Below, one piece after another: positions 1 to 64,000 of a stretch of DNA of 64,000 nucleotides (within the stretch, counting starts at the first letter, position 1; every line of letters begins with the position of its first letter). The notes beneath the pieces were generated by a model. It did not search any database, was not told the DNA's origin, and saw only the letters and a list, made by a program, of their open reading frames with translations. The translations under genes and the position numbers were made by a program. Source of the stretch: Victivallaceae bacterium (lineage in GTDB: Bacteria > Verrucomicrobiota > Lentisphaeria > Victivallales > Victivallaceae). Location: contig JAKSOF010000007.1 in the NCBI GenBank assembly GCA_024405735.1, forward strand, positions 1 through 64,000, read 5' to 3'.

Positions 1-86
1 CACCGTATGAAGCAACTCCGCTTTGCTTTGTTATGAAGCGCTCACTATGTTCGCATAATAAGGTGGTTTTATTCTTTTAGCATATA

Positions 87-105
87 ACGACAATTATCTT
101 GTCGT
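87..105. repeat. Small perfect inverted repeat upstream of the first gene
   Basis: Seven-base arms ACGACAA and TTGTCGT flank the loop TTATC. The dyad lies just upstream of the promoter at 111-139 and could be an operator for the activase gene, but there is no independent support. Nothing else is recognisable in the first 110 bases. Confidence 0.35.
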
Positions 106-110
106 CGACC

Positions 111-139
111 TTGCCTATCCGGTATTTTGAGAGTATATT
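111..139 (+). promoter_or_regulatory. Sigma70-type promoter for the activase/dehydratase gene
   Basis: TTGCCT at 111-116 and TATATT at 134-139 are separated by 17 nt. Transcription would start near 146, leaving a leader of about 26 nt that carries the GAGG-type ribosome site before the ATG at 172. Confidence 0.5.
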
Positions 140-171
140 ATGAGTATGAAAATTTTTTTAATGAGGTTTTT

Positions 172-2268
172 ATGGATTCCGGCAAAAATTACTACATGGG
201 GATCGACATCGGTTCGACCACCTTTAAAGTCGTTGTGCTTAACGAAAAGAACGAAATCGTCAACCACACCTATCAGCGTACACGCCCCGTTGAGACTCAG
301 CGTCTCGCCTGTTCCGGTCACTGCTCTTCCTGCGGCAACTGCAATTTAGGCTCCATCGGCAAATCGCTCAACGCCTTTTTGACGGAGTGTGATCTCGCGC
401 TGTCGGATATCGCCTGTACGATCGTGACCGGCAGTCAGATCGTCGACGGATTGCGGCGTTTCGTCCCATACGATCAGCAGGTGAGCGAAGTTTCCGCACA
501 CGTCGTCGGCGCGCGGCACTTCCATCCCGACATCGACGCGATCATCGACTGCGGCGGGCAAGACAGCAAGTGCATGGTCTTCGATCCCGCGATGAATATG
601 TGGATCTCGATGATGTCCGGCGTCTGCGCCGCCGGTACCGGCAGTTATCTTGACAGCGTTGCGGCAAAACTCGGCATCCCCGTCGAAGAGATCGCCGGCA
701 AGGTCAACTATGAAGCCGACACGGAATTCAGTTCGGTTTGCGCGGTGCTTTCCGCGACTTCGATCAACAAGTTCAAAAACCGCATCCCCATCGGCGATCT
801 GCTCGCCGGGGCATGCCGGGCGCAGGCGCGTACGATCCTCAACAGCGTCGGACAGCTTTTGCTCCATCAGTCCGGACGGCGCATCCTCTTTCAGGGCGGA
901 GTTGCTTCCAACGGCGCGGTCGCCCATTTCCTGAAAGAACTGACGGGAAGCGAGATCATCGTGCCCCGATACCACCAGGTGATGGGCGCTTTGGGCGCGG
1001 CTCTCCTCGCGCACCAGTACAAAGAGTTGCAAGGCAAGCTCGTCCTCGACAAGATACAATACGAACCGACGCCGCAAAAGTCGATCGCGATGCGGGTCAA
1101 CAATACCAAAAAAGATTTCTTTTCCCACGATAACAGCCGTCCGCTCGTCTGGCGCAACCTCTTTTTTCCGACCGAGATACTGCACGCGTTTGGTGCGCGC
1201 ATTCTGACGCTGGAAACGTATGCCTCGCTTTTCGGCAGGAACCGTAAAAGAGTAAAACAGGCGCTTGACATCGCCGCCCGCAAAGGCTTCGATCAGCAAA
1301 CTTGCTCCTTTTTGCGCATTCTTGAGGGGATCAAGCAGGAAAAACCCGCATTTGCCGTTTCCACCAGTCAGCCCTGTCAGCAGGGCGAACGCATTTTTGC
1401 CGACCTTGCGGAGGATCACGGCTTTGAAGACCGCTTTTTCTCGCTTCACACCCCCATCAACTCCTTTTTCTCCAACGCGGTCGAGCAGATCGCCGAAGGA
1501 TTGCAAAAGGCAATCGACATGATGGGCAAAACCTTCGGCAAAAAACTTGATATGAACAAGCTCGTCGAAGCGTGCGAATATTCCAATCAGGCGGCGGCAA
1601 TCAGCAAGAAATGCAATGAATTGCGCTGGACTTCGCCGCCTTTGATCCGCGGTTCCAAAGCCGTCTACAACGCCGTGATTTTCAGCCAGCTGTGGGGGCG
1701 ACCCGAGTTGGTGGAGATTCAAAAGGCGTATTACGAAGAACTCCTGATGAAAAAAGAGTGGGCGGAAAAACGCTACAAAATCGAAGACACCCACCGTTTG
1801 CTCTGGCTTCATCTGCCGCCGTTTTACGACAACGCGCATTTGGATTTCATCGAAAACAGCTGCAACGCGCCGATCGTTTTTGAGGAAACCAACTACGTCG
1901 GATGGGATCTTCTCGACCTCAAAGACCCGATCCGCTCTTTGGCAAAACGGTTGCTTTCAAGCGGCTTTCTCGATCCGAAACTGCGCGTCGAATACGTCAA
2001 AAAAGTTGTTCAGATGGCAAAAATCACGGGGTGCATTTTGTACACGCACGGTTTCGGCAGATGCAGTCTTGCCGATCGTCCCTTTACCAAAAAATTGCGC
2101 GCGGAATTGGAAAAGATCGCTCTTCCTCTGCTGACGCTGGAGGGCGATTGCATGGACGCTTCCATCGATCCCTGCTCCACCGGCACCAAGATCGCATCGT
2201 TTGTCGAAGCCCTCAATTTGAAACGCTACAACAATCTTTTCGGCAAAATCCGTCAGGAAATGGCGTAA
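172..2268 (+). CDS. Fused acyl-CoA dehydratase activase / 2-hydroxyacyl-CoA dehydratase-type (double-cubane) protein
   Basis: The 698-residue protein joins two partners that are usually separate. Residues about 8-300 are a BadF/BcrA-type ASKHA ATPase (IDIGSTT near 11-17), with the two cysteines that bind the shared [4Fe-4S] cluster in this family visible as VCAAGTGSYLD (C152) and SSVCAVL (C190). Residues about 340-690 resemble the HgdB/double-cubane-cluster (DCCP, YjiM-like) reductase fold, ending in a cysteine-rich tail (THGFGRC, GDCMDAS). Such pairs couple ATP hydrolysis to very low-potential electron transfer. A cysteine cluster at 47-57 (CSGHCSSCGNC) inside the ATPase domain is unusual. 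I chose ATG 172 because GAGG lies just upstream; an upstream TTG at 127 overlaps the promoter. The physiological substrate cannot be read from the sequence, and no dehydratase alpha subunit is adjacent. Confidence 0.85.
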   Translation: MDSGKNYYMGIDIGSTTFKVVVLNEKNEIVNHTYQRTRPVETQRLACSGHCSSCGNCNLGSIGKSLNAFLTECDLALSDIACTIVTGSQIVDGLRRFVPYDQQVSEVSAHVVGARHFHPDIDAIIDCGGQDSKCMVFDPAMNMWISMMSGVCAAGTGSYLDSVAAKLGIPVEEIAGKVNYEADTEFSSVCAVLSATSINKFKNRIPIGDLLAGACRAQARTILNSVGQLLLHQSGRRILFQGGVASNGAVAHFLKELTGSEIIVPRYHQVMGALGAALLAHQYKELQGKLVLDKIQYEPTPQKSIAMRVNNTKKDFFSHDNSRPLVWRNLFFPTEILHAFGARILTLETYASLFGRNRKRVKQALDIAARKGFDQQTCSFLRILEGIKQEKPAFAVSTSQPCQQGERIFADLAEDHGFEDRFFSLHTPINSFFSNAVEQIAEGLQKAIDMMGKTFGKKLDMNKLVEACEYSNQAAAISKKCNELRWTSPPLIRGSKAVYNAVIFSQLWGRPELVEIQKAYYEELLMKKEWAEKRYKIEDTHRLLWLHLPPFYDNAHLDFIENSCNAPIVFEETNYVGWDLLDLKDPIRSLAKRLLSSGFLDPKLRVEYVKKVVQMAKITGCILYTHGFGRCSLADRPFTKKLRAELEKIALPLLTLEGDCMDASIDPCSTGTKIASFVEALNLKRYNNLFGKIRQEMA

Positions 2269-2299
2269 TGTTTTCGCTTCGACGGATTATGACTTGATC

Positions 2300-2476
2300 T
2301 TACGCTTTTTTTGCATTTTTTCCCGATGGACAGCAGAAAAAGGTGAAAAGCATAATCAGAATGATGAAACTGCCACTGCCGAGCGCTCCGGTATCGAGAA
2401 GTGCGGACAAATTGATTTTTTCATTGAGGTGCAACACGGCGCCCAACGCCAGAATGATCCCCGTCAGCCCCTCTCC
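2300..2476 (-). pseudogene. Remnant of an OPT-family transporter (C-terminal end only)
   Basis: Read on the minus strand, this stretch encodes IAGEGLTGIILALGAVL, followed by a hydrophobic segment (GSFIILIMLFTFFCC) and a stop at 2300. The first string resembles the conserved SGLIAGE-type C-terminal motif of bacterial oligopeptide (OPT) transporters. Upstream coding sequence stops abruptly at about 2476, where a duplicated copy of the immunity-gene 3' end begins, so the transporter has lost most of its length. The family call rests on one remembered motif and is moderate. Confidence 0.5.
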
Positions 2477-2782
2477 GGCGATCAGGACTTCTTCTTTGTG
2501 AATAAAAATCAGGTTATCCGCACTGCGACCGATAAAGGAGGCGGCGAGTTTTTTCAACTTGCGTCGTGGTTGTTTGTCATTGATGATATGAGTGGGCCTC
2601 CGCAAAACCGGGTTCGCGCCCCCTGGTGGGATGAGCTAAAAAACAAAAATGCTTCTGTCAAAAAAGAGAATGCCCAATATATTTACACGCTTTTTCTTGA
2701 AGATGTGAAAAAATTTGCGACATTCGCTATTCCGGAAAGAGTATTTCCCCCCGATATGCCCGCAACAGATGCGGCATTTTAA
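2477..2782 (+). pseudogene. Truncated duplicate of the immunity-like gene at 4815-5369
   Basis: The last 100 or so codons (DQDFFFVNKN to ATDAAF and the stop) match the 3' part of the gene at 4815-5369 almost base for base, at an offset of 2587. The signal-anchor N-terminus is missing. Upstream of the junction the frame only runs through the antisense of the transporter remnant, so the long open frame starting near 2294 is a chimera and not a gene. Orphan immunity copies of this kind are common around polymorphic toxin loci; that link is inference. Confidence 0.75.
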
Positions 2783-2788
2783 GCAAAA

Positions 2789-2998
2789 GCCGTTTTGAGG
2801 GCGTTCTGATTCAGGGGAGGGGGCTTGGCGTATTGCGTCAACCTCCTTTTTCTTCAACGGGGAGCAAGCATTGCTGGACTTGGATCAGTACCGCGGGGAT
2901 CCACCGCCCGTTGACGGGAGGTGTTGCGGCGATTTAGAGGCAATTTGGGCAATGGACGCCCCTGATTTGCGTACTTCAATAACTGTTTTTCCACTTCT
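2789..2998. repeat. Repeat R1 (with R2 at 3521-3731 and partial R3 at 5376-5459)
   Basis: About 210 bp, nearly identical to 3521-3731. The first 84 bp also match 5376-5459. The unit starts at GCCGTTT.GAGGGCGTTCTG, contains GGGGAGCAAGCATT (the antisense of the dsbD 3' end, MLAPR-stop), then GGGGATCCACCGCCCGTTGACGG, which resembles an internal part of dsbD near 6356-6388. It ends with GTACTTCAATAACTG. The unit therefore looks like a dsbD 3' end with an internal deletion. Confidence 0.75.
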
Positions 2999-3031
2999 CT
3001 TCTCCAGTATCTGCGGTTATCACTAAAAACG

Positions 3032-3059
3032 TTGAAAAAACTTCCGATTGTGTTATATT
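3032..3059 (+). promoter_or_regulatory. Promoter for the small membrane protein gene
   Basis: TTGAAA at 3032-3037 and TATATT at 3054-3059 are separated by 16 nt. The predicted start near 3066 is incompatible with translation from the in-frame TTG at 3032 and supports the ATG at 3092. Confidence 0.45.
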
Positions 3060-3091
3060 ACGGTCAGAAGTTTTTATTGGGGAAAAATAAT

Positions 3092-3466
3092 ATGGCTTTG
3101 GGCAGTTGCTTGCGAATCACTTTTTTTTGCTTTACGGGAATTTTTTTCTTGTATACCCTTTTTTTTGAAATATGGCGGAAAAAATGGAAACGGCTTGCAC
3201 TTGATATTTTTGTCTACTTTATACAAATGCCGTTGTGGCTGGGGCTCGGAATTGCGATTTTGAGCGTTTCGCCGGATTTGATTTATTCTTACTTCGGCGC
3301 AATATGGCTGCTTGCCGGAATATTATTGTGGATTGCTCCTCATTCTGTCATGGCGATAAAGTCTATCCGCAGAAAAGACTGGCTGGATGCGGCATACTCT
3401 CTTGCGGGGGTATTGGCAATCATTTCTTTTTGTACTTTTATATATTTCCGGGATTATCGCGCGTGA
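3092..3466 (+). CDS. Small integral membrane protein, unknown function
   Basis: A 124-residue, strongly hydrophobic protein with about four membrane segments (roughly residues 7-25, 40-60, 65-85 and 101-118) and a basic loop (WRKKWKR) after the first. The reading frame extends upstream to a TTG at 3032, but a promoter overlaps that region and GGGGAA precedes the ATG at 3092. It sits between two copies of repeat R in the AT-rich island next to the candidate toxin. I do not recognise the family. A membrane-located immunity or accessory role is possible but only suggested by position. Confidence 0.6.
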   Translation: MALGSCLRITFFCFTGIFFLYTLFFEIWRKKWKRLALDIFVYFIQMPLWLGLGIAILSVSPDLIYSYFGAIWLLAGILLWIAPHSVMAIKSIRRKDWLDAAYSLAGVLAIISFCTFIYFRDYRA

Positions 3467-3520
3467 TTTTTCCGTCTCCGGCGCTTCGGGGACCTCCGTG
3501 CCGGAGTATTTTCAGATATA

Positions 3521-3731
3521 GCCGTTTGGAGGGCGTTCTGATTCAGGGGAGGGGGCTTGGCGTATTGCGTCAACCTCCTTTTTCTTCAACGGGGAGCAAG
3601 CATTGCTGGACTTGGATCAGTACCGCGGGGATCCACCGCCCGTTGACGGGAGGTGTTGCGGCGATCCTGGGGCAATTGGGGCAATGGACGCCCCTGATTT
3701 GCGTACTTCAATAACTGTTTTTCACTTTTCT
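3521..3731. repeat. Repeat R2
   Basis: Second near-identical copy of the R1 unit. It lies between the small membrane protein and the candidate effector. The remaining 3732-3898 is AT-rich and holds only the strong AAGGAG ribosome site of the next gene; I see no convincing promoter there. Confidence 0.75.
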
Positions 3732-3898
3732 GCTCTATGTTTCTTGATCCTCCGCAAATTCCTTTTTGTTTTGTTTCGTTATCTGACCGAATACATAAAA
3801 TAGCATTTTCAACAGAGAAAACATTTTTTTCAGGTTGACGAAGCATGCTATTTACGGGGGACGCTGTGTCCTGCTTTTAATCAAAAAAAGGAGAAGAA

Positions 3899-4783
3899 AT
3901 GGATTTAGAAAAAATAAAAACGGAACTCAATCGTATCTCATTGCCACAATATATAAAATTTATCGCAGAGAATAATAGTAAAACATGTATTTGCTGCCAA
4001 CGGTGGAATGGTAAAATTTTTGAAAAAGAAGATTCTAATCGTCCCATATTACCTCTTCACCCGAACTGTCGCTGCAAATATCAAGATATTCCGACAAATG
4101 AAAAAATATTAAATTTTTATGAAGAAAAAAAACAAATTGTTGTAGTATTAACTGAAAAACACAATATTTTAACTGAGCAAGCAAACACTTTAGCAAAGCA
4201 GATTATTATTGCTAAAATGGAAAATAAAAAATTGGAATCTGAACCACTTTTTTTTATTTTTAATGGACGGTATTTGGCTTCGAGTGATGGAAATCTTGCC
4301 CTAAACGCAATATCAGGAAAGCCTGTTTCAGAAAAATTCTCACCTTGGTCAAAAATAAATATAATAGGGGCAGAGCAGACAGTCACAAGAACATTTGATT
4401 ATTCTTATGAACGTCAAGGAATAAAAAACGCGGGGGGAATTCCGGAAGGGGTATATTATATTTTAAAATCTGAAACACGCTCAATTATAACCAGTCCGAT
4501 ATCACATTTCTTGGGTCATAGCGGGTGGGGAAGCTATTCGTGGTCTTTACATCCTTGCGAAAATACAAACACAAGAGAGCGAAGTGGTTTTTTTATACAT
4601 GGCGGTAGCGAATCTACTTCTGCAGGCTGTATTGATCTTAGAGAACATGATATAACGTTTAATTCATTTTTACATCATTTTGCCAAGAAAAAGCTATATA
4701 TTTACATCAGTTATCCGGAGGAGAATATATCTGTCTCTGAAAAAAACATGATCTTACCGACTCTCAATTCTTGGGATTATTGA
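3899..4783 (+). CDS. Candidate secreted effector: MuF-like cysteine head plus Tlde1/DUF2778 L,D-transpeptidase-fold domain
   Basis: A 294-residue protein without a signal peptide. Residues 28-62 (CICC, WNGKIF, LHPNCRCKY) resemble the metal-binding tail of phage Mu F-type head proteins, a module often found on polymorphic toxins. After a coiled-coil-like linker (70-115), residues about 118-275 match the DUF2778/Tlde1 fold: GNLALNAISGKP, IPEGVYYIL and the active-site string FFIHGGSESTSAGCIDL with H234 and C244. From memory, Tlde1 of Salmonella uses a histidine and cysteine ten residues apart, as here. Tlde1 enzymes are type VI effectors that cleave or exchange D-amino acids in target peptidoglycan. 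AAGGAG precedes the ATG. The gene is AT-rich relative to its surroundings, consistent with recent transfer. No secretion genes are nearby. Confidence 0.7.
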   Translation: MDLEKIKTELNRISLPQYIKFIAENNSKTCICCQRWNGKIFEKEDSNRPILPLHPNCRCKYQDIPTNEKILNFYEEKKQIVVVLTEKHNILTEQANTLAKQIIIAKMENKKLESEPLFFIFNGRYLASSDGNLALNAISGKPVSEKFSPWSKINIIGAEQTVTRTFDYSYERQGIKNAGGIPEGVYYILKSETRSIITSPISHFLGHSGWGSYSWSLHPCENTNTRERSGFFIHGGSESTSAGCIDLREHDITFNSFLHHFAKKKLYIYISYPEENISVSEKNMILPTLNSWDY

Positions 4784-4808
4784 TTTTTTTCTAAATGGAT
4801 GATATATT
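4780..4808 (+). promoter_or_regulatory. Separate promoter for the immunity-like gene
   Basis: TTGATT at 4780-4785 overlaps the effector stop codon, and TATATT at 4803-4808 follows after 17 nt. The ATG at 4815 is only 6 nt downstream of the -10 box, so the mRNA would be leaderless or nearly so. Independent expression of the partner gene fits an antidote role. Confidence 0.5.
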
Positions 4809-4814
4809 GTCATT

Positions 4815-5369
4815 ATGAAAAGGGAACGCAAGGGAAAAACATATTGGATCCTCCGGGGGGTGTTGCCTCTTTTGATTTTGCTGCCGTTTATCAAGCCGGA
4901 AGCAACTTTTTTGATACTTTTCGGTGACAGGTACAATCGTTGCGGAAAAATTCCCGTATTCGCCGGAAAAAGTCTCTCCGATAATCAAAAAGATCAGGAC
5001 GTCTACATCTATAAAGCCCAAGATAAACCCTTCATTTTAGTTGGACCTTATACATTTTCACCTGGCGATCAGGACTTCTTCTTTGTGAATAAAAATCAGG
5101 TTATCCGCACCGCGACCGATAAAGGAGGCGGCGAGTTTTTTCAACTTGCGTCGTGGTTGTTTGTCATTGATGATATGAGTGGGCCTCCGCAAAACCGGGT
5201 TCGCGCCCCCTGGTGGGATGAGCTAAAAAACAAAAATGCTTCTGTCAAAAAAGAGAATGCCCAATATATTTACACGCTTTTTCTTGAAGATGTGAAAAAA
5301 TTTGCGACATTCGCTATTCCGGAAAGAGTATTTCCCCCCGATATGCCCGCAACAGATGCGGCATTTTAA
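4815..5369 (+). CDS. Candidate immunity protein, membrane-anchored and exported
   Basis: A 184-residue protein. A basic start (MKRERKGK) and a hydrophobic segment (residues about 11-36) form an uncleaved signal anchor or signal peptide. The remaining 150 residues are polar and would lie in the periplasm, where a peptidoglycan-acting toxin works. It follows the effector by 31 bp and has its own promoter. Its 3' half is duplicated at 2477-2782. No database family is recognised; the immunity role is inferred from position, topology and the presence of an orphan copy. There is no ribosome site upstream, consistent with leaderless expression. Confidence 0.55.
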   Translation: MKRERKGKTYWILRGVLPLLILLPFIKPEATFLILFGDRYNRCGKIPVFAGKSLSDNQKDQDVYIYKAQDKPFILVGPYTFSPGDQDFFFVNKNQVIRTATDKGGGEFFQLASWLFVIDDMSGPPQNRVRAPWWDELKNKNASVKKENAQYIYTLFLEDVKKFATFAIPERVFPPDMPATDAAF

Positions 5370-5375
5370 GCAAAA

Positions 5376-5459
5376 GCCGTTTGGAGGGCGTTCTGATTCA
5401 GGGGAGGGGGCTTGACGTATTGCGTCGGTTTCCTTTTTCTTCAACGGGGAGCAAGCATT
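5376..5459. repeat. Repeat R3 (partial copy, overlaps the dsbD 3' end)
   Basis: Matches the first 84 bp of R1 with a few differences. Its last bases encode the final codons and stop of dsbD on the opposite strand, so the repeat and the gene share sequence. Beyond 5459 R3 continues as normal dsbD sequence, whereas R1 and R2 jump to a more internal dsbD-like stretch. Confidence 0.7.
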
Positions 5460-6871
5460 ACCAGACCGGGCAGCCCCGGCAAGTTGTAACGCCGCAATAT
5501 TTCCCGCGTTTGACCGTCGCGGACGTCTTGCGCCTGAAATTTGACGAAAATCACGTTTTCAAGTGCGGTTTTGACTTCGTCATCCTGCAGGACTTCGCGG
5601 TCGAAAGTTTGACAGTTGCCGCACCACGTCGCCCAGAAATCGACGACGACAAGGCGATTTTCCTTTTTTGCACTCACAAGCGCGGCTTCCAGTTTGGCGA
5701 TTTCCGCTTGCGGCGAAACGTTTTCCCGCATCAGCCGGACGCCGGAAATTCCGTAACGGATCGCCGCGGTCAGCAATATCGCGGCAAAACCGTATTGGAC
5801 AAAAAGCATCACTTTGCCCGGTTTCGGCAATGCGGCGAGCCCCGCTCCGGCAAAGGGCCACGGCAACCCCATCCCGATCCCGAGCAGAAGCGGCAGAAAC
5901 AATCCCCAGCTTTCTCCGGCGGCGTAGCGTTCGGCGGAGGTCAGAAGCACCGCTCCGGCGACCGGGGCGACGCACGTGCCGGCAAGAAGCGCCGCCAGCG
6001 CTCCGAGCAGAAAAGCGACCAGTATCTTGCCGCCGCGCAACTTCCTCGCGTCGATGGCGGCGAGCCGGGAAAGGTCCAAATGGACGATCCCCGCCGTCGA
6101 GAATGCGAAAATCCCGAAAATGATGGCGACGCAAAAGTGAAAAACCGCCGACCCCGACCAGTCGCCGAAGCGCGCCCCCGTCAAAACGATGACCGCGCCG
6201 AGTATGCCGTAGGCGACCGCCATCCCCGAAGCGTAGGCGAAACCGCGCAATGCGCCTTTGCCGCCTTTTTCCGCCCCGATGATCGCGAGATTGACGGGGA
6301 TCATCGGCAAAACACACGGGGTGAGATTCAGCAGAAATCCCCCCGCAAGCACCGCGAGGATCCACAGCCAGTTGACGGGAGGCGTTGCGGCGGTTTCCGG
6401 CGCGGAGACATCATTGAGCCATGCAAGGAAATCTTTTTTGCTCATCGCTCCGGAAAAACTTTTGACCGTCTTGGCGCGCGTGATTTCAGGCGGCAGGCTT
6501 CCGGTCGATATCGGCGGAGCCGCGCCGCCGGTCACGTCAAAGGTGTGCGTTTCCGGCAAAAGACATAGCGGAACTTCCCCTTCTTTTGCCAGTTTGCATC
6601 CCTGATAGGAAACGGAAAAATTTTTTTCCGCCGAGACGCGCCAGCGCCAGACGCCGGATGGGAAAATTTTTTCTCCCTCTTTTTCGACCGGCGACGGTTT
6701 TTCGATGACAAATGCGCCGTCAAAGGAAACAAAATCCGCATCGAGATAAAAATTTTCCGCAACGGTGACTTCGACGAGCGTTTCCGCGCCCTGCGGTGCC
6801 GATCGCCATGTAAACGGCGCCGCCGTCAGCGCCGCCGCGATAAAAGAAAGACAAAAAAGCAGTTTTTTCAT
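5441..6871 (-). CDS. dsbD: Thiol:disulfide interchange protein DsbD
   Basis: A 476-residue inner-membrane protein that carries electrons from cytoplasmic thioredoxin to periplasmic thiols. Signal peptide at 1-18. The periplasmic alpha domain has C92 and C103. The membrane domain starts near 168 with LNLTPCVLPMIP (C186) and has the second redox cysteine in LAGTCVAPVAG. The C-terminal thioredoxin domain carries WCGNC at 416-420. The protein ends with GLPGLVMLAPR, about 20 residues shorter than I expect for the gamma domain, and this end lies inside repeat R3. A GGAG ribosome site stands about ten bases before the start. It converges with the immunity-like gene. Confidence 0.9.
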   Translation of the reverse strand: MKKLLFCLSFIAAALTAAPFTWRSAPQGAETLVEVTVAENFYLDADFVSFDGAFVIEKPSPVEKEGEKIFPSGVWRWRVSAEKNFSVSYQGCKLAKEGEVPLCLLPETHTFDVTGGAAPPISTGSLPPEITRAKTVKSFSGAMSKKDFLAWLNDVSAPETAATPPVNWLWILAVLAGGFLLNLTPCVLPMIPVNLAIIGAEKGGKGALRGFAYASGMAVAYGILGAVIVLTGARFGDWSGSAVFHFCVAIIFGIFAFSTAGIVHLDLSRLAAIDARKLRGGKILVAFLLGALAALLAGTCVAPVAGAVLLTSAERYAAGESWGLFLPLLLGIGMGLPWPFAGAGLAALPKPGKVMLFVQYGFAAILLTAAIRYGISGVRLMRENVSPQAEIAKLEAALVSAKKENRLVVVDFWATWCGNCQTFDREVLQDDEVKTALENVIFVKFQAQDVRDGQTREILRRYNLPGLPGLVMLAPR

Positions 6872-6895
6872 CAGGATCTATTCTCCGTTATTCAT

Positions 6896-6924
6896 ACTGT
6901 AATGGACGGCGGCGTTTTTTTCAA
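6896..6924 (-). promoter_or_regulatory. Promoter of dsbD
   Basis: On the minus strand TTGAAA (6919-6924) and TACAGT (6896-6901) are 17 nt apart, about 25 bp before the dsbD start. Confidence 0.45.
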
Positions 6925-7033
6925 GCGCGGATAAAAACATTTTTTGGGGACGGCAACGGGACGGGAAAGCATCCCTTTCGCAATCAGGGACGGTGCAAAA
7001 CCAAGTTTTTTTCAAAAAAAATCGCATAACAGC

Positions 7034-7062
7034 TTGAAAAAATCCCGATAACGGGGTATTTT
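7034..7062 (+). promoter_or_regulatory. Promoter of tRNA-Lys and rpmB
   Basis: TTGAAA and TATTTT with a 17-nt spacer, 39 nt before the tRNA gene. No terminator is obvious between the tRNA and rpmB, so both may be co-transcribed. Confidence 0.5.
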
Positions 7063-7101
7063 AAAAGACGTTGTTCAGATTGGACAGCAATTTTTTCCGG
7101 C

Positions 7102-7177
7102 GGGTTGATAGCTCAGTCGGTAGAGCATCGCCCTTTTAAGGCGGTGGTCCCGGGTTCGAGTCCCGGTCAACCCACCA
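7102..7177 (+). tRNA. tRNA-Lys (TTT)
   Basis: A 76-nt cloverleaf. Acceptor stem GGGTTGA/TCAACCC, anticodon loop CTTTTAA (TTT), T arm GGTTCGAGTCC, discriminator A and an encoded CCA. Confidence 0.95.
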
Positions 7178-7229
7178 GTTTTTTCTGGTGACAAGAGTTT
7201 AACAACTTTTTAGAAAAAGAGGCAACAAA

Positions 7230-7457
7230 ATGAGCAGAGTTTGCGCGCTTTGCGGCAAAACGAAAGCCAACGGCGGTTGCATCACCCGCAAGGGTCTGGC
7301 GAAAAAAGCCGGCGGCATCGGTATGCACGTGGTGAAAAATGTCAAACGCACGTTTGAAGTCAATCTTCAGAGCGTGAAAATCAATGACGGCGGCACGGTC
7401 AAAACCGTGAAAATGTGCGCCGCCTGCATCCGTACCGGAAATTACCAGAAGGCCTAA
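7230..7457 (+). CDS. rpmB: 50S ribosomal protein bL28
   Basis: A 75-residue basic protein of normal L28 length. It keeps both CxxC pairs (CALCGK near the start, CAAC near the end), so it is the zinc-binding C+ form. It lies downstream of tRNA-Lys and is followed by a strong terminator. Unlike in many bacteria, rpmG is not adjacent. Confidence 0.93.
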   Translation: MSRVCALCGKTKANGGCITRKGLAKKAGGIGMHVVKNVKRTFEVNLQSVKINDGGTVKTVKMCAACIRTGNYQKA

Positions 7458-7494
7458 GCGTCGCGGTAACCGGTATGACCGGTCAGGAAATTTT

Positions 7495-7537
7495 GGCGGA
7501 CGAGTTGGCTCAACTTCGTCCGCCGTTTCTTTTTTGT
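7495..7537 (+). terminator. Rho-independent terminator after rpmB
   Basis: GGCGGACGA and TCGTCCGCC form a 9-bp stem, extended by GTTG/CAAC in the loop, and are followed by GTTTCTTTTTTG. Confidence 0.8.
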
Positions 7538-7594
7538 TTTGGATTTTTTTTACGCGCCCGCGCGAGCGGGAGGTTTACGAAGGAGTTTTGAATT

Positions 7595-10500
7595 ATGGCG
7601 TTTCCTCCGATTTCCGGACAGGTGGATTTCCCCCAGTTGGAGCAGGAGATCCTGAAGTTCTGGCAGGAGCGGCAGATTTTTGCCAAGTCGCTCGACCAGA
7701 ATCGCGGCAAAGATGAATTTGTTTTTTACGACGGCCCGCCGTTTGCCACCGGCTTGCCCCACTACGGACATCTGCTCGCCGGGACGATCAAGGACGTCGT
7801 GCCCCGTTATCAGACGATGCGCGGCAAATATGTCGAACGCCGTTTCGGCTGGGATTGCCACGGTTTGCCGATCGAAGCTCTCGCGCAGGACGCGCTCGGC
7901 ATTTCCGGCGCCCACGAGATCAAGGCATTCGGTGTCGACAAGTTCAACGAGCAGTGCCGTTCGATGGTGCAACGCTATGTTTCCGAATGGCGCAACACCG
8001 TGACCCGGATGGGGCGATGGGTCGATTTCGATCACGATTACAAGACGATGGACCGTTCCTTCATGGAAACGATCTGGTGGGTTTTCAAGCGGCTCTGGGA
8101 TCAGGGGCGCGTCTACAAATCCTACCGGATCATGCCGTATTCGTGGAAACTTTCGACGCCGCTTTCCAACTTTGAAGCAGGAAGCAACTACAAGGAAGTT
8201 CAGGATCCTGCCGTCACGGTCCGCACTCCCGTGCTTTCGGGGAGCGATCCCGCGTGGGGCAAAACTTATTTGCTGGTGTGGACGACGACGCCTTGGACGC
8301 TTCCCGAAAACCTCGCGATCTGCGCCGGAGCCGAAATCGGCTACGTCGTCGTCCGCGATCTCACCGATCCCGAAAAGCCCTGCTATGTGATGGCGGAAGC
8401 GCGCCGCGCTTCGATCTTCAAAAAAGAGGGCACGTTTGAGATCGTCGCCACGATGAAAGGCGCCGCGCTCAAAGGATGGCGCTATCAGCCGATTTTTCCC
8501 TATTTCGCCGAATTGGCGCAGGAGGGATGCTTCGTCGTCCTCAACGACAATTACGTCAGCACCGACGACGGCGTCGGACTTGTCCATATCGCGCCCGCCT
8601 ACGGTGAAGACGACTTCCGCGTCTGCCGCGAAGCGGGGATCACCGCGATCGCCGATCCGCTGGATACGTCGTGCAACTTCACCGGCAAACTTCCCGAATA
8701 CGAGGGACGTTTCTGCAAGGACTGCGACAAGGACATCATTTCCCGGCTCAAGAGCGAGGGGAAACTCGTTCATCAAGCGACGATCACCCACAGTTATCCT
8801 TTCTGCGACCGTACCGACACGCCGCTCATCTACCGCGCGATCGAGGCGTGGTACGTCAAAGTCGAGGATCTTCACGAAAAACTTGCCGCCAACAATTCCG
8901 GAGTCCACTGGACGCCCGAATACGTCGGCGGAAAACGCTTCGGCAACTGGCTGGAAAATGCGCGCGACTGGAATATCAGCCGCAACCGTTTTTGGGGATC
9001 GTGCATCCCGATCTGGATCAACGACGACGATCCCGAAGACCGCATCTGCGTCGGCAGCGCCGCCGAATTGGAGGAACTTTCCGGCGAAAAGGTGGTCGAT
9101 CTGCACAAGCATTACATCGACAAGATCGTCATCCGCCGCGACGGCAAGACTTATCACCGCACGCCGGAAGTGCTCGACTGCTGGTTCGAGTCCGGTTCGA
9201 TGCCCTACGCGCAACAGCATTATCCCTTTGAAAACAAGGAGCATTTTGAAGCGAACTTCCCGGCGGATTTCATCGCCGAGGGACTCGATCAGACGCGCGG
9301 ATGGTTCTACACGCTGATGGTGCTCGGCACCTGCCTTTTCGGTCAGGCGCCTTACCGCAACGTCGTCGTCAACGGGCTTGTGCTCGCCGAGGACGGCCGC
9401 AAGATGTCCAAGCGGCTGAAAAATTATCCCGACCCGATGGAAGTCATCAACCGCTGCGGCGCCGATGCGTTGCGGCTCTTTATGCTCGGCAGTCAGGTCG
9501 TCCGCGCCGAAGACCTCAAGTTTTCGGAAGCCGGGGTGCGCGAAATCCTGCGCAGCGTGATGATCCCGATGTGGAATGCGCTGAGCTTTTTCGTCACTTA
9601 CGCCAATGTCGATCATTACGAACCTGAATCTGTCATCGCGCCTCCGGCGCATCCCGCGAATGTGCTTGACCGCTGGATCCTTTCCAGCGCGAGCCAGATG
9701 GTTCAGGAATTGCGCGAGGAGTTGGACAACTACAATTTGCAGAAAGCGGCGAACCGCTTCAGCCGTTTTATCGACGATCTGACCAACTGGTACATCCGCC
9801 GGAGCCGCCGCCGCTTCTGGAAAAGCGCGAGCGACACCGACAAGCGCGAAGCCTACGAGACGTTGCACTATGTTTTGCTGGTTTTCGCCAAGAGCGCGGC
9901 GCCTTTCATCCCCTTTACGACCGAGGCGATCTACCGCACGCTCCGCACCGCGTCGATGCCGGAATCGGTGCATCTTTGCGAATATCCTGTCCCCGACGAT
10001 TGCCGCGACGAGCGCCTTGAAGCGCAGATGCGCTATACGATGCTCGCCGTGACGCAGGGGCGTTTCCTCCGCACCGCCAACAACCTCAAGGTGCGTCAGC
10101 CGCTCGCCAAGGCGATCCTCGCCGCGCCCGATGCGGAAGTCGAAGCGATGCTCCGCGAAGCCGCGCCCATCATCGCCGAGGAACTCAACGTCAAGGGCGT
10201 CGAATTCTGCGCCGACGAGGAGGAACTGGTGAAGCGCAGTTGCAAGGCGAACTTCAAGGTGCTCGGCAAAAAACTCGGCAAGGAAATGAAAACCGCCGCC
10301 GCCAAAATCGAGCAGTTGACCAGCCGCGAGATCGGTGATATTCTTGCCGGCAAAGAGGTCGCCCTGACGCTCGAAAGCGGCACGGCCATCACTTTGACGC
10401 CGGAGGATCTCGTCATCCACCGCGAGGAAAAAGCCGGTCTTGTCGCCGCGAGCAGCGACGGCATCACCATTGCGCTTTCGACGGAGATCACTCCCGAGTT

Positions 10501-10750
10501 GGAACGCGAAGGATTTGCGCGTGAATTTGTCAGCAAGATCCAGAATCTCCGCAAGGAAGCCGGCTTCGACGTCGCCGACCGCATTCAGGTCACCTACGAA
10601 ATGCCGGAAAAGGAACTTGCCGCGATGACGGAATTCCACGATTATATCGCGGGCGAAATTCTGGCGACGAAACTGGAAGCAGGAAGTGGCGACACGGCGT
10701 TGGAACTCAACGGCGTCGATGTCAAAGTCACCGTGCGCTGTGAGAAATAA
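7595..10750 (+). CDS. ileS: Isoleucyl-tRNA synthetase (long, type-2-like)
   Basis: A 1051-residue class I synthetase charging tRNA-Ile. The HIGH motif appears as PHYGH at 55-59 and the KMSKS motif as KMSKR at 603-607. The editing domain lies between them. The motif context (GLPHYGHLLAG, WDCHGLPIE) and the length resemble the eukaryote-like/type 2 IleS group, members of which are often mupirocin-insensitive; that property is not shown here. AAGGAG precedes the ATG. It is the first gene of a tight run with apbE (3-bp gap) and the RluA gene. Confidence 0.95.
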   Translation: MAFPPISGQVDFPQLEQEILKFWQERQIFAKSLDQNRGKDEFVFYDGPPFATGLPHYGHLLAGTIKDVVPRYQTMRGKYVERRFGWDCHGLPIEALAQDALGISGAHEIKAFGVDKFNEQCRSMVQRYVSEWRNTVTRMGRWVDFDHDYKTMDRSFMETIWWVFKRLWDQGRVYKSYRIMPYSWKLSTPLSNFEAGSNYKEVQDPAVTVRTPVLSGSDPAWGKTYLLVWTTTPWTLPENLAICAGAEIGYVVVRDLTDPEKPCYVMAEARRASIFKKEGTFEIVATMKGAALKGWRYQPIFPYFAELAQEGCFVVLNDNYVSTDDGVGLVHIAPAYGEDDFRVCREAGITAIADPLDTSCNFTGKLPEYEGRFCKDCDKDIISRLKSEGKLVHQATITHSYPFCDRTDTPLIYRAIEAWYVKVEDLHEKLAANNSGVHWTPEYVGGKRFGNWLENARDWNISRNRFWGSCIPIWINDDDPEDRICVGSAAELEELSGEKVVDLHKHYIDKIVIRRDGKTYHRTPEVLDCWFESGSMPYAQQHYPFENKEHFEANFPADFIAEGLDQTRGWFYTLMVLGTCLFGQAPYRNVVVNGLVLAEDGRKMSKRLKNYPDPMEVINRCGADALRLFMLGSQVVRAEDLKFSEAGVREILRSVMIPMWNALSFFVTYANVDHYEPESVIAPPAHPANVLDRWILSSASQMVQELREELDNYNLQKAANRFSRFIDDLTNWYIRRSRRRFWKSASDTDKREAYETLHYVLLVFAKSAAPFIPFTTEAIYRTLRTASMPESVHLCEYPVPDDCRDERLEAQMRYTMLAVTQGRFLRTANNLKVRQPLAKAILAAPDAEVEAMLREAAPIIAEELNVKGVEFCADEEELVKRSCKANFKVLGKKLGKEMKTAAAKIEQLTSREIGDILAGKEVALTLESGTAITLTPEDLVIHREEKAGLVAASSDGITIALSTEITPELEREGFAREFVSKIQNLRKEAGFDVADRIQVTYEMPEKELAAMTEFHDYIAGEILATKLEAGSGDTALELNGVDVKVTVRCEK

Positions 10751-10753
10751 ACG

Positions 10754-11722
10754 ATGACCCGGCGTACCGCATCGGGCGTGATTTTCGCCGTACTTGTACT
10801 GGCGGCGATGGCGTTTTTTCTCTTTCGCCCCGCGGAAAAACCGATGCGGCGCAGCGTCACGTTTACGACGATGGGCACGATCGCCCGTTTTGACTGGTAC
10901 GCGACGGCAAAAGTCGCCGGAGAAGCGACTTTTGCCGCCAATGCGGCGTTTCAGCAAGTTGTTTCGGCGTGTAATCTGCGCGACCAAAAAAGCGAATTAT
11001 CGCGTCTCAACGCCACGGCGGACAAGGAGCCTTTTGTCTGCTCGGATACGCTGTGGGGGATTTTGACGGAGGCGCGCCGCGCTTATCAGATGAGCGGCGG
11101 CGCGTTTGACATCACCGTCAAACCTCTGATGGATCTGTGGGGCTTTTACCGCAAACGGGAAACTTTGCCGCCCCCCGAAGAGATCGCGGCGGTGCGCCGG
11201 CTGGTCGGAATGGAACACGTGATCTGGAACGACGCGAAACACAGCGTTTTCTTTTCCGTCAAAAATATGGCGTTGGATCTTGACGGGATCGCCAAGGGTT
11301 ATGCGCTCGACCGCGCGGCGGAAGCGGCGATGCGGTGCGGTGTCACGCAAGGCGTGCTCGACCTCGGCGGCAATTTGCGGCTGCTGGCGCCTTTCCCCGG
11401 TCAAAAAAGTTTTTCCGTCGGCATCAGGACTCCGGACGGGAGCCGCCGGACGAAACCGTGTGAGGAATTGACAAACCTTGCCGGAAACGTCGGTATTTCG
11501 ACTTCCGGCAACTACGAGCGTTTTGTCGTCTATCAGGGGAAACGCTACGGACATATCCTTGATGCAAAAACGGGATTTCCGGCGGAATACCGCTACTCCG
11601 CAACGGTGGTCGCCCCCGATGCCGTGACGGCGGACTGGATGTCGACAACGTGTTATCTGCGCCCCGATCTCGCTTCGGAATTCCGCAAAAAAGGCATCAT
11701 CGCCGTTTTGGTGGAGCCGTGA
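10754..11722 (+). CDS. apbE: FAD:protein FMN transferase ApbE
   Basis: A 322-residue exported protein anchored by an N-terminal hydrophobic segment (residues about 6-25). It attaches FMN covalently to threonines of flavoproteins such as the Rnf/Nqr subunits. Family motifs visible are GGAFDITVKPL, LDLDGIAKGYALD, LGGN and ISTSGNYERF, with a Mg-site region DAVTADWMST near the end. No rnf or nqr genes are in the window, so the target is unknown. Confidence 0.9.
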   Translation: MTRRTASGVIFAVLVLAAMAFFLFRPAEKPMRRSVTFTTMGTIARFDWYATAKVAGEATFAANAAFQQVVSACNLRDQKSELSRLNATADKEPFVCSDTLWGILTEARRAYQMSGGAFDITVKPLMDLWGFYRKRETLPPPEEIAAVRRLVGMEHVIWNDAKHSVFFSVKNMALDLDGIAKGYALDRAAEAAMRCGVTQGVLDLGGNLRLLAPFPGQKSFSVGIRTPDGSRRTKPCEELTNLAGNVGISTSGNYERFVVYQGKRYGHILDAKTGFPAEYRYSATVVAPDAVTADWMSTTCYLRPDLASEFRKKGIIAVLVEP

Positions 11723-12663
11723 AAGTCAATTCCCGAAACGGCGCGGAACGCATCGTCAAAAGCAGCATCAACTGGGATGCGGCGGGGACTGCTTTGCTTC
11801 ATTTTCTTGCCGGCCGCTTCACTTACCGGAGTACGGAGGAGTGGGAAAAACTCATCCTTGACGGTACGGTGACGTGCAACGAGCAAACAGTGCCGCCCGG
11901 AAAAATCCTTGCCGTCGGCGACGTCGTCGAATACCGTCCGGGCGAACTCGTCGAGCCTCCGGCGGAACTTTCCTATCAGATTTTGTACGAAGACCGCGAT
12001 CTTCTCGTCATTGACAAGCCGGGAAATCTCTGCGTACATCCGGCGGGACCATTTTTCAAGCACACGCTGTGGTATCTGCTCCGCGAAAAATACGGTGAAT
12101 CGCTTCATTTCGTCAACCGCCTCGACCGGGAAACAAGCGGCGCGATGATCGTCGCGCTCCGTCCGGAGATCGCGGCGAAACTGGAGCGCGCCGAAATGAA
12201 AAAGAGCTACCTTGTCCTCGTTCACGGCGATTTTCCGGAAACGCTGACGGCGGAGGGATTTCTCTTTCACGATCCTGTTTCCGTCATCCGCAAAAAACGG
12301 CGTTACGCGGCAACTGCGCCCGAAAACGTCAAGCGCGAAAACTGTCTTACCACATTTGCCAAACGCTCCGGGAACGGTAATTTTTCGCTTCTGGAAGCGA
12401 CGCTCGGGACGGGGCGGATGCACCAGATCCGCGCGACGCTTTCTTCTCTGGGGTATCCCGTTGTCGGCGACAAACTTTACGGCTTGGATGAAAATTTCTA
12501 TTTGCGGCAGAAGCACGACGCTTTGACCGATGCCGATCATGCGGCGCTGATTTTGCCGCGGCAGGCGCTTCACGCGTGGAAACTTGCCTTTTCTCATCCC
12601 GTGAGCGGCGAAAAAATCGTCTGTACGGCGCCGGAACCGGGATTTTTTTCAAATTTGATTTGA
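11719..12663 (+). CDS. RluA-family pseudouridine synthase
   Basis: A 314-residue RNA-modifying enzyme. An S4-like RNA-binding stretch (EEWEKLILDGTVTCN) is followed by the catalytic domain with the RluA signature NRLDRETSGAM, in which the aspartate is catalytic. I place the start at GTG 11719, which overlaps the apbE stop (GTGA) with GGTGGAG just upstream; the frame itself is open further 5'. Substrate (rRNA or tRNA position) cannot be assigned. Its stop overlaps the -35 box of the tRNA-Gly promoter. Confidence 0.85.
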   Translation: MKVNSRNGAERIVKSSINWDAAGTALLHFLAGRFTYRSTEEWEKLILDGTVTCNEQTVPPGKILAVGDVVEYRPGELVEPPAELSYQILYEDRDLLVIDKPGNLCVHPAGPFFKHTLWYLLREKYGESLHFVNRLDRETSGAMIVALRPEIAAKLERAEMKKSYLVLVHGDFPETLTAEGFLFHDPVSVIRKKRRYAATAPENVKRENCLTTFAKRSGNGNFSLLEATLGTGRMHQIRATLSSLGYPVVGDKLYGLDENFYLRQKHDALTDADHAALILPRQALHAWKLAFSHPVSGEKIVCTAPEPGFFSNLI

Positions 12664-12688
12664 CAAGTCGGAAAAAACGCTCTATATT
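12660..12688 (+). promoter_or_regulatory. Strong promoter of the tRNA-Gly pair
   Basis: Consensus TTGACA, a 17-nt spacer and TATATT, ending 14 nt before the first tRNA. This is the best promoter in the window. Confidence 0.75.
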
Positions 12689-12702
12689 ATAGAACACAAC
12701 AA

Positions 12703-12778
12703 GCGAGTGTAGCTCAGTTGGTAGAGCATCACGTTGCCAACGTGATTGTCGCCGGTTCGATTCCGGTCACTCGCTCCA
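12703..12778 (+). tRNA. tRNA-Gly (GCC), copy 1
   Basis: 76 nt. Acceptor stem GCGAGTG/CACTCGC, anticodon loop TTGCCAA (GCC), T arm GGTTCGATTCC, encoded CCA. Confidence 0.95.
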
Positions 12779-12802
12779 TTTTTTATGTTGTGCATTTCAA
12801 GT

Positions 12803-12878
12803 GCGAGTGTAGCTCAGTTGGTAGAGCATCACGTTGCCAACGTGATTGTCGCCGGTTCGATTCCGGTCACTCGCTCCA
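12803..12878 (+). tRNA. tRNA-Gly (GCC), copy 2
   Basis: Identical to the first copy over all 76 nt, 24 bp downstream. Both are presumably made from the single promoter at 12660-12688. The identity points to recent duplication or gene conversion. Confidence 0.95.
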
Positions 12879-12880
12879 TT

Positions 12881-13724
12881 TTTTTTGCCTTGATGGCAAA
12901 AAAAGTGAAATGCGACGAAAGGCGCATTTCGTTTCACAGACGCGTCATCATTGCGTAATTTTGTCTTTTCCCGGGTGCATTCGTGTTTATTCGCGATTAA
13001 AAATACCGTCGGGCGGGGAAATACAGAGCGTGAGCGGTACAAAGAGAGGACAACCGTACCGGTTTTCCCCTCTTTGCAATCTTCCTTTTTCCTTGCGTCC
13101 GCGATTTGTGCGAATGGGGTAATTCCCTTAATTTCGTACGCCTGCGTTCGCCTCATTACATTCGGCTCACTCGCGGCTACCGTGCTCGTCTACGGTCGCA
13201 TTTCCCCCTTAAAATCTGCGATTTTCGGGGGAGCCCCCGCGCTCCCGCGCATTCCGTCTTCGCCCTGCGGGCTACGCCGTGACGAGCCGTTCCTCATTTG
13301 GCTTGTCCGCCATAGCCTTGGCGGAGGTGGATACTCGCGGCTTCGCGTATGGTAGTTTTTATTTTTCTTCCAACTGTTTGCGCATTTCCGCATTGCGGGC
13401 AATGCGTAAAATCGCTCCCATCCGACTGCGCGCTCGGCGGCAACCGCCTCGCATCCGACGGCAATTTAATGTGTGCGGTTTTTCATTTCGCCCGCAGGGC
13501 GAGAGAAACATCAGCGTGGGAGTATCGCATCTCGGGCAGTCGGGCGGACGGCGCGCGAAAGCGCGAAGTATTAGCCCGCGTGGGACGCCCGTCCTCTTTG
13601 CGGTAACAAACAGACGAGCCCGCAGAGATTTGCGGTGACATTCGTTTAGAGTGCGGACAAAACGATTATCCGCAAATATCTGCGGCAACTACAGATCCCG
13701 CCTGTGGCGGGCGCTTGGGGAGTT
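12881..13724. other. Gene-free stretch with hairpins and a dispersed repeat
   Basis: No open frame here has a plausible ribosome site or recognisable protein. The region has several perfect hairpins, for example GAAATGCG/CGCATTTC at about 12906-12931, TCCGCCA/TGGCGGA near 13306-13325 and CCGCAAA-type arms near 13670. It also carries one copy of the 38-bp dispersed repeat. It looks like accumulated repeat debris rather than a gene; a structured RNA is not excluded. Confidence 0.5.
12975..13012. repeat. 38-bp dispersed repeat, copy 1
   Basis: GTGCATTCGTGTTTATTCGC followed by GATTAAAAATACCGTCGG. It differs at two positions from the copy at 19099-19136. Confidence 0.7.
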
Positions 13725-13751
13725 AAGAGGGCGCGGCGTGAGCGCCCTCTT
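13725..13751. terminator. Hairpin 3' of the oxidoreductase gene
   Basis: AAGAGGGCG and CGCCCTCTT form a 9-bp stem around a 9-nt loop, 22 bp beyond the stop of the minus-strand gene. There is no strong T run, so function as a terminator is uncertain. Confidence 0.45.
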
Positions 13752-13772
13752 GCTCCCATTGGTCGATTTTTC

Positions 13773-14984
13773 TTACTTGTTGCGCGAGAAATCGTAATTT
13801 TCGATATCATCGGGCAGGGCGGGGATGTCGTAAGGCATACCGCCGGTGCGGACGGATTTCGCGCCGAGGACGCCTGCGGCGACCGCGTAACGCGCGCCCT
13901 GGGGCGTCGAAGTCGGGACTTCCTTACCGCGGAGGACGTCGAGGAAATTCTGGATAATGACGGGATCGGCGCCGCCGTGACCTTCGCCCGGAGGCGGCAT
14001 ACGGTAGGTGATGTCACCTTCGTTGCGATAACCGTCCTGACGGCGCGTCCAGACCTGAAGTTTGGTTCCTTCGCCGTCGTCGCCGAAGTTCTCGATGCGG
14101 CCCTTGGTGCCGATCACGGTGTAGTTGCGCCAGCCGTCGGGCGTGAAGTGGCATTGCAGATAGCACGCCTGGACTCCGTTGGCGAGTTGCAGATTGACCA
14201 TATTGATGTCTTCGTTGTTGACGACGGGGTAGAAATCCTTGAGTTCCCTGGCGGGCCAGTGATCGTTGCTCCAGCAGGAAGTGATGTCAAGTTTATCCTT
14301 GTAGAGATGTTCTTCTCCGGCGGGGCGGCGGGGCACCTGATTGTAGACCGAGAGGCTTCCGATGCCGTTGACGCGCGCGGTGCGCGAACCGGCGAGCCAG
14401 TGGATGATGTCGATGTCGTGCGCGCCCTTTTGCAGCAGCAGCGAGCAGGTGTTTTTGGTGTCGGCGTGCCAGTCGCGGAAATAGGCGTCGCCGCCGTAGG
14501 AAACGAAGTGGCGGCACCAGATCGCCTTGACTTCGCCGATCGTGCCGGATTCAATGATCTCGCGCATTTTGCGCGTGAAATTCATATAGCGCATATTGTG
14601 GCCGAGCATCAAGCGCGTTTCATTGTCCTTGGCGGTGCGCAAAATGCGGTCGGCGCCCTCGATGGAAATGGCGATGGGTTTTTCCAGATAAACCGGAATT
14701 TTGTGCTGTAAGCAATAACAGGCGATCTCCTCGTGCAAAAAGTCGGGGCAGGTGATGAAAACGCCGTCGAGATGTTCTTTTTCCAACATCTCCTTGTAGT
14801 CGGCGTAGACATTGGGGGTGTGGTTGAATTTTTTCTGATGACGGGTGATGAAACCGTCGCGCTGTAACTGGTAGGGGTCGGCTCCGGCGACGACGAGCGC
14901 GCCGTTCTGCGGTTGATGCGCCCAGTCGGAAAGCGAGCCGCGCCCGCAGGTGCCGATGACGCCGAGATGAAGTTCTTTTGCCAT
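13773..14984 (-). CDS. Gfo/Idh/MocA-family oxidoreductase
   Basis: A 403-residue NAD(P)-dependent sugar or inositol dehydrogenase-like protein. The Rossmann start is LGVIGTCGRGS, and the family EKP motif (YLEKPIAI, catalytic lysine) is present near residue 99. The C-terminal half carries the beta-sheet domain. There is no signal peptide. AAGGAGG precedes the ATG. It stands alone on the minus strand, so the substrate cannot be guessed from neighbours. Such proteins are abundant in carbohydrate-degrading PVC bacteria. Confidence 0.85.
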   Translation of the reverse strand: MAKELHLGVIGTCGRGSLSDWAHQPQNGALVVAGADPYQLQRDGFITRHQKKFNHTPNVYADYKEMLEKEHLDGVFITCPDFLHEEIACYCLQHKIPVYLEKPIAISIEGADRILRTAKDNETRLMLGHNMRYMNFTRKMREIIESGTIGEVKAIWCRHFVSYGGDAYFRDWHADTKNTCSLLLQKGAHDIDIIHWLAGSRTARVNGIGSLSVYNQVPRRPAGEEHLYKDKLDITSCWSNDHWPARELKDFYPVVNNEDINMVNLQLANGVQACYLQCHFTPDGWRNYTVIGTKGRIENFGDDGEGTKLQVWTRRQDGYRNEGDITYRMPPPGEGHGGADPVIIQNFLDVLRGKEVPTSTPQGARYAVAAGVLGAKSVRTGGMPYDIPALPDDIENYDFSRNK

Positions 14985-15103
14985 AATTTCCTCCTTGTTG
15001 GGTTGACGCTTTTAACATAGCGCAAACGGCATCAAAGGGAAAGAGTAGAAAAATGCCTTTTGTGGTATTTTTGTGCTTTCTTCTTGACGGAGATGTGAAA
15101 TCG

Positions 15104-15760
15104 TCAATCGGCGTTTCGGGGTTGATCCTGCGGCGCCCATGCGTATTTTTGGCGGTCTTTCGCCGTGATTTTGCGGACGATCCGCGCCGGATTGCCGGCG
15201 ACGAGCGTATCGGCGGGCACGTCGCGGATGACGACGCTTCCCGCCGCGATCACGGCGTTGTCGCCGATGGTGACGCCGCCCAGGATCGTCGAACTGCCAC
15301 CGATCCACACGTTGTTGCCGACGGTGACGGGGAAAGCGTATTCCCAGCCGTCGATCCGGTCCTGCATATCCAATGGGTGCCCGGCGGCGAGGATCGAAAC
15401 GTTGGGGGCGATCCACACGTTGTCGCCGAACTTGCAGAAATTGCCGTCCAATACGATGAAATTATAATTGGCGAAAAAGTTTTCACCGACCTCGATCCGG
15501 AATCCGTAGTCGCATTTGAAAGGCGGCAATATATTGCAGTTTTTGCCGATTTTGCCGAAAATTTTAGCGAGAAAATCCCGCCGCTCTTTGACTTGCGACG
15601 GCTTCAATTGGTTGTATTCGTAAAGCGAATCCTGGATCTTGAAGCGGTACGCCGCCATTTCCGTTGTCCGGTTCGGATTGTAGAGCAAACCTTTTTCCGC
15701 TTTTTCCTGCTCCGTCATTTTGCCGGGGATCGGCTTGCAGAGCACCACGCGTTTTTTCAT
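15104..15760 (-). CDS. Sugar O-acetyltransferase (maltose/galactoside acetyltransferase type)
   Basis: A 218-residue left-handed beta-helix hexapeptide enzyme that acetylates a sugar hydroxyl using acetyl-CoA. The N-terminal Mac domain (EKGLLYNPN, AYRFKIQDSLYEYN) and the hexapeptide strings NVWIGGSSTILGGVTIGDNA and VVIRDVPADTLVAGNPARIV are typical of LacA/Maa/NodL proteins; the active-site histidine is in AAGHPLD. It starts 12 bp after the argB stop, so both are one transcript. Start 15760 has AAGGA upstream; an internal ATG at 15718 matches the common start of the family and remains possible. Confidence 0.85.
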   Translation of the reverse strand: MKKRVVLCKPIPGKMTEQEKAEKGLLYNPNRTTEMAAYRFKIQDSLYEYNQLKPSQVKERRDFLAKIFGKIGKNCNILPPFKCDYGFRIEVGENFFANYNFIVLDGNFCKFGDNVWIAPNVSILAAGHPLDMQDRIDGWEYAFPVTVGNNVWIGGSSTILGGVTIGDNAVIAAGSVVIRDVPADTLVAGNPARIVRKITAKDRQKYAWAPQDQPRNAD

Positions 15761-15772
15761 CGCGCCAAATCC

Positions 15773-16666
15773 TTACATCGCGGAATCACTGCGCACGATC
15801 TGGGTGCCGACGCCCTGCGAGGTGAAAATTTCCAGCAGCAACGAGTGGGTCTGGCGTCCGTCGATGAGGTGGACTTTGTTGATGCCGGCGTTGAGGGCTT
15901 CGACGCAACTGGCGATTTTTGGGAGCATCCCGCCGGAAAGAACGCCCTGCCGGATCAATTCGTCGATGTCGCAGGTGCGGATGGTGGGGATGACGCTTGT
16001 TTCGTCGTTACAGTCGGAAAGAACACCGGGCACGTCGCTCATAAAGACGAGTTTGCGGGCGTGAAGCGCTTCGGCGATCTTGCAGGCGGCGCGGTCGGCG
16101 TTGATGTTGTAGACTTGACCGTCGATGCCGATGCCGAGCGGCGTGACGACGGGGATGAATCCCTGATTGATCGCATCGAGGATGGGCGTCGCGTTGACGC
16201 CGACGACTTCGCCGACGAAGCCGATGTCCTGTTGCGTGCCGTTTTCGGGATCGACGGCTTGCGTTTTGATCGCTTTCAATACCTGCTTGCCGGAAATGCC
16301 GCAGCAGTTGCCGCCCGCCTGATTGCCGAGATCCAGCAGATTGCGGTTGACCTGATTGTGAAGCACGTCGTCGACGACCTTGATGGTCGCGTCGTCGGTG
16401 TAACGCAAGCCGAAAACGAATTTGGTCTGGATGTTGCGTTTTTTGAGTTCGGCGGAAATCGCTTTGCCGCCGCCGTGAACGATGACCGGTTTGATGCCGA
16501 TGGCTTCGAGCATCACGATGTCGCACATCGTGCGGCGGACGAGTTCGGGATCCTCCATCGCGCTGCCGCCGAATTTGACGACAAAGAGCGAATTGCGGAA
16601 CTTCTGGATGTAGGGCAAAGCCTCGACCAAAACATTGGCTTTATCGATAAAAGTGTTGATCGCCAT
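15773..16666 (-). CDS. argB: Acetylglutamate kinase
   Basis: A 297-residue enzyme phosphorylating N-acetylglutamate in arginine synthesis. Visible are VVKFGGSAM near the start (ATP site), VHGGGKAIS, and NINADRAACKIAEAL in the substrate/nucleotide region. GGAGG lies 6 nt before the chosen ATG; the frame is open further upstream but lacks support. It is transcribed divergently from lepA and leads an operon with the acetyltransferase. No other arg gene is present. Confidence 0.93.
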   Translation of the reverse strand: MAINTFIDKANVLVEALPYIQKFRNSLFVVKFGGSAMEDPELVRRTMCDIVMLEAIGIKPVIVHGGGKAISAELKKRNIQTKFVFGLRYTDDATIKVVDDVLHNQVNRNLLDLGNQAGGNCCGISGKQVLKAIKTQAVDPENGTQQDIGFVGEVVGVNATPILDAINQGFIPVVTPLGIGIDGQVYNINADRAACKIAEALHARKLVFMSDVPGVLSDCNDETSVIPTIRTCDIDELIRQGVLSGGMLPKIASCVEALNAGINKVHLIDGRQTHSLLLEIFTSQGVGTQIVRSDSAM

Positions 16667-16691
16667 AAAAAACCTCCGTGTTTCACGCAAT

Positions 16692-16720
16692 AATATACAA
16701 CGGCAGACGCGTCGGCGCAA
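16692..16720 (-). promoter_or_regulatory. Promoter of argB
   Basis: On the minus strand TTGCGC (16715-16720), 17 nt, TATATT (16692-16697), about 25 bp before the start codon. Confidence 0.5.
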
Positions 16721-16728
16721 ATGAAATG

Positions 16729-16757
16729 TTGAAAAACCCGTCATGCGGTGGTATCTT
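16729..16757 (+). promoter_or_regulatory. Promoter of lepA
   Basis: TTGAAA, 17 nt, TATCTT. The box lies upstream of AAAGGA and the ATG at 16795, which excludes the more upstream in-frame starts. Confidence 0.5.
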
Positions 16758-16794
16758 ATATGGAATATCAAGGAAACAAAGGACTGTTTTATCT

Positions 16795-18606
16795 ATGGCG
16801 GAATTATCTCATATCCGGAATTTCTGCATCATCGCGCATATCGACCACGGCAAATCGACGCTCGCCGACCGGATGCTGGAATTGACCGGCACCGTTGCGA
16901 AGCGCGATCTGCAGGAGCAGACGCTCGACGGGATGGACTTGGAGCGCGAACGCGGCATCACCATCAAGTCCCACCCGGTGCGAATGGAATACGATCCGGG
17001 CGACGGCATCGTTTATGAATTGAATTTGATCGACACTCCGGGACACGTCGACTTTTCCTACGAAGTGAGCCGCAGTTTAAGCGCCTGCGAGGGCGCGGTG
17101 CTGCTGATCGACGCGACGCAGGGGGTCCAGGCGCAGACGGTCGCCAACGTCAACCTCGCGTTTCGCGAAAATCTGCGGGTGATCCCCGCGATCAACAAAG
17201 TCGATCTGCCCGCCGCCAATCTGGAACTCTGCTATCAGCAGATGGAGGAAATTCTCGCCATCCCGCGCGAAGAGGCATTGCTTGTCTCCGGCAAGACGGG
17301 GCAAGGGGTGCCGGAATTGCTCAAGCGCATCATCGAAGCCGTGCCGCCGCCGTCGAGATCCGACGAAAAAGGTTCGGCGGCATTGATTTTCGACTCGCAG
17401 TACGACGTCTACCGCGGCGTCGTCAATTTCGTGCGCGTCCAGCGCGGCAGTTTCCGCCGCGGTACGCGGATCAAACTTTTCAGCAACAATCTGTCGAGCG
17501 AGATCAAGGAAGTCGGCTTTTTCCACCCCGAAATGAATGCCTGCGATGAGTTGGATGCCGGAAGCGTCGGCTACATCATTCCCAACCTCAAAAATCCCGC
17601 CGACACCAAGATCGGCGATACCGTGACCGATTCGGCGGATCCGGCGGCGGAGCCGCTGCCCGGTTTCGTCGAAGTGCGTCCGATGGTTTTCAGCGGCATC
17701 TATCCGATCGACACCGCCGATTACGACCAGTTGCGCGCGAGCATGGCGAAACTCCAGCTCAACGATGCCGCCTTTGTCTATCAGGCGGAAAGTTCCGCCG
17801 CGCTGGGTTTCGGTTTCCGGTGCGGATTTCTGGGCTTGCTCCATATGGAGATCATTCAGGAACGGCTCCGGCGCGAATACAATATGGACATCATCACCAC
17901 TTATCCGTCGGTGATCTATCACGTCTACCTCAAGTCTGGCGAAGTCATCAACCTCGACAACCCCGTTTATCTGCCCGACCCGAGCGGTATCGAACGCATT
18001 GAGGAGCCTTTCATCAAATGCCGCCTGATGCTTCCGTCGCAGTATATCGGCGACGTGATGAATCTCGTGATGAGCAAGCGCGGCATCTGTACCTCGACCG
18101 ACAGCGTCGATGCGGGACACGTCATATTGACCGCCAGTATGCCGATGCACGAAATATTGATCGATTTTCACGACAAACTCAAAACGATCACCCGGGGCTA
18201 CGGCAGTTTCGATTACGAACCCGACGAATACCGCCCCGGCAAACTCGTCAAACTCGACATCCTCGTCAACGGCGAACCGGTCGACGCTTTCAGCAGCATC
18301 GTCCACGCCGATATGGCGTATGAACGCGGCCGCGAAGTCGCCGAACGGCTCAAAAACGCGATCCCCCCGCAGATGTTCCAGATCGCAGTCCAGGCGGCGG
18401 TCGGCGGCAAGGTGATCGCCCGCGAAACGATCCGGCAGTTGCGGAAAAATGTTCTCGCCAAGTGCTACGGCGGCGACATCTCCCGGAAACGCAAACTTTT
18501 GGAAAAGCAGAAAGAGGGCAAAAAGCGCATGAAACTGATCGGCGAAGTCAACATCCCGCAGGAGGCTTTCGTCGCCGTTTTGAAAGCGCAGGAATTCAAT
18601 CAGTGA
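16795..18606 (+). CDS. lepA: Elongation factor 4 (LepA)
   Basis: A 603-residue translational GTPase of normal length, acting on stalled or mistranslocated ribosomes. G1 is AHIDHGKST, G2/G3 follow (RGITIK, DTPGHVDF), and G4 is NKVDLPAA. The LepA-specific C-terminal domain ends in KRKLLEKQKEGKKRMK. The start is the ATG with MAELSHIRNF after AAAGGA. tRNA-Leu lies 23 bp downstream on the same strand. Confidence 0.97.
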   Translation: MAELSHIRNFCIIAHIDHGKSTLADRMLELTGTVAKRDLQEQTLDGMDLERERGITIKSHPVRMEYDPGDGIVYELNLIDTPGHVDFSYEVSRSLSACEGAVLLIDATQGVQAQTVANVNLAFRENLRVIPAINKVDLPAANLELCYQQMEEILAIPREEALLVSGKTGQGVPELLKRIIEAVPPPSRSDEKGSAALIFDSQYDVYRGVVNFVRVQRGSFRRGTRIKLFSNNLSSEIKEVGFFHPEMNACDELDAGSVGYIIPNLKNPADTKIGDTVTDSADPAAEPLPGFVEVRPMVFSGIYPIDTADYDQLRASMAKLQLNDAAFVYQAESSAALGFGFRCGFLGLLHMEIIQERLRREYNMDIITTYPSVIYHVYLKSGEVINLDNPVYLPDPSGIERIEEPFIKCRLMLPSQYIGDVMNLVMSKRGICTSTDSVDAGHVILTASMPMHEILIDFHDKLKTITRGYGSFDYEPDEYRPGKLVKLDILVNGEPVDAFSSIVHADMAYERGREVAERLKNAIPPQMFQIAVQAAVGGKVIARETIRQLRKNVLAKCYGGDISRKRKLLEKQKEGKKRMKLIGEVNIPQEAFVAVLKAQEFNQ

Positions 18607-18629
18607 TTCCCCTTTTTTGATGACCGTAC

Positions 18630-18714
18630 GCGCGGCTGGTGAAACTGGCAGACACGCAGGATTTAGGTTCCTGTGCCGAAAGGCGTGTGGGTTCAAGTCC
18701 CACGCCGCGTACCA
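18630..18714 (+). tRNA. tRNA-Leu (TAG)
   Basis: An 85-nt class II tRNA. Acceptor stem GCGCGGC/GCCGCGT (first pair G-U), anticodon loop ATTTAGG (TAG), variable arm TGCCGAAAGGCGT, T arm GGTTCAAGTCC, discriminator A and encoded CCA. Confidence 0.93.
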
Positions 18715-18741
18715 TTTTTTCAAAAGCATTTGAAAAAATGG
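18712..18741 (+). terminator. Perfect hairpin that includes the tRNA-Leu CCA end
   Basis: CCATTTTTTCAAA and TTTGAAAAAATGG form a perfect 13-bp stem with loop AGCA. The left arm contains the encoded CCA, so the trailer can pair with the tRNA 3' end. It may act in termination or 3' processing. The right arm is also the start of the 127-bp tandem repeat. Confidence 0.55.
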
Positions 18742-19028
18742 TCCGCGTCAGGGACTTCTTGACGGGGTTGCCCTCGCTCCGCTTTGCTTCGCTCGCGCAC
18801 CTCGGCGGCTTCGCCGCCTCCGTCAAGTCCCTTGCTCGCGCAGGAAGTGGAATCGTTTGAAAAAATGGTACGGTCAAGGGACTTCTTGACGGGGTTGCCC
18901 TCGCTCCGCTTTGCTTCGCTCGCGCACCTCGGCGGCTTCGCCGCCTCCGTCAAGCCCCTTGCTCGCGCAGGAAGTGGAATCGTTTGAAAAAATGGTACGG
19001 TCAAGGGCCTTCTTGACGGGGTTGCCCT
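18729..19028. repeat. 127-bp tandem repeat, about 2.4 copies
   Basis: Units begin at 18729, 18856 and 18983 with TTTGAAAAAATGGT and are nearly identical; the third is cut at about 19028. Each full unit holds AAGGGACTTCTTGACGG-like and CCGTCAAG.CCCTT arms enclosing a GGCGGCTTCGCCGCC hairpin, so each can fold on itself. No protein is recognisable in any frame. Confidence 0.85.
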
Positions 19029-19055
19029 TTTCTCCGCTTACGTTTCGTGTTTTGA

Positions 19056-19136
19056 AACCGCGAATGCACGCGAATAAACACGAATTTTTTTTATTAGTGT
19101 GCATTCGTGTTTATTCGCGGTTAAAAATCCCGTCGG
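19056..19136. repeat. Inverted repeat containing 38-bp dispersed repeat, copy 2
   Basis: AACCGCGAAT...AATAAACACGAAT at 19056-19086 is complementary to ATTCGTGTTTATTCGCGGTT at 19103-19122, with a T-rich loop. The right arm extends into the 38-bp sequence (19099-19136) also present at 12975-13012. The rest of 19137-19174 holds nothing recognisable. Confidence 0.65.
19099..19136. repeat. 38-bp dispersed repeat, copy 2
   Basis: GTGCATTCGTGTTTATTCGC then GGTTAAAAATCCCGTCGG; 36 of 38 bases agree with the copy at 12975-13012. Both lie downstream of tRNA genes on the same strand. Confidence 0.7.
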
Positions 19137-19174
19137 TTTTTTCCGATGCCCCCTTTGCGTCTCCGCCGGATGAT

Positions 19175-19203
19175 TTGACAACCGCGCGAGCGCGTGGTAT
19201 GTT
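19175..19203 (+). promoter_or_regulatory. Promoter of the yceD-que operon
   Basis: TTGACA, 17 nt, TATGTT, 28 bp before the ATG of the YceD-like gene. Confidence 0.55.
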
Positions 19204-19231
19204 ATAAAAACGCTTTCATGGGGCATGTACG

Positions 19232-19702
19232 ATGATCAAATTTTCCATTACACGACTGCAGAAAGAGCCGATCGAACTTGTCGGCGTCGAGCCTGCGGAG
19301 TTTCTGGAACTCGGGGACGATGAGCAGTTCGCCGTCGTTTCGGATGTTTCCTACGATCTCTCGGCGCAATGCGTTTCCGGCAATGCCCTCGTGTCGGGCT
19401 TTGTCCGCGTCACCATCGAGGGCAGTTGCGGACGCTGTCTGGAAAAAGTGCGCCGCGAAATTTCAACGGAAAAATTGCAGTTGCTTTTCCCCTTGGAGGG
19501 CATCGCCGACGAATTGGACATCAGCGAAGACGTCCGCTCGGAAATGCTGTTGGCATTGCCGATGAATTTGCTTTGCCGCGAGGATTGCGCGGGGCTTTGC
19601 CCCGTCTGCGGCGTCAACCGCAATCAGAAAAAATGCCGTTGCCACGAAAAACCAAGCGGTTCCCTTGCATGGAGCGCGCTTGACGATTTGAAATTGGAAT
19701 AA
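19232..19702 (+). CDS. yceD: YceD/DUF177-family protein
   Basis: A 156-residue protein. The conserved CGRCLE and the cysteine-rich string LCREDCAGLCPVCGVNRN match the YceD family, which is linked to 23S rRNA/ribosome metabolism and usually sits directly upstream of rpmF (L32). Here rpmF is absent and the next gene, 18 bp on, is queD. It carries a zinc-binding-like set of cysteines. A strong promoter lies upstream. Molecular role is not established by sequence. Confidence 0.8.
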   Translation: MIKFSITRLQKEPIELVGVEPAEFLELGDDEQFAVVSDVSYDLSAQCVSGNALVSGFVRVTIEGSCGRCLEKVRREISTEKLQLLFPLEGIADELDISEDVRSEMLLALPMNLLCREDCAGLCPVCGVNRNQKKCRCHEKPSGSLAWSALDDLKLE

Positions 19703-19720
19703 ATTCATAGGAGTTTTACG

Positions 19721-20089
19721 ATGTTCGATATTGAGATTTCCCGTTCGATCTCGGCGGCGCATCAGTTGCGCGGCTACGCCGGGAACTGCCGCAATCTGCA
19801 TGGACACAACTACCGTATCACCGTCACGGTGCGCGCCGAAAAACTGGACGAAGTCGGGATCGCATTCGATTTCCGCAAACTCAAATCGGAAATGGACGAG
19901 GTGCTGGGCTCCTACGATCACTGCAATTTGTCGGACCTTCCGGAATTTGCCGACATCAATCCGACGAGCGAAGTGCTTGCGATGCACATCTTTCAGCAGA
20001 TGGGATCGCGTTTCAACACCGATCACGTCAAAATCGCCAAGGTGAAAGTCGAGGAGTCCGACACCTCGGCTTGCACTTACTACGAATAA
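19721..20089 (+). CDS. queD: 6-carboxy-5,6,7,8-tetrahydropterin synthase
   Basis: A 122-residue enzyme of the preQ0 pathway, making carboxytetrahydropterin from dihydroneopterin triphosphate. Zinc ligands are H14 (SAAHQL), H27 and H29 (NLHGHNY), and C23 is the catalytic cysteine. AGGAG precedes the ATG. It is 12 bp before queE in a queDEC operon. Confidence 0.93.
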   Translation: MFDIEISRSISAAHQLRGYAGNCRNLHGHNYRITVTVRAEKLDEVGIAFDFRKLKSEMDEVLGSYDHCNLSDLPEFADINPTSEVLAMHIFQQMGSRFNTDHVKIAKVKVEESDTSACTYYE

Positions 20090-20101
20090 GGAGCGTTTTT
20101 C

Positions 20102-20740
20102 GTGTTGAAAATCGCGGAAACTTTTTTGAGTTTGCAGGGCGAATCCACGTTTGCGGGGTTGCCCTGCTTTTTCATCCGCCTCGCGACGTGCAATCTGCGT
20201 TGCAATTACTGCGACAGCATTTATGCGTGGCGATCTTCCGGCGAGGCGGAGATCCCGCAACTGGTAAAACTTGCCCGGTCAAGCGGCGTCAAACTCGTCG
20301 AAGTGACGGGCGGCGAACCTCTGGCGCAAGCGGAAACGCCGCAACTTTGCACGGCGTTGCTGGAAACGGGATTTACCGTCCTTGTGGAAACCAACGGCAG
20401 TATGCCGATCCGCCGCATCGACGACCGTTGTCACCGGATCGTCGACCGCAAGTTGCCCGGTTCAGGGATGGCGGAGTTCCACCTCGACGCCAATTATGCG
20501 GATCTGACTCCCCGCGATGAAGTGAAATTTGTCGTTTCCGATGAAAAAGACGTCGATTTCGCTTTTGCTGAAATCAAAAAGTTTCACCTTGACGAGATCG
20601 GTTGTCCGCTGTTGATCTCTCCCGTGTGGGGGCGCATCGCCTTCGACGCGCTGGCGCAGCGGGTGATCGAATCGAAATTGCCGTTGCGGATGCAGTTGCA
20701 GATGCACAAGATCATTTGGGGCGATGTCCCCGGAGTGTAA
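20102..20740 (+). CDS. queE: 7-carboxy-7-deazaguanine synthase (radical SAM)
   Basis: A 212-residue radical SAM enzyme converting carboxytetrahydropterin to carboxydeazaguanine. The cluster motif is the CX3CX2C form (CNLRCNYC, residues 30-37), and FLSLQGES at the N-terminus is typical. The GTG start follows AAGGAG. It precedes queC by 4 bp. Confidence 0.93.
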
Positions 20741-20744
20741 AACG

Positions 20745-21419
20745 ATGAAAAAAGCGATCATTTTGTTGAGCGGCGGACTGGATTCCGCGACCTGCCTCGC
20801 CGTGGCGAAACGCGACGGTTTCGATTGTTATACGATGAGTTTCGACTACGGTCAGCGTCACCGCTCGGAACTCGCCGCTTCGCGCCGCATTTCGGAAGCG
20901 GCAAAAGCGGTGAAACATTTGGAATTTCCGCTTGACCTTGCCGTATGGGGCGGTTCCGCGTTGACCGATTCCGGCGTCGCCGTCCCGAAAGAAGCGGCAA
21001 AGGAAAACGAAGTGCCGGTCACCTATGTCCCCGGTCGCAATCTGGTTTTCCTTTCCCTTGCCGCCGCCTGGGGAGAAACGCTCGGCTGCCGCGATATTTT
21101 CATCGGCGTCAACGATGTCGATTACTCCAATTATCCGGATTGCCGCGCCGGATTCATCCGCGCATTCGCCGAGGCGGCGACGTGGGGTACCAAGGCGAAA
21201 GACGCCGGGGAAAAATGGGTCATTCACACGCCGTTGCAGGATCTTTCCAAGGCGGAGATCATTAAACTCGGCGTTTCGCTCGGTGTCGATTACGGGCAAA
21301 GCGTCAGTTGTTACGATGCCGACGCCGACGGGCGCGCCTGCGGCGTTTGCGCCAGTTGCCGCATCCGCAAGGCGGGATTTCTCGCGGCGGGCGTTCCCGA
21401 CCCGACGCATTACCGTTGA
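20745..21419 (+). CDS. queC: 7-cyano-7-deazaguanine synthase
   Basis: A 224-residue ATP-dependent amidation enzyme giving preQ0. The PP-loop is LSGGLDSAT near residue 7, and four C-terminal cysteines (SCYDAD, CGVCASC) bind zinc. The queDEC set is complete; the GTP cyclohydrolase and queF/tgt steps are not in the window. Confidence 0.95.
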
Positions 21420-21433
21420 AAGAGAGATGCGAA

Positions 21434-22153
21434 ATGGCTGAATTGACGGAAAAACTCACCGGACTTTACCTCGTGGCGACGCCGATCGGCAATCTGGAGG
21501 ATATGACGCTTCGCGCTTTGCGCGTTTTGAAGTCGGTCGACCTCATCGCCGCCGAAGATACGCGCCACACGCGGCAACTTTTGACGCATTTCGACATCCA
21601 TGCGCCGCTGGAAAGCTGTCACAGTTTCAACGAGCATCAAAAAGTCGGGAAACTGGTGGAAAGACTGCGCGCAGGGCAGTCGATCGCGCTTGTTTCCGAC
21701 GCGGGAACTCCGTCGCTCGCCGATCCCGGCTATCTTTTGGTCAACGAAGCGCTCAAAGCGGGCATCGAGCCGGTCGTCGTCCCCGGCGTTTCCGCGCTCA
21801 CTTTTGCCGTGACCGCATCGGCGTTGCCGGTCGATCACTTCCAGTTCCTCGCTTTTGCTCCGGTCAAGTCGGGGCGCAAGCGCAAATTTATGGAAAAGAT
21901 CCGCGATTACGCGGGGACGACCTTCTTTTTTGAATCGCCTTTCCGCGTCAGTAAAACGCTTCGGGAACTTGCCGGGATCGCCGGAGCGGCACGCCCGGCG
22001 GCGATCATCCGCGAAGCGACCAAATTGCACGAGGAAGTCAAACGCGGTACGCTGGGGGAACTCGCCGCTTTGCCGGACAACTGGCGCGGTGAATTTGTCA
22101 TCGGCGTCGGGCCTTCGGATGCCGATCGCGTTCCCGATGAAGATCATCTTTAA
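21434..22153 (+). CDS. rsmI: 16S rRNA 2'-O-methyltransferase RsmI
   Basis: A 239-residue SAM-dependent enzyme for the 2'-O-methyl of C1402 in 16S rRNA. Signatures are LYLVATPIGNLEDMTLRAL at the start, AAEDTRHTRQLL and SDAGTPSLADPG. The chosen ATG follows GAGATG 14 bp after queC. It is likely part of the que operon. Confidence 0.93.
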   Translation: MAELTEKLTGLYLVATPIGNLEDMTLRALRVLKSVDLIAAEDTRHTRQLLTHFDIHAPLESCHSFNEHQKVGKLVERLRAGQSIALVSDAGTPSLADPGYLLVNEALKAGIEPVVVPGVSALTFAVTASALPVDHFQFLAFAPVKSGRKRKFMEKIRDYAGTTFFFESPFRVSKTLRELAGIAGAARPAAIIREATKLHEEVKRGTLGELAALPDNWRGEFVIGVGPSDADRVPDEDHL

Positions 22154-22169
22154 AACAAAGGAGAAAAAT

Positions 22170-23111
22170 ATGGCGATTTTTTCATTTCACTGTCCCCAAT
22201 GCGGTCAGGAGTTGCAATGTGAGGAAAAAGACAAAAATCTTACGGTGCGCTGTGCTTCCTGCCGCGCGGAATTTGTTCCCGCCGATACCCGGATGCAAAA
22301 GTGCCCGTCGTGCGGGAAACTGATCCGCCGCGCCGCGTTGAAGTGTCAGTATTGCGGAAACTATGTCGATGCGGCGGCGCGCCGTTCGGTCAGCGCGACC
22401 GGGGAAACTTCGACGCTCTGGCGCAATCTGGCAGGAGTGCTTTTATTGGCGGCTTTTGTTGCGCTCGGATGGTTCGGCTGGCAAAAATATCAGGCTTACG
22501 AAGCGAATAAGGCGATGCAAATGGAAGCGGAGCGTCTGGCAGCCGAAAAAGCGGAAGCGGAAGCCGCGGCGCGTCAAGCCGAGTTGAGACGTCAACGGCG
22601 CGAAGCGGAAGCCGCGGCGCCGCCAAAAAAACGCGCCGAGGAAGCGGCGCGCCGTGAGGCGGAGGCGCAACGCCGCCGGGAAGCGGAGGAACGCGCTAAA
22701 ATCGAAGCGGAAAAAGCAAGACTTGAGGCGGAAAGGCGAAAGGCCGAAGCCGAAAAGGCAAAAGCGGAAGCCGAAGCCAAAGAGCGTGATCGCTTCAACG
22801 CCGCGATCGACCGGCAGATCGCCGAGCTGCAACCGAAACTAAATGCCGCCCGGAGCCGGATGAATTTCAAGAAAAAGGATCTGGACCGGGCAATGGCGCG
22901 CGAGGAGGAATCCCGCAAAATTTTGGATAGAACTTCGTCCCGCGCCAGGAGTACCAGTTTGGTGCCGCGGCAAAAAGCGTACAATGCCGCAAGAATTCAG
23001 CGCGAAAAAGTCGAGAGCGAATATCTGGAACTGGAAGCGGCGGCAAAAAAGATCGAAGAGCAGATATCCGCTTTGGAAAGTCAGAAAAAAAGCGACGGCG
23101 AGCCCGAATAG
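22170..23111 (+). CDS. Zinc-ribbon membrane protein with a long coiled coil
   Basis: A 313-residue protein of unknown function. Residues 8-65 hold four CxxC pairs (CPQC, CASC, CPSC, CQYC), that is two zinc ribbons like MJ0042/DUF-type sensor ribbons. One membrane segment (about 85-105) follows. The remainder is a long Ala/Glu/Arg/Lys heptad-like coil with a basic PPKK break and a second helical block ending in KKSDGEPE. It would place the ribbons in the cytoplasm and the coil outside. AAGGAG precedes the ATG. No enzyme domain is visible. Confidence 0.75.
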   Translation: MAIFSFHCPQCGQELQCEEKDKNLTVRCASCRAEFVPADTRMQKCPSCGKLIRRAALKCQYCGNYVDAAARRSVSATGETSTLWRNLAGVLLLAAFVALGWFGWQKYQAYEANKAMQMEAERLAAEKAEAEAAARQAELRRQRREAEAAAPPKKRAEEAARREAEAQRRREAEERAKIEAEKARLEAERRKAEAEKAKAEAEAKERDRFNAAIDRQIAELQPKLNAARSRMNFKKKDLDRAMAREEESRKILDRTSSRARSTSLVPRQKAYNAARIQREKVESEYLELEAAAKKIEEQISALESQKKSDGEPE

Positions 23112-23118
23112 GGAAACG

Positions 23119-23823
23119 TTATTTTTTACTGTACACTTTGCCGAATTTCGCCATCACTTTTTGCAGATCGCTCCACGCTTCGCGTTTGGCGGATTCCTGA
23201 CGGAGCAGAAACGCGGGGTGGTAGGTCGGCATGACGGGAATGCCCCGGTAATCGAGGAAATTGCCGCGCAAACGGGTGATCCCCTCGTGACGGTCAAGCA
23301 GATATTTCGCGGCGCTGGCGCCGAGAAGAACGATGACTTGAGGCGAAATCAGTTCGATCTGTTTTTTCAAATATCCGGCGCACGCTTCGGCTTCTTCCGG
23401 CATCGGCGCGCGGTTGTTGGGCGGACGGCACTTGACGACGTTGGCGATATAGACTTCTTTTCGGGAAAACTGCATCGCGGAAATCATTTTGTCGAGGAGC
23501 TGTCCGGCGCGGCCGACGAAAGGACGCCCCGAGGCGTCTTCCTCGGCGCCGGGACCTTCGCCGATGAACATCAGTTTTGCATGGGGATCTCCTTCGCCGA
23601 AAACGACGTTTTGACGCAGTTCGCAAAGTTTGCAAAGTTTGCAGTTTTTCGCCTGACATTGGAGCTCGTCAAGCGTTTCCGCCCCGCCGGAGGTGGAGTC
23701 GGGCGCGGGGCAGGGGGCGTCGGCGAGAAAAGCCTTCCACGCCGGATGGTCGGCGCCGACCCAGCGTTGCCTTGGAGACGCCGCGGCAAGCTGACAAAGT
23801 TCGTCAAAAAAATCCAAAATCAA
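23119..23823 (-). CDS. Family 4 uracil-DNA glycosylase (Fe-S)
   Basis: A 234-residue DNA repair enzyme removing uracil. The [4Fe-4S]-type cysteines CKLCKLC lie near 61-67, the water-activating motif is GEGPGAEED (family 4 GEAPG-type), and the DNA-binding motif is MPTYHPAFLLR. The N-terminal extension is typical of SPO1-POL-like proteins. It converges with the zinc-ribbon gene, 7 bp apart, with no obvious terminator. Confidence 0.92.
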   Translation of the reverse strand: MILDFFDELCQLAAASPRQRWVGADHPAWKAFLADAPCPAPDSTSGGAETLDELQCQAKNCKLCKLCELRQNVVFGEGDPHAKLMFIGEGPGAEEDASGRPFVGRAGQLLDKMISAMQFSRKEVYIANVVKCRPPNNRAPMPEEAEACAGYLKKQIELISPQVIVLLGASAAKYLLDRHEGITRLRGNFLDYRGIPVMPTYHPAFLLRQESAKREAWSDLQKVMAKFGKVYSKK

Positions 23824-23846
23824 TCCCTCTTTTTCTCTTTTTTCTT

Positions 23847-23875
23847 AACATAAGTGCCGTTTGGCGGATATGCAA
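23847..23875 (-). promoter_or_regulatory. Promoter of the uracil-DNA glycosylase gene
   Basis: On the minus strand TTGCAT (23870-23875), 17 nt, TATGTT (23847-23852). Confidence 0.45.
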
Positions 23876-23919
23876 ATCGTTTTAAAGGGGAAAATCATCG
23901 GATTTTTTGCAAAAAAGAC

Positions 23920-23948
23920 TTGACGATGAAGCGGAAACTGTGTATAAT
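23920..23948 (+). promoter_or_regulatory. Promoter of lptB
   Basis: TTGACG, 17 nt, TATAAT. The start near 23955 leaves a leader of about 17 nt with GAAGGG, supporting ATG 23972 and not the GTG at 23954. Confidence 0.65.
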
Positions 23949-23971
23949 ATGTCGTGAAGGGAAAACTGATT

Positions 23972-24715
23972 ATGAGTGAAGTTGAAAAGAATCCGGTTTT
24001 GGTCCATGCCGACCATTTGAAAAAAGTCTATCACGGACGCACCGTCGTCAGCGATGTTTCGATCTCCGTCCGCGCGGGGGAAGTCGTCGGCTTGCTCGGT
24101 CCCAACGGGGCGGGCAAAACGACCAGTTTCTATATGGTGATGGGGCTGATCCGGCCCGACGGCGGGGAAGTCTTTTTCCGCGATACCGAAATCACCCATA
24201 TGCCGATGTATCAGCGCGGCCGTCTCGGAATGGGGTATCTGGCGCAGGAGCCCTCCATTTTCCGTAAGCTCACCGTCGAGGAAAACATCATGGCGATCCT
24301 CGAAACGCTCGACATTTCGGCGGCGGAGCGGCGCGAACGTCTGGAAAAACTCCTTGACGAATTGCAGTTGACGCGTCTGCGCAAGCAAAAGGCGATGACC
24401 CTTTCCGGCGGTGAGCGGCGGCGGCTGGAGATCACCCGCGCGATGGTGACCAATCCCTGCTTCATCATGTTGGACGAGCCTTTCAGCGGTGTCGATCCGC
24501 TCGCGGTTCAGGATGTGCAGAAAATCATTCTGCAACTCCGCGACCGCGGTTTGGGGATCCTCATCACCGACCACAACGTGCGCGAAACGCTTGCCGTGGT
24601 CGATCGCGCCTATTTGATGTGTATGGGCAAGATCCTGATCGAAGGTCCGAGCGATTTCCTCGTGCGCGATCCCAAAGCGCAGGAGATCTATCTGGGCAAA
24701 CAGTTTTCGATGTAG
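23972..24715 (+). CDS. lptB: LPS export ABC transporter ATPase LptB
   Basis: A 247-residue ATPase that drives lipopolysaccharide transport with LptFG. Walker A GPNGAGKTTSFYMVMGL, signature LSGGERRRLEITRA, Walker B FIMLDEPFSGVDP, and the LptB-type DHNVRETL switch histidine are all present. The wording closely follows E. coli LptB. lptF, lptG, lptA and lptC are not nearby. hpf follows, an arrangement also seen in Proteobacteria (lptB-rpoN-hpf). Confidence 0.95.
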   Translation: MSEVEKNPVLVHADHLKKVYHGRTVVSDVSISVRAGEVVGLLGPNGAGKTTSFYMVMGLIRPDGGEVFFRDTEITHMPMYQRGRLGMGYLAQEPSIFRKLTVEENIMAILETLDISAAERRERLEKLLDELQLTRLRKQKAMTLSGGERRRLEITRAMVTNPCFIMLDEPFSGVDPLAVQDVQKIILQLRDRGLGILITDHNVRETLAVVDRAYLMCMGKILIEGPSDFLVRDPKAQEIYLGKQFSM

Positions 24716-24759
24716 AGCGGGGGAAGTCCGTTTCCCCCGAAAACATAACGGAGGTGAGT

Positions 24760-25107
24760 ATGGCAATCACAGTCAACGGTCGTCAGTATGAGATGTCGGA
24801 AAAGGAACGTGCCTATTTTGTGGCGCAACTGACTCCGGTCTACGACGATCCGATGTTGAAAATGACGTCGGTCAACGCCGTCGTTCAGCAGGAAAAAAAC
24901 CGCTTTTCCGTCAATCTGGTGTTGAATTGCAAATATCACGTGCTTACCGCCAAAGTCGAGGATTTCGATGTCTACAAGGCGTTTGACGCCGCGTTGCAGA
25001 AGGCCCAGTCGCAGATCAAAAGTCTGCGGGAAAAGATCATTCAGCATCAGGTGACTCCGCTTTCGGAATCGGAATTGAAGTCGGCGGAAGCCGAAGCGCT
25101 CAAATAG
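24760..25107 (+). CDS. hpf: Ribosome hibernation promoting factor (short HPF/RaiA family)
   Basis: A 115-residue protein of the S30AE family that binds inactive ribosomes. The pattern (ITVNGRQYEMSEKERAYF, NRFSVNLVLNCKYHVL, DVYKAFDAALQKAQSQIKSL) fits the short form without the long C-terminal dimer domain. GGAGG precedes the ATG. It lies 44 bp after lptB. Confidence 0.85.
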   Translation: MAITVNGRQYEMSEKERAYFVAQLTPVYDDPMLKMTSVNAVVQQEKNRFSVNLVLNCKYHVLTAKVEDFDVYKAFDAALQKAQSQIKSLREKIIQHQVTPLSESELKSAEAEALK

Positions 25108-25117
25108 GTCCTGCCGT

Positions 25118-25408
25118 ATGACGATCGCCGTTTCCACGCAATGGGGAGAAAATTTTTCCCGCTTCGCCTATTTCCGGATCGATGCCGGCAAGGTGCGCGA
25201 GGAGGAGGAAGCCCCGGTGGCTCCGGGCGGAGTGGAGGCGCTCGTCAAACAGCTGATCGGTCTTGAAGTCGATCTCATCATCGCTTCGCGGATGGCTCAA
25301 AGCGTCGAGCAGCGCCTCCGCGAAGCGGGCATCAACGTCATTTCCGGCATCGACGGCCGTGCCGCGAGCGTGATGTCGGCGTATCTGCGCGGCGAATTGG
25401 CGTTTTAA
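25118..25408 (+). CDS. NifX/NifB-type iron-molybdenum cofactor domain protein
   Basis: A 96-residue single-domain protein resembling the dinitrogenase iron-molybdenum cofactor family (start TIAVSTQWGENFS, middle LIIASRMAQSVEQRLREAGINV, then VMSAYLRGEL). Such stand-alone domains bind metal clusters, and many occur outside nitrogen fixation. No nif genes are nearby. It sits 10 bp after hpf and 15 bp before the thioesterase, so is co-transcribed. Confidence 0.7.
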   Translation: MTIAVSTQWGENFSRFAYFRIDAGKVREEEEAPVAPGGVEALVKQLIGLEVDLIIASRMAQSVEQRLREAGINVISGIDGRAASVMSAYLRGELAF

Positions 25409-25423
25409 AGGAAGCGGCTCCTT

Positions 25424-25843
25424 ATGACTCTTGCGGAAAAAGTCGCGGACTTCATGAACCGGCACGATCATTTCTGTTGCCGGAATCAGATCAAACTCGT
25501 CCGGGTTTCCCCCGGTTTCGCCGAAGCGGAATTGACCGTAGGCGATTTTTCGCTCAACGGCGGCGGTGTCGTACAGGGCGGCGCGATCCTGACGCTTGCG
25601 GATTTCTGTTTCGCCGGAGCCGCCAATGCGGAAAACCGGCAGTGCGTGACCCAGTCGGTGAATTTGAATTTCGTGCGTCCCGGCACGCCCCCCGTGTTGT
25701 ATGCCGTGGCAAAGGAAGTGTCGCGCGGCAAACGCACGGCGCTGTATCAGGTGGAAATTTTTAACGCCGGGCATGAATTGGTCGCCTATGCGACGTGCAA
25801 TGGTGTTTACACCGGAAAGGCGCTGATCCCGGAGGAGGAGTAA
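25424..25843 (+). CDS. Hotdog-fold thioesterase (PaaI type)
   Basis: A 139-residue hotdog protein hydrolysing acyl-CoA esters. GGGVVQGGAILTLADFCFAGA is the PaaI/YbdB-type helix motif. The stop overlaps nothing, but copA begins at the next base, so the two are translationally close. Substrate unknown. Confidence 0.85.
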   Translation: MTLAEKVADFMNRHDHFCCRNQIKLVRVSPGFAEAELTVGDFSLNGGGVVQGGAILTLADFCFAGAANAENRQCVTQSVNLNFVRPGTPPVLYAVAKEVSRGKRTALYQVEIFNAGHELVAYATCNGVYTGKALIPEEE

Positions 25844-27973
25844 ATGAGCCGGCGGATCTTTTCCATTCAGGGAATGCATTGCGCCGCCTGCGCGGCGAAT
25901 CTGGAACGCCGGGTCGCCAAAATCGCTCCGGATTGCGAAGTCCGCGTCAATTTTTCAACGGCACAGCTTTCGATCGAAGGCGGACCTGCTGAAGAAGTCA
26001 TTTTAGATGCGATCAAAAAGGCGGGATTTTCCGGCGGACTCTGGCATCCGGAAGAGGAAAATTCTCCCCCGAAAGAAGAGTTTTTCACCCTGCCGCGTTT
26101 TTTGCTTTGCGCCGCATTTGCGCTTTTGTCGCTCGTTTTGATGCACTTGCCGCTTTTGCCGTCTTTCTGGAGCCGCATCGCCCAGTTTATTCTTGCCGTA
26201 TGCGCCATTGCCGCCGGATGGCGGTTTTATCCGCGCGGCATCCTCAATTTGTTGCGCGGCACGCCCGATATGGATTCGCTGATCTCCCTCGGCACGGGGG
26301 GCGCATTCCTTTACAGCGTCATCCATCTTTTTACCGGAGGAGCCCTTTATTTTGAAAGTTGCGCGATGATCCTCGCGCTGATCCTTTTGGGCAAATTGCT
26401 GGAAATTTCCACCCGGCGCCGCATCACGGATGCGATTTCCAAACTGATGGAGCAACTGCCGGAAAAAGCGGTCAAAGTCACGCCGTCGGGCGATACGGAG
26501 ATCCCGTTGCCGTCGGTCGCCGTCGGCGATCTTTTGCGCGTCCGCCCGGGCGAAAGGGTCCCTGCGGACGGTGTGGTCACAGAGGGATCTTCGAGCGTGG
26601 ACGAAGCGTTGCTGACGGGGGAATCGCTTCCTGTCGCCAAAAAAAGCGGGGACGTTGTTTTCGGCGGAGCGGTCAATCTTGACGGCAGTCTGGTGATGCG
26701 CGTCGGAAAAATCGGCAAAGAGAGCATCGTCGCGCGGCTGATGCGTCTCGTTTCCGAAGCACAGCTTCATCGTCCCGCCATCGCACGGAGCGTCGACCGT
26801 TTTGCCGGATATTTCACCTGGATCGTACTCGGAGCGGCGGCGGTCACGCTCGTTTCGTGGGGGGTGTCCGGCGCACCGTGGGAAAAAGTTTTCAATTACA
26901 CATTGAGCGTCCTTGTCGTCGCCTGTCCCTGCGCGTTGGGACTGGCGACGCCGATCGCCGTCGCAGCTTCGATTTCAGGCGGCGCCGGACGCGGACTTTT
27001 GATCCGCAACGGCGAAAGCATCGAAAAAATCGCCCGCGTCGGAAAAATCATTTTCGACAAGACGGGGACTTTGACCGACGGGCGCTTTGAAGTGAAAAAG
27101 ATCGTGCCGTGCAACGGCTTCGGGGAGAACGATTTGCTGTCTGCCGCGCTCGCGGCGGAGCGGGATGTCCGGCATCCGGTCGCATCAGCGCTGGTCTCAT
27201 TGGCGAAAGTGCGTGATTTGCCTGCAGGAAAAGTGGAAAATTGGCAATATCTTCCCGGTCGCGGCGTCATTTGCCGCATCGACGGACGCGTGTGGCGCAT
27301 CGGGACGGCTGAATTTCTGGAAACGGAAACTCCTGCGGAAAAGTCGCCGGAAACCGTCGCGATGTTTTCCTGCGACGGGACTTTTGCCGGAAAAATCGAA
27401 CTCGGCGATCATCTCCGCGCCGGGGTGAAGCCGCTTTTTGCCGCGCTGAAAAAGCGGCATATCGCAACGGCGATCCTTTCCGGCGACCGGAGGGAAAATG
27501 TGGAAAAATTTGCCGGAGAAGTCGGCGCCGATGAATTTTACGGCGGATTGCTTCCCGACGGGAAATTGCGCGAGATCGCCAGAATGCGCGAAAATCTGCC
27601 GGAAAACGCTCTTTTGATGATGGTCGGCGACGGCATCAACGATGCCCCTGCGCTCGCGCAAGCCGATGTCGGTATCGCGCTCGGCGGCGGCGCGGCGGTC
27701 GCGCTGGAAAGCGCCGACATCGTGTTGCCGGGGAGCGACGTGCTCGGCGTTGTACGCGCGCTCGACCACGGCAAAAGGTCGCTCCGCATCATCCGGGAAA
27801 ATCTTTTCTGGGCGTTTTTTTACAATACTTTGGCGATCCCGCTTGCCGGAGGACTTTTTGCCGCCCTTTTCGGCGGTCCCGTTTTCACCCCGGTCGCCGC
27901 CGCCGCCGCGATGAGTGCAAGTTCGCTCTGCGTCGTGATCAATTCGCTGCGCTTGCGACGGAAAAAAGAATGA
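25844..27973 (+). CDS. copA: Copper-exporting P1B-type ATPase CopA
   Basis: A 709-residue inner-membrane pump. One N-terminal HMA domain binds Cu(I) through C13 and C16 (GMHCAAC). The CPC motif is at 361-363 (VACPCALG), the phosphorylated aspartate is D405 (FDKTGT), and [16 protein letters not shown] is the hinge. Eight membrane segments are expected. It is the last gene of the hpf to copA run; no copper regulator or chaperone is adjacent. Confidence 0.92.
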
Positions 27974-28002
27974 TTTCTCTGCAATAACTTTCTCTTTGCC
28001 GC

Positions 28003-28031
28003 TTGAATGTTTTGCCCGCGCGGTATATATT
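28003..28031 (+). promoter_or_regulatory. Promoter of guaB, with an overlapping AT-rich dyad
   Basis: TTGAAT, 17 nt, TATATT. GTATATA at 28023-28029 and TATATAC at about 28042-28048 form a dyad across the -10 box and start site and could be an operator. Confidence 0.5.
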
Positions 28032-28075
28032 AAAACACGTGTATATACTAACGACGGATACGACAGGAGGCAAAA

Positions 28076-29569
28076 ATGCGTTTTATTGATGAATTTATGG
28101 CGGCGTTCCCCCATGAGGGGATCACATTCGATGATATTTCCTTGGTGACGCTCTACGCGGACTTCTTACCGCACGATACGGATGTGCGGACGAAATTCTC
28201 CCGCAACGTGTCGCTCAACGTGCCCTTTGTCAGCGCGGCGATGGATACCGTTACCGAAAGCCGGATGGCGATCGCGATGGCGCGCCTCGGCGGCATCGGC
28301 GTTATTCACAAAAACCTCACTGCCGAAGCGCAGGCGGAGGAAGTCCGCAAGGTCAAATCCTATCTCAACGGCAGGATCGATGCGCCGGTCACTTTCCGTC
28401 CCGACCAGACGATCGCCGAGATGATGAAAGAGCGCAAACGCAAAAATTACTCTTTCGCCGGGTTCCCCATCGTCGACGGCGACAATGTCCTGGTCGGCAT
28501 CATCACCAGCCGCGACATCAAATTTTTAAGCGACTACAATCTCAAGATCGCCGACGTGATGTCGCGTAAACTCATCACTTCCTCGGAATCGACGTCGATC
28601 AACGACGCCTACCGGATCATGCGCGAAAACAAGATCGGCAAACTGCCGATGGTCGATGCCGCGGGGCATCTCAAAGGCATTTTCAGTTACGCCGATGTCC
28701 GCAGTCTTATCGAACGCGACACCCCCGATTACAACCGGGACGCGGATCATCGTCTGCGCGTCGCCGCCGCGGTCGGTCCTTATGATGAAAAGCGTATCGA
28801 AGCGCTTTACAACGCCGGGTGCGACGTGCTTGTGCTCGATACGGCGCACGGTCACAGCAAGGGCGTGATCGACACTTTGAAACTGATCAAAAAGACATAC
28901 GGCGACAAGATCGACGTCGTCGCCGGAAATATCGCGACCGGAGAAGCCGCCAAAGCGCTCGCCGATGCGGGTGCCGACGGCATCAAAGTCGGTATCGGTC
29001 CCGGTTCGATTTGCACGACCCGCGTCGTCGCGGGCGTCGGCGTGCCGCAGGTCACGGCGATCTACAACGCCTGCAAAATGGTGCCCAAGGATCTCCCCGT
29101 GATCGCCGACGGCGGTATCAAACTTTCCGGCGACGTCGCCAAGGCGCTCGCGGTCGGCGCTTCGTGCGTGATGATGGGCTCGGTGCTCGCCGGTACCAGT
29201 GAAAGCAACGGCGAAGTCGTTCTCCATCAGGGACGCAGTTACGTCGCCTACCGCGGAATGGGCAGTCTTGAAGCGATGAAAGCCAATGCGGGGAGCCGTG
29301 AGCGTTACGGTCAGGACGACGTCGACAACGACGCCGACATCGTGCCGCAGGGGATCGAAGCGATGGTGCCTTTCCGCGGCGAGGTGCGCAATGTGATCCA
29401 TCAGTTCGTCGGCGGGTTGCGTTACAGCCTCGGTTATTGTGGCTCGCACAACATCGAGGAACTTCACGAAAAGGCGCGTTTTGTCCGCGTCAGCAGCGCC
29501 GCATTGCGCGAAGCGCATCCCCACGATGTCGTCGTGACCAAGGATGCCCCGAATTACACCAGTCACTAA
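28076..29569 (+). CDS. guaB: Inosine-5'-monophosphate dehydrogenase
   Basis: A 497-residue enzyme for the first committed step of GMP synthesis. Two CBS domains (about 95-215) are inserted in the TIM barrel. The active-site loop is GPGSICTTR with the catalytic cysteine, and [11 protein letters not shown] lies on the flap region. AGGAGG precedes the ATG. guaA is not adjacent; skp and lpxD follow. Confidence 0.97.
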
Positions 29570-29584
29570 AGGTAAAGTTGCAAA

Positions 29585-30181
29585 ATGAAACGTCGGTTGA
29601 TATGGTTGGCGGCGCTGACGGTCTGCTTTTCGCTGCAGGCGGTCGACCGCATCGCGTTGATCGATCTCGAAAAGGTTTTCCGCGAATACTACAAGAGCCG
29701 GATCGCCGAAGATGCGATCAAACAGCAGGCGGAAAGTTACCGTTCCTACCTCTCGCGGCTCAATGAGCAACTCAATGCGGCAATCGAAAAGGCGCGGACG
29801 ACGCGCTCCAACGCGCTCAATATCGCACTTTCCGCCAAGGAGCGGGAAGATGCGGAAAAACTCGCCGCCCAGGCCAATGCCGCCGTCAATGAAAAAAAGG
29901 CGGAGATCGAACTTTACGTCAGCGCCCGCACGCAGGATATGCGCAATCTGGAAACGAAAAAGCGCGCCGAGATCATGGAGGATATTCAAAAGGAGATCCG
30001 CCGCCGCGCCGCCGCCGAAGGATATGCTTTTGTATTCGACGTTTCCGGCAAAACGACCAACGATCAGCCGGTCGTGCTCGTTTATCCCAAGGGAAATGAC
30101 ATTACGGACCCGGTGATCGGCGAACTCAACCGCACCCGTTCCGTCGTGAATCCCGCTCCGGCTGCCGGAGAAAAGAAATAA
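29585..30181 (+). CDS. OmpH/Skp-family periplasmic chaperone
   Basis: A 198-residue exported protein. Signal peptide at about 1-19 (RRLIWLAALTVCFSLQA). DRIALIDLEKVFREYYKS is the Skp N-terminal pattern, followed by long coiled-coil helices (60-140) and a short C-terminal strand. Skp carries unfolded outer-membrane proteins. Position just before lpxD matches the common skp-lpxD order. Confidence 0.85.
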   Translation: MKRRLIWLAALTVCFSLQAVDRIALIDLEKVFREYYKSRIAEDAIKQQAESYRSYLSRLNEQLNAAIEKARTTRSNALNIALSAKEREDAEKLAAQANAAVNEKKAEIELYVSARTQDMRNLETKKRAEIMEDIQKEIRRRAAAEGYAFVFDVSGKTTNDQPVVLVYPKGNDITDPVIGELNRTRSVVNPAPAAGEKK

Positions 30182-30197
30182 CCAAGGAGATTTCCCG

Positions 30198-31241
30198 ATG
30201 AAAGAATTGACGCTTTCCGCCAGTCAGATCGCCGAGATTGTCGGCGGTGAAATCAGAGGCGACGCCAGCCGCACGATCAACCGCGTCGAGGGCATCCGGC
30301 ACGCCGGAGCCAACGATTTGAGTTTTGTTTCCAACAAACGCTACCAGAAGCAGTTGGAGGCTTCTCCGGCGGGGGTCGTCCTCGTCTGCAAAGAGCTTGC
30401 CGATACCGATACCGCGACGCGCACGCTCGTCGTCTGCGGCAACGTCGATCTCGCATTCAGCAAGATCGTCGCCGTTTTTGCGGAAGAACCGCCGAAATTC
30501 AAAGCCGGAGTTCATCCGTCTGCGGTGGTCGATCCTTCGGTCAAACTCGGCGCGGATGTTTCCATCGGCGCCAACGCCGTCATCGAGGAAGGCGCCGAGA
30601 TCGGCGACCGCACGGTGATCGGCGCCGGATGCTATATCGGGCATCAGGTGAAAATCGGTGCGGATACCTTGCTTTATCCCAACGTCACGGTGATGTACCG
30701 TTGCCGGATCGGCAACAAGACGATCATCCATCCCGGAGTCGTGATCGGCGGCGACGGTTTCGGTTTCTATCCGACTCCGCAGGGACTTGCCAAAGTGCCG
30801 CAGACCGGCTTTGTCCAGATCGACGACGACGTCGAGATCGGCGCCAATACGACGATCGACCGCGCCCGTTTCGGACGCACCTGGATCAAGAGCAATGCCA
30901 AAATCGACAATCTGGTGATGGTCGCCCACAATGCGATCATCGGCGAAAGTTGCATTATGGTGGGGCAGAGCGCCGTCGCCGGAAGTGCGGAACTCGGCCG
31001 CGGCGTCGTCCTCGGCGGACGTGCGGGCATCAACGGTCATACGGTGATCGGCGACGGCGTACAGGTCGCCGGGACCAGCAATGTTCAGAAAAGTCTTCCG
31101 GCGGGAGCGGTCGCACTCGGCACTCCGGCGGAATCCCAGCACGATTATATGTGGCGCTTCACCACGCCTTCGCGTCTGGAGCGTCTGACCAAAAAATTCG
31201 AAGCGCTTCAAGCCGAAGTTGAAGAACTCAAGAAAAAATAA
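30198..31241 (+). CDS. lpxD: UDP-3-O-acylglucosamine N-acyltransferase
   Basis: A 347-residue lipid A enzyme adding the second acyl chain. The uridine-binding N-domain has SFVSNKRYQKQL, and the hexapeptide beta-helix runs from about 105 to 290 with the catalytic histidine in MVAHNAIIGE. The C-terminal helix forms the trimer coil. AAGGAG precedes the ATG. Together with lpxB (40173) it shows an LPS-bearing outer membrane. Confidence 0.96.
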   Translation: MKELTLSASQIAEIVGGEIRGDASRTINRVEGIRHAGANDLSFVSNKRYQKQLEASPAGVVLVCKELADTDTATRTLVVCGNVDLAFSKIVAVFAEEPPKFKAGVHPSAVVDPSVKLGADVSIGANAVIEEGAEIGDRTVIGAGCYIGHQVKIGADTLLYPNVTVMYRCRIGNKTIIHPGVVIGGDGFGFYPTPQGLAKVPQTGFVQIDDDVEIGANTTIDRARFGRTWIKSNAKIDNLVMVAHNAIIGESCIMVGQSAVAGSAELGRGVVLGGRAGINGHTVIGDGVQVAGTSNVQKSLPAGAVALGTPAESQHDYMWRFTTPSRLERLTKKFEALQAEVEELKKK

Positions 31242-32502
31242 GCTTTTTCTTGCTCTTGCGGCGGTGTTGGCGATCCGCATCGCCGCAGAGGAGATCAAGC
31301 CGGAAAGTTTGCGCGAAGCCGCCCAAAAGGGCAATGCCGATGCCCAGTTGAAACTCGGGTACGAATTCTTTTTCGGGCGGAACCGGAATGTCAATCCCAA
31401 ACTTGCCGTCTACTGGTTCCGTCTTGCCGCCGATCAGGATCATCCGGAAGCGATCTTCAATCTCGGGATGTGTTATCTGAATGGCTGGGGCGTACCTCAA
31501 AGCCGCCGGATGGCTTATTTCTGGCTGGAAAAAGTGGCGGACCGCATCCCCGATGCGCGCGCTCATCTTGCGGCATTGACCTATACCGGAGTTCCCGCTG
31601 AAGAAAACGAAGAGGGGCGTTTCGCCGAATTGTCCGCTCAGCCGGAAAAGGCTTTGGAAATACTGGAAACCCTTGCAGAGCAAAATGTTACGCCGGCACA
31701 GAGTATTCTTGCCGGAATCTATTACAAAGACCCGAAATTGAAGGAAAAAAACGGCGGAAAAATTCGCCGTTATCTTGAAAAAGCGACGCAAAGCCTCCGT
31801 TGCCCGATGGAAAGCCGCTTGCTTTACGTCACGGTGTTGCAGGACGGCATCGGCGGCGTTCCCGATATGCAGCAGGCGGTGTCACTGCTGGAAGAACTGG
31901 CGGCGGCCGGCGACCCGGAAGCGATGGCGCGTTTGAGCATCGCTCTCGACGACGGCTTCGGCTGTGCCCGCAATCCCGAAAGAGCCTTGTCGCTGTTGGA
32001 ACAGGCGGTCGCCAAAAATTCGCCGCGGGCGATGGTGAGAATGGGCAAAGTCCTCTTGCTCGGGGAGGCGTTGCCGCACGATCCTGCGGCGGCGGTCAAA
32101 TGGTTTGAACGCGCCGCCCTGATGCAGTATCCGCCTGCGTGGCGGGAACTCGGCATTTGTTACAGCGCGGGGATCGGCGTGGAAAAAAATCTGGATGAGG
32201 CTTTTGAACTTTTTGAACGCAGTGCGCACGCCGGAGATTCCGAGGGGCAATATCTTTTCGGCATCGTTTTCCGGGACGGGCAGGGGGTCAAGCAGGACCC
32301 CGAAGGGGCTTTTTACTGGTTCCGTACCGCCGCCTTTGCCGGACATCCCGGGGCGATGCGGGAAACCGGTATCGCCTTGCTGCTCGGGCGCGGCGTCAAA
32401 GTCAACAAGAGTTTGGGCGTGGAGTGGCTTCGGCGCGCCGCCGGAGCCGGCGACATCGCCGCATCGAAATGGATCAGGGAAAATCAGGAGATCATCCAAT
32501 GA
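31219..32502 (+). CDS. Sel1-repeat (TPR-like) exported protein
   Basis: A 427-residue solenoid protein. A TTG start overlapping the lpxD end by 23 bp gives a good signal peptide (MKNSRKNKLFLALAAVLA). About eight Sel1 repeats follow with the pattern A..LG..Y..G.GV..D...A..W...AA. Sel1 proteins mediate protein contacts and often act in envelope stress or signalling. The start is uncertain; ispD overlaps its stop (ATGA). Confidence 0.8.
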   Translation: MKNSRKNKLFLALAAVLAIRIAAEEIKPESLREAAQKGNADAQLKLGYEFFFGRNRNVNPKLAVYWFRLAADQDHPEAIFNLGMCYLNGWGVPQSRRMAYFWLEKVADRIPDARAHLAALTYTGVPAEENEEGRFAELSAQPEKALEILETLAEQNVTPAQSILAGIYYKDPKLKEKNGGKIRRYLEKATQSLRCPMESRLLYVTVLQDGIGGVPDMQQAVSLLEELAAAGDPEAMARLSIALDDGFGCARNPERALSLLEQAVAKNSPRAMVRMGKVLLLGEALPHDPAAAVKWFERAALMQYPPAWRELGICYSAGIGVEKNLDEAFELFERSAHAGDSEGQYLFGIVFRDGQGVKQDPEGAFYWFRTAAFAGHPGAMRETGIALLLGRGVKVNKSLGVEWLRRAAGAGDIAASKWIRENQEIIQ

Positions 32503-33173
32503 AATATCGTGATCTCGGCGTCATTGTCGTCGCGGGAGGCACTTCGACGCGTTACGGCAAAAACAAACTTCTGGAAATGCTGGGCGACGCGCCCGTTCTG
32601 ATCCATTCTCTGCGCAATTACGCCCCCGTTGCGGGGCAACTGATCCTCGTCGCGGCGAAAGCGTATCAGAGTGTGTATGAAAACCTCGTTTCCCGCTATC
32701 TGCCGGATGTTGCGGTCACTTGGGCGGAGGGGGGCGCGTGCCGGGCGGAATCGGTACGCAACGGCATCGCCGCGGCGGGGCAGGAAATCGACTACGTCGC
32801 CATTGCCGATGCGGCGCGGCCTCTGGGGAGCGCCGCGCAGTTGATGCGCCTTTATGATTACGCCGTAAAAAATCATTGCGGTGTGATTTCCGGCAGAAAA
32901 ATCGTCGATACGGTCAAAAAAATCGACGCAAACGGCAAAATCGTCGCGCATCTCGTGCGCGAAGAACTTTTCCGCGCGGAAACGCCGCAACTCTTTCGTC
33001 TGCGGGAATTGCGTGCCGCGCTTGCCGGAAATATCGACGCTTCGATCACCGATGACGCTGAAGCGATGCGCCGCGCCGGATTTCCCGTTGCCGCGCTGGA
33101 GGATGAAAACATCAACCCCAAAGTGACGACGCCGGGTGATCTGGAAAAACTCCGCAAATTGCTTGCCCCGTAA
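32499..33173 (+). CDS. ispD: 2-C-methyl-D-erythritol 4-phosphate cytidylyltransferase
   Basis: A 224-residue enzyme of the MEP isoprenoid pathway. The nucleotide motif is VAGGTSTRYGKNK near residue 10. The downstream DAARPLGS, ETPQLFR and TDDAEAMRRAG strings follow the IspD order. The start ATG overlaps the previous stop. ispF is not adjacent. Confidence 0.9.
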   Translation: MKYRDLGVIVVAGGTSTRYGKNKLLEMLGDAPVLIHSLRNYAPVAGQLILVAAKAYQSVYENLVSRYLPDVAVTWAEGGACRAESVRNGIAAAGQEIDYVAIADAARPLGSAAQLMRLYDYAVKNHCGVISGRKIVDTVKKIDANGKIVAHLVREELFRAETPQLFRLRELRAALAGNIDASITDDAEAMRRAGFPVAALEDENINPKVTTPGDLEKLRKLLAP

Positions 33174-33209
33174 ATTTTTTTTTAAGTTTTTGGTGAAAAT
33201 ACTTGCTAT

Positions 33210-33245
33210 TTTTACTTTGAGAGATTACTTTATCTCATAGTAAAA
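33210..33245. promoter_or_regulatory. Long dyad upstream of the XRE regulator, candidate operator
   Basis: TTTTACTTTGAGAGAT and ATCTCATAGTAAAA form an imperfect inverted repeat around TACTTT. The outer arms TTTTACT/AGTAAAA are perfect. It ends 20 bp before the regulator ATG, where an autoregulatory site would lie. A weak -35-like CTTGCT precedes it. Confidence 0.5.
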
Positions 33246-33265
33246 ACTCTTCATTACGGCAATTT

Positions 33266-34129
33266 ATGCAGACGATTTTGACCAGGGCTTTCGGCTGTGA
33301 GCTGAAAGCCGTACTGAAAAAGGCGGGGATACGGCAAAAGGTGTTGGCGCATCATCTGAAAATGACGCCCAGCGCGATTTCGCAGACAGTCAGCGGGATA
33401 TTGGTGCCTTCCCGCGAGAATTTCGATCAGATCGCGATACTGGTCGGGGATAAGGCCGACGTTTCGACGCTCCGGGATCTGTGGAAACGCATCCGGCTCG
33501 GCGAAAAGGAGATACGCTCCGCTTTCAACCGGGCGTTGCTTCAATTTCGTCAGCGTCGCCGGCTGTCGGTCGTAAAACTCGCCAATTTGAGCGGTATCCC
33601 GGCATCAAGGTTGCGCAAACTGGAATCCGATCCGGAAGCGTTTCCGGATGCGTCGGAGGCGGAAAAACTCGCGCTGATTTTGCAGTGCGATTTCGGGAGT
33701 TACGCCGCTTCGCGCGGCGATCAGGATGAACCTTATACGCCGCGCGTGACCCCGATCCTGGAGGTCGCGGACCGGGCGGCGGAGTTGCCTCTGATCGACG
33801 GTGAAATGTTGCTGTTGTACAGCGGCAAAGAGTCTCTGGCGGATTTTGCCGCCGGAAACGCTTTGGAAAAAGTGCGGTGCGGCGCGTTGAATCGCGGCGC
33901 GGTGTGCGCGGTGGTATTGGATGCCGCGGCGATGGATTTCGCGGCGCCGGGGAAATTGCTGGTTTTCCTCGGGGAGGAATTTATGATGAATATTTCTTCA
34001 CTGTCGATAACGGAAATCGACGGGGAGTTGCTTTTTTTGCCGACGGCGCAAAGTGTGCGTTGTCAAAAGGCTTGCTGGCGTTTGCCGGTCGCCGAAGTCG
34101 TTTATCAACCGGAAAAATTTTTACAGTAA
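33266..34129 (+). CDS. XRE-family transcriptional regulator with tandem HTH-like segments
   Basis: A 287-residue protein. The first helix-turn-helix spans about 18-62 (GIRQKVLAHHLKMTPSAISQTVSG). A second HTH-like stretch lies at about 92-120 (RRRLSVVKLANLSGIPASRLRKLE). The C-terminal 130 residues resemble a LexA/CI-type beta-rich domain in layout, but I see no Ser-Lys protease pair. No ribosome site is clear before the ATG. Its target is unknown; the upstream dyad suggests self-control. Confidence 0.75.
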   Translation: MQTILTRAFGCELKAVLKKAGIRQKVLAHHLKMTPSAISQTVSGILVPSRENFDQIAILVGDKADVSTLRDLWKRIRLGEKEIRSAFNRALLQFRQRRRLSVVKLANLSGIPASRLRKLESDPEAFPDASEAEKLALILQCDFGSYAASRGDQDEPYTPRVTPILEVADRAAELPLIDGEMLLLYSGKESLADFAAGNALEKVRCGALNRGAVCAVVLDAAAMDFAAPGKLLVFLGEEFMMNISSLSITEIDGELLFLPTAQSVRCQKACWRLPVAEVVYQPEKFLQ

Positions 34130-34147
34130 AGAGAAAGGTGCAACGCG

Positions 34148-34360
34148 ATGTTCAAGTCTTGCGGATGCCTGATCGGAATGATTCTGGGATTTCTGTTTGC
34201 CGTTATCGTTTCGATTTTCGTTGCGTGCGTCGCATTTGAAAAGAAACCGTCGGAAATCAAAAAAATCTGTGTGGAGCACTGGCATCAATGGGTGGATGAC
34301 GGTGCCGCCGCCGCGGTGGACAAAGCGGCGGACAAAGCGTATCAGGAGATTCGCAAATGA
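34148..34360 (+). CDS. Small single-pass membrane protein
   Basis: A 70-residue protein. A hydrophobic segment at about 8-30 (IGMILGFLFAVIVSIFVAC) is followed by a short charged helix ending in AADKAYQEIRK. AAAGGTG lies before the ATG. Its stop overlaps the uppP start (ATGA), so both are translated together. The family is not recognised. Confidence 0.65.
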   Translation: MFKSCGCLIGMILGFLFAVIVSIFVACVAFEKKPSEIKKICVEHWHQWVDDGAAAAVDKAADKAYQEIRK

Positions 34361-35175
34361 GTTTGTGGTTTTCGGTGATTTTGCTTGCCGTGTTGCAGGG
34401 ATTGACGGAATTTCTGCCGGTGAGTTCGTCGGGGCATCTCGCGGTGCTCTCGGCTTTTTTCGGTTTCAAGGGGGAGGAGAGCGCGACGCTCGGCATTATG
34501 CTCCACTTCGGAAGTCTGCTGGCGATCGTCGTCTTTTATTTTCAACTGCTGATCGGATTTTTCCGCCGCGATCAATGGCATTTGCTGGGAATGGTCATCC
34601 TCGGGTCGATCCCTGCGGGGGTGATCGGTATACTCATCAAGCATTTTCATCTGGATTCCCGGTTGTTCGGCGATCTTGCGATCATCGCATTCGGATTTCT
34701 CATCACCGGTGCGCTGTTGCGTTTGAGCGGCAAAAAGAAACTGCTTGAAAGATCCGCTCCGCCGACGCAGATCAAAGAGATCACCTGGAAACAGTCGCTG
34801 GTCGTCGGCGCGGTGCAGAGCGCGGCGATTTTGCCCGGAATCTCGCGCTCCGGCTCGACGATCGTCGCCGGACTGCTTGCCGGGATCGAACGGGAAGCGG
34901 CGGCGGCATTTTCCTTTTTGCTGGCGCTTCCGGCGATTTTCGGCGCGACGCTTTTGGAAACGGCGGATTTGTTGAAAGGCAAAGCGGAGTCGGCGATGAC
35001 GGTGTCCGGTTTGCAACTTGCCGTTGCCGTTACGGTGTCGGCATTGACCAGTTTCGTCGCGTTGCAGTTTTTGGTGAAACTGGTCAAAAAGGGGAAACTC
35101 CGTGCCTTTTCGTGGTATGTGTTTTCCCTCGGTTTGCTGTTGATTATCAAGTATTTCTCACGTTATGCCGGATAG
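34357..35175 (+). CDS. uppP: Undecaprenyl-diphosphatase (BacA type)
   Basis: A 272-residue polytopic membrane phosphatase that recycles the C55 lipid carrier and can give bacitracin resistance. Signatures are GLTEFLPVSSSGHL near 16-29 and PGISRSGST near 162-170, both lining the active site. Length is normal. It is followed by proC after 10 bp. Confidence 0.95.
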   Translation: MSLWFSVILLAVLQGLTEFLPVSSSGHLAVLSAFFGFKGEESATLGIMLHFGSLLAIVVFYFQLLIGFFRRDQWHLLGMVILGSIPAGVIGILIKHFHLDSRLFGDLAIIAFGFLITGALLRLSGKKKLLERSAPPTQIKEITWKQSLVVGAVQSAAILPGISRSGSTIVAGLLAGIEREAAAAFSFLLALPAIFGATLLETADLLKGKAESAMTVSGLQLAVAVTVSALTSFVALQFLVKLVKKGKLRAFSWYVFSLGLLLIIKYFSRYAG

Positions 35176-35185
35176 GAGTTCCAGT

Positions 35186-35980
35186 ATGGGCAAAATTTTC
35201 TTTATCGGTGCCGGAAAAATGGCGACTGCCATCGCCGGCGGAATGGTTTCTTCCGGAGCTTTTGACGCGGCGGAACTTGCCGCTTTTGACGTTTCCGATG
35301 CGGCGGCGAAAAATTTTTCCGCCGCGACCAAAATTGCCTGCGTCGATGATCCGGCGAAAGCGGCGGATTTCGATACCGTGCTGATTGCCGTGAAACCCCA
35401 GACCCTTGCGGGGGCGTTGGAGCCGATCGCGCAACTCTTTGCGGGAAAACTGGTTGTCTCGATCGTTGCGGGCGTGGAACTGGCGAAATTGTCAACACTT
35501 TGTCCCGGCGCGCGGCTGATCCGGGTGATGCCCAATACCCCCGCTTTAGTCGGTGCCGGAGCGGCGTGTTACGCTCCCGGAAAAAGCGCGACACCTGAAG
35601 ATACCAAGCTTGTCGAAAAGATTCTGGGCAGCGTCGGTATCGTGATGCCGGTGAAGGAATCCGATCTCGATGCGGTCACGGCGCTTTCCGGAAGCGGTCC
35701 CGCATATGTTTTTGAATTCATCAAGGCGCTTGCCGACGGCGGCGTCGCCGAAGGCTTGACGCGCGATGTCGCTTACCGGCTTGCCGTTCAGACGGTATTG
35801 GGTTCCGCTTTGATGGCGCTCAAAACGCGTCAGCATCCCGCCGTCTTGCGCGATATGGTGACCAGTCCCGCCGGTACGACGATCCGCGCGCTCGAAGTGT
35901 TTGCCGACGGCGCGTTTGACGGGATCGTCATTCAGGCGGTCAGGGCGGCGGCGGAGCGTTCCCGCGAACTCGGCAAATGA
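35186..35980 (+). CDS. proC: Pyrroline-5-carboxylate reductase
   Basis: A 264-residue enzyme for the last step of proline synthesis. The nucleotide motif is FIGAGKMATAIAGGM, and the C-terminal signature is RDMVTSPAGTTIRALEVF. AGGAG precedes the chosen ATG. The stop overlaps the next start (ATGA). Confidence 0.95.
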   Translation: MGKIFFIGAGKMATAIAGGMVSSGAFDAAELAAFDVSDAAAKNFSAATKIACVDDPAKAADFDTVLIAVKPQTLAGALEPIAQLFAGKLVVSIVAGVELAKLSTLCPGARLIRVMPNTPALVGAGAACYAPGKSATPEDTKLVEKILGSVGIVMPVKESDLDAVTALSGSGPAYVFEFIKALADGGVAEGLTRDVAYRLAVQTVLGSALMALKTRQHPAVLRDMVTSPAGTTIRALEVFADGAFDGIVIQAVRAAAERSRELGK

Positions 35981-36705
35981 GCGGAATTTTGTCGACAAAC
36001 GCCATCCTTTCGGTGGTGATGCCGGTTTTCAACGAGGAAAAATTTGTCGAAAAAGTCGTTGAAAAAGTTTTGGCGCAAGATGTTGTCGGCGAATTGATTA
36101 TCGTCGATGACGCATCGACGGACGGGACGCGGCAAATCTTGCGGCGCTTTGCCGGAGAGCCGCGCGTTAAAATTTTCTGCCAAAAGTGCAACTGCGGCAA
36201 AGGCGCGGCGCTGATCTGCGGTTTCAGTCACGCGACGATGCCCTTTGTCGTCGTCCAGGACGCCGATCTGGAATACGATCCTGTGGAATTCGGCAAATTG
36301 CTTTTGCCGCTTGTTTCCGGCGAGGCGGACGTGGTTTACGGGTCGCGTTTGCTCGGCAATCCGGAACTTGTTTTCGGCAACCGTACCGCCAATGTCGTTC
36401 TGACGAAACTTTTCAATTTTTTTGCCGGATCGCATCTTACGGATATGGAAACCTGTTACAAGATGTTCCGCCGCGCGATCGTTCAGAATCTGATCCTCAC
36501 GTCGCCCCGCTTCGGAATCGAAGTCGAGATCGGTGCTAAACTCGCGAAAATCAAGGACTTGCGACTTGTTGAAGTGCCGATTTCCTACAATCCTCGCAAA
36601 CGCGGCGAGGGCAAAAAAATTTCCTGGCGCGACGGGGTGGCGGCGCTTTGGCATATTGTCCGCTTCACGCTCCTGACCGGCAGGAAAAAGTCGCTGAAAG
36701 CGTAA
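35977..36705 (+). CDS. Family 2 glycosyltransferase (polyprenyl-phosphate sugar type)
   Basis: A 242-residue cytoplasmic GT2 enzyme. VVMPVFNEEKFVEKVV and IIVDDASTDGTRQIL give the nucleotide-sugar site, and VVQDADLEYDP holds the DxD-like metal motif. The pattern DMETCYKMFRR resembles dolichyl-phosphate mannose/glucose synthases. It lacks the C-terminal membrane helices of GtrB. The GtrA-type protein at 48742 could be a functional partner but is far away. Confidence 0.85.
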   Translation: MSGILSTNAILSVVMPVFNEEKFVEKVVEKVLAQDVVGELIIVDDASTDGTRQILRRFAGEPRVKIFCQKCNCGKGAALICGFSHATMPFVVVQDADLEYDPVEFGKLLLPLVSGEADVVYGSRLLGNPELVFGNRTANVVLTKLFNFFAGSHLTDMETCYKMFRRAIVQNLILTSPRFGIEVEIGAKLAKIKDLRLVEVPISYNPRKRGEGKKISWRDGVAALWHIVRFTLLTGRKKSLKA

Positions 36706-36727
36706 ATTTTTTGCGGAGAAGCGGGAA

Positions 36728-37597
36728 ATGGAGTTGCGCGCCACGGAAACGGAATTCTGCTGGACGGTGCGCCGCCGCCGTTACTGGCGGACATGCCGCC
36801 GGAAGTATTTTTTGCATTACTATGCGTCGCAAGGGGGATTTGATCCGTATGCGCCGCGATCGGCGCGCGAACTTTACGCCGTCAAAAAAGGAATTTCCCT
36901 TGATTCGTATGTGCGGCGTCTGGTCAACCTCGCGATCCGGGAGTGCTTTTATGCTCCCGTCGATGAGGAGATGCCGGAAACGCCGCCGGAACTTTTTTCC
37001 GTTGCCGCGCATCGCGCCGGATGGGAATTTCAGCAGATGCTGGAAGGCAAAACGCCGCTCGTCCTTTGGGAATTGCTCCAAAGTGACTTTTCTCCCGCGG
37101 CGATCCATCGGGAGATGATGGAAAAACTCGATGTTTTTTGCAATCAGGTCACTTGCAATGCGTGGAAAACTCTTGCCGCGATCCCGCCGTGCGACCGGAG
37201 AGCGGTCGCATCGCCGCTTGCGCTTGCGATCGCGGAATTGAAATGCTATCTTGTCCCGGTGATCGCGATGCGCCGCGCCGGAGAGATCTGGATGCTTGAA
37301 GGGGCAGGGGAAGAAGATGCCGGAGACGAGATTTCCGTGCTCGGCAAATTTGCCGCCGCGCAACTTTGGGGGACGCCGCCGCAACAAGTGAGAAGTTTCA
37401 TTCTTTCCGGAGATGATGGCGTTTTTACCGAAGTCGGCGCCGATGCCGACGTCAGCGAAGTTTTGCGCGGCATCCGGCGGGATGTCGGGGAAATGTGTCA
37501 GATGATCGGCGATGACGGTTCCGTCCGGGAAGAAGATTTCCCCGCCAATGCAAAAATGTGCGGCAGTTGTGTTTTCCGCGCTTTCTGCCGTCATTGA
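36728..37597 (+). CDS. Cas4/RecB-like PD-(D/E)XK family protein, probably inactive
   Basis: A 289-residue protein. The start (YWRTCRRKYFLHYYAS) matches the first cysteine motif of Cas4/AddB-like nucleases, and the end (MCGSCVFRAFC) gives the three further cysteines expected for an Fe-S cluster. Between them the usual D...(D/E)xK core is not visible: the segment AGEIWMLEGAGEED stands where a DWKTG-like motif would be expected. It may be a structural, non-nucleolytic member. GGAG-type bases precede the ATG. No cas genes or CRISPR array lie in the window. Confidence 0.6.
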   Translation: MELRATETEFCWTVRRRRYWRTCRRKYFLHYYASQGGFDPYAPRSARELYAVKKGISLDSYVRRLVNLAIRECFYAPVDEEMPETPPELFSVAAHRAGWEFQQMLEGKTPLVLWELLQSDFSPAAIHREMMEKLDVFCNQVTCNAWKTLAAIPPCDRRAVASPLALAIAELKCYLVPVIAMRRAGEIWMLEGAGEEDAGDEISVLGKFAAAQLWGTPPQQVRSFILSGDDGVFTEVGADADVSEVLRGIRRDVGEMCQMIGDDGSVREEDFPANAKMCGSCVFRAFCRH

Positions 37598-37600
37598 CGA

Positions 37601-37629
37601 TTGATTTTCCGCAGAATCTATGGTATTTT
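37601..37629 (+). promoter_or_regulatory. Promoter of hemW, predicted leaderless
   Basis: TTGATT, 17 nt, TATTTT, with the ATG at 37637 only 7 nt downstream of the -10 box. No ribosome site precedes the ATG. Confidence 0.45.
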
Positions 37630-37636
37630 ATATACC

Positions 37637-38725
37637 ATGAATTACTATTTTCACATCCCTTTCTGCCGCCAAAAGTGCGCTTACTGCGCGTTTTACAGTA
37701 TGCCGCATCCGGAAACGCCGCATTTTGACGCTTATCTCGATCATTTGGCAAAAGAACTGGAGATTTCGGAAAATCCTCCCGCCGAAACCGTTTATCTTGG
37801 CGGCGGCACTCCGACGTTGCTTGATGTGCCGCATCTGGAAAAACTTTTTTCGCTGATTTTGCGGCATATCCCGCTGAAAAAAGATTGCGAGATCTCCATT
37901 GAGGCGAATCCCGAAACCTTGGATGCTCAAAAGGTCGCGCTCATCCGGGATTTTGCGACGCGCATCAGCGTCGGTGTCCAAAGTTTCTCCGCCGCCAAGC
38001 GGAAAACGCTCGGCAGGATCTGCTCCGGCGCCGCATTGGAAAATGCGCTTTCACTTGTCTCGGCGGCGAAGTTTCCCCACTTCAACTGCGATCTCATCTA
38101 CGGTGTGCCGGGGGAAACTCCGGAAATGTGGGCAAAGGAATTCGATTTCCTTGCGGAACTTCCCATCGATCACCTTTCCTGTTACGCATTGACACCGGAG
38201 GAGGGGAGCCTCCTCGGCGGCGATTACGCCGTCGACGACGGCTTGGCGGATATTCTGTGGGAAAAAACCGCGCTCCTCGCCCGGGAAAAACTCGGGATGG
38301 CACGTTACGAGATTTCCAATTATGCGAAAAAAAACGGCGAATGCCGTCACAACGTCAACGTCTGGCGCGGTCAACTTTTGCGCGGTTACGGTCCCTCTGC
38401 AAGCGGATTTGACGGCGTTGACCGGATGACGTATCCGACCGATTTCGCCGCGTGGCTTGCCGGAGTTCCGGCGGAAATCGACCGTATTTCACCACGCAGG
38501 CGGCTCAACGAAATTTTTGCCGTCAATTTGCGGACGGCAAAGGGGTGGACGCGCGGAATGTGGGAAAGCGTCCCGCACGCCGATGCGTGGAATTTGCGTC
38601 AAAATCGCGCGCGCGATTTGCAAAATCGCCTCTCCGGCGTTATACTTATTACGGAGCAAAGGATCGCGCTCACTGAAAAGGGCCTGCGTTTCTGGAACAC
38701 TGTGGCAGAGGAAATACTTGAATGA
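37637..38725 (+). CDS. hemW: HemW-like radical SAM protein (heme chaperone)
   Basis: A 362-residue radical SAM protein, often misnamed coproporphyrinogen oxidase. The N-terminal FHIPFCRQKCAYCAF holds the CX3CX2C motif and the extra HemW cysteine/phenylalanine pattern. VYLGGGTPTLL, ISVGVQSFS and LSCYALTPEEG follow the family. It inserts heme into respiratory proteins. ATG 37637 lacks a ribosome site and an upstream in-frame ATT at 37601 is unlikely. It overlaps truA by 4 bp. Confidence 0.88.
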   Translation: MNYYFHIPFCRQKCAYCAFYSMPHPETPHFDAYLDHLAKELEISENPPAETVYLGGGTPTLLDVPHLEKLFSLILRHIPLKKDCEISIEANPETLDAQKVALIRDFATRISVGVQSFSAAKRKTLGRICSGAALENALSLVSAAKFPHFNCDLIYGVPGETPEMWAKEFDFLAELPIDHLSCYALTPEEGSLLGGDYAVDDGLADILWEKTALLAREKLGMARYEISNYAKKNGECRHNVNVWRGQLLRGYGPSASGFDGVDRMTYPTDFAAWLAGVPAEIDRISPRRRLNEIFAVNLRTAKGWTRGMWESVPHADAWNLRQNRARDLQNRLSGVILITEQRIALTEKGLRFWNTVAEEILE

Positions 38726-39606
38726 CTTTGGAAGATACCCCGTTTACCCCCTTTAAGCGTTACCGCGTCGTCATTTCCTACGACGGCACCGCTTACAGCG
38801 GGTGGCAGATACAGAAACACTCGCTGGCGATCCAGGAAGTGATCCAGAAAAAACTCACCAACTTGTACGACCGTCAGGAGATCCATCTTGTCGGTTGCAG
38901 CCGTACCGACCGCGGCGTCCACGCGCAGGGTTTCGTCGCAAGTTTTCTCGTGCCGGAGCGTCCCGACATCCCGCCGGAAAAACTGATGAAAGCGGTCAAT
39001 CATCAGATGCCGCCCGACATCAAACTGCGTTCGATCGAGGAAGCGCCGCTTGAATTCAACGCCCGCTTCGACGCGCACGGCAAGGCGTACACCTATTTGA
39101 TCAACAACGGCGCGGAATCGCCTTTCATCGACCGTTATGCGTGGCATCCTATTCACACGATGGATCCGGAGTTGATCCGCGCCGCCGCGCAGGTGCTGGT
39201 GGGAACGCACGATTATTCCAGTTTCGTCGTGGAGCGGCGCGAGATCGACGATGCCGTCCGTACCATTTACCGCATCGAAGTCGATACTTTCGGCGACCTG
39301 ATCGCGGTGACGTTTGTCGGCAACGGATTTTTGTACAAGATGATCCGCTGTCTGATGGGGACGCTCGAATGGGCGGGCGCGGGGAAACTTGCCCCCGCCG
39401 ACGTCAAGCGCATTCTGGAGGCGAAAAACCGTCTTGCCGCGCCGGAAACGGCGCCGCCCAACGGATTGTTTTTGATGCGCGTCTTTTACGACGATGCGGC
39501 GTTGCGGGATTTCCATTTGACAACGCTGCCGTTTCTCGAATTCGGCGCGCCGGAGCGTGAAAGCATTTTCGGGAAAGAAGTCCCGTCAGATGAAAAAGGA
39601 GAATAA
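38722..39606 (+). CDS. truA: tRNA pseudouridine synthase A
   Basis: A 294-residue enzyme modifying positions 38-40 of tRNA anticodon stems. The catalytic aspartate is in [25 protein letters not shown] at the start and [13 protein letters not shown] near the end are typical. The C-terminal 40 residues extend beyond the usual length. It overlaps hemW (ATGA) and ends 2 bp before the rubrerythrin start. Confidence 0.95.
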
Positions 39607-39608
39607 AA

Positions 39609-40145
39609 ATGAAAATCGATCCCAATTCCAAAACCGCCAAAAATCTCGCCGCCGCCTTTGCCGGAGAATCGCAGGCGCGAAACAAGTACACCTACTTCGC
39701 CAGCAAGGCGAAAAAAGAGGGCTACGAGCAGATTTCGGCGATCTTTTTGCAGACCGCCGAAAATGAAAAAGAACACGCCAAGCTCTGGTTCAAGGAACTG
39801 GACGGGATCCAGGATACGCTCTCCAATTTACTTGCCGCCGCGGCGGGCGAGCACGAGGAGTGGACTCAGATGTACAAGGATTTCGCCGACGACGCCGATG
39901 CCGAAGGGTATCCCGAACTTGCCGCGCAGATGCGGCTGATCGCCGCGATCGAAAAGCGTCACGAGGAGCGTTACCGCAAACTCGCCGCCAACATCGAAAA
40001 AAACGAAGTCTGGGTCAAAGTCGGCGAACGCCGCTGGGAGTGCCGCAACTGCGGGCATATTTACATCGGCGAAAAAGCGCCCGATGAATGCCCCGCCTGC
40101 AAGCATCCGCGGGCGTACTTCCAGTTGGAAGAAGCGAATTATTGA
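39609..40145 (+). CDS. Rubrerythrin
   Basis: A 178-residue non-heme di-iron peroxidase for oxygen defence in anaerobes. The ferritin-like domain carries the E-x6-Y/E-x2-H iron ligands ([27 protein letters not shown]). The C-terminal rubredoxin domain has two CxxC knuckles (CRNCGH, CPACKH). AAGGAG precedes the ATG. Confidence 0.95.
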
Positions 40146-40172
40146 AAAATCCATTTTTTCAGAAAATCTGCG

Positions 40173-41339
40173 ATGAAAAAAATCTGGATCATGGCCGGTG
40201 AATCCTCCGGCGATTTGTACGGCGCCCGGCTCGCGGTCGCGCTGAAAAAGCTCGGTGCCGAGCGCAACGAGGAAATCGAGATCTCCGGGATGGGCGGCGC
40301 CAAAATGATCGAAGCCGGAGTGCCCGTCAAAGTCGATTCGACCGAACTCGGCGTAATGGGCATTTTTGAAGTGGCGAAAATGCTCTTTACATTTCTCCGG
40401 ATCTTCCGCCGTCTCGTCAGACTCGCCGCCGAGGAGCGTCCCGACGCGGTGGTGCTGATCGACTATCCCGGTTTCAACTTGCGCTTCGCCAAGGCGATGT
40501 ACAAGCTCGGCATCAAGGTGATCTGGTATATTTCGCCGCAGGTGTGGGTGTGGGGCAAGAAACGCATCCCCGTGCTGACGAAAATCTGCTCGGAGATCAT
40601 GGTGATCTTTCCCTTCGAGGTCGATTTTTACCGCGAAGCGGCGAATTATCCGGCGAAATTCGTCGGTCATCCCTTGCTCAACATCGTCGACGAGCGCGCC
40701 GCCGAGACACCCGGTCTGGTGCGCGATCCCGACGACTTTCTGCTGTTGCCGGGGAGCCGCAAGTCGGAAATCACGCGCTTGCTTTTGCCTATGCTCCGCT
40801 CCTCGGTTGAGATCGCAAAAAAGCATCCTCAACTGCGTTTCCATTTGTCGACGCCGCGCGAATACGTCGCCGATTTCTGCCGCAGGACGATCGCGAAGTT
40901 TCGCCGGAAGCACCCCGCTTTGCCAGAAATCGATGTCAGCGTCGGCGATACCGGGTACTGGTTGCGCAAGGCGGGGACGGGGATCGCCGCCAGCGGTTCG
41001 GTGACGGTCGAAGCGGCGATTTCCGGGATCCCGCTCGTCGTCGGGTACAAACTCAATTATTTCACCTTGCTGCTCGCGGCGGTGCTGGTCAAACTCTACC
41101 GCGGATTTTTCGTGATGCCCAACATCATCGCCAACAAGGAAATTTACAAGGAGTTGCTCCAGTACCGCTTCGCACCGTACCGGATCGTGCCGGAAGTGGA
41201 AAAGATCCTGCCGGGCGGAAGCCGCCGCGCCGAGGTCGAAAGCGACTTGTCGCAGATCCGCACCTTGCTCGCCGGCAAGAGCACCGATGCCGCGATGCAG
41301 GCGGCGACGGTCTGTCTTGACGCCATTCAAAAACAATGA
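40173..41339 (+). CDS. lpxB: Lipid-A-disaccharide synthase
   Basis: A 388-residue GT19 enzyme joining two acylated glucosamines in lipid A synthesis. AGESSGDLYGARL at the N-terminus, YISPQVWVWGKKRI and LLPGSRKSEI are family signatures. It follows rubrerythrin by 27 bp and precedes the LOG gene by 8 bp. Confidence 0.96.
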   Translation: MKKIWIMAGESSGDLYGARLAVALKKLGAERNEEIEISGMGGAKMIEAGVPVKVDSTELGVMGIFEVAKMLFTFLRIFRRLVRLAAEERPDAVVLIDYPGFNLRFAKAMYKLGIKVIWYISPQVWVWGKKRIPVLTKICSEIMVIFPFEVDFYREAANYPAKFVGHPLLNIVDERAAETPGLVRDPDDFLLLPGSRKSEITRLLLPMLRSSVEIAKKHPQLRFHLSTPREYVADFCRRTIAKFRRKHPALPEIDVSVGDTGYWLRKAGTGIAASGSVTVEAAISGIPLVVGYKLNYFTLLLAAVLVKLYRGFFVMPNIIANKEIYKELLQYRFAPYRIVPEVEKILPGGSRRAEVESDLSQIRTLLAGKSTDAAMQAATVCLDAIQKQ

Positions 41340-41347
41340 GGTGATTT

Positions 41348-42061
41348 ATGGATAAGGAAATTCCGAAAGCCGTTCCCTTTGATCACAACGCCTTTTTCGA
41401 CAGTACGGGGGCGGTTTCCCCCGACAGCTGGCGCGTGATGCGGATCATGGCGGAAGCCGTCGAAGCGTTTGACACGATGAATGATCTCGACCGGATGATG
41501 GTTTCCGTTTTCGGCTCGGCGCGCACTCCGGAATCGTCGCCGGAGTACCAGTCCGCGTTTCAGTGCGGCGCTTTGCTCGCCAAGCAGGGCTACGGCATCA
41601 TCACCGGCGGCGGCCCCGGCATTATGGAAGCGGCGTGCCGCGGCGCATACGAGGCGGGCGGCGTGACCGTCGGTCTCAATATCCGCTTGCCGCACGAGCA
41701 GAATCCCAATCCTTATCAGAAACATTCGCTTTACTTCCGCTATTTCTTTTTGCGCAAGATGACCTTTCTCAAGTACGCGGCGGCGGTCATCGTCTATCCG
41801 GGCGGATACGGCACCATCGACGAATTCAGCGAAGTTCTGACGATGGCGCAGACCGAAAAGATCAATCTGATCCCGATCATTTTCGTCGGCAAAAAATTCT
41901 GGAAAGGCTTTGCCGACTGGGTACGCAATTCCCTGCTCGGCGGGGGGATGATCGACCAGAACGACCTCAACCTTTTCAAAGTCGTCGACAGCGCGGAAGA
42001 GGCGGTCGAATTTCTTGTGTCGTGTCACCGGTACGGACGTTACGGCACCGAATTGCGATGA
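41348..42061 (+). CDS. LOG-family protein (TIGR00730-like nucleotide hydrolase)
   Basis: A 237-residue Rossmann protein. GGGPGIMEAACRGAYEAGG and PGGYGTIDEFSEV are the LOG signatures. Members cleave nucleoside 5'-monophosphates and release the base; the name lysine decarboxylase is historical. GAGG precedes the ATG. Its stop overlaps the xerD start (ATGA). Confidence 0.88.
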   Translation: MDKEIPKAVPFDHNAFFDSTGAVSPDSWRVMRIMAEAVEAFDTMNDLDRMMVSVFGSARTPESSPEYQSAFQCGALLAKQGYGIITGGGPGIMEAACRGAYEAGGVTVGLNIRLPHEQNPNPYQKHSLYFRYFFLRKMTFLKYAAAVIVYPGGYGTIDEFSEVLTMAQTEKINLIPIIFVGKKFWKGFADWVRNSLLGGGMIDQNDLNLFKVVDSAEEAVEFLVSCHRYGRYGTELR

Positions 42062-42960
42062 GTTTTTCCGCCGACATCCGCTTTTTTACCGAATATCTGA
42101 CGCTGGAGCGCAATTTAAGCGCCAACACGACGTCGGCGTACGGTTGTGATCTGGAGGATGCGGCGAATTTCCTTGCGGCGCACGGATTGACGGAGTTCCG
42201 TCAGGCGAGTTACGATATTCTGCTTGATTACCTCGACGATCTGCGCGAAAGAGGAAAGGAGAGCACCACGCTTGCACGTCATCTGATCTCGCTCAAAATG
42301 CTTTTCCGCTTCCTCGCTTCCGAGGGCAGGGCACATGCCGATTGCGCGGAATTGATCGACTCGCCGAAATTGTGGAAAATACTGCCCGATTTCCTCTCGG
42401 AAACGGAAATTGACGCATTGCTCGGAGTTTACTCCAAAAACAACGGCGATCCTCTGGAGTTGCGCAACCGCACGATATTGGAATTGCTTTACAGTTCCGG
42501 CTTGCGTGTTTCCGAAGCCGCCAATTTGCCGGTCAATGCGGTCGATTTCGAGAGCGAATTGCTCCGCGTCACCGGCAAGGGGAGCAAGACGCGCATCGTG
42601 CCCGTCGGTGCTCCGGCATTGCGCCTTGTCCGCCGTTATCTCGCGTCGGCGCGTCCCGTATTGCAGGGCGATCACGCGCCGTCGCCGAAACTTTTTCTTT
42701 CCCGCAACGGCCGGCCGCTTGACCGCGAACGCATCTGGCAGGTCGTCAAACAGGCGGCGCTCCTTGCCGGGATCGGCAAAAACATCCATCCCCATACGTT
42801 GCGCCACAGTTTCGCCAGCCATCTTTTAAGTCACGGCGCCGATTTGCGTGTCATTCAGGAAATGCTCGGTCACGCCGACATCGCGACGACGGAGATCTAC
42901 ACCCACGTCGACAAAAGCAAACTGCTCGGCGTGCATCGCAAGTTTCATCCGAGAGGATGA
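42058..42960 (+). CDS. xerD: Tyrosine recombinase XerD/XerC
   Basis: A 300-residue site-specific recombinase resolving chromosome dimers at dif. The SAM-like N-domain ends near 105. Catalytic residues are R150 (SGLRVSEA), the lysine of GKGSKTR, HTLRHSFASHLL, LGHADIATT and the tyrosine of TEIYTHV. Length and motifs fit a housekeeping Xer protein and not an integrase. No dif site was recognised. Confidence 0.92.
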   Translation: MSFSADIRFFTEYLTLERNLSANTTSAYGCDLEDAANFLAAHGLTEFRQASYDILLDYLDDLRERGKESTTLARHLISLKMLFRFLASEGRAHADCAELIDSPKLWKILPDFLSETEIDALLGVYSKNNGDPLELRNRTILELLYSSGLRVSEAANLPVNAVDFESELLRVTGKGSKTRIVPVGAPALRLVRRYLASARPVLQGDHAPSPKLFLSRNGRPLDRERIWQVVKQAALLAGIGKNIHPHTLRHSFASHLLSHGADLRVIQEMLGHADIATTEIYTHVDKSKLLGVHRKFHPRG

Positions 42961-42988
42961 AGCGGACTGGGAAAATCGGCGCCGGAGC

Positions 42989-43017
42989 TTGAAAAAATGA
43001 AAAAGGCACGGCATATT
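42989..43017 (+). promoter_or_regulatory. Promoter of the large secreted enzyme gene
   Basis: TTGAAA, 17 nt, CATATT (or TATTAT two bases later). The gene's ribosome site AGAGGAG follows. Confidence 0.4.
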
Positions 43018-43071
43018 ATAGAATAATATGACAGGGACGGATTTTATCCGAATCAAAAGAGGAGTTGAAAT

Positions 43072-45855
43072 ATGAAAAAATTCTGGTTTCTTATGCTCGC
43101 CGGGGCGTTGAGTTGTCAACTTTTCGCCATCCCGAATCCGAAAGACGCGGAGCGCCGCAAGGTTTACCGCGAAGGCAAGAAATTGGAAGGCATTTTCAGA
43201 GTGCCGACTTCCCAAAAAGGCTCTCCCGTCATCCTCTTTCTCGGCGGCGGCCGTCCGTGGCAGGGCAACGGCACCGGCGGCGCATTGATCAAAAGCGGCG
43301 CCGACGTGCGCGTGCTTTCCGGCGTTTATCTTGCCGGGTTGAGCGGCAGTTACATCCGCAGTCTGCCTCACCAGACCGAGGAGCCGAAGCCGGTCGACGC
43401 GATCACGCCGGAATTCAAGCACCTCGACGAGTACGAGATGCTTTTCATCGACGCTATTCCGGAGAAAGAACAGAAAAAGATCTTCACGCCGGAGCGCGTC
43501 GCCGCAGTGAAAAAGTTTGTTTCCGGGGGCGGACTTCTCCTCTTGACGATCAACGCCCCGGAGGAGGAACTCGGCGATCTGATGCCGGTCAAATACGGCG
43601 ATACCTGTACTGATTTCGAGGGGATTTTCGTCCGCAAGCCGGCGGGTAAAAACTTTGAAGTGATCCCCGACGTCTTTCAGATGACCGATCCTTTCCGCTC
43701 CGTAACGCTCGTCGAGGGGGCGAAAAGCATTTCCGATGTCATCGACGCCAACGGCAATGTTCTGACGAGTTTCGTCGCGGTGAAACCTTACGGCAAAGGC
43801 AAAGTGATGTATCTCAACACCGAGAAGAACAGTCGGAAGTGCGCCCAGCATTTCGCCGCATGGGCGTATTCGCAGGCATTCATCACCAGTCTTGTCGCGG
43901 AACTTTCCGGCAAGCCGTTGCAAGTTCGCCTTTTCCAGAAACAGCCGACAGAGCCGCCGAAAACGATCGCCGAAAAATCGGTTGAACTTACTCTGCCGGA
44001 AATGAAAATCGCCGACGACGCTCCGCAGGCGGAAATTTCCGGCAAGACGGTCACGTTCGGCAACGGCGCGAAACTCGTCGTCAAGGAAAAGACTTACGAC
44101 GCCTATCTGCCCGGCAGTGCGACGCCTTTTGTCGTCGATTCCGCCGTGCCGCAGATCCTTTTCAGCGAAAAGCAAATGACCATCGAAGACTCCTCCGCCG
44201 AAGCGGTCGGAATGAAGGATACGCTCGACGCGAGCAAGATCAAATGGACTCTCGCCGAAGTTAAAGGCGGCGATTGCGCGACGATCGTGTGGACCGGCGA
44301 CGACGGCACCGTCATCAATGAGGAGATCAAAACGAGCCGCCTCGATCTCGACGGCACGACTTATCGCGGCATCGCGCGCCGCGCCAATGTGGTGAAGTGC
44401 CCCAAGATGATCTCCGGATTCAACTTTACGGCAAAAATCGACATCGACGCGGTCAAGATGCGCCGGATGGCGGCTTATCAGCCGCCGCGCGGCTACGCCG
44501 AGTACGATATGACCAAAAAGACGGAAATCGACAGCCGGGAATGGGGATTTTTCAGCGATGGTCAGCCCTTCGGCTGGATCGAGGGCAAAAACGGCGTTTT
44601 CGCCAATTTTACCGACAATATCCTCAATACGTTGAGTTGCCGGATCGTCAAGCCGAAAGGCGCGAACAAACTCCCCAGTGTGACCAACAAAGCGGGATTC
44701 GGCTATCAGAAAGCGCCGCTTCAGACAAGTTTCGTCTACTATATGGTGGGCGACGTCAAGGCTCCGACCGACAATCACTGGATGGCGATGTATCAATTCC
44801 AGCGGCATAATCTGCGCAAAGTCGCTGGTATCCCGGAATTTCCGGCGTATCCCAATGCGACGTGGAGCAACTCTTGCAGCAAAGAGCAGCGCGACGCCAC
44901 CATCGAAACGATCGGCAAGGCGGGCATCCGCTACACCTATGTCCCGGCGTGTCCCTCCTGCATGGAGGACGTCGACAAGCCGGCGCGCATCGAATTGCAG
45001 AAACAAATTCTCGCCGCCGGTTCCAAACCGTATGTGTGGAGTCCCTGCGGGCACAGCCACGGCGCGGGCAAGGAGTATGACAACAAGACGCATTGGTTCG
45101 CCTACGACGCAAGCGGCAAGGCGTTCAAGTATTTCGGCGGCAACTTCCCCGTGGTAGACCAGGGCGATCCCGACTTCCTCCAATGGTATCTGCCCAAAGT
45201 CCAAAAGGCGATCGACGGCGGTCTTGCCGGGGTCTGGTTCGATATGGGCGGCTCCGCGACGGGGACGCGCAATTTCGCCAAACCCGATTCCCCGATCGGA
45301 CTGATGAATCTCGTCAAATACATTTACCCCGCTTTTTACAAAAACGGATGTTTTGTCGCGATCGAGGGGCAGAGTCCGCTCGTTCTTGAGGGCTTCTGGT
45401 ACCGCGCCGACGTCTATGCGCCGATGGGCGGCAAAGAGTTCGTTTTCGTCGGCGACCTCGTCTACGGCGACGGAATGGATTTCGATTATTTCCGCAGCAG
45501 TATGTTCGGCTTTTTCACGCCGGTCGCCTTTGAAAATCACGGCACGAAATTCGAGCGCATCCCCGGCGAGTTGAAGCAGTTGGAGGATGCCGCGCACTAC
45601 GCCCGGACGATCAACCGCGCCCTTGACATCTGCAAGATGCCTTTCATCCGCAAAACCGATTTCGGCACGAGCTGGATGAGTCCGACGGGCGGCGCGCTCT
45701 TTTTCTACGACGCGGTGACGAAACTTGACGTCAAGTTGCCGGAAAACTTTGTCCCGGTCGCGATGATCGGTGAAAAAGGCGACGCCGTCGAACTCAACGG
45801 CAAGATGCCGGAAAGCGTCGGAGCACGCACATTGATCGTGCTGGAGAAAAAATAA
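43072..45855 (+). CDS. Large secreted protein: ThuA/GATase-like N-domain plus GH36-like barrel
   Basis: A 927-residue exported protein with a signal peptide ending near residue 19 (LSCQLFA). Residues about 45-290 resemble a class I glutamine-amidotransferase-like (ThuA) fold, including FVSGGGLLLLTINAP and a typical closing VMYLNTEK. Residues about 300-560 are beta-rich. Residues about 590-890 read like a glycoside-hydrolase barrel: IRYTYVPACPSC, SKPYVWSPCGH, GGLAGVWFDMGG (candidate acidic residue) and FVAIEGQSPLVLEGF (candidate second acid). No exact family is assigned. It is likely to act on carbohydrate outside the cytoplasm. Confidence 0.65.
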   Translation: MKKFWFLMLAGALSCQLFAIPNPKDAERRKVYREGKKLEGIFRVPTSQKGSPVILFLGGGRPWQGNGTGGALIKSGADVRVLSGVYLAGLSGSYIRSLPHQTEEPKPVDAITPEFKHLDEYEMLFIDAIPEKEQKKIFTPERVAAVKKFVSGGGLLLLTINAPEEELGDLMPVKYGDTCTDFEGIFVRKPAGKNFEVIPDVFQMTDPFRSVTLVEGAKSISDVIDANGNVLTSFVAVKPYGKGKVMYLNTEKNSRKCAQHFAAWAYSQAFITSLVAELSGKPLQVRLFQKQPTEPPKTIAEKSVELTLPEMKIADDAPQAEISGKTVTFGNGAKLVVKEKTYDAYLPGSATPFVVDSAVPQILFSEKQMTIEDSSAEAVGMKDTLDASKIKWTLAEVKGGDCATIVWTGDDGTVINEEIKTSRLDLDGTTYRGIARRANVVKCPKMISGFNFTAKIDIDAVKMRRMAAYQPPRGYAEYDMTKKTEIDSREWGFFSDGQPFGWIEGKNGVFANFTDNILNTLSCRIVKPKGANKLPSVTNKAGFGYQKAPLQTSFVYYMVGDVKAPTDNHWMAMYQFQRHNLRKVAGIPEFPAYPNATWSNSCSKEQRDATIETIGKAGIRYTYVPACPSCMEDVDKPARIELQKQILAAGSKPYVWSPCGHSHGAGKEYDNKTHWFAYDASGKAFKYFGGNFPVVDQGDPDFLQWYLPKVQKAIDGGLAGVWFDMGGSATGTRNFAKPDSPIGLMNLVKYIYPAFYKNGCFVAIEGQSPLVLEGFWYRADVYAPMGGKEFVFVGDLVYGDGMDFDYFRSSMFGFFTPVAFENHGTKFERIPGELKQLEDAAHYARTINRALDICKMPFIRKTDFGTSWMSPTGGALFFYDAVTKLDVKLPENFVPVAMIGEKGDAVELNGKMPESVGARTLIVLEKK

Positions 45856-45865
45856 TTTCTTTTGT

Positions 45866-45898
45866 CCGCGCGCCGTCGGTTTTTGCGACGGCGCGCGG
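45866..45898 (+). terminator. Strong hairpin after the large secreted enzyme
   Basis: CCGCGCGCCGTCG and CGACGGCGCGCGG form a perfect 13-bp stem with loop GTTTTTG, 11 bp after the stop. It has no T run, so it may protect the mRNA 3' end rather than terminate transcription. Confidence 0.55.
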
Positions 45899-45936
45899 AG
45901 GGATCAATAAGGTCGGATACCGCAAAAAACAGGGCG

Positions 45937-48735
45937 ATGTTTGACGTGAAACGTTCTTTGTTATGGATGCTTTCCGGCATCCTTTTCTTTGCCGGATGCA
46001 AAGAGACGCCGAAGGAAAAGAAAGTTGTCCTTGAAAACGGCAGCCGGATCAGTTGTGCCGCGACCGAGGAGGCGTTGCGCGCCGCCATCGAGATGTCGCG
46101 CACGATGACGGGCGCAAAAACCATCTGCATTGAAAACGGCGTCGTCGCGCTTTCTTCTCCCGTGATCCTCGACGGCAGAGACCGGGAACTCACGTTGCGC
46201 GGCAGCGGCGGGACGGTTTTTTCCGGCGGCGTCGAATTGATATTTCACGAAGTCGAAAACGAGCGTTACTGGTCGGCACGTCTGCCGGAAAATCTGCCGG
46301 AGCCTTATCTCCTTTTTGTTCCCGGATCGGGGAAACGCGAACGCGCCGTCTTTCCCAAAACGGGGTGGCTGAAAAATCTCGATAAAAGCGATCTCGTCTG
46401 GCTCGGCCGTCAATCGGGCGGCTGGAACCGTCCGCCGACGGAGTATGAATTGACCAGAATGAGCGTGACGCCGGACGACTTGCCCGATTTTGAACCCGCC
46501 GACGCCGACGTCGAAGTGGCGCACAACCGCGAAGTTTCCATCGTTCATATCAAGAGTTACGACCCCAATCTGTGGGAAATGGTCTTTGCCTCCCCCCTGA
46601 CGCATCCCGCCGGAGCATCGCTCCGCAAAGAATACCGCATCCACAATATCGAGCAGGGGATGGCTCCCGGGAAGTGGCGTTATCACCGCGCGACGCGGGA
46701 AATCTATTATTTCCCGCAAAGCGGTGAAATTCCCGGCAACTTCCGCGCCGTGGCGGCGGTGACGGAGCCGCTTTTGAAAATTCAGTCCGGCGAAAAGATC
46801 AAATTGGAAAACATCGAATTCTTTTGCGCCAACGCCGACTTGCGCCGCCGGGGGGCGATTTGCGGGGAAACATCGGGCAGGGCGCTGCCCGCCGTCGAGA
46901 TCGCCGGGAGTTCCGATATTTCTCTGTCCGGTGTCACCGTGCGCTTCGTTGCGGGGACGGCGATCGAAATTTCCCGGGGAAACCGGATCACGGTCGAAAA
47001 ATCCCGGATGCACGACGTCGGCGCTTTCGGGATATGGAGCGAAAACGTCCGGGATCTTACGGTACGCGACAATGTTTTTGCACAGATCGGGCAGATCGCG
47101 GTTTTGACCAAGGGGGAAAACGCCGCGATCCTGGACAACGAGATCACGCAAGTCGCCTCCTGCGGCGTTTTTGCCGTCGGCAACGCGAAAATTTCCGGCA
47201 ACCGTATCCGTCAGGTGATGCTTCAGCGCAACGACGGCGCCGCCGTCTATCTCGGAGGTGGCAAAAACGCGGAAATTTCGGGGAACCAAATCCATGATCT
47301 GCCGGCGGAAGGATCGCGTCACGCGGTCTATATCGACGAAACAACGGAAAACGTCAAAATCGGAAACAACACCATCGGGAGTTCTTCCCCGCTGATGGTC
47401 AACCGCGCCGGAAACATCCTCGTTTCCGGAAACACGTTCACCGCGCAAAAGGAAATGACTTTTGATCTCGTTGATTCCGATTGCGTCACGTTGCGGAAAA
47501 ACGTCATACGTGCGCCTGAAATCGTTTTCAGCGCACCGGAAAATGCGCTGAAAAAAGCGGAAAATTCGATTTCCGGCGTCGTCCGGGAAAATGTCAAACC
47601 CCGCGGATTTATTTTTTACTACGATCAGCAGAATGTTCTGCGTTGCAAAACCGACTTGAACGACCGGCGGCTTGAGCCGCTGAAATGGAAAAAAATCGTT
47701 CTGATGGGCGCCAGCATCATGGCGGCGGGGACGTTCGGTTATGAACTGCAACTTTATCTTGCCTGCCGCTTCCCCGCGCGCCGCATCGAAGTCGTCAACG
47801 CCGGTGTCAGCGGTACGACCGCCGCCTGGGGATGGGAGCATTTGACGGACATCCTCGCGCTTGAGCCGGATGCCGTCATTCTCGGCTACGGAATGAATGA
47901 CATCGGGCGCAACGACTACCGCACGCTCTGGCCGGAAAGCGTCGATCAGACGAAGCGGCGTCGGTACGGCATCGAAAGTTATCAGACAAGTGTCAAAAAG
48001 ATCGTCGGCGCGCTGCAGCAACGCGGCATCGACGTCGTGCTTTTGCCGCCTTTCCCCTACGACGAATACGGGACGCGTCCCGCACCGGACGACAATCTGG
48101 CGTTTTGCAACAGCATCGGTCTGGAAAAACTCGCCTCGTTTTGTTATCGCGAATACGATGGCAAACTTCCGCTTCCCATGACGCGCACGGCGCTTTGCCG
48201 CCTTTACGCGCATTATCCCGAACTTCGCATCGCGCCCGACCGCATCCATCCCGATGCGCGCGGCCATTGGCTGATCGCCGACGAGATCGTGCATGAACTC
48301 TTTGATCGCTTTCCGGCGGAAGATCCGCTTCCTTTCCCGTTGACGGCGGAAATGGCGGAATTTTCCCGGTTGCCTCGTGCTTCCGGCGTCGGCGAGGAGG
48401 CGCAACTTCATCCGCTTCAGTATCTCGGCAAAAACGGTGCGCTTGACGCGCCGACGCAGATCCTGCGCGAAAAACTGGCAAAGGTTGCCTCGCTTGAGGG
48501 CATCCTCAATACGACGCACTGGTTCGATATGCAAGCGCGCGACCGCGGCGTCGATCCCGGGGATTTCGACAAAGCGGATGAGGTGTTGCGTCCGCTGGCG
48601 ATGAAGTGGGGATTGCCCAAAACCTATGAAAAATATCGGCAGTGGCGTATGCGGCGCGAGGAAATCGCCGCCGAAGCGGAAAAGGCGCGCGAAGATTTTT
48701 TCCGCACCGTGGATGAATTACACAGGAAGAAATAA
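45937..48735 (+). CDS. Lipoprotein with a right-handed beta-helix fused to an SGNH esterase
   Basis: A 932-residue lipoprotein; the lipobox is FFAGC near residue 22. Residues about 80-290 are beta-rich. Residues about 300-540 form a parallel beta-helix (repeats such as ISLSGVTVRF, ITVEKSRMHD, LTVRDNVFAQ, AKISGNRIRQ, AEISGNQIHD). Residues about 585-800 are an SGNH/GDSL hydrolase: MGASIMA with S593, NAGVSG, GYGMND with N654, and DRIHPD with D768 and H771. A helical tail follows. It probably binds and deacylates a polysaccharide at the cell surface. ATG 45937 was chosen for the lipoprotein signal. Confidence 0.8.
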   Translation: MFDVKRSLLWMLSGILFFAGCKETPKEKKVVLENGSRISCAATEEALRAAIEMSRTMTGAKTICIENGVVALSSPVILDGRDRELTLRGSGGTVFSGGVELIFHEVENERYWSARLPENLPEPYLLFVPGSGKRERAVFPKTGWLKNLDKSDLVWLGRQSGGWNRPPTEYELTRMSVTPDDLPDFEPADADVEVAHNREVSIVHIKSYDPNLWEMVFASPLTHPAGASLRKEYRIHNIEQGMAPGKWRYHRATREIYYFPQSGEIPGNFRAVAAVTEPLLKIQSGEKIKLENIEFFCANADLRRRGAICGETSGRALPAVEIAGSSDISLSGVTVRFVAGTAIEISRGNRITVEKSRMHDVGAFGIWSENVRDLTVRDNVFAQIGQIAVLTKGENAAILDNEITQVASCGVFAVGNAKISGNRIRQVMLQRNDGAAVYLGGGKNAEISGNQIHDLPAEGSRHAVYIDETTENVKIGNNTIGSSSPLMVNRAGNILVSGNTFTAQKEMTFDLVDSDCVTLRKNVIRAPEIVFSAPENALKKAENSISGVVRENVKPRGFIFYYDQQNVLRCKTDLNDRRLEPLKWKKIVLMGASIMAAGTFGYELQLYLACRFPARRIEVVNAGVSGTTAAWGWEHLTDILALEPDAVILGYGMNDIGRNDYRTLWPESVDQTKRRRYGIESYQTSVKKIVGALQQRGIDVVLLPPFPYDEYGTRPAPDDNLAFCNSIGLEKLASFCYREYDGKLPLPMTRTALCRLYAHYPELRIAPDRIHPDARGHWLIADEIVHELFDRFPAEDPLPFPLTAEMAEFSRLPRASGVGEEAQLHPLQYLGKNGALDAPTQILREKLAKVASLEGILNTTHWFDMQARDRGVDPGDFDKADEVLRPLAMKWGLPKTYEKYRQWRMRREEIAAEAEKAREDFFRTVDELHRKK

Positions 48736-48741
48736 GTTTTG

Positions 48742-49176
48742 ATGATCCGGCAGTTGCTTTCCAGACTTTTTGCCTTTTTGTTGAGCGGCGTCGCTTCGGC
48801 GGTCGTCGATCTGACTTGCTTTGCCGTTTTGTTTCATTGGATATTGCCGCATCTGCCGTTGCCGAGATTGATTTGCAGCGTGGCAGTCGCCCGCGTGATT
48901 TCGTGTGTTTTCAATTATCTTGTCAACCGGAATTGCGTTTTTGACGGCAACCGCGACGGCGCGATGGATCTTTGGTCTTTCGGACTTTACATTCTGCTGG
49001 CGGGAGGACTGCTCGCGGGCTCCTATTACGGGACGCGGTCCGCGATGGATCTCTTTCCCGAGGCGGAGCCGACGTTGCTCAAAATGACGGTGGACGTCAT
49101 CTTGTTTTTAGTGAGTTTTTCCGTCCAGAAAGGCTTCATCTTTTCATCACGGCGGAAACGGGAGGATAAAAAATGA
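48742..49176 (+). CDS. GtrA-family membrane protein
   Basis: A 144-residue protein with four membrane helices (about 8-28, 36-58, 76-97, 108-130). The pattern FLLSGVASAVVDLTCF and FNYLVNRNCVF is typical of GtrA, which is thought to flip lipid-linked sugars. It starts 6 bp after the lipoprotein stop; a TTG at 48739 is an alternative. It overlaps the mutarotase (ATGA). Confidence 0.85.
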   Translation: MIRQLLSRLFAFLLSGVASAVVDLTCFAVLFHWILPHLPLPRLICSVAVARVISCVFNYLVNRNCVFDGNRDGAMDLWSFGLYILLAGGLLAGSYYGTRSAMDLFPEAEPTLLKMTVDVILFLVSFSVQKGFIFSSRRKREDKK

Positions 49177-50003
49177 TGGATAACGGATGGGAAAAATTTG
49201 GCATTACGCCGTTTACGCGGGGGCAACTCTCCTGTTTCCGCATCGAAAACCGCTATGCCGTCGCGGAGATCTCGCAGTACGGTGCGCAAATGCTTTCTTT
49301 CGTTCCCCGGGGCGAAAAAGATCTGCTCTTTGTTTCCCGTCAGGCGAATTTTGAAGTCGGCAAAGCCATTCGCGGCGGGATCCCCGTCTGCTGGCCATGG
49401 TTCGGCTCTGCGGGAACTCCGGCGCACGGCGTCGGACGGCTCTCCCTCTGGGATTTGGAAAATTGCCGAATGGAGGCGGACGGCTCGACTTCGCTGATGT
49501 TTTCCCTCGACCGCCGGAAAGATTTATCGCTGACGGCGCAGTTGCGCGTCAACGTCGGCGCGGCGTTGACGGTTGCGCTCACGACGTCGAATTGCGGAAA
49601 CGCTCCTTTGGCTCTCACGGAGGCGTTGCACACTTATTTTGCCGTTTCCGACATCCGGGAAATTACGGTTGCCGGACTTGCCGGAGAAGATGCCCCCAAT
49701 GCCGTTTTGCGCGACGGCAAATTGTTTTTTGCCGCCGAAACGGACTTGATGTGCGCTCCCGGCGACAAAATTCTGGTGATCGACGATCCGATATGGCAAC
49801 GGAAGATCCGCGTCGAACGGTACGGCTCGCGCTCCGCCGTCATCTGGAATCCCTGGACCGACAAGGCGAAACGCCTTGCCGATTTCGGAGATGAGGAGTA
49901 CCGCGCGATGCTTTGCGTCGAAGCCGCCAACGTCAGGGAAAACTTCATTGATCTCGCCGCAGGAAATGCTCATACACTCCAGACGCGTCTTTCGCTTTTT
50001 TGA
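49173..50003 (+). CDS. Glucose-6-phosphate 1-epimerase-like mutarotase (YeaD family)
   Basis: A 276-residue galactose-mutarotase-fold enzyme interconverting anomers of hexose 6-phosphates. GGIPVCWPWFG and AHGVGRLSLW near 68-95 and EALHTYFAV with a catalytic histidine fit YeaD. MLCVEAANV carries the catalytic glutamate. The start overlaps gtrA. Confidence 0.85.
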   Translation: MMDNGWEKFGITPFTRGQLSCFRIENRYAVAEISQYGAQMLSFVPRGEKDLLFVSRQANFEVGKAIRGGIPVCWPWFGSAGTPAHGVGRLSLWDLENCRMEADGSTSLMFSLDRRKDLSLTAQLRVNVGAALTVALTTSNCGNAPLALTEALHTYFAVSDIREITVAGLAGEDAPNAVLRDGKLFFAAETDLMCAPGDKILVIDDPIWQRKIRVERYGSRSAVIWNPWTDKAKRLADFGDEEYRAMLCVEAANVRENFIDLAAGNAHTLQTRLSLF

Positions 50004-50039
50004 ACGGTAAGATCCGGTAAAAAAAAGCGGATAAATCTT

Positions 50040-50068
50040 TTGAAAGCCTCTCCTTTTTATGCTATATT
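50040..50068 (+). promoter_or_regulatory. Promoter of the antiporter gene
   Basis: TTGAAA, 17 nt, TATATT. Leader about 33 nt with GAGGAGAAG and a second GGGGAGAG before the ATG. Confidence 0.55.
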
Positions 50069-50107
50069 ATATAAATCATATTTCAGTTTGAGGAGAAGCG
50101 GGGAGAG

Positions 50108-52201
50108 ATGGAATCGATCACCCTTTTGGTCATACAGATCGGCTTGATTTTGTTTGCCGGTCGCTGTTGCGGCAATCTGATGCAGAAAATCGGGATCCCC
50201 GGCGTTCTGGGCGAGTTGATCGCCGGAATTCTGATCGGGCCTTATTTCATCTGCGGCGTCTGCCACGCGCCGTGGTGGTTTTTTCCGCTTCCGGCGGATG
50301 GCGGCGTGGCGGTTTCTTTGCCGCTTCACGCGCTTGCGACGATCGGTTCGATTTTGCTGCTTTTTATGTCGGGACTGGAAACCGATCTGCGGATGTTTTT
50401 CCGCTATTCCGTCGCCGGAACTCTGATCGGACTCGGCGGCGTGATCTTTTCCTTTGTCCTTGGCGATTTCGTCGGGGTGTGGATGCTTGACTGCAACTTC
50501 ATGGATCCCCGCGCGCTTTTCCTCGGCGTGCTCTGCACGGCGACAAGCGTCGGCATCACGGCGCGCATTCTTTCCGAACGCAAAAGTATGGATTCGCCGG
50601 AAGGTACGACGATCCTCGCCGCGGCGGTCATCGACGACGTGCTTGGCATCATCGCGCTGGCGATCGTCACGGGACTGGTCGGCATCGGCGGCGGGGACGG
50701 CGCGGTCAACTGGGGGCGCATCGGCTTGATCTCCGCCAGAAGTTTCGGCATCTGGCTCGGCTTTACCGTTGCCGGATTGCTGATCGCCTACCGCTTCGCG
50801 AACTTCCTGAAGTTTTTCGGCGGCGCAAGTGTTTTTTCGACGCTTGCTTTCGGCTTCGCGCTGATCCTTTCGGGGATTTTTGAAGCGTGCGGACTGGCGA
50901 TGATCGTCGGCGCCTATGTGACGGGATTGAGTCTTTCCAAGACCGATATCGCCTTTGCGATCCAAAGTTCTTTGCACGGCGTTTACAATTTCCTCGTCCC
51001 CGTTTTCTTTGTGGTGATGGGAATGCTGGTCGATGTGCGCGTGCTGGGCGACATTACCGTTTTGCAGTTCGGACTCGTCTACGTCGGTGTCGCCGTCGCC
51101 GCTAAAATCGTCGGTTGCGCGCTCCCCGCGCTCTTTATGAATTTCAATGCGGTCGGCGCGTTGCGCATCGGTTGCGGAATGATCCCGCGCGGCGAAGTCG
51201 CATTGATCATTGCCGGCATCGGCGCGACGACGATGATGACGCTCGACGGCAAAAATATCCCGATCATCGACGCACGGCTTTTCGGCGTCGCGATCATTAT
51301 GACGCTTTTGACGACATTGGTGGCGCCGCCGTTGCTCGCGGTCACGCTCTCGATCCGCAAAAAAGGCGTCCGCAAAGAAAAATTTGCAGAAACGCTGACG
51401 CACACCGTTTATCCGTTGCCGTCGACGGTTTTCCGCGATTATATGTTGCGTGCTTTGATCGAAAACTTCCGCAAGGAGGGGTATCTCCACTCGGAACTCG
51501 ACCGGAATTGCCCGATCATCCACTTCCGCCGCGAACGCCGGACTTTTATGCTTTCGCTCGCCGACGGCAAAATGGATTTTGAATCTTCCGCCGATATGGT
51601 CGGTCTGATCGGCACGGTCGTTTACGAAACGACCGTCGAACTTCACCGCACGCTTCAAGTTCTGAAAGACGAGGTCGCTCCCGAAAAATTCGACCGCGAC
51701 CGCATCGCGGCAACGGAAACTTCCAACAAGACGGCGGCGGAGATCCGCGCCGCAAAGATCATCTCCGCCGATTGCGTGATCCACGATCTGCAAGCCGCCA
51801 CGCAGGAGGAGGCGATCTGCGAACTGGTCGACGTGCTTGCCCGCTCCGGACGGTTGCAGGACCCCAAAACGTGCCTCAGCGACGCTTTGGAGCGCGAACG
51901 TCTTGTTTCGACCAGTCTCGGCGGCGGCATCGCTTTGCCGCACGCCCGCACTTCGGGGGCGCGCGAACTCGTCGCCGCGATCGGGATCAGCCGCAACGGG
52001 TGCGAAGCCGATTCCCCCGACCACAGCAAAAGCCGCTTTTTCGTCTTGAGCCTCTGCCCGAAAGATGCGGACGAGCCGTATCTGCAATTTGTCGCTCACG
52101 TCGCCGCGGTACTCGGCAAGCCGGGTGCGCTCGACGCGATTTTGAATTCGCCGCCCGGAGAGATCCGCAATTTTTTCATCGGGCGGCGCCGCAACTTTTA
52201 A
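50108..52201 (+). CDS. CPA2 cation/proton antiporter fused to a PTS EIIA (PtsN-like) domain
   Basis: A 697-residue protein. Residues about 5-400 are a Kef/Nha-type antiporter with about 12 helices (GVLGELIAGILIGPY, LMFSGLETDL-like GLETDLRMF, ATSVGITARIL, PRGEVALI). A cytoplasmic linker (about 410-550) resembles neither TrkA-N nor USP. Residues about 555-697 are a PTS EIIA type 2 domain with the phosphorylatable histidine H612 (GIALPHART). This suggests phosphotransfer control of ion flow. AGGAG precedes the ATG. Confidence 0.88.
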   Translation: MESITLLVIQIGLILFAGRCCGNLMQKIGIPGVLGELIAGILIGPYFICGVCHAPWWFFPLPADGGVAVSLPLHALATIGSILLLFMSGLETDLRMFFRYSVAGTLIGLGGVIFSFVLGDFVGVWMLDCNFMDPRALFLGVLCTATSVGITARILSERKSMDSPEGTTILAAAVIDDVLGIIALAIVTGLVGIGGGDGAVNWGRIGLISARSFGIWLGFTVAGLLIAYRFANFLKFFGGASVFSTLAFGFALILSGIFEACGLAMIVGAYVTGLSLSKTDIAFAIQSSLHGVYNFLVPVFFVVMGMLVDVRVLGDITVLQFGLVYVGVAVAAKIVGCALPALFMNFNAVGALRIGCGMIPRGEVALIIAGIGATTMMTLDGKNIPIIDARLFGVAIIMTLLTTLVAPPLLAVTLSIRKKGVRKEKFAETLTHTVYPLPSTVFRDYMLRALIENFRKEGYLHSELDRNCPIIHFRRERRTFMLSLADGKMDFESSADMVGLIGTVVYETTVELHRTLQVLKDEVAPEKFDRDRIAATETSNKTAAEIRAAKIISADCVIHDLQAATQEEAICELVDVLARSGRLQDPKTCLSDALERERLVSTSLGGGIALPHARTSGARELVAAIGISRNGCEADSPDHSKSRFFVLSLCPKDADEPYLQFVAHVAAVLGKPGALDAILNSPPGEIRNFFIGRRRNF

Positions 52202-52233
52202 TGGAGAAATCTTTAACATAAGGAAAGCAAGTT

Positions 52234-54882
52234 ATGAGTGAAGACCGCACCCTGCCGCGCGCATACGAGCCGGCTGAAGTCGAAAAGAAATGGTTCCCCG
52301 TCTGGGAAAAGAAAAATTGTTTCCACGGCACCGCGAAATCGGCGAAGCCCGGTTACTCGATCGTCATCCCGCCGCCGAATGTCACCGGGATCCTGACGCT
52401 CGGGCACGTGCTCAACAACACGTTGCAGGACATCCTCTGCCGCCGCGCCCGCATGCAGGGCAAGGAAGTCATCTGGTTCCCCGGCACCGACCACGCCGGC
52501 ATCGCCACGGAAGCGCGCGTCGTCAAGTTCCTCAAGGAAAAGGAAAACGTCACGCGCGACGAACTCGGCCGCGAGGAATTCATCCGCCGCGTCTGGCAGT
52601 GGCGCGAGGAATTCGGCGGCAAGATCATCCGCCAGTTGCGCACTTTGGGTTGCTCCTGCGACTGGGAGCGCGAGCGTTTCACGATGGACGAGGGGCTTTC
52701 CGAAGCGGTCAAGCGCGTTTTCGTTTCCCTCTATGAAAAAGGCTACATTTACCGCGGTCAGCGGATGATCAACTGGTGCCCCGCCGCCAAGAGCGCGCTT
52801 TCCGACGAGGAAGTGATCTACAAGGATGTGCCCGGCAAATTCTACTATTTCCGTTATCCGCTCGCCGACGGCAGCGGCCACTTGCTGATCGCGACCACCC
52901 GTCCCGAAACGATGTTCGGCGATACCGCCGTCGCGGTGCATCCCGAGGATCCGCGCTACAAGCATCTGATCGGCAAGATGGTGAAACTCCCCCTGACCAG
53001 CCGAGAGATCCCGATCGTCGGCGATCAGCACGCCGATCCGACCAAGGGGACAGGTTGCGTCAAGATCACTCCGGGACACGACCCCAACGACTTTGAAGTC
53101 GGCAGACGGCATGATCTTGAAGTCATCAACATCATGAATCCCGACGCTTCGCTCAACGACAAGTGTCCGGCGGAATTCGTCGGGCTCGACCGCTTCACCG
53201 CGCGCGACTTGTGCGTCAAAAAGATGGAAGAACTCGGTCTTCTCGAAAAGATCGAGGAGATCACCCACAGCGTCGGTTATTCCGAGCGCGGCAACGTGCC
53301 GATCGAAACGCTCGTCAGCAGTCAGTGGTTCTGCAAAATGGGCGAACTCGCCAAGCCGGCGATCGAAGCGGTGCGCTCCGGCAAAATCAAATTCTATCCC
53401 GAAAGATGGAGCAAGACCTATTTCCACTGGATGGAAAACATTCAGGACTGGTGCATCAGCCGTCAGCTCTGGTGGGGACACCGCATCCCCGCGTACTACA
53501 ACGATGACAACGGCGAGATCTACGTCGGCATCAATCCGCCGACGGCGCCCGGCAAATGGCGGCAGGAAGAGGACGTGCTCGACACCTGGTTCAGCAGCTG
53601 GCTGTGGCCTTTCTCGATCATGGGCTGGCCGGAAAATACCGAAGAACTTAAAAAATTCTATCCGACCGACGACCTCGTCACCGGACCCGACATCATTTTC
53701 TTCTGGGTGGCGCGGATGATCATGGCGGGCGAGGAATTTCTCGGCGACATTCCTTTCCGCAACGTCTATTTCACCAGTATCATCCGCGACGATCTCGGGC
53801 GTAAACTTTCCAAATCGCTCGGCAATTCGCCCGATCCGCTCGACGTGATCGCGACTTACGGCGCCGACGCGCTGCGCTTCTCGATCGTCTACATCGCCCC
53901 CGTCGGCATGGACATCCGTTACAGCAATGAAAAATGCGAGATCGGCAGAAACTTCGCCAACAAGTTGTGGAATGCCTGCCGTTTCCGCCAGATGCAGGGC
54001 GACGTTTCCTCGCTCGGCGGCAAAAAACTGCCCGACGGGATGCTTTCCGGCGACGAAAGCTGGATGGTCGCCAAACTTGACGCCGCGATCGGATCGATCG
54101 AAAAGGAACTGGCAAACTACCGTTTCCACGGCGCCGCGCACGCATTGTACGATCTGGTCTGGTCGGATTTCTGCGACTGGTTCGTCGAGGCGGAAAAACT
54201 TCCGCTTCGCGCCGGAGGTGCGGAGCGCGAACGCGCGCTCGCCGTCCTCGACTGGGCGCTTTTCAACATCTTGAAACTTCTGCATCCCTTTATGCCTTTC
54301 ATCACCGAGGAACTCGCGCACCGCATGGGCTTTGTTTCCGATGACGAAATGCTCGATTTCACCGGTTATCCGACGGTGTCCGGCATCGCCGCCGATCCCG
54401 CGCTGATCTCCCGGATCGACGGGAAATTTGAACTGGTGCGCGGCGGGCGTTTCCTTCGCTCCAGTTACAATCTCGCCGACGGGAAAAAACTCAATTTCCA
54501 TATTGAGGCGCAGGACAATGCCGCGCTCGAATTTCTCGCTTCGCAGAGCGATTCGCTCAAAAATCTCCTCAATGCCGAAAGCATCACTTTGACGCAGGAA
54601 GCCTACGATACGGCAAATGGTGCGGCGCCGTCGCACTTGTGCGCGCTCGGCACCATCCGATTGCCGCTTGCCGGATTGATCGACGTGGCGGCGGAAGTCG
54701 CCAAACTGGAAAAACAGCGTGCCGATCTCGTCAAATGGATCAAATCGACCGAGGGACGGCTCGCCAACGAGAAATTCGTGCAGAGCGCGCCGCCGCGGGT
54801 GGTCGCCGACAGCCGCGCGAAACTCGCCGAGTTGCAGGAAAAATTGACCCGTACCGACGAGTTGATCCAGTCGCTGAAATAG
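52234..54882 (+). CDS. valS: Valyl-tRNA synthetase
   Basis: An 882-residue class I synthetase. The HIGH motif is TLGH at 55-58 (PPPNVTGILTLGH), and KMSKS is KLSKS at 524-528. The C-terminal coiled arm (DVAAEVAKLEKQRADLVKWI) is intact. AGGAA-type bases lie upstream. It follows the antiporter by 32 bp. Confidence 0.97.
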   Translation: MSEDRTLPRAYEPAEVEKKWFPVWEKKNCFHGTAKSAKPGYSIVIPPPNVTGILTLGHVLNNTLQDILCRRARMQGKEVIWFPGTDHAGIATEARVVKFLKEKENVTRDELGREEFIRRVWQWREEFGGKIIRQLRTLGCSCDWERERFTMDEGLSEAVKRVFVSLYEKGYIYRGQRMINWCPAAKSALSDEEVIYKDVPGKFYYFRYPLADGSGHLLIATTRPETMFGDTAVAVHPEDPRYKHLIGKMVKLPLTSREIPIVGDQHADPTKGTGCVKITPGHDPNDFEVGRRHDLEVINIMNPDASLNDKCPAEFVGLDRFTARDLCVKKMEELGLLEKIEEITHSVGYSERGNVPIETLVSSQWFCKMGELAKPAIEAVRSGKIKFYPERWSKTYFHWMENIQDWCISRQLWWGHRIPAYYNDDNGEIYVGINPPTAPGKWRQEEDVLDTWFSSWLWPFSIMGWPENTEELKKFYPTDDLVTGPDIIFFWVARMIMAGEEFLGDIPFRNVYFTSIIRDDLGRKLSKSLGNSPDPLDVIATYGADALRFSIVYIAPVGMDIRYSNEKCEIGRNFANKLWNACRFRQMQGDVSSLGGKKLPDGMLSGDESWMVAKLDAAIGSIEKELANYRFHGAAHALYDLVWSDFCDWFVEAEKLPLRAGGAERERALAVLDWALFNILKLLHPFMPFITEELAHRMGFVSDDEMLDFTGYPTVSGIAADPALISRIDGKFELVRGGRFLRSSYNLADGKKLNFHIEAQDNAALEFLASQSDSLKNLLNAESITLTQEAYDTANGAAPSHLCALGTIRLPLAGLIDVAAEVAKLEKQRADLVKWIKSTEGRLANEKFVQSAPPRVVADSRAKLAELQEKLTRTDELIQSLK

Positions 54883-54957
54883 TTTTTGGGGCATTCTCAA
54901 GCGGAGCGCAAGATATGATTCTGGAGATAAACGCCGTATTATAAAGAGAGGTTTCAA

Positions 54958-56526
54958 ATGGCACCCCAATGGCTCAAAAAGGCGGTTTTTTACCAGGTCT
55001 ATCCGCAAAGTTTCTACGACTCCAACGGCGACGGCATCGGCGACATAACGGGCGTCATCGCGAAACTTGATTACATCAAAAACCTCGGCGTCGATGCGAT
55101 CTGGTTCAATCCGTGGTACGAATCGCCTTTCCGCGATGCGGGCTACGACATTTCCGATTTCTACAAGGTGGCGAAGCGTTACGGCACGAACGCCGACGCG
55201 AAAAAACTTTTTGCCGAAGCGCACAAGCGCGGTATCAAAATCGTCCTCGATCTCGTCATCGGACATACTTCGCTTGACTGCCAATGGTTCAAGGAGTCGG
55301 AAAAACCGGAGCGCAACGCTTACAGCGACTATTACGTCTGGTGTCCGATCGCCTACTACCGCGGCACGGGCAAAAGCGATGATTATTTTGTTTCCGGCTG
55401 GGGACCGCGCGGTGCATTTTTAGCCAATTACTACGCGGTACAGCCCGCGCTCAATTTCGGCTATGCCAAAATCGAGCATCCGTGGGAGTTGCGTTACGAC
55501 GATCCGCGTTGCCGCGCGACCAAGGAGGAAATGATCCGCGTGATGCGTTTCTGGATGGATATGGGCGCGGACGGATTCCGCGTCGATATGGCGCCGAGCG
55601 TCATCAAACGCGACGCGGGCAAAAAAAAGACGATTTCTTTCTGGCGGGAAGTCCGCCGTATCTTTGACCGCGACTACCCCGAAAACGTCCTGATTTCGGA
55701 GTGGTTCGATCCGGCGACGGCTTTGAAAGCGGGATTTCACATCGACTTTTGCTACAACAATTTCTGGCGCACCATATACCGCGAAGACAAACCCGACCCG
55801 AAATGGCCGCAGATGGCGATGGCGGAAAAAAACTTCACCGATCCCGTCCCCGCCATCAAACCGGCGTTTGATCTGATCCAAAAAACGCAAAAGAAAGGCT
55901 ACATCGGATTTTACTCCGGCAATCACGACGGCGCGCGCTTGCGCTATTACGGAAGCGAAGCCAACACGATCGTCAAACTTGCGATGCTCTTTACGCTTCC
56001 CGGGACGCCGTTTCTCTATTACGGCGACGAGATCGGGATGCGTTACCGCGAAAACTTGACGCCCAAAGAGGGCGGCGAACGCCGCACGGGGAGCCGTACC
56101 CCGATGCAATGGGACAACGCGCTTGTCAACGCCGGATTTTCGACGGCGGCGAAGGAAAAACTCTATCTTCCCGTCGACGATGCCGCGGACGCCCCCTGCG
56201 TCGCCGATGCGCTCCAAGGGAACAACGCGACTTACAACGCTGTGACGCAATTAATTGCTTTGCGCAAAGAGCATATCGCGCTTGACAACGACGCCAAAGT
56301 GGAACTCATTTACCTCAAACACCGCAAGATGCCGATCGCCTATACCCGTACCAAAGGCAGGGAAAAACTGCTGATCGTTCTCAATTCCAGCCGGGACGGC
56401 GTGACCGTCAAAATGCCGAAGTTCAAAAACGCGGAAGTTCTTCTGGCAAAGGATGTTGAGATGATCGACGGCACGTTCTCGCTCGCTCCGTGCAGTTACG
56501 GCATCTACAAGATACGGCAATTCTGA
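54958..56526 (+). CDS. GH13 alpha-glucosidase (oligo-1,6-glucosidase/trehalose-hydrolase type)
   Basis: A 522-residue cytoplasmic alpha-amylase-family enzyme. The barrel start KKAVFYQVYPQSF and DSNGDGIGD (calcium loop) are typical. The nucleophile aspartate is in GFRVDMAPS, the acid/base glutamate in LISEWFD, and the stabiliser in SGNHDGARL. There is no signal peptide. AGAGAGG precedes the ATG. Substrate is probably a short alpha-glucoside; exact specificity is open. Confidence 0.9.
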   Translation: MAPQWLKKAVFYQVYPQSFYDSNGDGIGDITGVIAKLDYIKNLGVDAIWFNPWYESPFRDAGYDISDFYKVAKRYGTNADAKKLFAEAHKRGIKIVLDLVIGHTSLDCQWFKESEKPERNAYSDYYVWCPIAYYRGTGKSDDYFVSGWGPRGAFLANYYAVQPALNFGYAKIEHPWELRYDDPRCRATKEEMIRVMRFWMDMGADGFRVDMAPSVIKRDAGKKKTISFWREVRRIFDRDYPENVLISEWFDPATALKAGFHIDFCYNNFWRTIYREDKPDPKWPQMAMAEKNFTDPVPAIKPAFDLIQKTQKKGYIGFYSGNHDGARLRYYGSEANTIVKLAMLFTLPGTPFLYYGDEIGMRYRENLTPKEGGERRTGSRTPMQWDNALVNAGFSTAAKEKLYLPVDDAADAPCVADALQGNNATYNAVTQLIALRKEHIALDNDAKVELIYLKHRKMPIAYTRTKGREKLLIVLNSSRDGVTVKMPKFKNAEVLLAKDVEMIDGTFSLAPCSYGIYKIRQF

Positions 56527-56534
56527 CTTTTTCC

Positions 56535-56563
56535 TTGCGCGGGGTGGTTTTTTATGATATATT
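56535..56563 (+). promoter_or_regulatory. Promoter of the GH16/GH10 cluster
   Basis: TTGCGC, 17 nt, TATATT, about 50 bp before the GH16 gene, which has AAGGAG before its ATG. Confidence 0.5.
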
Positions 56564-56616
56564 ATCGCCCCAAAGATATTGCGACACGTCGATAAAAAAT
56601 CAAAAAGGAGTTCAAG

Positions 56617-57495
56617 ATGAAATCATTTCTGCTGACGGGAGCCATCGCCGTCGCGGCGACGCTCTTTGCCGCGCCGCAATCGATCGAAGTCAAAGATCAC
56701 GAGCCGAGTCTGCTTCCTCCGGGCAACTGGAAACTTGCGTGGCACGATGAATTCGACGGCACGGAACTCGACCGCACCAAATGGGATTACCGGCTCGCCA
56801 TGATGGGCGAAAGGCATCCGGCGTGGACGGATAAAGGAGTCCATCTTGACGGCAAGGGCAACGTCGTTTTCACCATCGTGACGGAGGACGGCTGTCCGCG
56901 CTCCTCTCAACTCCAGACGGGGTACAATTTTATGGACGAGCCGGTGCATCAGGTGAATTTTTGCGGCGACCCGCTTTTCTGGAAAATCGGGAAACTGAAA
57001 AAAAGCCTTTTCACCCATACCTACGGTTATTACGAAGTACGCTGCCGGCTTCAACAGCACCCCGAAGCGTGGTGGACGGCATTCTGGCTTCAGTCCCCCG
57101 TCATCGGTTCCAGTCTTGATCCCGCCGAAAGCGGTGCGGAAATCGACATTATGGAATGTTTCAAGTCGGGAAATATCGATTCTCACAACGTTTTCACCGC
57201 CGGATACGGCGTGGATTCCAAGCGGGCGTCCTGCGGCGGAAAAGACGGACTTGACCCCGAAGAGTTTCACCGTTTCGGCGTCCTGTGGGATGAAAACGGA
57301 TATACTTTTTACGTTGACGGCGTGGAAGACGGGCACATCCCGCAATATGTTTCCAAGCGTCCGGAATTCATTCTGATCTCGACCGAGATCAAAGGTTACC
57401 GCAAATCGGATCGCAAAGCCGTGCCGATCGCCGGTGAATTGGTCGGCAAAGATGATTTTGTCGTCGATTACGTGCGTGTTTTCGACCGTCAATAA
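56617..57495 (+). CDS. Secreted GH16 beta-glucanase-like enzyme
   Basis: A 292-residue exported protein with a signal peptide ending near AAATLFAAP (residue 19). The catalytic motif ExDxxE is GAEIDIMECFK. The sandwich start WHDEFDGTELDRTKWDY is typical of laminarinase/lichenase relatives. It probably hydrolyses beta-1,3/1,4-glucans or related galactans. It lies 22 bp before the first GH10 gene. Confidence 0.9.
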   Translation: MKSFLLTGAIAVAATLFAAPQSIEVKDHEPSLLPPGNWKLAWHDEFDGTELDRTKWDYRLAMMGERHPAWTDKGVHLDGKGNVVFTIVTEDGCPRSSQLQTGYNFMDEPVHQVNFCGDPLFWKIGKLKKSLFTHTYGYYEVRCRLQQHPEAWWTAFWLQSPVIGSSLDPAESGAEIDIMECFKSGNIDSHNVFTAGYGVDSKRASCGGKDGLDPEEFHRFGVLWDENGYTFYVDGVEDGHIPQYVSKRPEFILISTEIKGYRKSDRKAVPIAGELVGKDDFVVDYVRVFDRQ

Positions 57496-57517
57496 TGATG
57501 TCAGGAAGGAGTAGATC

Positions 57518-59122
57518 ATGAAGCATATATTCCGTAAGATGCTTGCCGCATCACTGTTCACCGCGCTGGCGGCGGGCTGTTCCGCGCCTGCCAAAAAACA
57601 TTTCGATGTCAAGGATTACGAATACGCGATGGGGGAAAAATACCTCGCGCAATGGAATGACGAGGAAAATGCGCGCATCGAGCGCGATATTGAAAAATAC
57701 CGCAAGGCGGACGGCGTTTTCGCGCTCGACGTTCCCGCCGGGACGGAGGTTCAAGTCGAGCAGACGCGCCACGCCTTCTTTTTCGGCGCGCACATCTTTG
57801 ACTTCGACCAGTTGCCGAGCGACGAAGCGAACGCGAAATTCAAGGCGATGTGGAAGGAGCTTTTCAACTCGGCGACGATCCCATTTTACTGGAAAGATTA
57901 CGAGCCCGAGCCCGGTTTTTACCGCGATGACGTGACGCCGGACAATACGCCGGAATTCTGGCAGAGTTGCAAAGAGCCGTACAAAGAGCGTTTCTACCGC
58001 AAACCGCCGGTCAAAGTATTGCTTGACTTCTGCGATGCCCATCATATCCGCAAACACGGGCATCCGTTGGTGTGGGGATGCAACACGTGTCTGCCCGCGT
58101 GGTATTGGGAGAAACTTCCCAAAGAGATCACGGAATCGGAATTTTTCAAAAAGAATTTTCAGTACAACGATCCCGCAACGAAAAAACTGGGGTGGACGAA
58201 CTACTGGTGCGTGACGGGAAATCTGACGGAGGAGCAGTTTGCCGAAAAGTTCCCCGATTACTGCAAATTCGTCAATGATTCGTTTATGAACCGCGTCGTC
58301 AATATCTGCAAAAAATACGGCGACCGCTTCGACTCTTGGGATGTCGTCAACGAGAGCGCCGTCGACACGATGCCGCGCGAGTATCTCGGGGGCGCGCCGC
58401 GTATGGTGCCGGGCGGCAAAATCACCAAAAGCATCTACGGCGCGATGCCGGGCGATTACGTCTACCGGAGTTTCAAGATCGCGGCGGAAAATCTGCCCGA
58501 CCGTGCATGGCTTAACATCAACGATGTGCCGTACCAATATAAAAACGCCCTTTACGTCGAGCAGATCAAAAATCTTTTGAAACGCGGCGCGAAAATCGAT
58601 GTCATCGGTTGCCAGATGCATATTTTCCGCGCCTCCGATACCGAGGCGATCGCCAAGGGCGAGGGGGAATTGAAAGGCGAAGCCGGCGATCAAAGTCCCG
58701 CGATGGTACGGGGTGCGTTGGAGCCTTTGATGGAGATCGGGAAACCCCTCCATTTGAGCGAGATTACCATTATGGCGCCGGGCAACGATGCGCGCGGCGA
58801 AGCGATCCAGGCGGTGATCGCCTACAACTTGTACCGGCTGTGGTTCAGTTTGCCCGCGATGAATGGCATCACCTGGTGGAACACGGTCGATTTCCGCAGT
58901 CACTTCGAGTGTTTCCCCTCCGGCATCCTGCGTCCCGATATGAGCAAAAAGCCGGTTTACTTCGCGCTCGACGATCTCATCAACTGTCAGTGGAAAACGA
59001 AATTGACCGTCAAAGCCGACAAGGACGGCAAAATTTCCTTCCGGGGATTCCGCGGCACGTATCGCGTGACGTGGCAAGACGCCGACGGCAAATGTCGGGA
59101 AAAGACGGTCGAACTCAAATAA
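57518..59122 (+). CDS. GH10 xylanase-like lipoprotein, paralog A
   Basis: A 534-residue lipoprotein; the lipobox is LAAGC near residue 21. The GH10 barrel has the acid/base glutamate in SWDVVNES and the nucleophile in LHLSEITI. HGHPLVWG, at the family's substrate-binding strand, is conserved. The last 80 residues (VYFALDDLIN to the end) form a small beta-domain. It shares almost identical terminal segments with the next gene. AGGAG precedes the ATG. Confidence 0.88.
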   Translation: MKHIFRKMLAASLFTALAAGCSAPAKKHFDVKDYEYAMGEKYLAQWNDEENARIERDIEKYRKADGVFALDVPAGTEVQVEQTRHAFFFGAHIFDFDQLPSDEANAKFKAMWKELFNSATIPFYWKDYEPEPGFYRDDVTPDNTPEFWQSCKEPYKERFYRKPPVKVLLDFCDAHHIRKHGHPLVWGCNTCLPAWYWEKLPKEITESEFFKKNFQYNDPATKKLGWTNYWCVTGNLTEEQFAEKFPDYCKFVNDSFMNRVVNICKKYGDRFDSWDVVNESAVDTMPREYLGGAPRMVPGGKITKSIYGAMPGDYVYRSFKIAAENLPDRAWLNINDVPYQYKNALYVEQIKNLLKRGAKIDVIGCQMHIFRASDTEAIAKGEGELKGEAGDQSPAMVRGALEPLMEIGKPLHLSEITIMAPGNDARGEAIQAVIAYNLYRLWFSLPAMNGITWWNTVDFRSHFECFPSGILRPDMSKKPVYFALDDLINCQWKTKLTVKADKDGKISFRGFRGTYRVTWQDADGKCREKTVELK

Positions 59123-59202
59123 CCGGAAATCCAACGAATTCCCGCATTTGAAACGTCTTGCAGTTGCGGAGTTTATAAAAATTAACGGAAACGATAAAGC
59201 CG

Positions 59203-60804
59203 ATGTTTTTATCAAAAAAAGCAGAAAAGATGAAAAAGGAGTTGTTGCTTGCGGCGATCGTCGCCCTGACGGCGGGGTGTTCGGCACCCGTGACAAAGCA
59301 TTTCGACGTTAAGGATTACGAGTATGCGATGGGGGAAAAGTACCTCGCGCAATGGAATGACGAGGAAAACGCGCGCATCGACCGCGATATTGAAAAATAC
59401 CGCAAGGCGGACGGCGTTTTCGCGCTCAACGTTCCCGAAGGAACGAAAGTTCAGGTCGAGCAGACGCGCCACGCCTTCCTCTTTGGTGCGCAATGCTTTA
59501 ACTACCGGCAGCTGGAGTCGGCAGAAAAAAACGCCGCTTATGAAAGGCTCTTTCAAACGCTTTTCAACGGTGCGACGATCCCGATGTTCTGGAAGGAGTC
59601 CGAACCCGAAAAGGGCAAACTCCACACCGGTTTTTCCGCGGACGACTGTGTGGATTTCTGGGCGGTTTGCTCCGATCGTGAAAAACAGCGTTTTTGGCGC
59701 CGTCCGGCGATTACCCCGATCATCGATTTCTGCGACCGCAACGATCTGCGCAAGCACGGACACCTCTTTTTCTGGGGCAACACCCGCCGCAACGTGCCGA
59801 ACTGGCTTTTGAAAGACATCCGCGAACGCTACTTTGCACGTCCCGTCGTCGCCGCAAAAGTGAAGTGGGTCGACGAAGCCCGTACGATTCCCGATGATTT
59901 GACCTACAACGCCATTTTTGAAGAGATGACGCCCGAGGAATTTGCGAAAAAAGAAAAGGAGTTCGTCGCTGAACTCGATCAACTCTGGTTCGATCACATG
60001 AATCAACTGATCCGGCTGTACGGCAACCGCATCGACAGTTGGGACGTCGTCAACGAGGCGTCGATTGAAATGCGTCCCGACGAAAACGGCAACGCGCGGC
60101 TCGTCGAAAATTCGGCGATCTGCCGCAGTTTTTACGGCCCGATGCCGGGCGATTACGTCGCGCGCGCTTTTCTCTGCGCCAAGATGAAACTGCCCGAATC
60201 GGCAAAACTTTTCATCAACGACTACGCGATGTGCGACAGTACGATGCAGCAACTTTACGTCGACCTGATTTCGCAGTTGAAAAAACGGCAGTGCCGTATC
60301 GACGGCATCGGGTGTCAGGTGCACCTCTTTCAAAAACAGGTCGTGCGCGAGATGATCGGGGGAAAAAGCGATTATCATTCTCCCCGTTGGGTGCGCGACG
60401 CTTATCAAAAGTTATCGGCGCTCGATACCCCGATCCGCATCAGCGAGATCACGATTCCCGCATTGACCTGTGATGAAAAGGGCGAAGCGGAGCAGGCGGT
60501 GCTGGCGTACAATTTGTACCGGCTTTGGTTCAGCCTGGAAAAAGTCGAGGGGATCACCTGGTGGAACCTCATCGACGGCTTGACCGCCGGCAAGGAAAAG
60601 ATGTTTTCCGGCATCTTGCGTCTCGATATGAGCAAAAAGCCGGTTTACTTCGCGCTCGATGATCTCATCAACCGTCAGTGGAAAACGAAATTGACCGTCA
60701 AAGCCGACAAGGACGGCAAGATTTCCTTCCGGGGATTCCGCGGCACATATAAAGCAACGTGGAAAGAAGGGGGAAGGGAAAGAGTTGTAAGTTTTAAGTT
60801 ATAA
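59203..60804 (+). CDS. GH10 xylanase-like lipoprotein, paralog B
   Basis: A 533-residue paralog of the preceding gene; the lipobox is LTAGC near residue 27. Catalytic glutamates are in SWDVVNEA and RISEITIP; HGHLFFWG replaces HGHPLVWG, so subsite binding may differ. The N-terminal and C-terminal segments match paralog A nearly base for base while the middle is divergent. The last codons (VVSFKL and the stop) come from the left arm of the palindromic element at 60787. A second ATG at 59230 is an equally good start; neither has a clear ribosome site. Confidence 0.85.
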   Translation: MFLSKKAEKMKKELLLAAIVALTAGCSAPVTKHFDVKDYEYAMGEKYLAQWNDEENARIDRDIEKYRKADGVFALNVPEGTKVQVEQTRHAFLFGAQCFNYRQLESAEKNAAYERLFQTLFNGATIPMFWKESEPEKGKLHTGFSADDCVDFWAVCSDREKQRFWRRPAITPIIDFCDRNDLRKHGHLFFWGNTRRNVPNWLLKDIRERYFARPVVAAKVKWVDEARTIPDDLTYNAIFEEMTPEEFAKKEKEFVAELDQLWFDHMNQLIRLYGNRIDSWDVVNEASIEMRPDENGNARLVENSAICRSFYGPMPGDYVARAFLCAKMKLPESAKLFINDYAMCDSTMQQLYVDLISQLKKRQCRIDGIGCQVHLFQKQVVREMIGGKSDYHSPRWVRDAYQKLSALDTPIRISEITIPALTCDEKGEAEQAVLAYNLYRLWFSLEKVEGITWWNLIDGLTAGKEKMFSGILRLDMSKKPVYFALDDLINRQWKTKLTVKADKDGKISFRGFRGTYKATWKEGGRERVVSFKL

Positions 60805-61029
60805 GTTTTAAGTGCTTGGTCGGGGGCTCTGCCCCCGCGCCCCTGAATGCGCAAACGCATCACGTTTGCTTACAGAGCGATACAAAACGGCAGTACGCGA
60901 TTTGTTTGGTCAATGCGTACTGCCGTTTGCTTTTTTAAGCCGACACGATGTGTCGGCGCATTTCAGGAGTCTTGAGGGCAGTTGCCCTCAAGCCAAGCAC
61001 TTAAAACTTAAAACTTATAACTAAAAACT
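60787..61029. mobile_element. MITE-like palindromic element with nested hairpins
   Basis: Terminal inverted repeats contain AAGTTTTAAGTGCTTGG (left) and CCAAGCACTTAAAACTT (right). Inside are five perfect hairpins: GGGGGC/GCCCCC (60822-60836), GCAAACG/CGTTTGC (60851-60869), a 14-bp stem at 60885-60928, GCCGACAC/GTGTCGGC (60939-60957) and CTTGAGGGC/GCCCTCAAG (60971-60992). CCTGAATGCGC and GCGCATTTCAGG pair around the middle three. No transposase is encoded. It provides the stop codon of the upstream GH10 gene. A structured RNA is an alternative. Confidence 0.65.
60885..60936 (+). terminator. Intrinsic terminator inside the palindromic element
   Basis: AAACGGCAGTACGC and GCGTACTGCCGTTT form a perfect 14-bp stem, followed by GCTTTTTT. 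It lies between the convergent GH10 and DUF1846 genes and would end transcription from the left. Confidence 0.65.
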
Positions 61030-61034
61030 CTGTT

Positions 61035-62552
61035 TTACTCCATAAACAGATTCCGGCTGGCGAAAATCGGTTCGGCAGTCAGATTGATGCCGAGCTTGCG
61101 CAAACCGGCTTCATCTCCGGCGTGGGGGAGGTGGCTCATGTGCATTTCACAGCCGGAAAGTTTGGAAAGTTGCTCCATCGCCAGACCGACTGCGGGATTG
61201 CTGGGGACGCTGACGCTCAACGCGGTCAGCGTTTCCGCAAGCGTGAGGCTCAACTGTTTGGCGTGAAGGATCTCCCGTTTGAGTCTGCCGACCGAATGAA
61301 TGACTTCATTGGAAAGCAGCGGCAAAGCGGGGGGCAGTCCGGCGAGCGTTTTGATCGCGTTGAGCACGCAACTTGACGCCGCGTGAAAGAGCGGGGAATT
61401 TTTGCCGGTGACGATCCTGCCGTCGGGCAATTCGATCGCGGCGCCGCAGAATGTGCCGTCGTTGCCTTTGTCCGGCTCCTTTGCCGCTTCGAGCGCGGCA
61501 TTGTGCGCCGCCTGGACGACTTTGCGGTCGAATTCGCTTGCGCCGACGTTTTCCAGCATGATCTTGATCCTTTCGGCGGCGGATTTTTCGCCGCGGCCGT
61601 TGGCGTAATCGGCGAGGGCGCGGTAATAACGGCGGATGATCTCCTGGATCGCCGCTGCGCGTACCGCTTCGTCGTCGCTGATCGCGAAACCGACGCGGTT
61701 GACGCCCATTTCCGTCGGCGAGGCGTAAAGTTGCTCCGGCGGCATGATGCGCGCCAGGATCCGGCGGATCACCGGAAAGACTTCGATGTCGCGGTTGTAG
61801 TTGGTCGCGGTTTCGCCGCGCGCTTCGAGGTGAAACGGATCGACCATGTTGACGTCGCCCAGATCCGCCGTCGCCGCCTCGTAGGCGATGTTGACGGGGT
61901 GATTGAGCGGCAGATTCCAGACGGGGAAAGTTTCAAATTTCGCATAGCCCGCGCGCACGCCGCGCTGAAATTCGTGGTAGACCTGCGACATGCAAGTGCC
62001 CGCCTTGCCGGAATTCGGTCCCGGCCCCGTCACGACGACGATCGGGCGCGTCGTTTCGATGTAGGCGTTGGCGCCGTACCCTGCGGGGCTTGCGATCGTA
62101 TCGACGTCGTTGGGGTAGCCTTCGATCGGACGGTGCGTGTAGACTTTGATGCCGCGCCGCGCAAGTTTGTTGATAAAGGGCTTGACCGACGGCTGATCGC
62201 GGTAACGGGTGACGACGACGGCGCAGACGTCCAGCCCCCAGTCGCGGAGATCGTCGATGGTTTTCATCGTGTCGACGTCGTAGGAAAGTCCGAAATCGGC
62301 GCGGATCTTGCGTTCCTCGATGGCTCCGGCGTGGATGCAGATGATGATGTCGACCTTGTCCTTGAGGCATTGGAGCAGTTTGATTTTCGCATTGGGGTCG
62401 AATCCGGGCAGGACGCGCGCCGCGTGGTAGTCGCAGACGAGTTTGCCGCCGAATTCAAGGTAAAGTTTGTCGTCGAATTTGCCCGCGCGCTCCAAGATCG
62501 CGGCGGACTGTTCTTTCAGATACTTGTCACTGTCAAAGCCGATTTTCGTCAT
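61035..62552 (-). CDS. DUF1846 (UPF0371) family protein
   Basis: A 505-residue protein of normal length for this family. The start TKIGFDSDKYLKEQSAAILERA, the P-loop-like VVVTGPGPNSGKAGTC and GYPNDVDTIASPAGYGANAY are characteristic. Structures of relatives show a nucleotide-binding fold, but biochemical function is not firmly known. No signal peptide. It is transcribed alone on the minus strand. Confidence 0.88.
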   Translation of the reverse strand: MTKIGFDSDKYLKEQSAAILERAGKFDDKLYLEFGGKLVCDYHAARVLPGFDPNAKIKLLQCLKDKVDIIICIHAGAIEERKIRADFGLSYDVDTMKTIDDLRDWGLDVCAVVVTRYRDQPSVKPFINKLARRGIKVYTHRPIEGYPNDVDTIASPAGYGANAYIETTRPIVVVTGPGPNSGKAGTCMSQVYHEFQRGVRAGYAKFETFPVWNLPLNHPVNIAYEAATADLGDVNMVDPFHLEARGETATNYNRDIEVFPVIRRILARIMPPEQLYASPTEMGVNRVGFAISDDEAVRAAAIQEIIRRYYRALADYANGRGEKSAAERIKIMLENVGASEFDRKVVQAAHNAALEAAKEPDKGNDGTFCGAAIELPDGRIVTGKNSPLFHAASSCVLNAIKTLAGLPPALPLLSNEVIHSVGRLKREILHAKQLSLTLAETLTALSVSVPSNPAVGLAMEQLSKLSGCEMHMSHLPHAGDEAGLRKLGINLTAEPIFASRNLFME

Positions 62553-62615
62553 ACCGATGCTGTTTTCCGCGGGGCAACCCGACCCGCTAAAAGAAATGGT
62601 TTTACTTGTTGCTCT

Positions 62616-62644
62616 AATATAATGTCGGAAGTCAAGGAAAGCAA
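62616..62644 (-). promoter_or_regulatory. Promoter of the DUF1846 gene
   Basis: On the minus strand TTGCTT (62639-62644), 17 nt, TATATT (62616-62621). Confidence 0.5.
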
Positions 62645-62759
62645 CTGAAAAAATCCCGCTTTCAAGAGATTTATTTTGAAAATTTTTTCAAACTCCGGCT
62701 TGAAAAAACGCCATTGCTTTTTTTGTCGCGCAAAGGCGCAAAAATCTTTTTCACTTCAC

Positions 62760-62788
62760 TTGCGAAAAACGCCGTTTTGTGCTAAATT
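62760..62788 (+). promoter_or_regulatory. Promoter of folB-mutS, predicted near-leaderless
   Basis: TTGCGA, 17 nt, TAAATT, ending 9 nt before the folB ATG. No ribosome site is visible in between. Confidence 0.4.
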
Positions 62789-62797
62789 AACCATATT

Positions 62798-63151
62798 ATG
62801 GATAAAATTACACTTTGCGGCATCGAATGCCGCGCCATTATCGGCACTTTGCCGTGTGAACGTCTGCGCCGTCAGAAAATCGTGATCGACGCCGACTTGT
62901 CGCTCGACCTCGCTCAGGCGGGGGCAAGCGACCGGCTGGACTACACGGTCGATTATTCCGCCGTCGAGCGCGAGATCGTCGGGATCGCCGAAACGAGCCG
63001 TTTCCAGTTGCTCGAAGCGTTGGCGACGGCGATCGGCCGCAAGATACTGCATCATACTCTCATTGCAAGTTGCCGCATACGGATCTTCAAGCCGGCGGCT
63101 TCGCAGGCGGGGAAAGGCGTCGCCGTCGAAATGAATTTCGCGAGGCGGTAA
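62798..63151 (+). CDS. folB: Dihydroneopterin aldolase
   Basis: A 117-residue folate-synthesis enzyme forming hydroxymethyl-dihydropterin. The N-terminal ITLCGIECRAIIGTLPCERLRRQ and DYTVDYSAVEREIV, with FQLLEALATAIG carrying the active-site glutamate, fit FolB. mutS starts on the base after the stop. Confidence 0.9.
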   Translation: MDKITLCGIECRAIIGTLPCERLRRQKIVIDADLSLDLAQAGASDRLDYTVDYSAVEREIVGIAETSRFQLLEALATAIGRKILHHTLIASCRIRIFKPAASQAGKGVAVEMNFARR

Positions 63152-64000
63152 ATGGCGGAAGTCCTGACTCCGATGATGCAGCAGTACCGCGACGCCAAAT
63201 CGCAGATCCCGGCGGATGCGGTGTTGCTTTTCCGGCTCGGCGACTTTTACGAGGAATTTTTTGAGGATGCCGAAACGGTCAGCCGGGTATTGGAATTGGT
63301 GTTGACCAAACGGCAGAATGTGCCGATGTGCGGATTTCCCCATCACGCGCTGGAAAGTTACCTGCCGCGCCTCGTTGCCGCCGGACTCAAGGTCGCGATC
63401 GCCGATCAGATGGAAGACCCGAAACTCGCGCAGGGCAAGATCGTCAAGCGCGAGATCACGCGCATCATCACGCCGGGAACGGTAACGGACGACACCTTGC
63501 TGAAATTCGACCGCAGCAACTACCTTGCCGCACTGGTCTGCAACGTCAAAAAAAATCTTTATGCGCTTGCCGCGCTCGAAGTTTCGACGGGGGAATTTTT
63601 CTTCGTCATTCCCAAAAACGAGGAGCAGTTAACGGGGGAATTGACGCGTCTTGGCGTCCGCGAAGTCCTGATCCCGCGGAAACTCGGCGCGTTTTTCCGC
63701 GAAGAAAACCGCTTCCCCGACTGCGGCGAAAAGGTTTTGTGGACGGAGCTGGACGATTTTGAATTCGACTTTGCCGAAGCGGAGCATCTTCTTGCGGAGC
63801 ATTTCGGTGTCGCTTCGCTCGACGGTTTCGGGTGCCGCGACTACCCCGAAGCGGTTTCCGCCGCAGGTGCCATTATGCGCTACGCCGTCGACAAACTCCG
63901 GCGCGACGCGAAGCATTTGCAGACGCTCGAATACCGCAATCTCGACCGCAATCTGGAACTCGATCCCATTTCCCTGCGCAATCTGGAATTGGTGAATACG
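63152..64000 (+). CDS. mutS: DNA mismatch repair protein MutS (5' part, cut by window end)
   Basis: 283 codons are visible and the frame is open to the last base. RLGDFYEEFFEDAE contains the mismatch-binding Phe-x-Glu motif, and CGFPHHALESYLPRLV, VAIADQMEDP and REITRIITPGTV are typical of MutS domain I and its connector. The ATPase domain lies beyond the window. It starts directly at the folB stop. Confidence 0.95.
   Translation, partial: MAEVLTPMMQQYRDAKSQIPADAVLLFRLGDFYEEFFEDAETVSRVLELVLTKRQNVPMCGFPHHALESYLPRLVAAGLKVAIADQMEDPKLAQGKIVKREITRIITPGTVTDDTLLKFDRSNYLAALVCNVKKNLYALAALEVSTGEFFFVIPKNEEQLTGELTRLGVREVLIPRKLGAFFREENRFPDCGEKVLWTELDDFEFDFAEAEHLLAEHFGVASLDGFGCRDYPEAVSAAGAIMRYAVDKLRRDAKHLQTLEYRNLDRNLELDPISLRNLELVNT

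What the first reader, a model, noticed from the sequence alone, without database searches (positions are those of the whole stretch)
2477..2998. Orphan immunity fragment and recombination junction with a transporter remnant
Seen: 2477-2872 matches 5064-5459 almost exactly, and the duplicated stretch starts mid-gene against the antisense of an OPT-like C-terminus. Inferred: a copy of the immunity-gene 3' end plus flanking repeat was inserted into, or replaced, a transporter gene. Such orphan immunity debris is a usual sign of effector turnover.
Basis: partly seen in the sequence, partly recalled or inferred. Interest (0 to 1): 0.6.

Follow-up and report, generated by a model that had tools for sequence, protein, structure and literature searches.

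The report
Scar of toxin-immunity gene turnover
In a Lentisphaerota bacterium, a spot beside the dsbD gene holds debris from repeated swapping of antibacterial toxin and immunity genes: a broken immunity gene fused to a transporter stump, an intact orphan immunity gene still carrying the last codons of its lost toxin, and one complete toxin-immunity pair.

Summary
2477-2872 repeats 5064-5459 with 389/396 identical bases, and its left edge is fused to the antisense 3' end of an OPT transporter gene. The fragment is the last 101 codons of the immunity gene (4815-5369) that follows an intact effector (3899-4783; short MuF-type N-terminus, Tlde1 L,D-transpeptidase C-terminus). It lacks the membrane anchor and a proper start, so it is debris. 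No OPT gene remains elsewhere in the assembly, so the transporter was removed rather than interrupted; the join lies in up to 9 bp of microhomology. The strongest evidence of turnover lies just outside the reported span: the membrane gene at 3092-3466, between two copies of a terminator/dsbD-end repeat, has a homologue directly behind a different MuF-type effector in another genome. DNA similarity to that locus begins inside that effector's last codons (3006-3026), so the window keeps the stump of a lost effector next to its retained immunity gene. The process is known from Vibrio T6SS arrays. No sister strain was available to date the event.

The parts
127..2268 (+). Left flank: intact BadF-type ATPase / 2-hydroxyglutaryl-CoA dehydratase D-component fusion, not part of the array
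   Evidence: PF01869 8e-30, PF06050 6e-45; closest relative G016 has no array beside it
2300..2485 (-). Stump of an OPT transporter gene (about the last 61 codons plus stop)
   Evidence: 42% over 50 aa to the C-terminus of the G018 OPT protein (PF03169 1e-36); no OPT HMM match in own assembly
2477..2485 (.). Junction of OPT stump and immunity fragment: GGCGATCAG fits both parents (up to 9 bp microhomology; OPT side inferred from protein conservation LIxGEG)
2477..2782 (+). Duplicated 3' end of the immunity gene (codons 84-184 plus stop); pseudogene, anchor and start lost
   Evidence: 1 synonymous difference from 5064-5369; 9 of 28 invariant family positions lie in the missing part
2783..2991 (.). 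Repeat R1: terminator hairpin 2813-2853, dsbD 3' end 2854-2872, decayed internal dsbD piece 2887-2935 (88%), 3' tail of unknown origin
3006..3026 (+). Stump of a lost second-type effector: last 6 codons and stop (S-I-C-G-Y-H-stop against R-I-F-G-Y-H-stop)
   Evidence: DNA similarity to G117 (L180), 83% over 106 nt, E 1e-27, runs from here through the intergenic stretch into the membrane gene
3092..3466 (+). Intact small membrane protein gene; orphan immunity gene of the lost second-type effector
   Evidence: Homologue lies 66 nt behind a second-type MuF-N effector in G117 (L180) and one ORF behind another in G032 (L094)
3521..3723 (.). Repeat R2, same anatomy as R1; hairpin 3545-3585
   Evidence: 95% identical to R1 over 216 nt, identical from 2797 to 2932
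3899..4783 (+). Intact effector: short MuF-type N-terminus (CxxC...LPxHPxCRC) and C-terminal Tlde1 domain with HGG...SAGCIDL
   Evidence: Tlde1_dom PF10908 7e-9, above cut-off; MuF end below cut-off in Pfam and NCBIfam
4815..5369 (+). Intact immunity gene, 184 aa: N-terminal hydrophobic helix plus beta-rich domain
   Evidence: Homologues lie behind this effector type at 7 loci; structure model weak (pLDDT 64.5)
5376..5459 (.). Repeat R3: terminator hairpin 5400-5440 between the convergent immunity gene and dsbD, plus dsbD 3' end
   Evidence: Folds as in R1/R2; all 5 hairpin differences keep pairing
5441..6871 (-). Intact dsbD, right-hand boundary and source of the dsbD pieces in the repeats
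   Evidence: DsbD_TM 1.7e-25; fructose-bisphosphate aldolase adjoins dsbD in G026, G008 and G018, where this genome has the array

Best explanation
The span is a recombination scar in a small effector-immunity turnover array docked at the 3' end of dsbD. Shown: the array holds, left to right, an OPT stump, an immunity 3' fragment, R1, the last codons of a lost second-type effector, that effector's immunity gene, R2, an intact Tlde1-type effector with its immunity gene, and R3/dsbD. Inferred: a Tlde1-type cassette carrying its downstream terminator and a piece of dsbD was placed in front of an older cassette. It removed the older effector down to its last codons and kept the older immunity gene. 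Later unequal recombination between the shared terminator/dsbD-end repeats multiplied the block. Finally a deletion at up to 9 bp of microhomology joined the OPT 3' end to codon 84 of the left immunity copy, removing most of OPT and the left effector. The retained intact membrane gene probably still protects against the second-type toxin; the 101-codon fragment probably does nothing except serve as homology.
For: Near-identical 396-bp repeat, unique in the genome. R1 follows the R3-side alleles in the immunity part but R2 alleles at 2828 and 2840-2843, so it is a hybrid with a switch between 2524 and 2828. R1/R2 carry dsbD pieces with amino-acid changes (W to G, L to R, L to P), i.e. a decayed copy. 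The lost-effector stump and its immunity gene match an intact effector-immunity pair in G117 at 83% DNA identity. No OPT is left in the assembly. GC is 33% (effector) and 42-44% (immunity genes) against 55.5% for the window, fitting foreign cassettes. Orphan immunity genes recur in relatives: G029 keeps an intact immunity gene behind only 32 residues' worth of effector; G005, G000:C12, G032:C2 (two genes) and L110 have none; L112 has the immunity gene at the end of an array behind a second-type effector. The process is described for Vibrio T6SS loci, with homology-facilitated illegitimate recombination proposed (PMC5361080).
Against: No sister strain with an intermediate or ancestral layout was found, so the order of events is inferred. 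The OPT parent sequence at the junction is known only from protein-level conservation. R2's path to its position needs more than one event. Immunity function of either gene is inferred from position only.
Confidence: 0.75

Rival explanations
1. One reading: a copy of the immunity 3' end plus repeat was inserted into, or directly replaced part of, the OPT gene in a single step.
For: The junction is abrupt and lies mid-gene on both sides. A replacement by homology-facilitated illegitimate recombination would leave one microhomology end and one homologous end.
Against: No other OPT part survives in the window or assembly, so it is not an interruption. The copy's right side continues into R1 and an older immunity cassette.
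Confidence: 0.14
2. Assembly artefact: the contig end 1-2476 was wrongly joined at a repeat, or strain variants were collapsed.
For: The window starts at a contig end (C24:1), and the copies share 271 identical bases between the differences at 2524 and 2796.
Against: The chimeric join rests on only 9 matching bases, far below an assembler's usual overlap. The copies differ at 7 sites, and R1 has its own allele at 2796. The membrane gene next to its effector stump is syntenic with G117 independently of this join.
Confidence: 0.08
3. The chimeric ORF 2294-2782 is a functional gene made by shuffling.
For: It is open for 162 codons and its immunity part has only one, synonymous, difference.
Against: It starts at a TTG inside antisense OPT sequence, lacks the anchor helix and 9 of 28 invariant family positions, and no relative has it. 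The event is too recent for the single difference to show selection.
Confidence: 0.03

Closest known systems
T6SS immunity-gene arrays of Vibrio cholerae formed by sequential effector displacement (Kirchberger et al. 2017, PMC5361080)
   Same: Old immunity genes and effector 3' ends kept downstream of a newly placed effector-immunity module; heterogeneous immunity genes in one array; homology on one side and illegitimate joining on the other
   Different: Here the conserved boundary found is a terminator plus dsbD 3' end on the downstream side; effectors are short MuF-N proteins; no T6SS sheath gene (VipB) was found in this assembly; duplication clearly contributed
Recombination between tandem T7SS immunity paralogues in Staphylococcus and Streptococcus (PMC9484751)
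   Same: Homologous recombination between repeated blocks expands and trims an immunity cluster
   Different: There the repeats lie in the immunity genes themselves; here they lie in the flanking terminator/dsbD end
Tlde1 / Tldi1 (T6SS L,D-transpeptidase effector and immunity, Salmonella; PMC9638812)
   Same: Effector C-terminus matches the Tlde1 domain above its cut-off and keeps HGG...S.GCI
   Different: N-terminus is MuF-like; similarity of the immunity protein to Tldi1 was not tested
MuF polymorphic toxins of temperate phages (PMC5576092)
   Same: MuF-type N-terminus joined to varied toxic C-termini, with a small gene downstream
   Different: Only the cysteine/histidine end of MuF is present, below the Pfam cut-off; no phage head genes beside the effector in the stretch read

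Membership tests
Effector-displacement immunity array | Intact orphan immunity gene of another effector type in the array | tested here: met
   3092-3466; homologue directly behind a second-type effector in G117
Effector-displacement immunity array | 3' remnant of the displaced effector in front of the kept immunity gene | tested here: met
   3006-3026, part of an 83% DNA match over 106 nt to G117
Effector-displacement immunity array | Alternative module states at the same locus in other strains | tested here: inconclusive
   No strain or species with the same flanks found among 34 genus genomes; nearest DsbD is 63% identical
Tlde1 effector family (PF10908) | Score above curated cut-off and catalytic His/Cys motif | tested here: met
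   36.6 bits against 30.1; HGG...S.GCIDL kept in the Tlde1-type rows of A3
Tlde1 effector family (PF10908) | Peptidoglycan-cleaving activity in the periplasm | not testable with these tools
   No experiment possible
T6SS effector | T6SS in the genome | tested here: not met
   No VipB (PF05943) match in own assembly, 97% complete; other T6SS or injection parts not tested
MuF polymorphic toxin | MuF domain above cut-off | tested here: not met
   18.8 bits against 29.6 (PF04233); 32.9 against 39.65 (TIGR01641)
MuF polymorphic toxin | Shared N-terminus with exchangeable C-termini | tested here: met
   Window effector and L094 align only over residues 1-68; the second-type effectors L180, L094 and L112 align with one another over their length
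OPT transporter family (PF03169) | Profile match | tested here: inconclusive
   The stump alone is too short for a hit; homologous to the end of a protein that matches at 1e-36
Mobile repeat element | Copies at unrelated places in the genome | tested here: not met
   R occurs only in this locus

The most novel reading that the evidence does not exclude
Lentisphaerota carry a distinct polymorphic-toxin class: small stand-alone effectors with a minimal cysteine/histidine MuF end as N-terminal sorting tag, varied C-terminal toxins, delivered by a route other than a classical T6SS, with immunity arrays that grow and shrink by recombination at flanking repeats.
Probability: 0.35. Interest if true: 0.55.

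Novelty: new member of a known kind. Interest (0 to 1): 0.4.

Why it matters
It records at base level how an effector-immunity locus turns over: one effector stump, one kept immunity gene, one broken immunity copy and the repeats that mediated it lie within 3.5 kb. It extends effector displacement, described in Vibrio T6SS clusters, to short MuF-N effectors in uncultured gut and rumen Lentisphaerota, and names two candidate immunity families to test.

Tried and rejected
Chance similarity: rejected (389/396 identical). Mobile repeat: rejected, R occurs only here. RNA gene: no Rfam match in R; the whole R1 is not unusually stable (z -0.56), but its terminator hairpin is (z -2.8). Synteny with HGD-D or dsbD relatives for dating: no genome shares the layout. 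Weak OPT hits in G043 and G055: a 685-aa protein that I read as an ion antiporter, not OPT, so dropped. The G008 OPT gene runs into a contig end before the informative C-terminus. Immunity fold: weak model and no significant PDB match. PADLOC: nothing meaningful. Reading the R 3' tail as more of the lost effector: protein similarity looked suggestive, but the DNA match starts only at 3006, so not claimed. Viral contigs: only the MuF motif matched (residues about 3-142 of the effector, mostly 17-70), as expected of phage head proteins.

Full report
The window is G000:C24:1-64000 of a 1.89-Mb, 97% complete assembly. Homologous loci in public records are named Lentisphaerae, Lentisphaeria or Victivallaceae MAGs, several from rumen or gut. 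The first 7 kb read: an intact 2-hydroxyacyl-CoA dehydratase/activase fusion (127-2268), the array discussed here, then intact dsbD (5441-6871, minus), tRNA-Lys, a short gene and ileS-like sequence.

Observation. 2477-2872 equals 5064-5459 at 389 of 396 positions. One difference, synonymous, is in the immunity-coding part and six are in the flank. Identity begins exactly at 2477, codon 84 of the 184-codon gene 4815-5369. On the minus strand the sequence left of the join ends an OPT transporter: LIAGEGLTGIILAL... aligns with LITGEGLMGIALAI... of a G018 protein that matches PF03169 at 1e-36. The bases 2477-2485 (GGCGATCAG) are compatible with both parents, so up to 9 bp of microhomology. No OPT profile match exists in this assembly, and only 2 of 34 genus genomes have one. 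OPT was therefore lost, not split.

The repeat. The flank R occurs three times. It holds a hairpin followed by a T run, a terminator between convergent genes. R1 and R2 hairpin stretches fold at -22.8 and R3 at -20 kcal/mol, and all five hairpin differences keep pairing, mostly through G-U. Next come the last 19 bases of dsbD; then R1 and R2 have a 49-base piece 88% identical to dsbD 6348-6396, with radical amino-acid changes, so a decayed dsbD copy with an internal deletion. R1 and R2 are identical from 2797 to 2932, while R3 differs there; the immunity part next to R1 is the R3-side sequence. R1 is thus a recombinant whose switch point lies between 2524 and 2828 (inferred). R is found nowhere else in the genome, and no long copy in the genus.

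The cassettes. The intact effector 3899-4783 has a C-terminal Tlde1 domain (36.6 bits, cut-off 30.1) with the HGG...SAGCIDL motif, and an N-terminus resembling the end of MuF proteins, below cut-off. Relatives show one N-terminus with at least two C-terminal types, the design of polymorphic toxins. The immunity family (DFFFVN...DKGG) follows the Tlde1-type effector at seven loci, counting this one; one of these effectors looks frame-shifted and one is only a C-terminal half. At six other loci (seven genes) no such intact effector adjoins: G029:C11 keeps only a 32-residue remnant, and G005:C358, G000:C12, G032:C2, L110 and L112 have none. G013 cannot be judged because its contig ends there.

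The orphan. The gene 3092-3466 encodes a small membrane protein. Homologues: G016, G032, G117, G129 intact; G011 and G114 as fragments. In G117 it starts 66 nt behind a second-type MuF-N effector; in G032 it lies one ORF behind another. The window aligns to the G117 DNA at 83% over 106 nt (E 1e-27), starting in the last codons of that effector...RIFGYH* against ...SICGYH* at 3006-3026, and running into the membrane gene. Hence the window once had that effector, and only its last codons remain. This is direct evidence of effector turnover, stronger than the fragment that prompted the finding.

Mechanism. Shown: the order of pieces, the joins, and the hybrid R1. Inferred: a cassette carrying its downstream terminator and part of dsbD displaced the older effector and left the older immunity gene in place, as proposed for Vibrio T6SS arrays (PMC5361080). 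Recombination between repeats then duplicated parts of the block, comparable in kind to T7SS immunity clusters (PMC9484751), and a microhomology deletion fused OPT to the left immunity copy. The low GC of the effector (33%) and immunity genes (42-44%) against 55.5% for the window fits imported cassettes. Three relatives have fructose-bisphosphate aldolase beside dsbD, where this genome has the array.

Function. The fragment lacks the anchor helix and 9 of 28 invariant positions, and its only open frame starts in antisense OPT sequence; it is most likely dead. The membrane gene is intact and probably still protective (inferred). No VipB sheath gene was found, so delivery is open.

Limits. No sister strain was found, reads were not available, and immunity function rests on gene position. 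The structure model of the immunity protein was too weak to use.

Verdict. Real, largely as reported, but a known kind of process. Its value lies in the unusually complete record and in an effector family that is little described in this group.

Noticed in passing
57518-60804: Two adjacent genes for lipoprotein-like 534- and 533-aa proteins share near-identical ends (253 nt at 85%, 161 nt at 93%) but diverge between; they look like endo-xylanase-type glycoside hydrolases after tandem duplication.
   Followed up: no
18724-18977: A 127-nt direct tandem repeat (94%) directly behind tRNA-Leu(tag).
   Followed up: no
12703-12887: Two tRNA-Gly(gcc) genes 100 nt apart, 99% identical including the trailer.
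   Followed up: no
L092 329-4385: In relative G026, ORFs resembling Cas9 (1038 aa) and Cas1 (311 aa) and a repeat array lie beside the aldolase-dsbD pair, so this neighbourhood may collect defence and conflict genes.
   Followed up: no
L112 2476-6471: In MAG SIG78 a second-type MuF-N effector is followed by three membrane protein genes and then an immunity gene of the Tlde1 type: another mixed immunity array.
   Followed up: partly
L102 961-2478: In G006 the Tlde1-type effector is split by a frameshift while the downstream immunity gene stays intact.
   Followed up: partly

Follow-up and report, generated by a model that had tools for sequence, protein, structure and literature searches.

Between a GH10 gene and the convergent DUF1846 gene of an uncultured gut bacterium (a Victivallales/Lentisphaeria MAG of 1.89 Mb in 26 contigs, 97% complete), we found one copy of a real multi-copy, structured and dispersed repeat, which is MITE/BIME-like in its action and not a proven member of either class. 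The reading that we favour, with somewhat better than even confidence, is that of a recent, lineage-specific, non-autonomous mosaic hairpin repeat of the MITE/BIME kind, which settles behind stop codons and probably terminates transcription. The window, that is, the whole stretch of DNA analysed, comprised 64,000 nt, and the locus was organized as follows.

59203 to 60804, + strand: GH10 gene (Pfam), with its stop codon within the left heptamers.
60783 to 60810, + strand: left outer arm, four tandem AGTTWWA-type heptamers; the AG at 60781-60782 also pairs.
60811 to 60819, + strand: AGTGCTTGG box at the boundary between heptamers and hairpin A; partner of 60993-61001.
60821 to 60837, + strand: hairpin A, type a, CGGGGGC TCT GCCCCCG, -14.1 kcal/mol.
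60851 to 60869, + strand: hairpin B, stem allele AAACG(C).
60885 to 60936, + strand: terminator-like hairpin C (60885-60928; 14-bp stem 60885-60898/60915-60928) with its T6 tail (60931-60936).
60939 to 60957, + strand: hairpin D, the right-arm hairpin B, stem allele CGACAC.
60971 to 60992, + strand: hairpin E, the right-arm hairpin A, type b, CTTGAGGGCA..TGCCCTCAAG.
60993 to 61001, + strand: CCAAGCACT, complement of the AGTGCTTGG box.
61002 to 61029, + strand: right outer arm, four inverted heptamers.
61035 to 62552, - strand: DUF1846 gene (Pfam), convergent, with its stop 5 bp off the right end of the element.

The element spanned 60783-61029 (247 bp), or 247-251 bp if the outermost pairs at 60781-61031 are taken into account, and its start (60783, or 60781 with these pairs) lay slightly upstream of the position 60787 given in a preliminary description. 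Reading inwards, each side began with four tandem heptamers (AGTTWWA) and the AGTGCTTGG box, after which came one hairpin (A on the left, E on the right), a linker, and another hairpin (B on the left, D on the right). In the middle stood the 14-bp hairpin C, then six T, with GCTTTTTT following the hairpin. The outer inverted arms (60781-60819 and 60993-61031) were 39 nt long and 90% complementary, and the inner arms (60846-60872 and 60936-60962) were 74% complementary. When folded separately, A, B, C, D, and E each formed a perfect-stem hairpin. The whole element folded at -143.6 kcal/mol (z -12.1), dinucleotide shuffles giving -76.7 +/- 5.5 and 0/200 of them folding as well; the opposite strand gave a z of -13.3. 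Arm complementarity and folding thus bore out the nested palindrome, with its terminal inverted repeats, inner arm, and five perfect hairpins, that had been noticed initially. One of the five had been described as a good terminator; hairpin C has the GC-rich 14-bp stem and the T6 of an intrinsic terminator. It was missed by our terminator scan because its loop of 16 exceeds the limit of 8 allowed in that scan.

The GH10 stop codon, TAA at 60802-60804, was located inside the left heptamer array; hence the element does supply it, as proposed, and the last six residues of the protein (VVSFKL) were encoded by heptamers. It had also been proposed that insertion changed the last residues of GH10. 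This would hold for those six residues only, because GH10 diverges already upstream of the element, as seen in comparison with an 89%-identical (DNA) relative in genome G018. The window copy has no empty-site counterpart, since the neighbourhood is rearranged: GH10 in G018 and DUF1846 in Lentisphaeria bacterium UBA1791 both have other neighbours. The DUF1846 protein was 94% identical to that of UBA1791 and 87% identical to that of a Victivallaceae MAG. Incidentally, GH10 occurs in the window as tandem paralogues (57518-59122 and 59203-60804) that are 51% identical and have similar 3' segments, and more than one GH10 copy is also present in several relatives.

Searching the genome with the element yielded 59 matches, which resolved into 14 two-armed copies (window, C24b, C16a, C16b, C1a, C24d, C11, C26a, C8, C23a, C9, C26b, C4, and C10), three one-armed copies (C3a, C3b, and C24c), and a few fragments, that is, ~17 copies. 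Fragments included one end (C23b) and heptamer-only remnants at C21 and at the C1 contig end; contigs C1 and C16 both end within heptamer arrays. The genome search suggested in the preliminary description thus established that the element is not a single-copy sequence. As judged from the genomes searched, the family appears nearly private to one genome, or confined to one species. An arm model (R1, built from 21 arms) detected 32 arms in the own genome, including a weak one, and the 33 other congeners searched gave no hit at E<=0.01; as 150 candidates were scored per genome, very diverged arms could escape it. By BLAST, 5/60 relatives matched, own genome included. Genome G026 carried one diverged copy (C60:50442), G001 matched across 30 bases of hairpin A, and G042 and G051 matched, as far as their matches were examined, by heptamers alone. 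Class-wide, matches were found in 5/197 genomes, again including the own one, the other four across 21 to 107 bases. The UBA1791 record (G060) and G026, a congener and sister species, were counted as one genome because their matches were identical throughout. A 20-mer search gave no match in named genomes, a set to which the own genome possibly does not belong, and the search for a plasmid, phage, or viral carrier gave no match. Heptamer arrays may also occur on their own: a long AAAACTT array devoid of hairpins was noticed in G042 (L047, C133:7839-7966), which belongs to another family of the order.

Comparison of the copies revealed a modular organization, with three types of hairpin A, at least five stem alleles of hairpin B, additional hairpins inserted in some copies, and a centre that was either short or long. 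A short centre consisted of hairpin C alone, and a long one, in copies of ~430-512 bp, added GTGGGA repeats and a further hairpin. Among two-armed copies, hairpin A was of type a in 12/14 left arms and of type c in 12/14 right arms, type b accounting for the other two on each side; no copy of the 14 had the same type on both sides, which is not significant (0.29 expected). The heptamers numbered from 1 to 8 per arm. We tried and rejected the idea that they form a three-frame stop cassette: 4/31 arms (one short arm of the 32 being dropped) stopped all three frames within 28 nt, with 5.5 expected from shuffles.

Covariation was strong in hairpin B. For each of its stem alleles (AAACGC, CGACAC, CGGCAC/CAGCAC, CGATGC, and CCAAGC), the opposite half of the stem matched. 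Among the 21 insert-free arms, 98.2% of 168 pair cells held standard pairs, versus 26-36% paired in slid controls; double-change cells numbered 28 versus 6.9 +/- 2.6 in shuffles, and covariation was 0.485 versus 0.168. None of 500 shuffles reached the observed value for any of these three measures. Two further measures out of five were not extreme, double-change pairs being attained in 21/500 shuffles and further pair types in 288/500. Compensatory changes are therefore present in hairpin B, which the preliminary description had asked for as a check, and they reflect few independent events because there are only about five alleles. Left and right B alleles were equal in 3/14 copies, with a shuffle mean of 2.8, so we discarded a long-range cruciform or large nested fold as the conserved structure. 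This argues that the local hairpin is the maintained unit, its stems appearing to change as whole blocks. An extra hairpin of the CTTGTCCCGCCGTAGCCTTGGCGAAGGGGGAT type was found in the hairpin B loop of 9/31 arms. In these nine, all 6/6 stem pairs were kept in four arms, 5 in three, 4 in one, and 3 in one, the stem halves being no longer fully matched in five of them. In copies C8, C9, and C11, two B alleles seem to have been joined into a chimera.

Elements lay against stop codons. Around 19 elements or fragments, we counted 15 gene 3' ends within ~20 bp or inside, and a sole 5' end that close (C24d), which depended on the choice of the longest-ORF start. Stops fell within or at the edge of heptamers for GH10, C24c, C8, C4, C23b, and C21. 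Convergent neighbours flanked 5/14 two-armed copies versus 4/45 gene pairs (Fisher p 0.027), as called by our home-made, codon-based gene caller and with the background taken from the 64,000-nt window only. All copies bearing hairpin C (15/15) had a run of 5-7 T on the same strand. From T tails on one strand and location at gene ends, we infer that the element is transcribed and acts as a directional terminator at gene ends. The role would not be universal: by the same caller, the genes on either side of C1a diverge, and a 5' end borders both C23a and C10 on the left, all of which counts against it. In these three copies and in C26a, the left gene does not run into the terminator.

A transcribed, highly structured RNA had also been envisaged, and the one-strand T tail found in 15/15 copies makes it possible. 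A rival explanation is that the element could be a conserved structured non-coding RNA or a cis-regulatory RNA, with its sequence acting in trans, and a strong fold on both strands, covariation, and a conserved T tail would suit such a function. But the repeat is confined to one species, its modules are reshuffled among copies, and the long-range pairing of the large nested fold is not kept. Besides, the promoter scan returned no promoter-like site, and Rfam gave no match at the gathering score (best sub-threshold E 0.32, for 60000-62000). We consider this rival explanation very improbable.

Mobility was assessed by looking at orthologous loci. A clean empty site was found for C4: in the sister species G026, the stop codons of the two convergent genes are 3 nt apart (TAA GTT TCA), and in the own genome a 249-bp element fills this gap and supplies the last residues and the stop of the left gene. 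For C10 and C26b (versus G026) and C1a (versus G061), the flanks were close together without the element, the remaining intergenic DNA being unrelated. At the C9 locus, the sister species has a compound palindrome of its own, distinct from the element. Synteny with UBA1791 was intact for C4, C9, C10, and C26b and broken for the window, C1a, and C8 loci. The target-site duplication that the preliminary description proposed to look for was not detectable in 13 two-armed copies, wherein the mean flanking repeat was 1.85 nt versus 1.83 nt for mismatched flanks.

These data bear on the suggestion that the element is a MITE. Terminal inverted repeats, multiple copies, absence of coding capacity, and dispersal speak for it; a strict MITE is not demonstrated because neither a target-site duplication nor a transposase partner was found. 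As an ordinary MITE, the element would derive from an insertion sequence by internal deletion, and a DDE-type transposase supplied in trans would mobilize it through the heptamer TIRs. In favour of this scenario are the size, copy number, non-coding content, and intergenic location of the element, its inverted ends, which comprise about four heptamers, and its absence from orthologous sites. We nonetheless deem it unlikely, given that target-site repeats do not exceed background, that no coding copy or autonomous element with the same ends was seen among the copies found (in a 26-contig MAG wherein two contigs break at heptamer arrays), and that the ends are tandem heptamers in variable number. 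NEMIS, RUP, and ERIC are named as bacterial MITEs in the accessible part of PMC3733652. The element shares with bacterial MITEs shortness, lack of coding sequence, inverted ends, multiple copies, proximity to coding sequences, and hairpin formation, and differs from them by its heptamer-tandem ends and a modular interior with several hairpin alleles, besides the missing duplication and transposase.

As another possibility, REP hairpins could have been combined into a mosaic of the BIME/REPIN type and mobilized by a RAYT (Y1) transposase. REPs and BIMEs, as described in the accessible portions of PMC3733652 and PMC2817692, consist of oppositely oriented palindromes combined into mosaics downstream of genes, preferentially in convergent or tandem gaps, and the element resembles them in both respects. 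In addition, the hairpin inserted in hairpin B bears GTAG, and the GTAG hairpin is found in 34/197 class genomes. On the other hand, it is an optional insert and not part of the core; the element has a low copy number, with ~17 long composite copies versus the many GTAG- or CGTC-tagged units of 20-40 bp that characterize REPs, and it possesses defined outer arms and a directional terminator. Moreover, the own genome, at 97% completeness, yielded a single decayed Y1_Tnp fragment (20.1 bits, below the cut-off of 23) and no intact RAYT. This origin seems to us quite improbable.

We return to the lineage-specific mosaic repeat favoured above. Each copy would be an assembly of exchangeable hairpin modules between heptamer arms, settling in small gaps immediately past stop codons. 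In the orientation of the element, the central hairpin and its T tail would probably terminate transcription of the upstream gene, and the flanking hairpins may cap or insulate 3' ends; at some loci the stop codon itself is furnished by the heptamer arms. As regards dissemination, we propose with less assurance that copies multiply and intermix through a copying process that leaves no target duplication, whether hairpin-primed, recombination-mediated, or driven by a transposase since lost, and that arms and hairpins are exchanged among copies. The family offers a countable case of a dispersing repeat as a presumed source of transcription terminators, and even of stop codons. Coordinated replacement of whole stems is also relevant to how palindromic repeats in bacteria can disperse and keep their palindromes with no obvious transposase.

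Literature on palindromic or MITE repeats of Lentisphaerae, Victivallis, or Victivallales, mostly outside subscription papers, contained no description of the element, nor did that on modular terminator MITEs or the GTAG hairpin sequence, including the accessible part of PMC4679880; the accessible part of PMC12306157 has no Lentisphaerota or Verrucomicrobia term. Hairpin C, with its tail of 5-7 T in one direction, is like an intrinsic (rho-independent) terminator, and unlike one it rides on a dispersed multi-hairpin cassette instead of being locus-specific. The LIMP palindromes of the Lobosphaera mitochondrion, according to the accessible text of PMC4524435, are intergenic, present in 19 copies, and tied to rearrangements and transcript ends. 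Like the element, they have palindromic arms that consist of a short, tandemly repeated unit and the complement of that unit; LIMP differs in being from an organelle and in forming a single simple stem with a 7-nt loop, without nested hairpin modules.

A second, unrelated compound palindromic family gave 46 matches in the sister species G026 and 15 in the own genome. In G026, it adjoined orthologues of element-flanking genes at 4/11 assignable loci (C24b, C26a, C9, and C26b), C3a, whose flanks belong to a paralogous family, and C16b being dropped as unassignable. Such co-occupancy exceeded chance (p 1.5e-4, or p 1.9e-3 for 3/10 without the query-source locus), a result that is no more than suggestive, as 1,700 intergenic slots were assumed. 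On this basis, we tentatively raise the possibility, which we would not presently bet on, that gene 3' ends in this bacterial family are slots repeatedly colonized by species-private, self-spreading hairpin terminator cassettes, inserting without target duplication and evolving by whole-hairpin swaps. If true, terminators would turn over like mobile elements.

Several other repeats were noticed. Members of the second family include L138:270-880 (G026:C34:110369-110979) and, in the own genome, C6:54719, C22:45922, C3:47, C2:86686, and others; it comprises a dispersed hairpin with the stem CTGTTGC...GCAACAG. The GTAG hairpin, GTAGCYTTRGCGAAGGNGG, possibly a GTAG-type REP inserting into other hairpins, had 37 matches in G130 and also occurred in G040 and G056, versus one match overall for the control; own-genome sites include C4:38687, C16:2142, C23:63468, C24:78138, and C24:100788. 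Finally, the window contains a 127-bp tandem repeat at 18729-19028, which shows a 97% match over 2.4 copies and is bordered by an inverted repeat, and a 100-bp unit at 12703-12884 (1.8 copies, 100% identical) that resembles a duplicated tRNA gene, for which it is a candidate.
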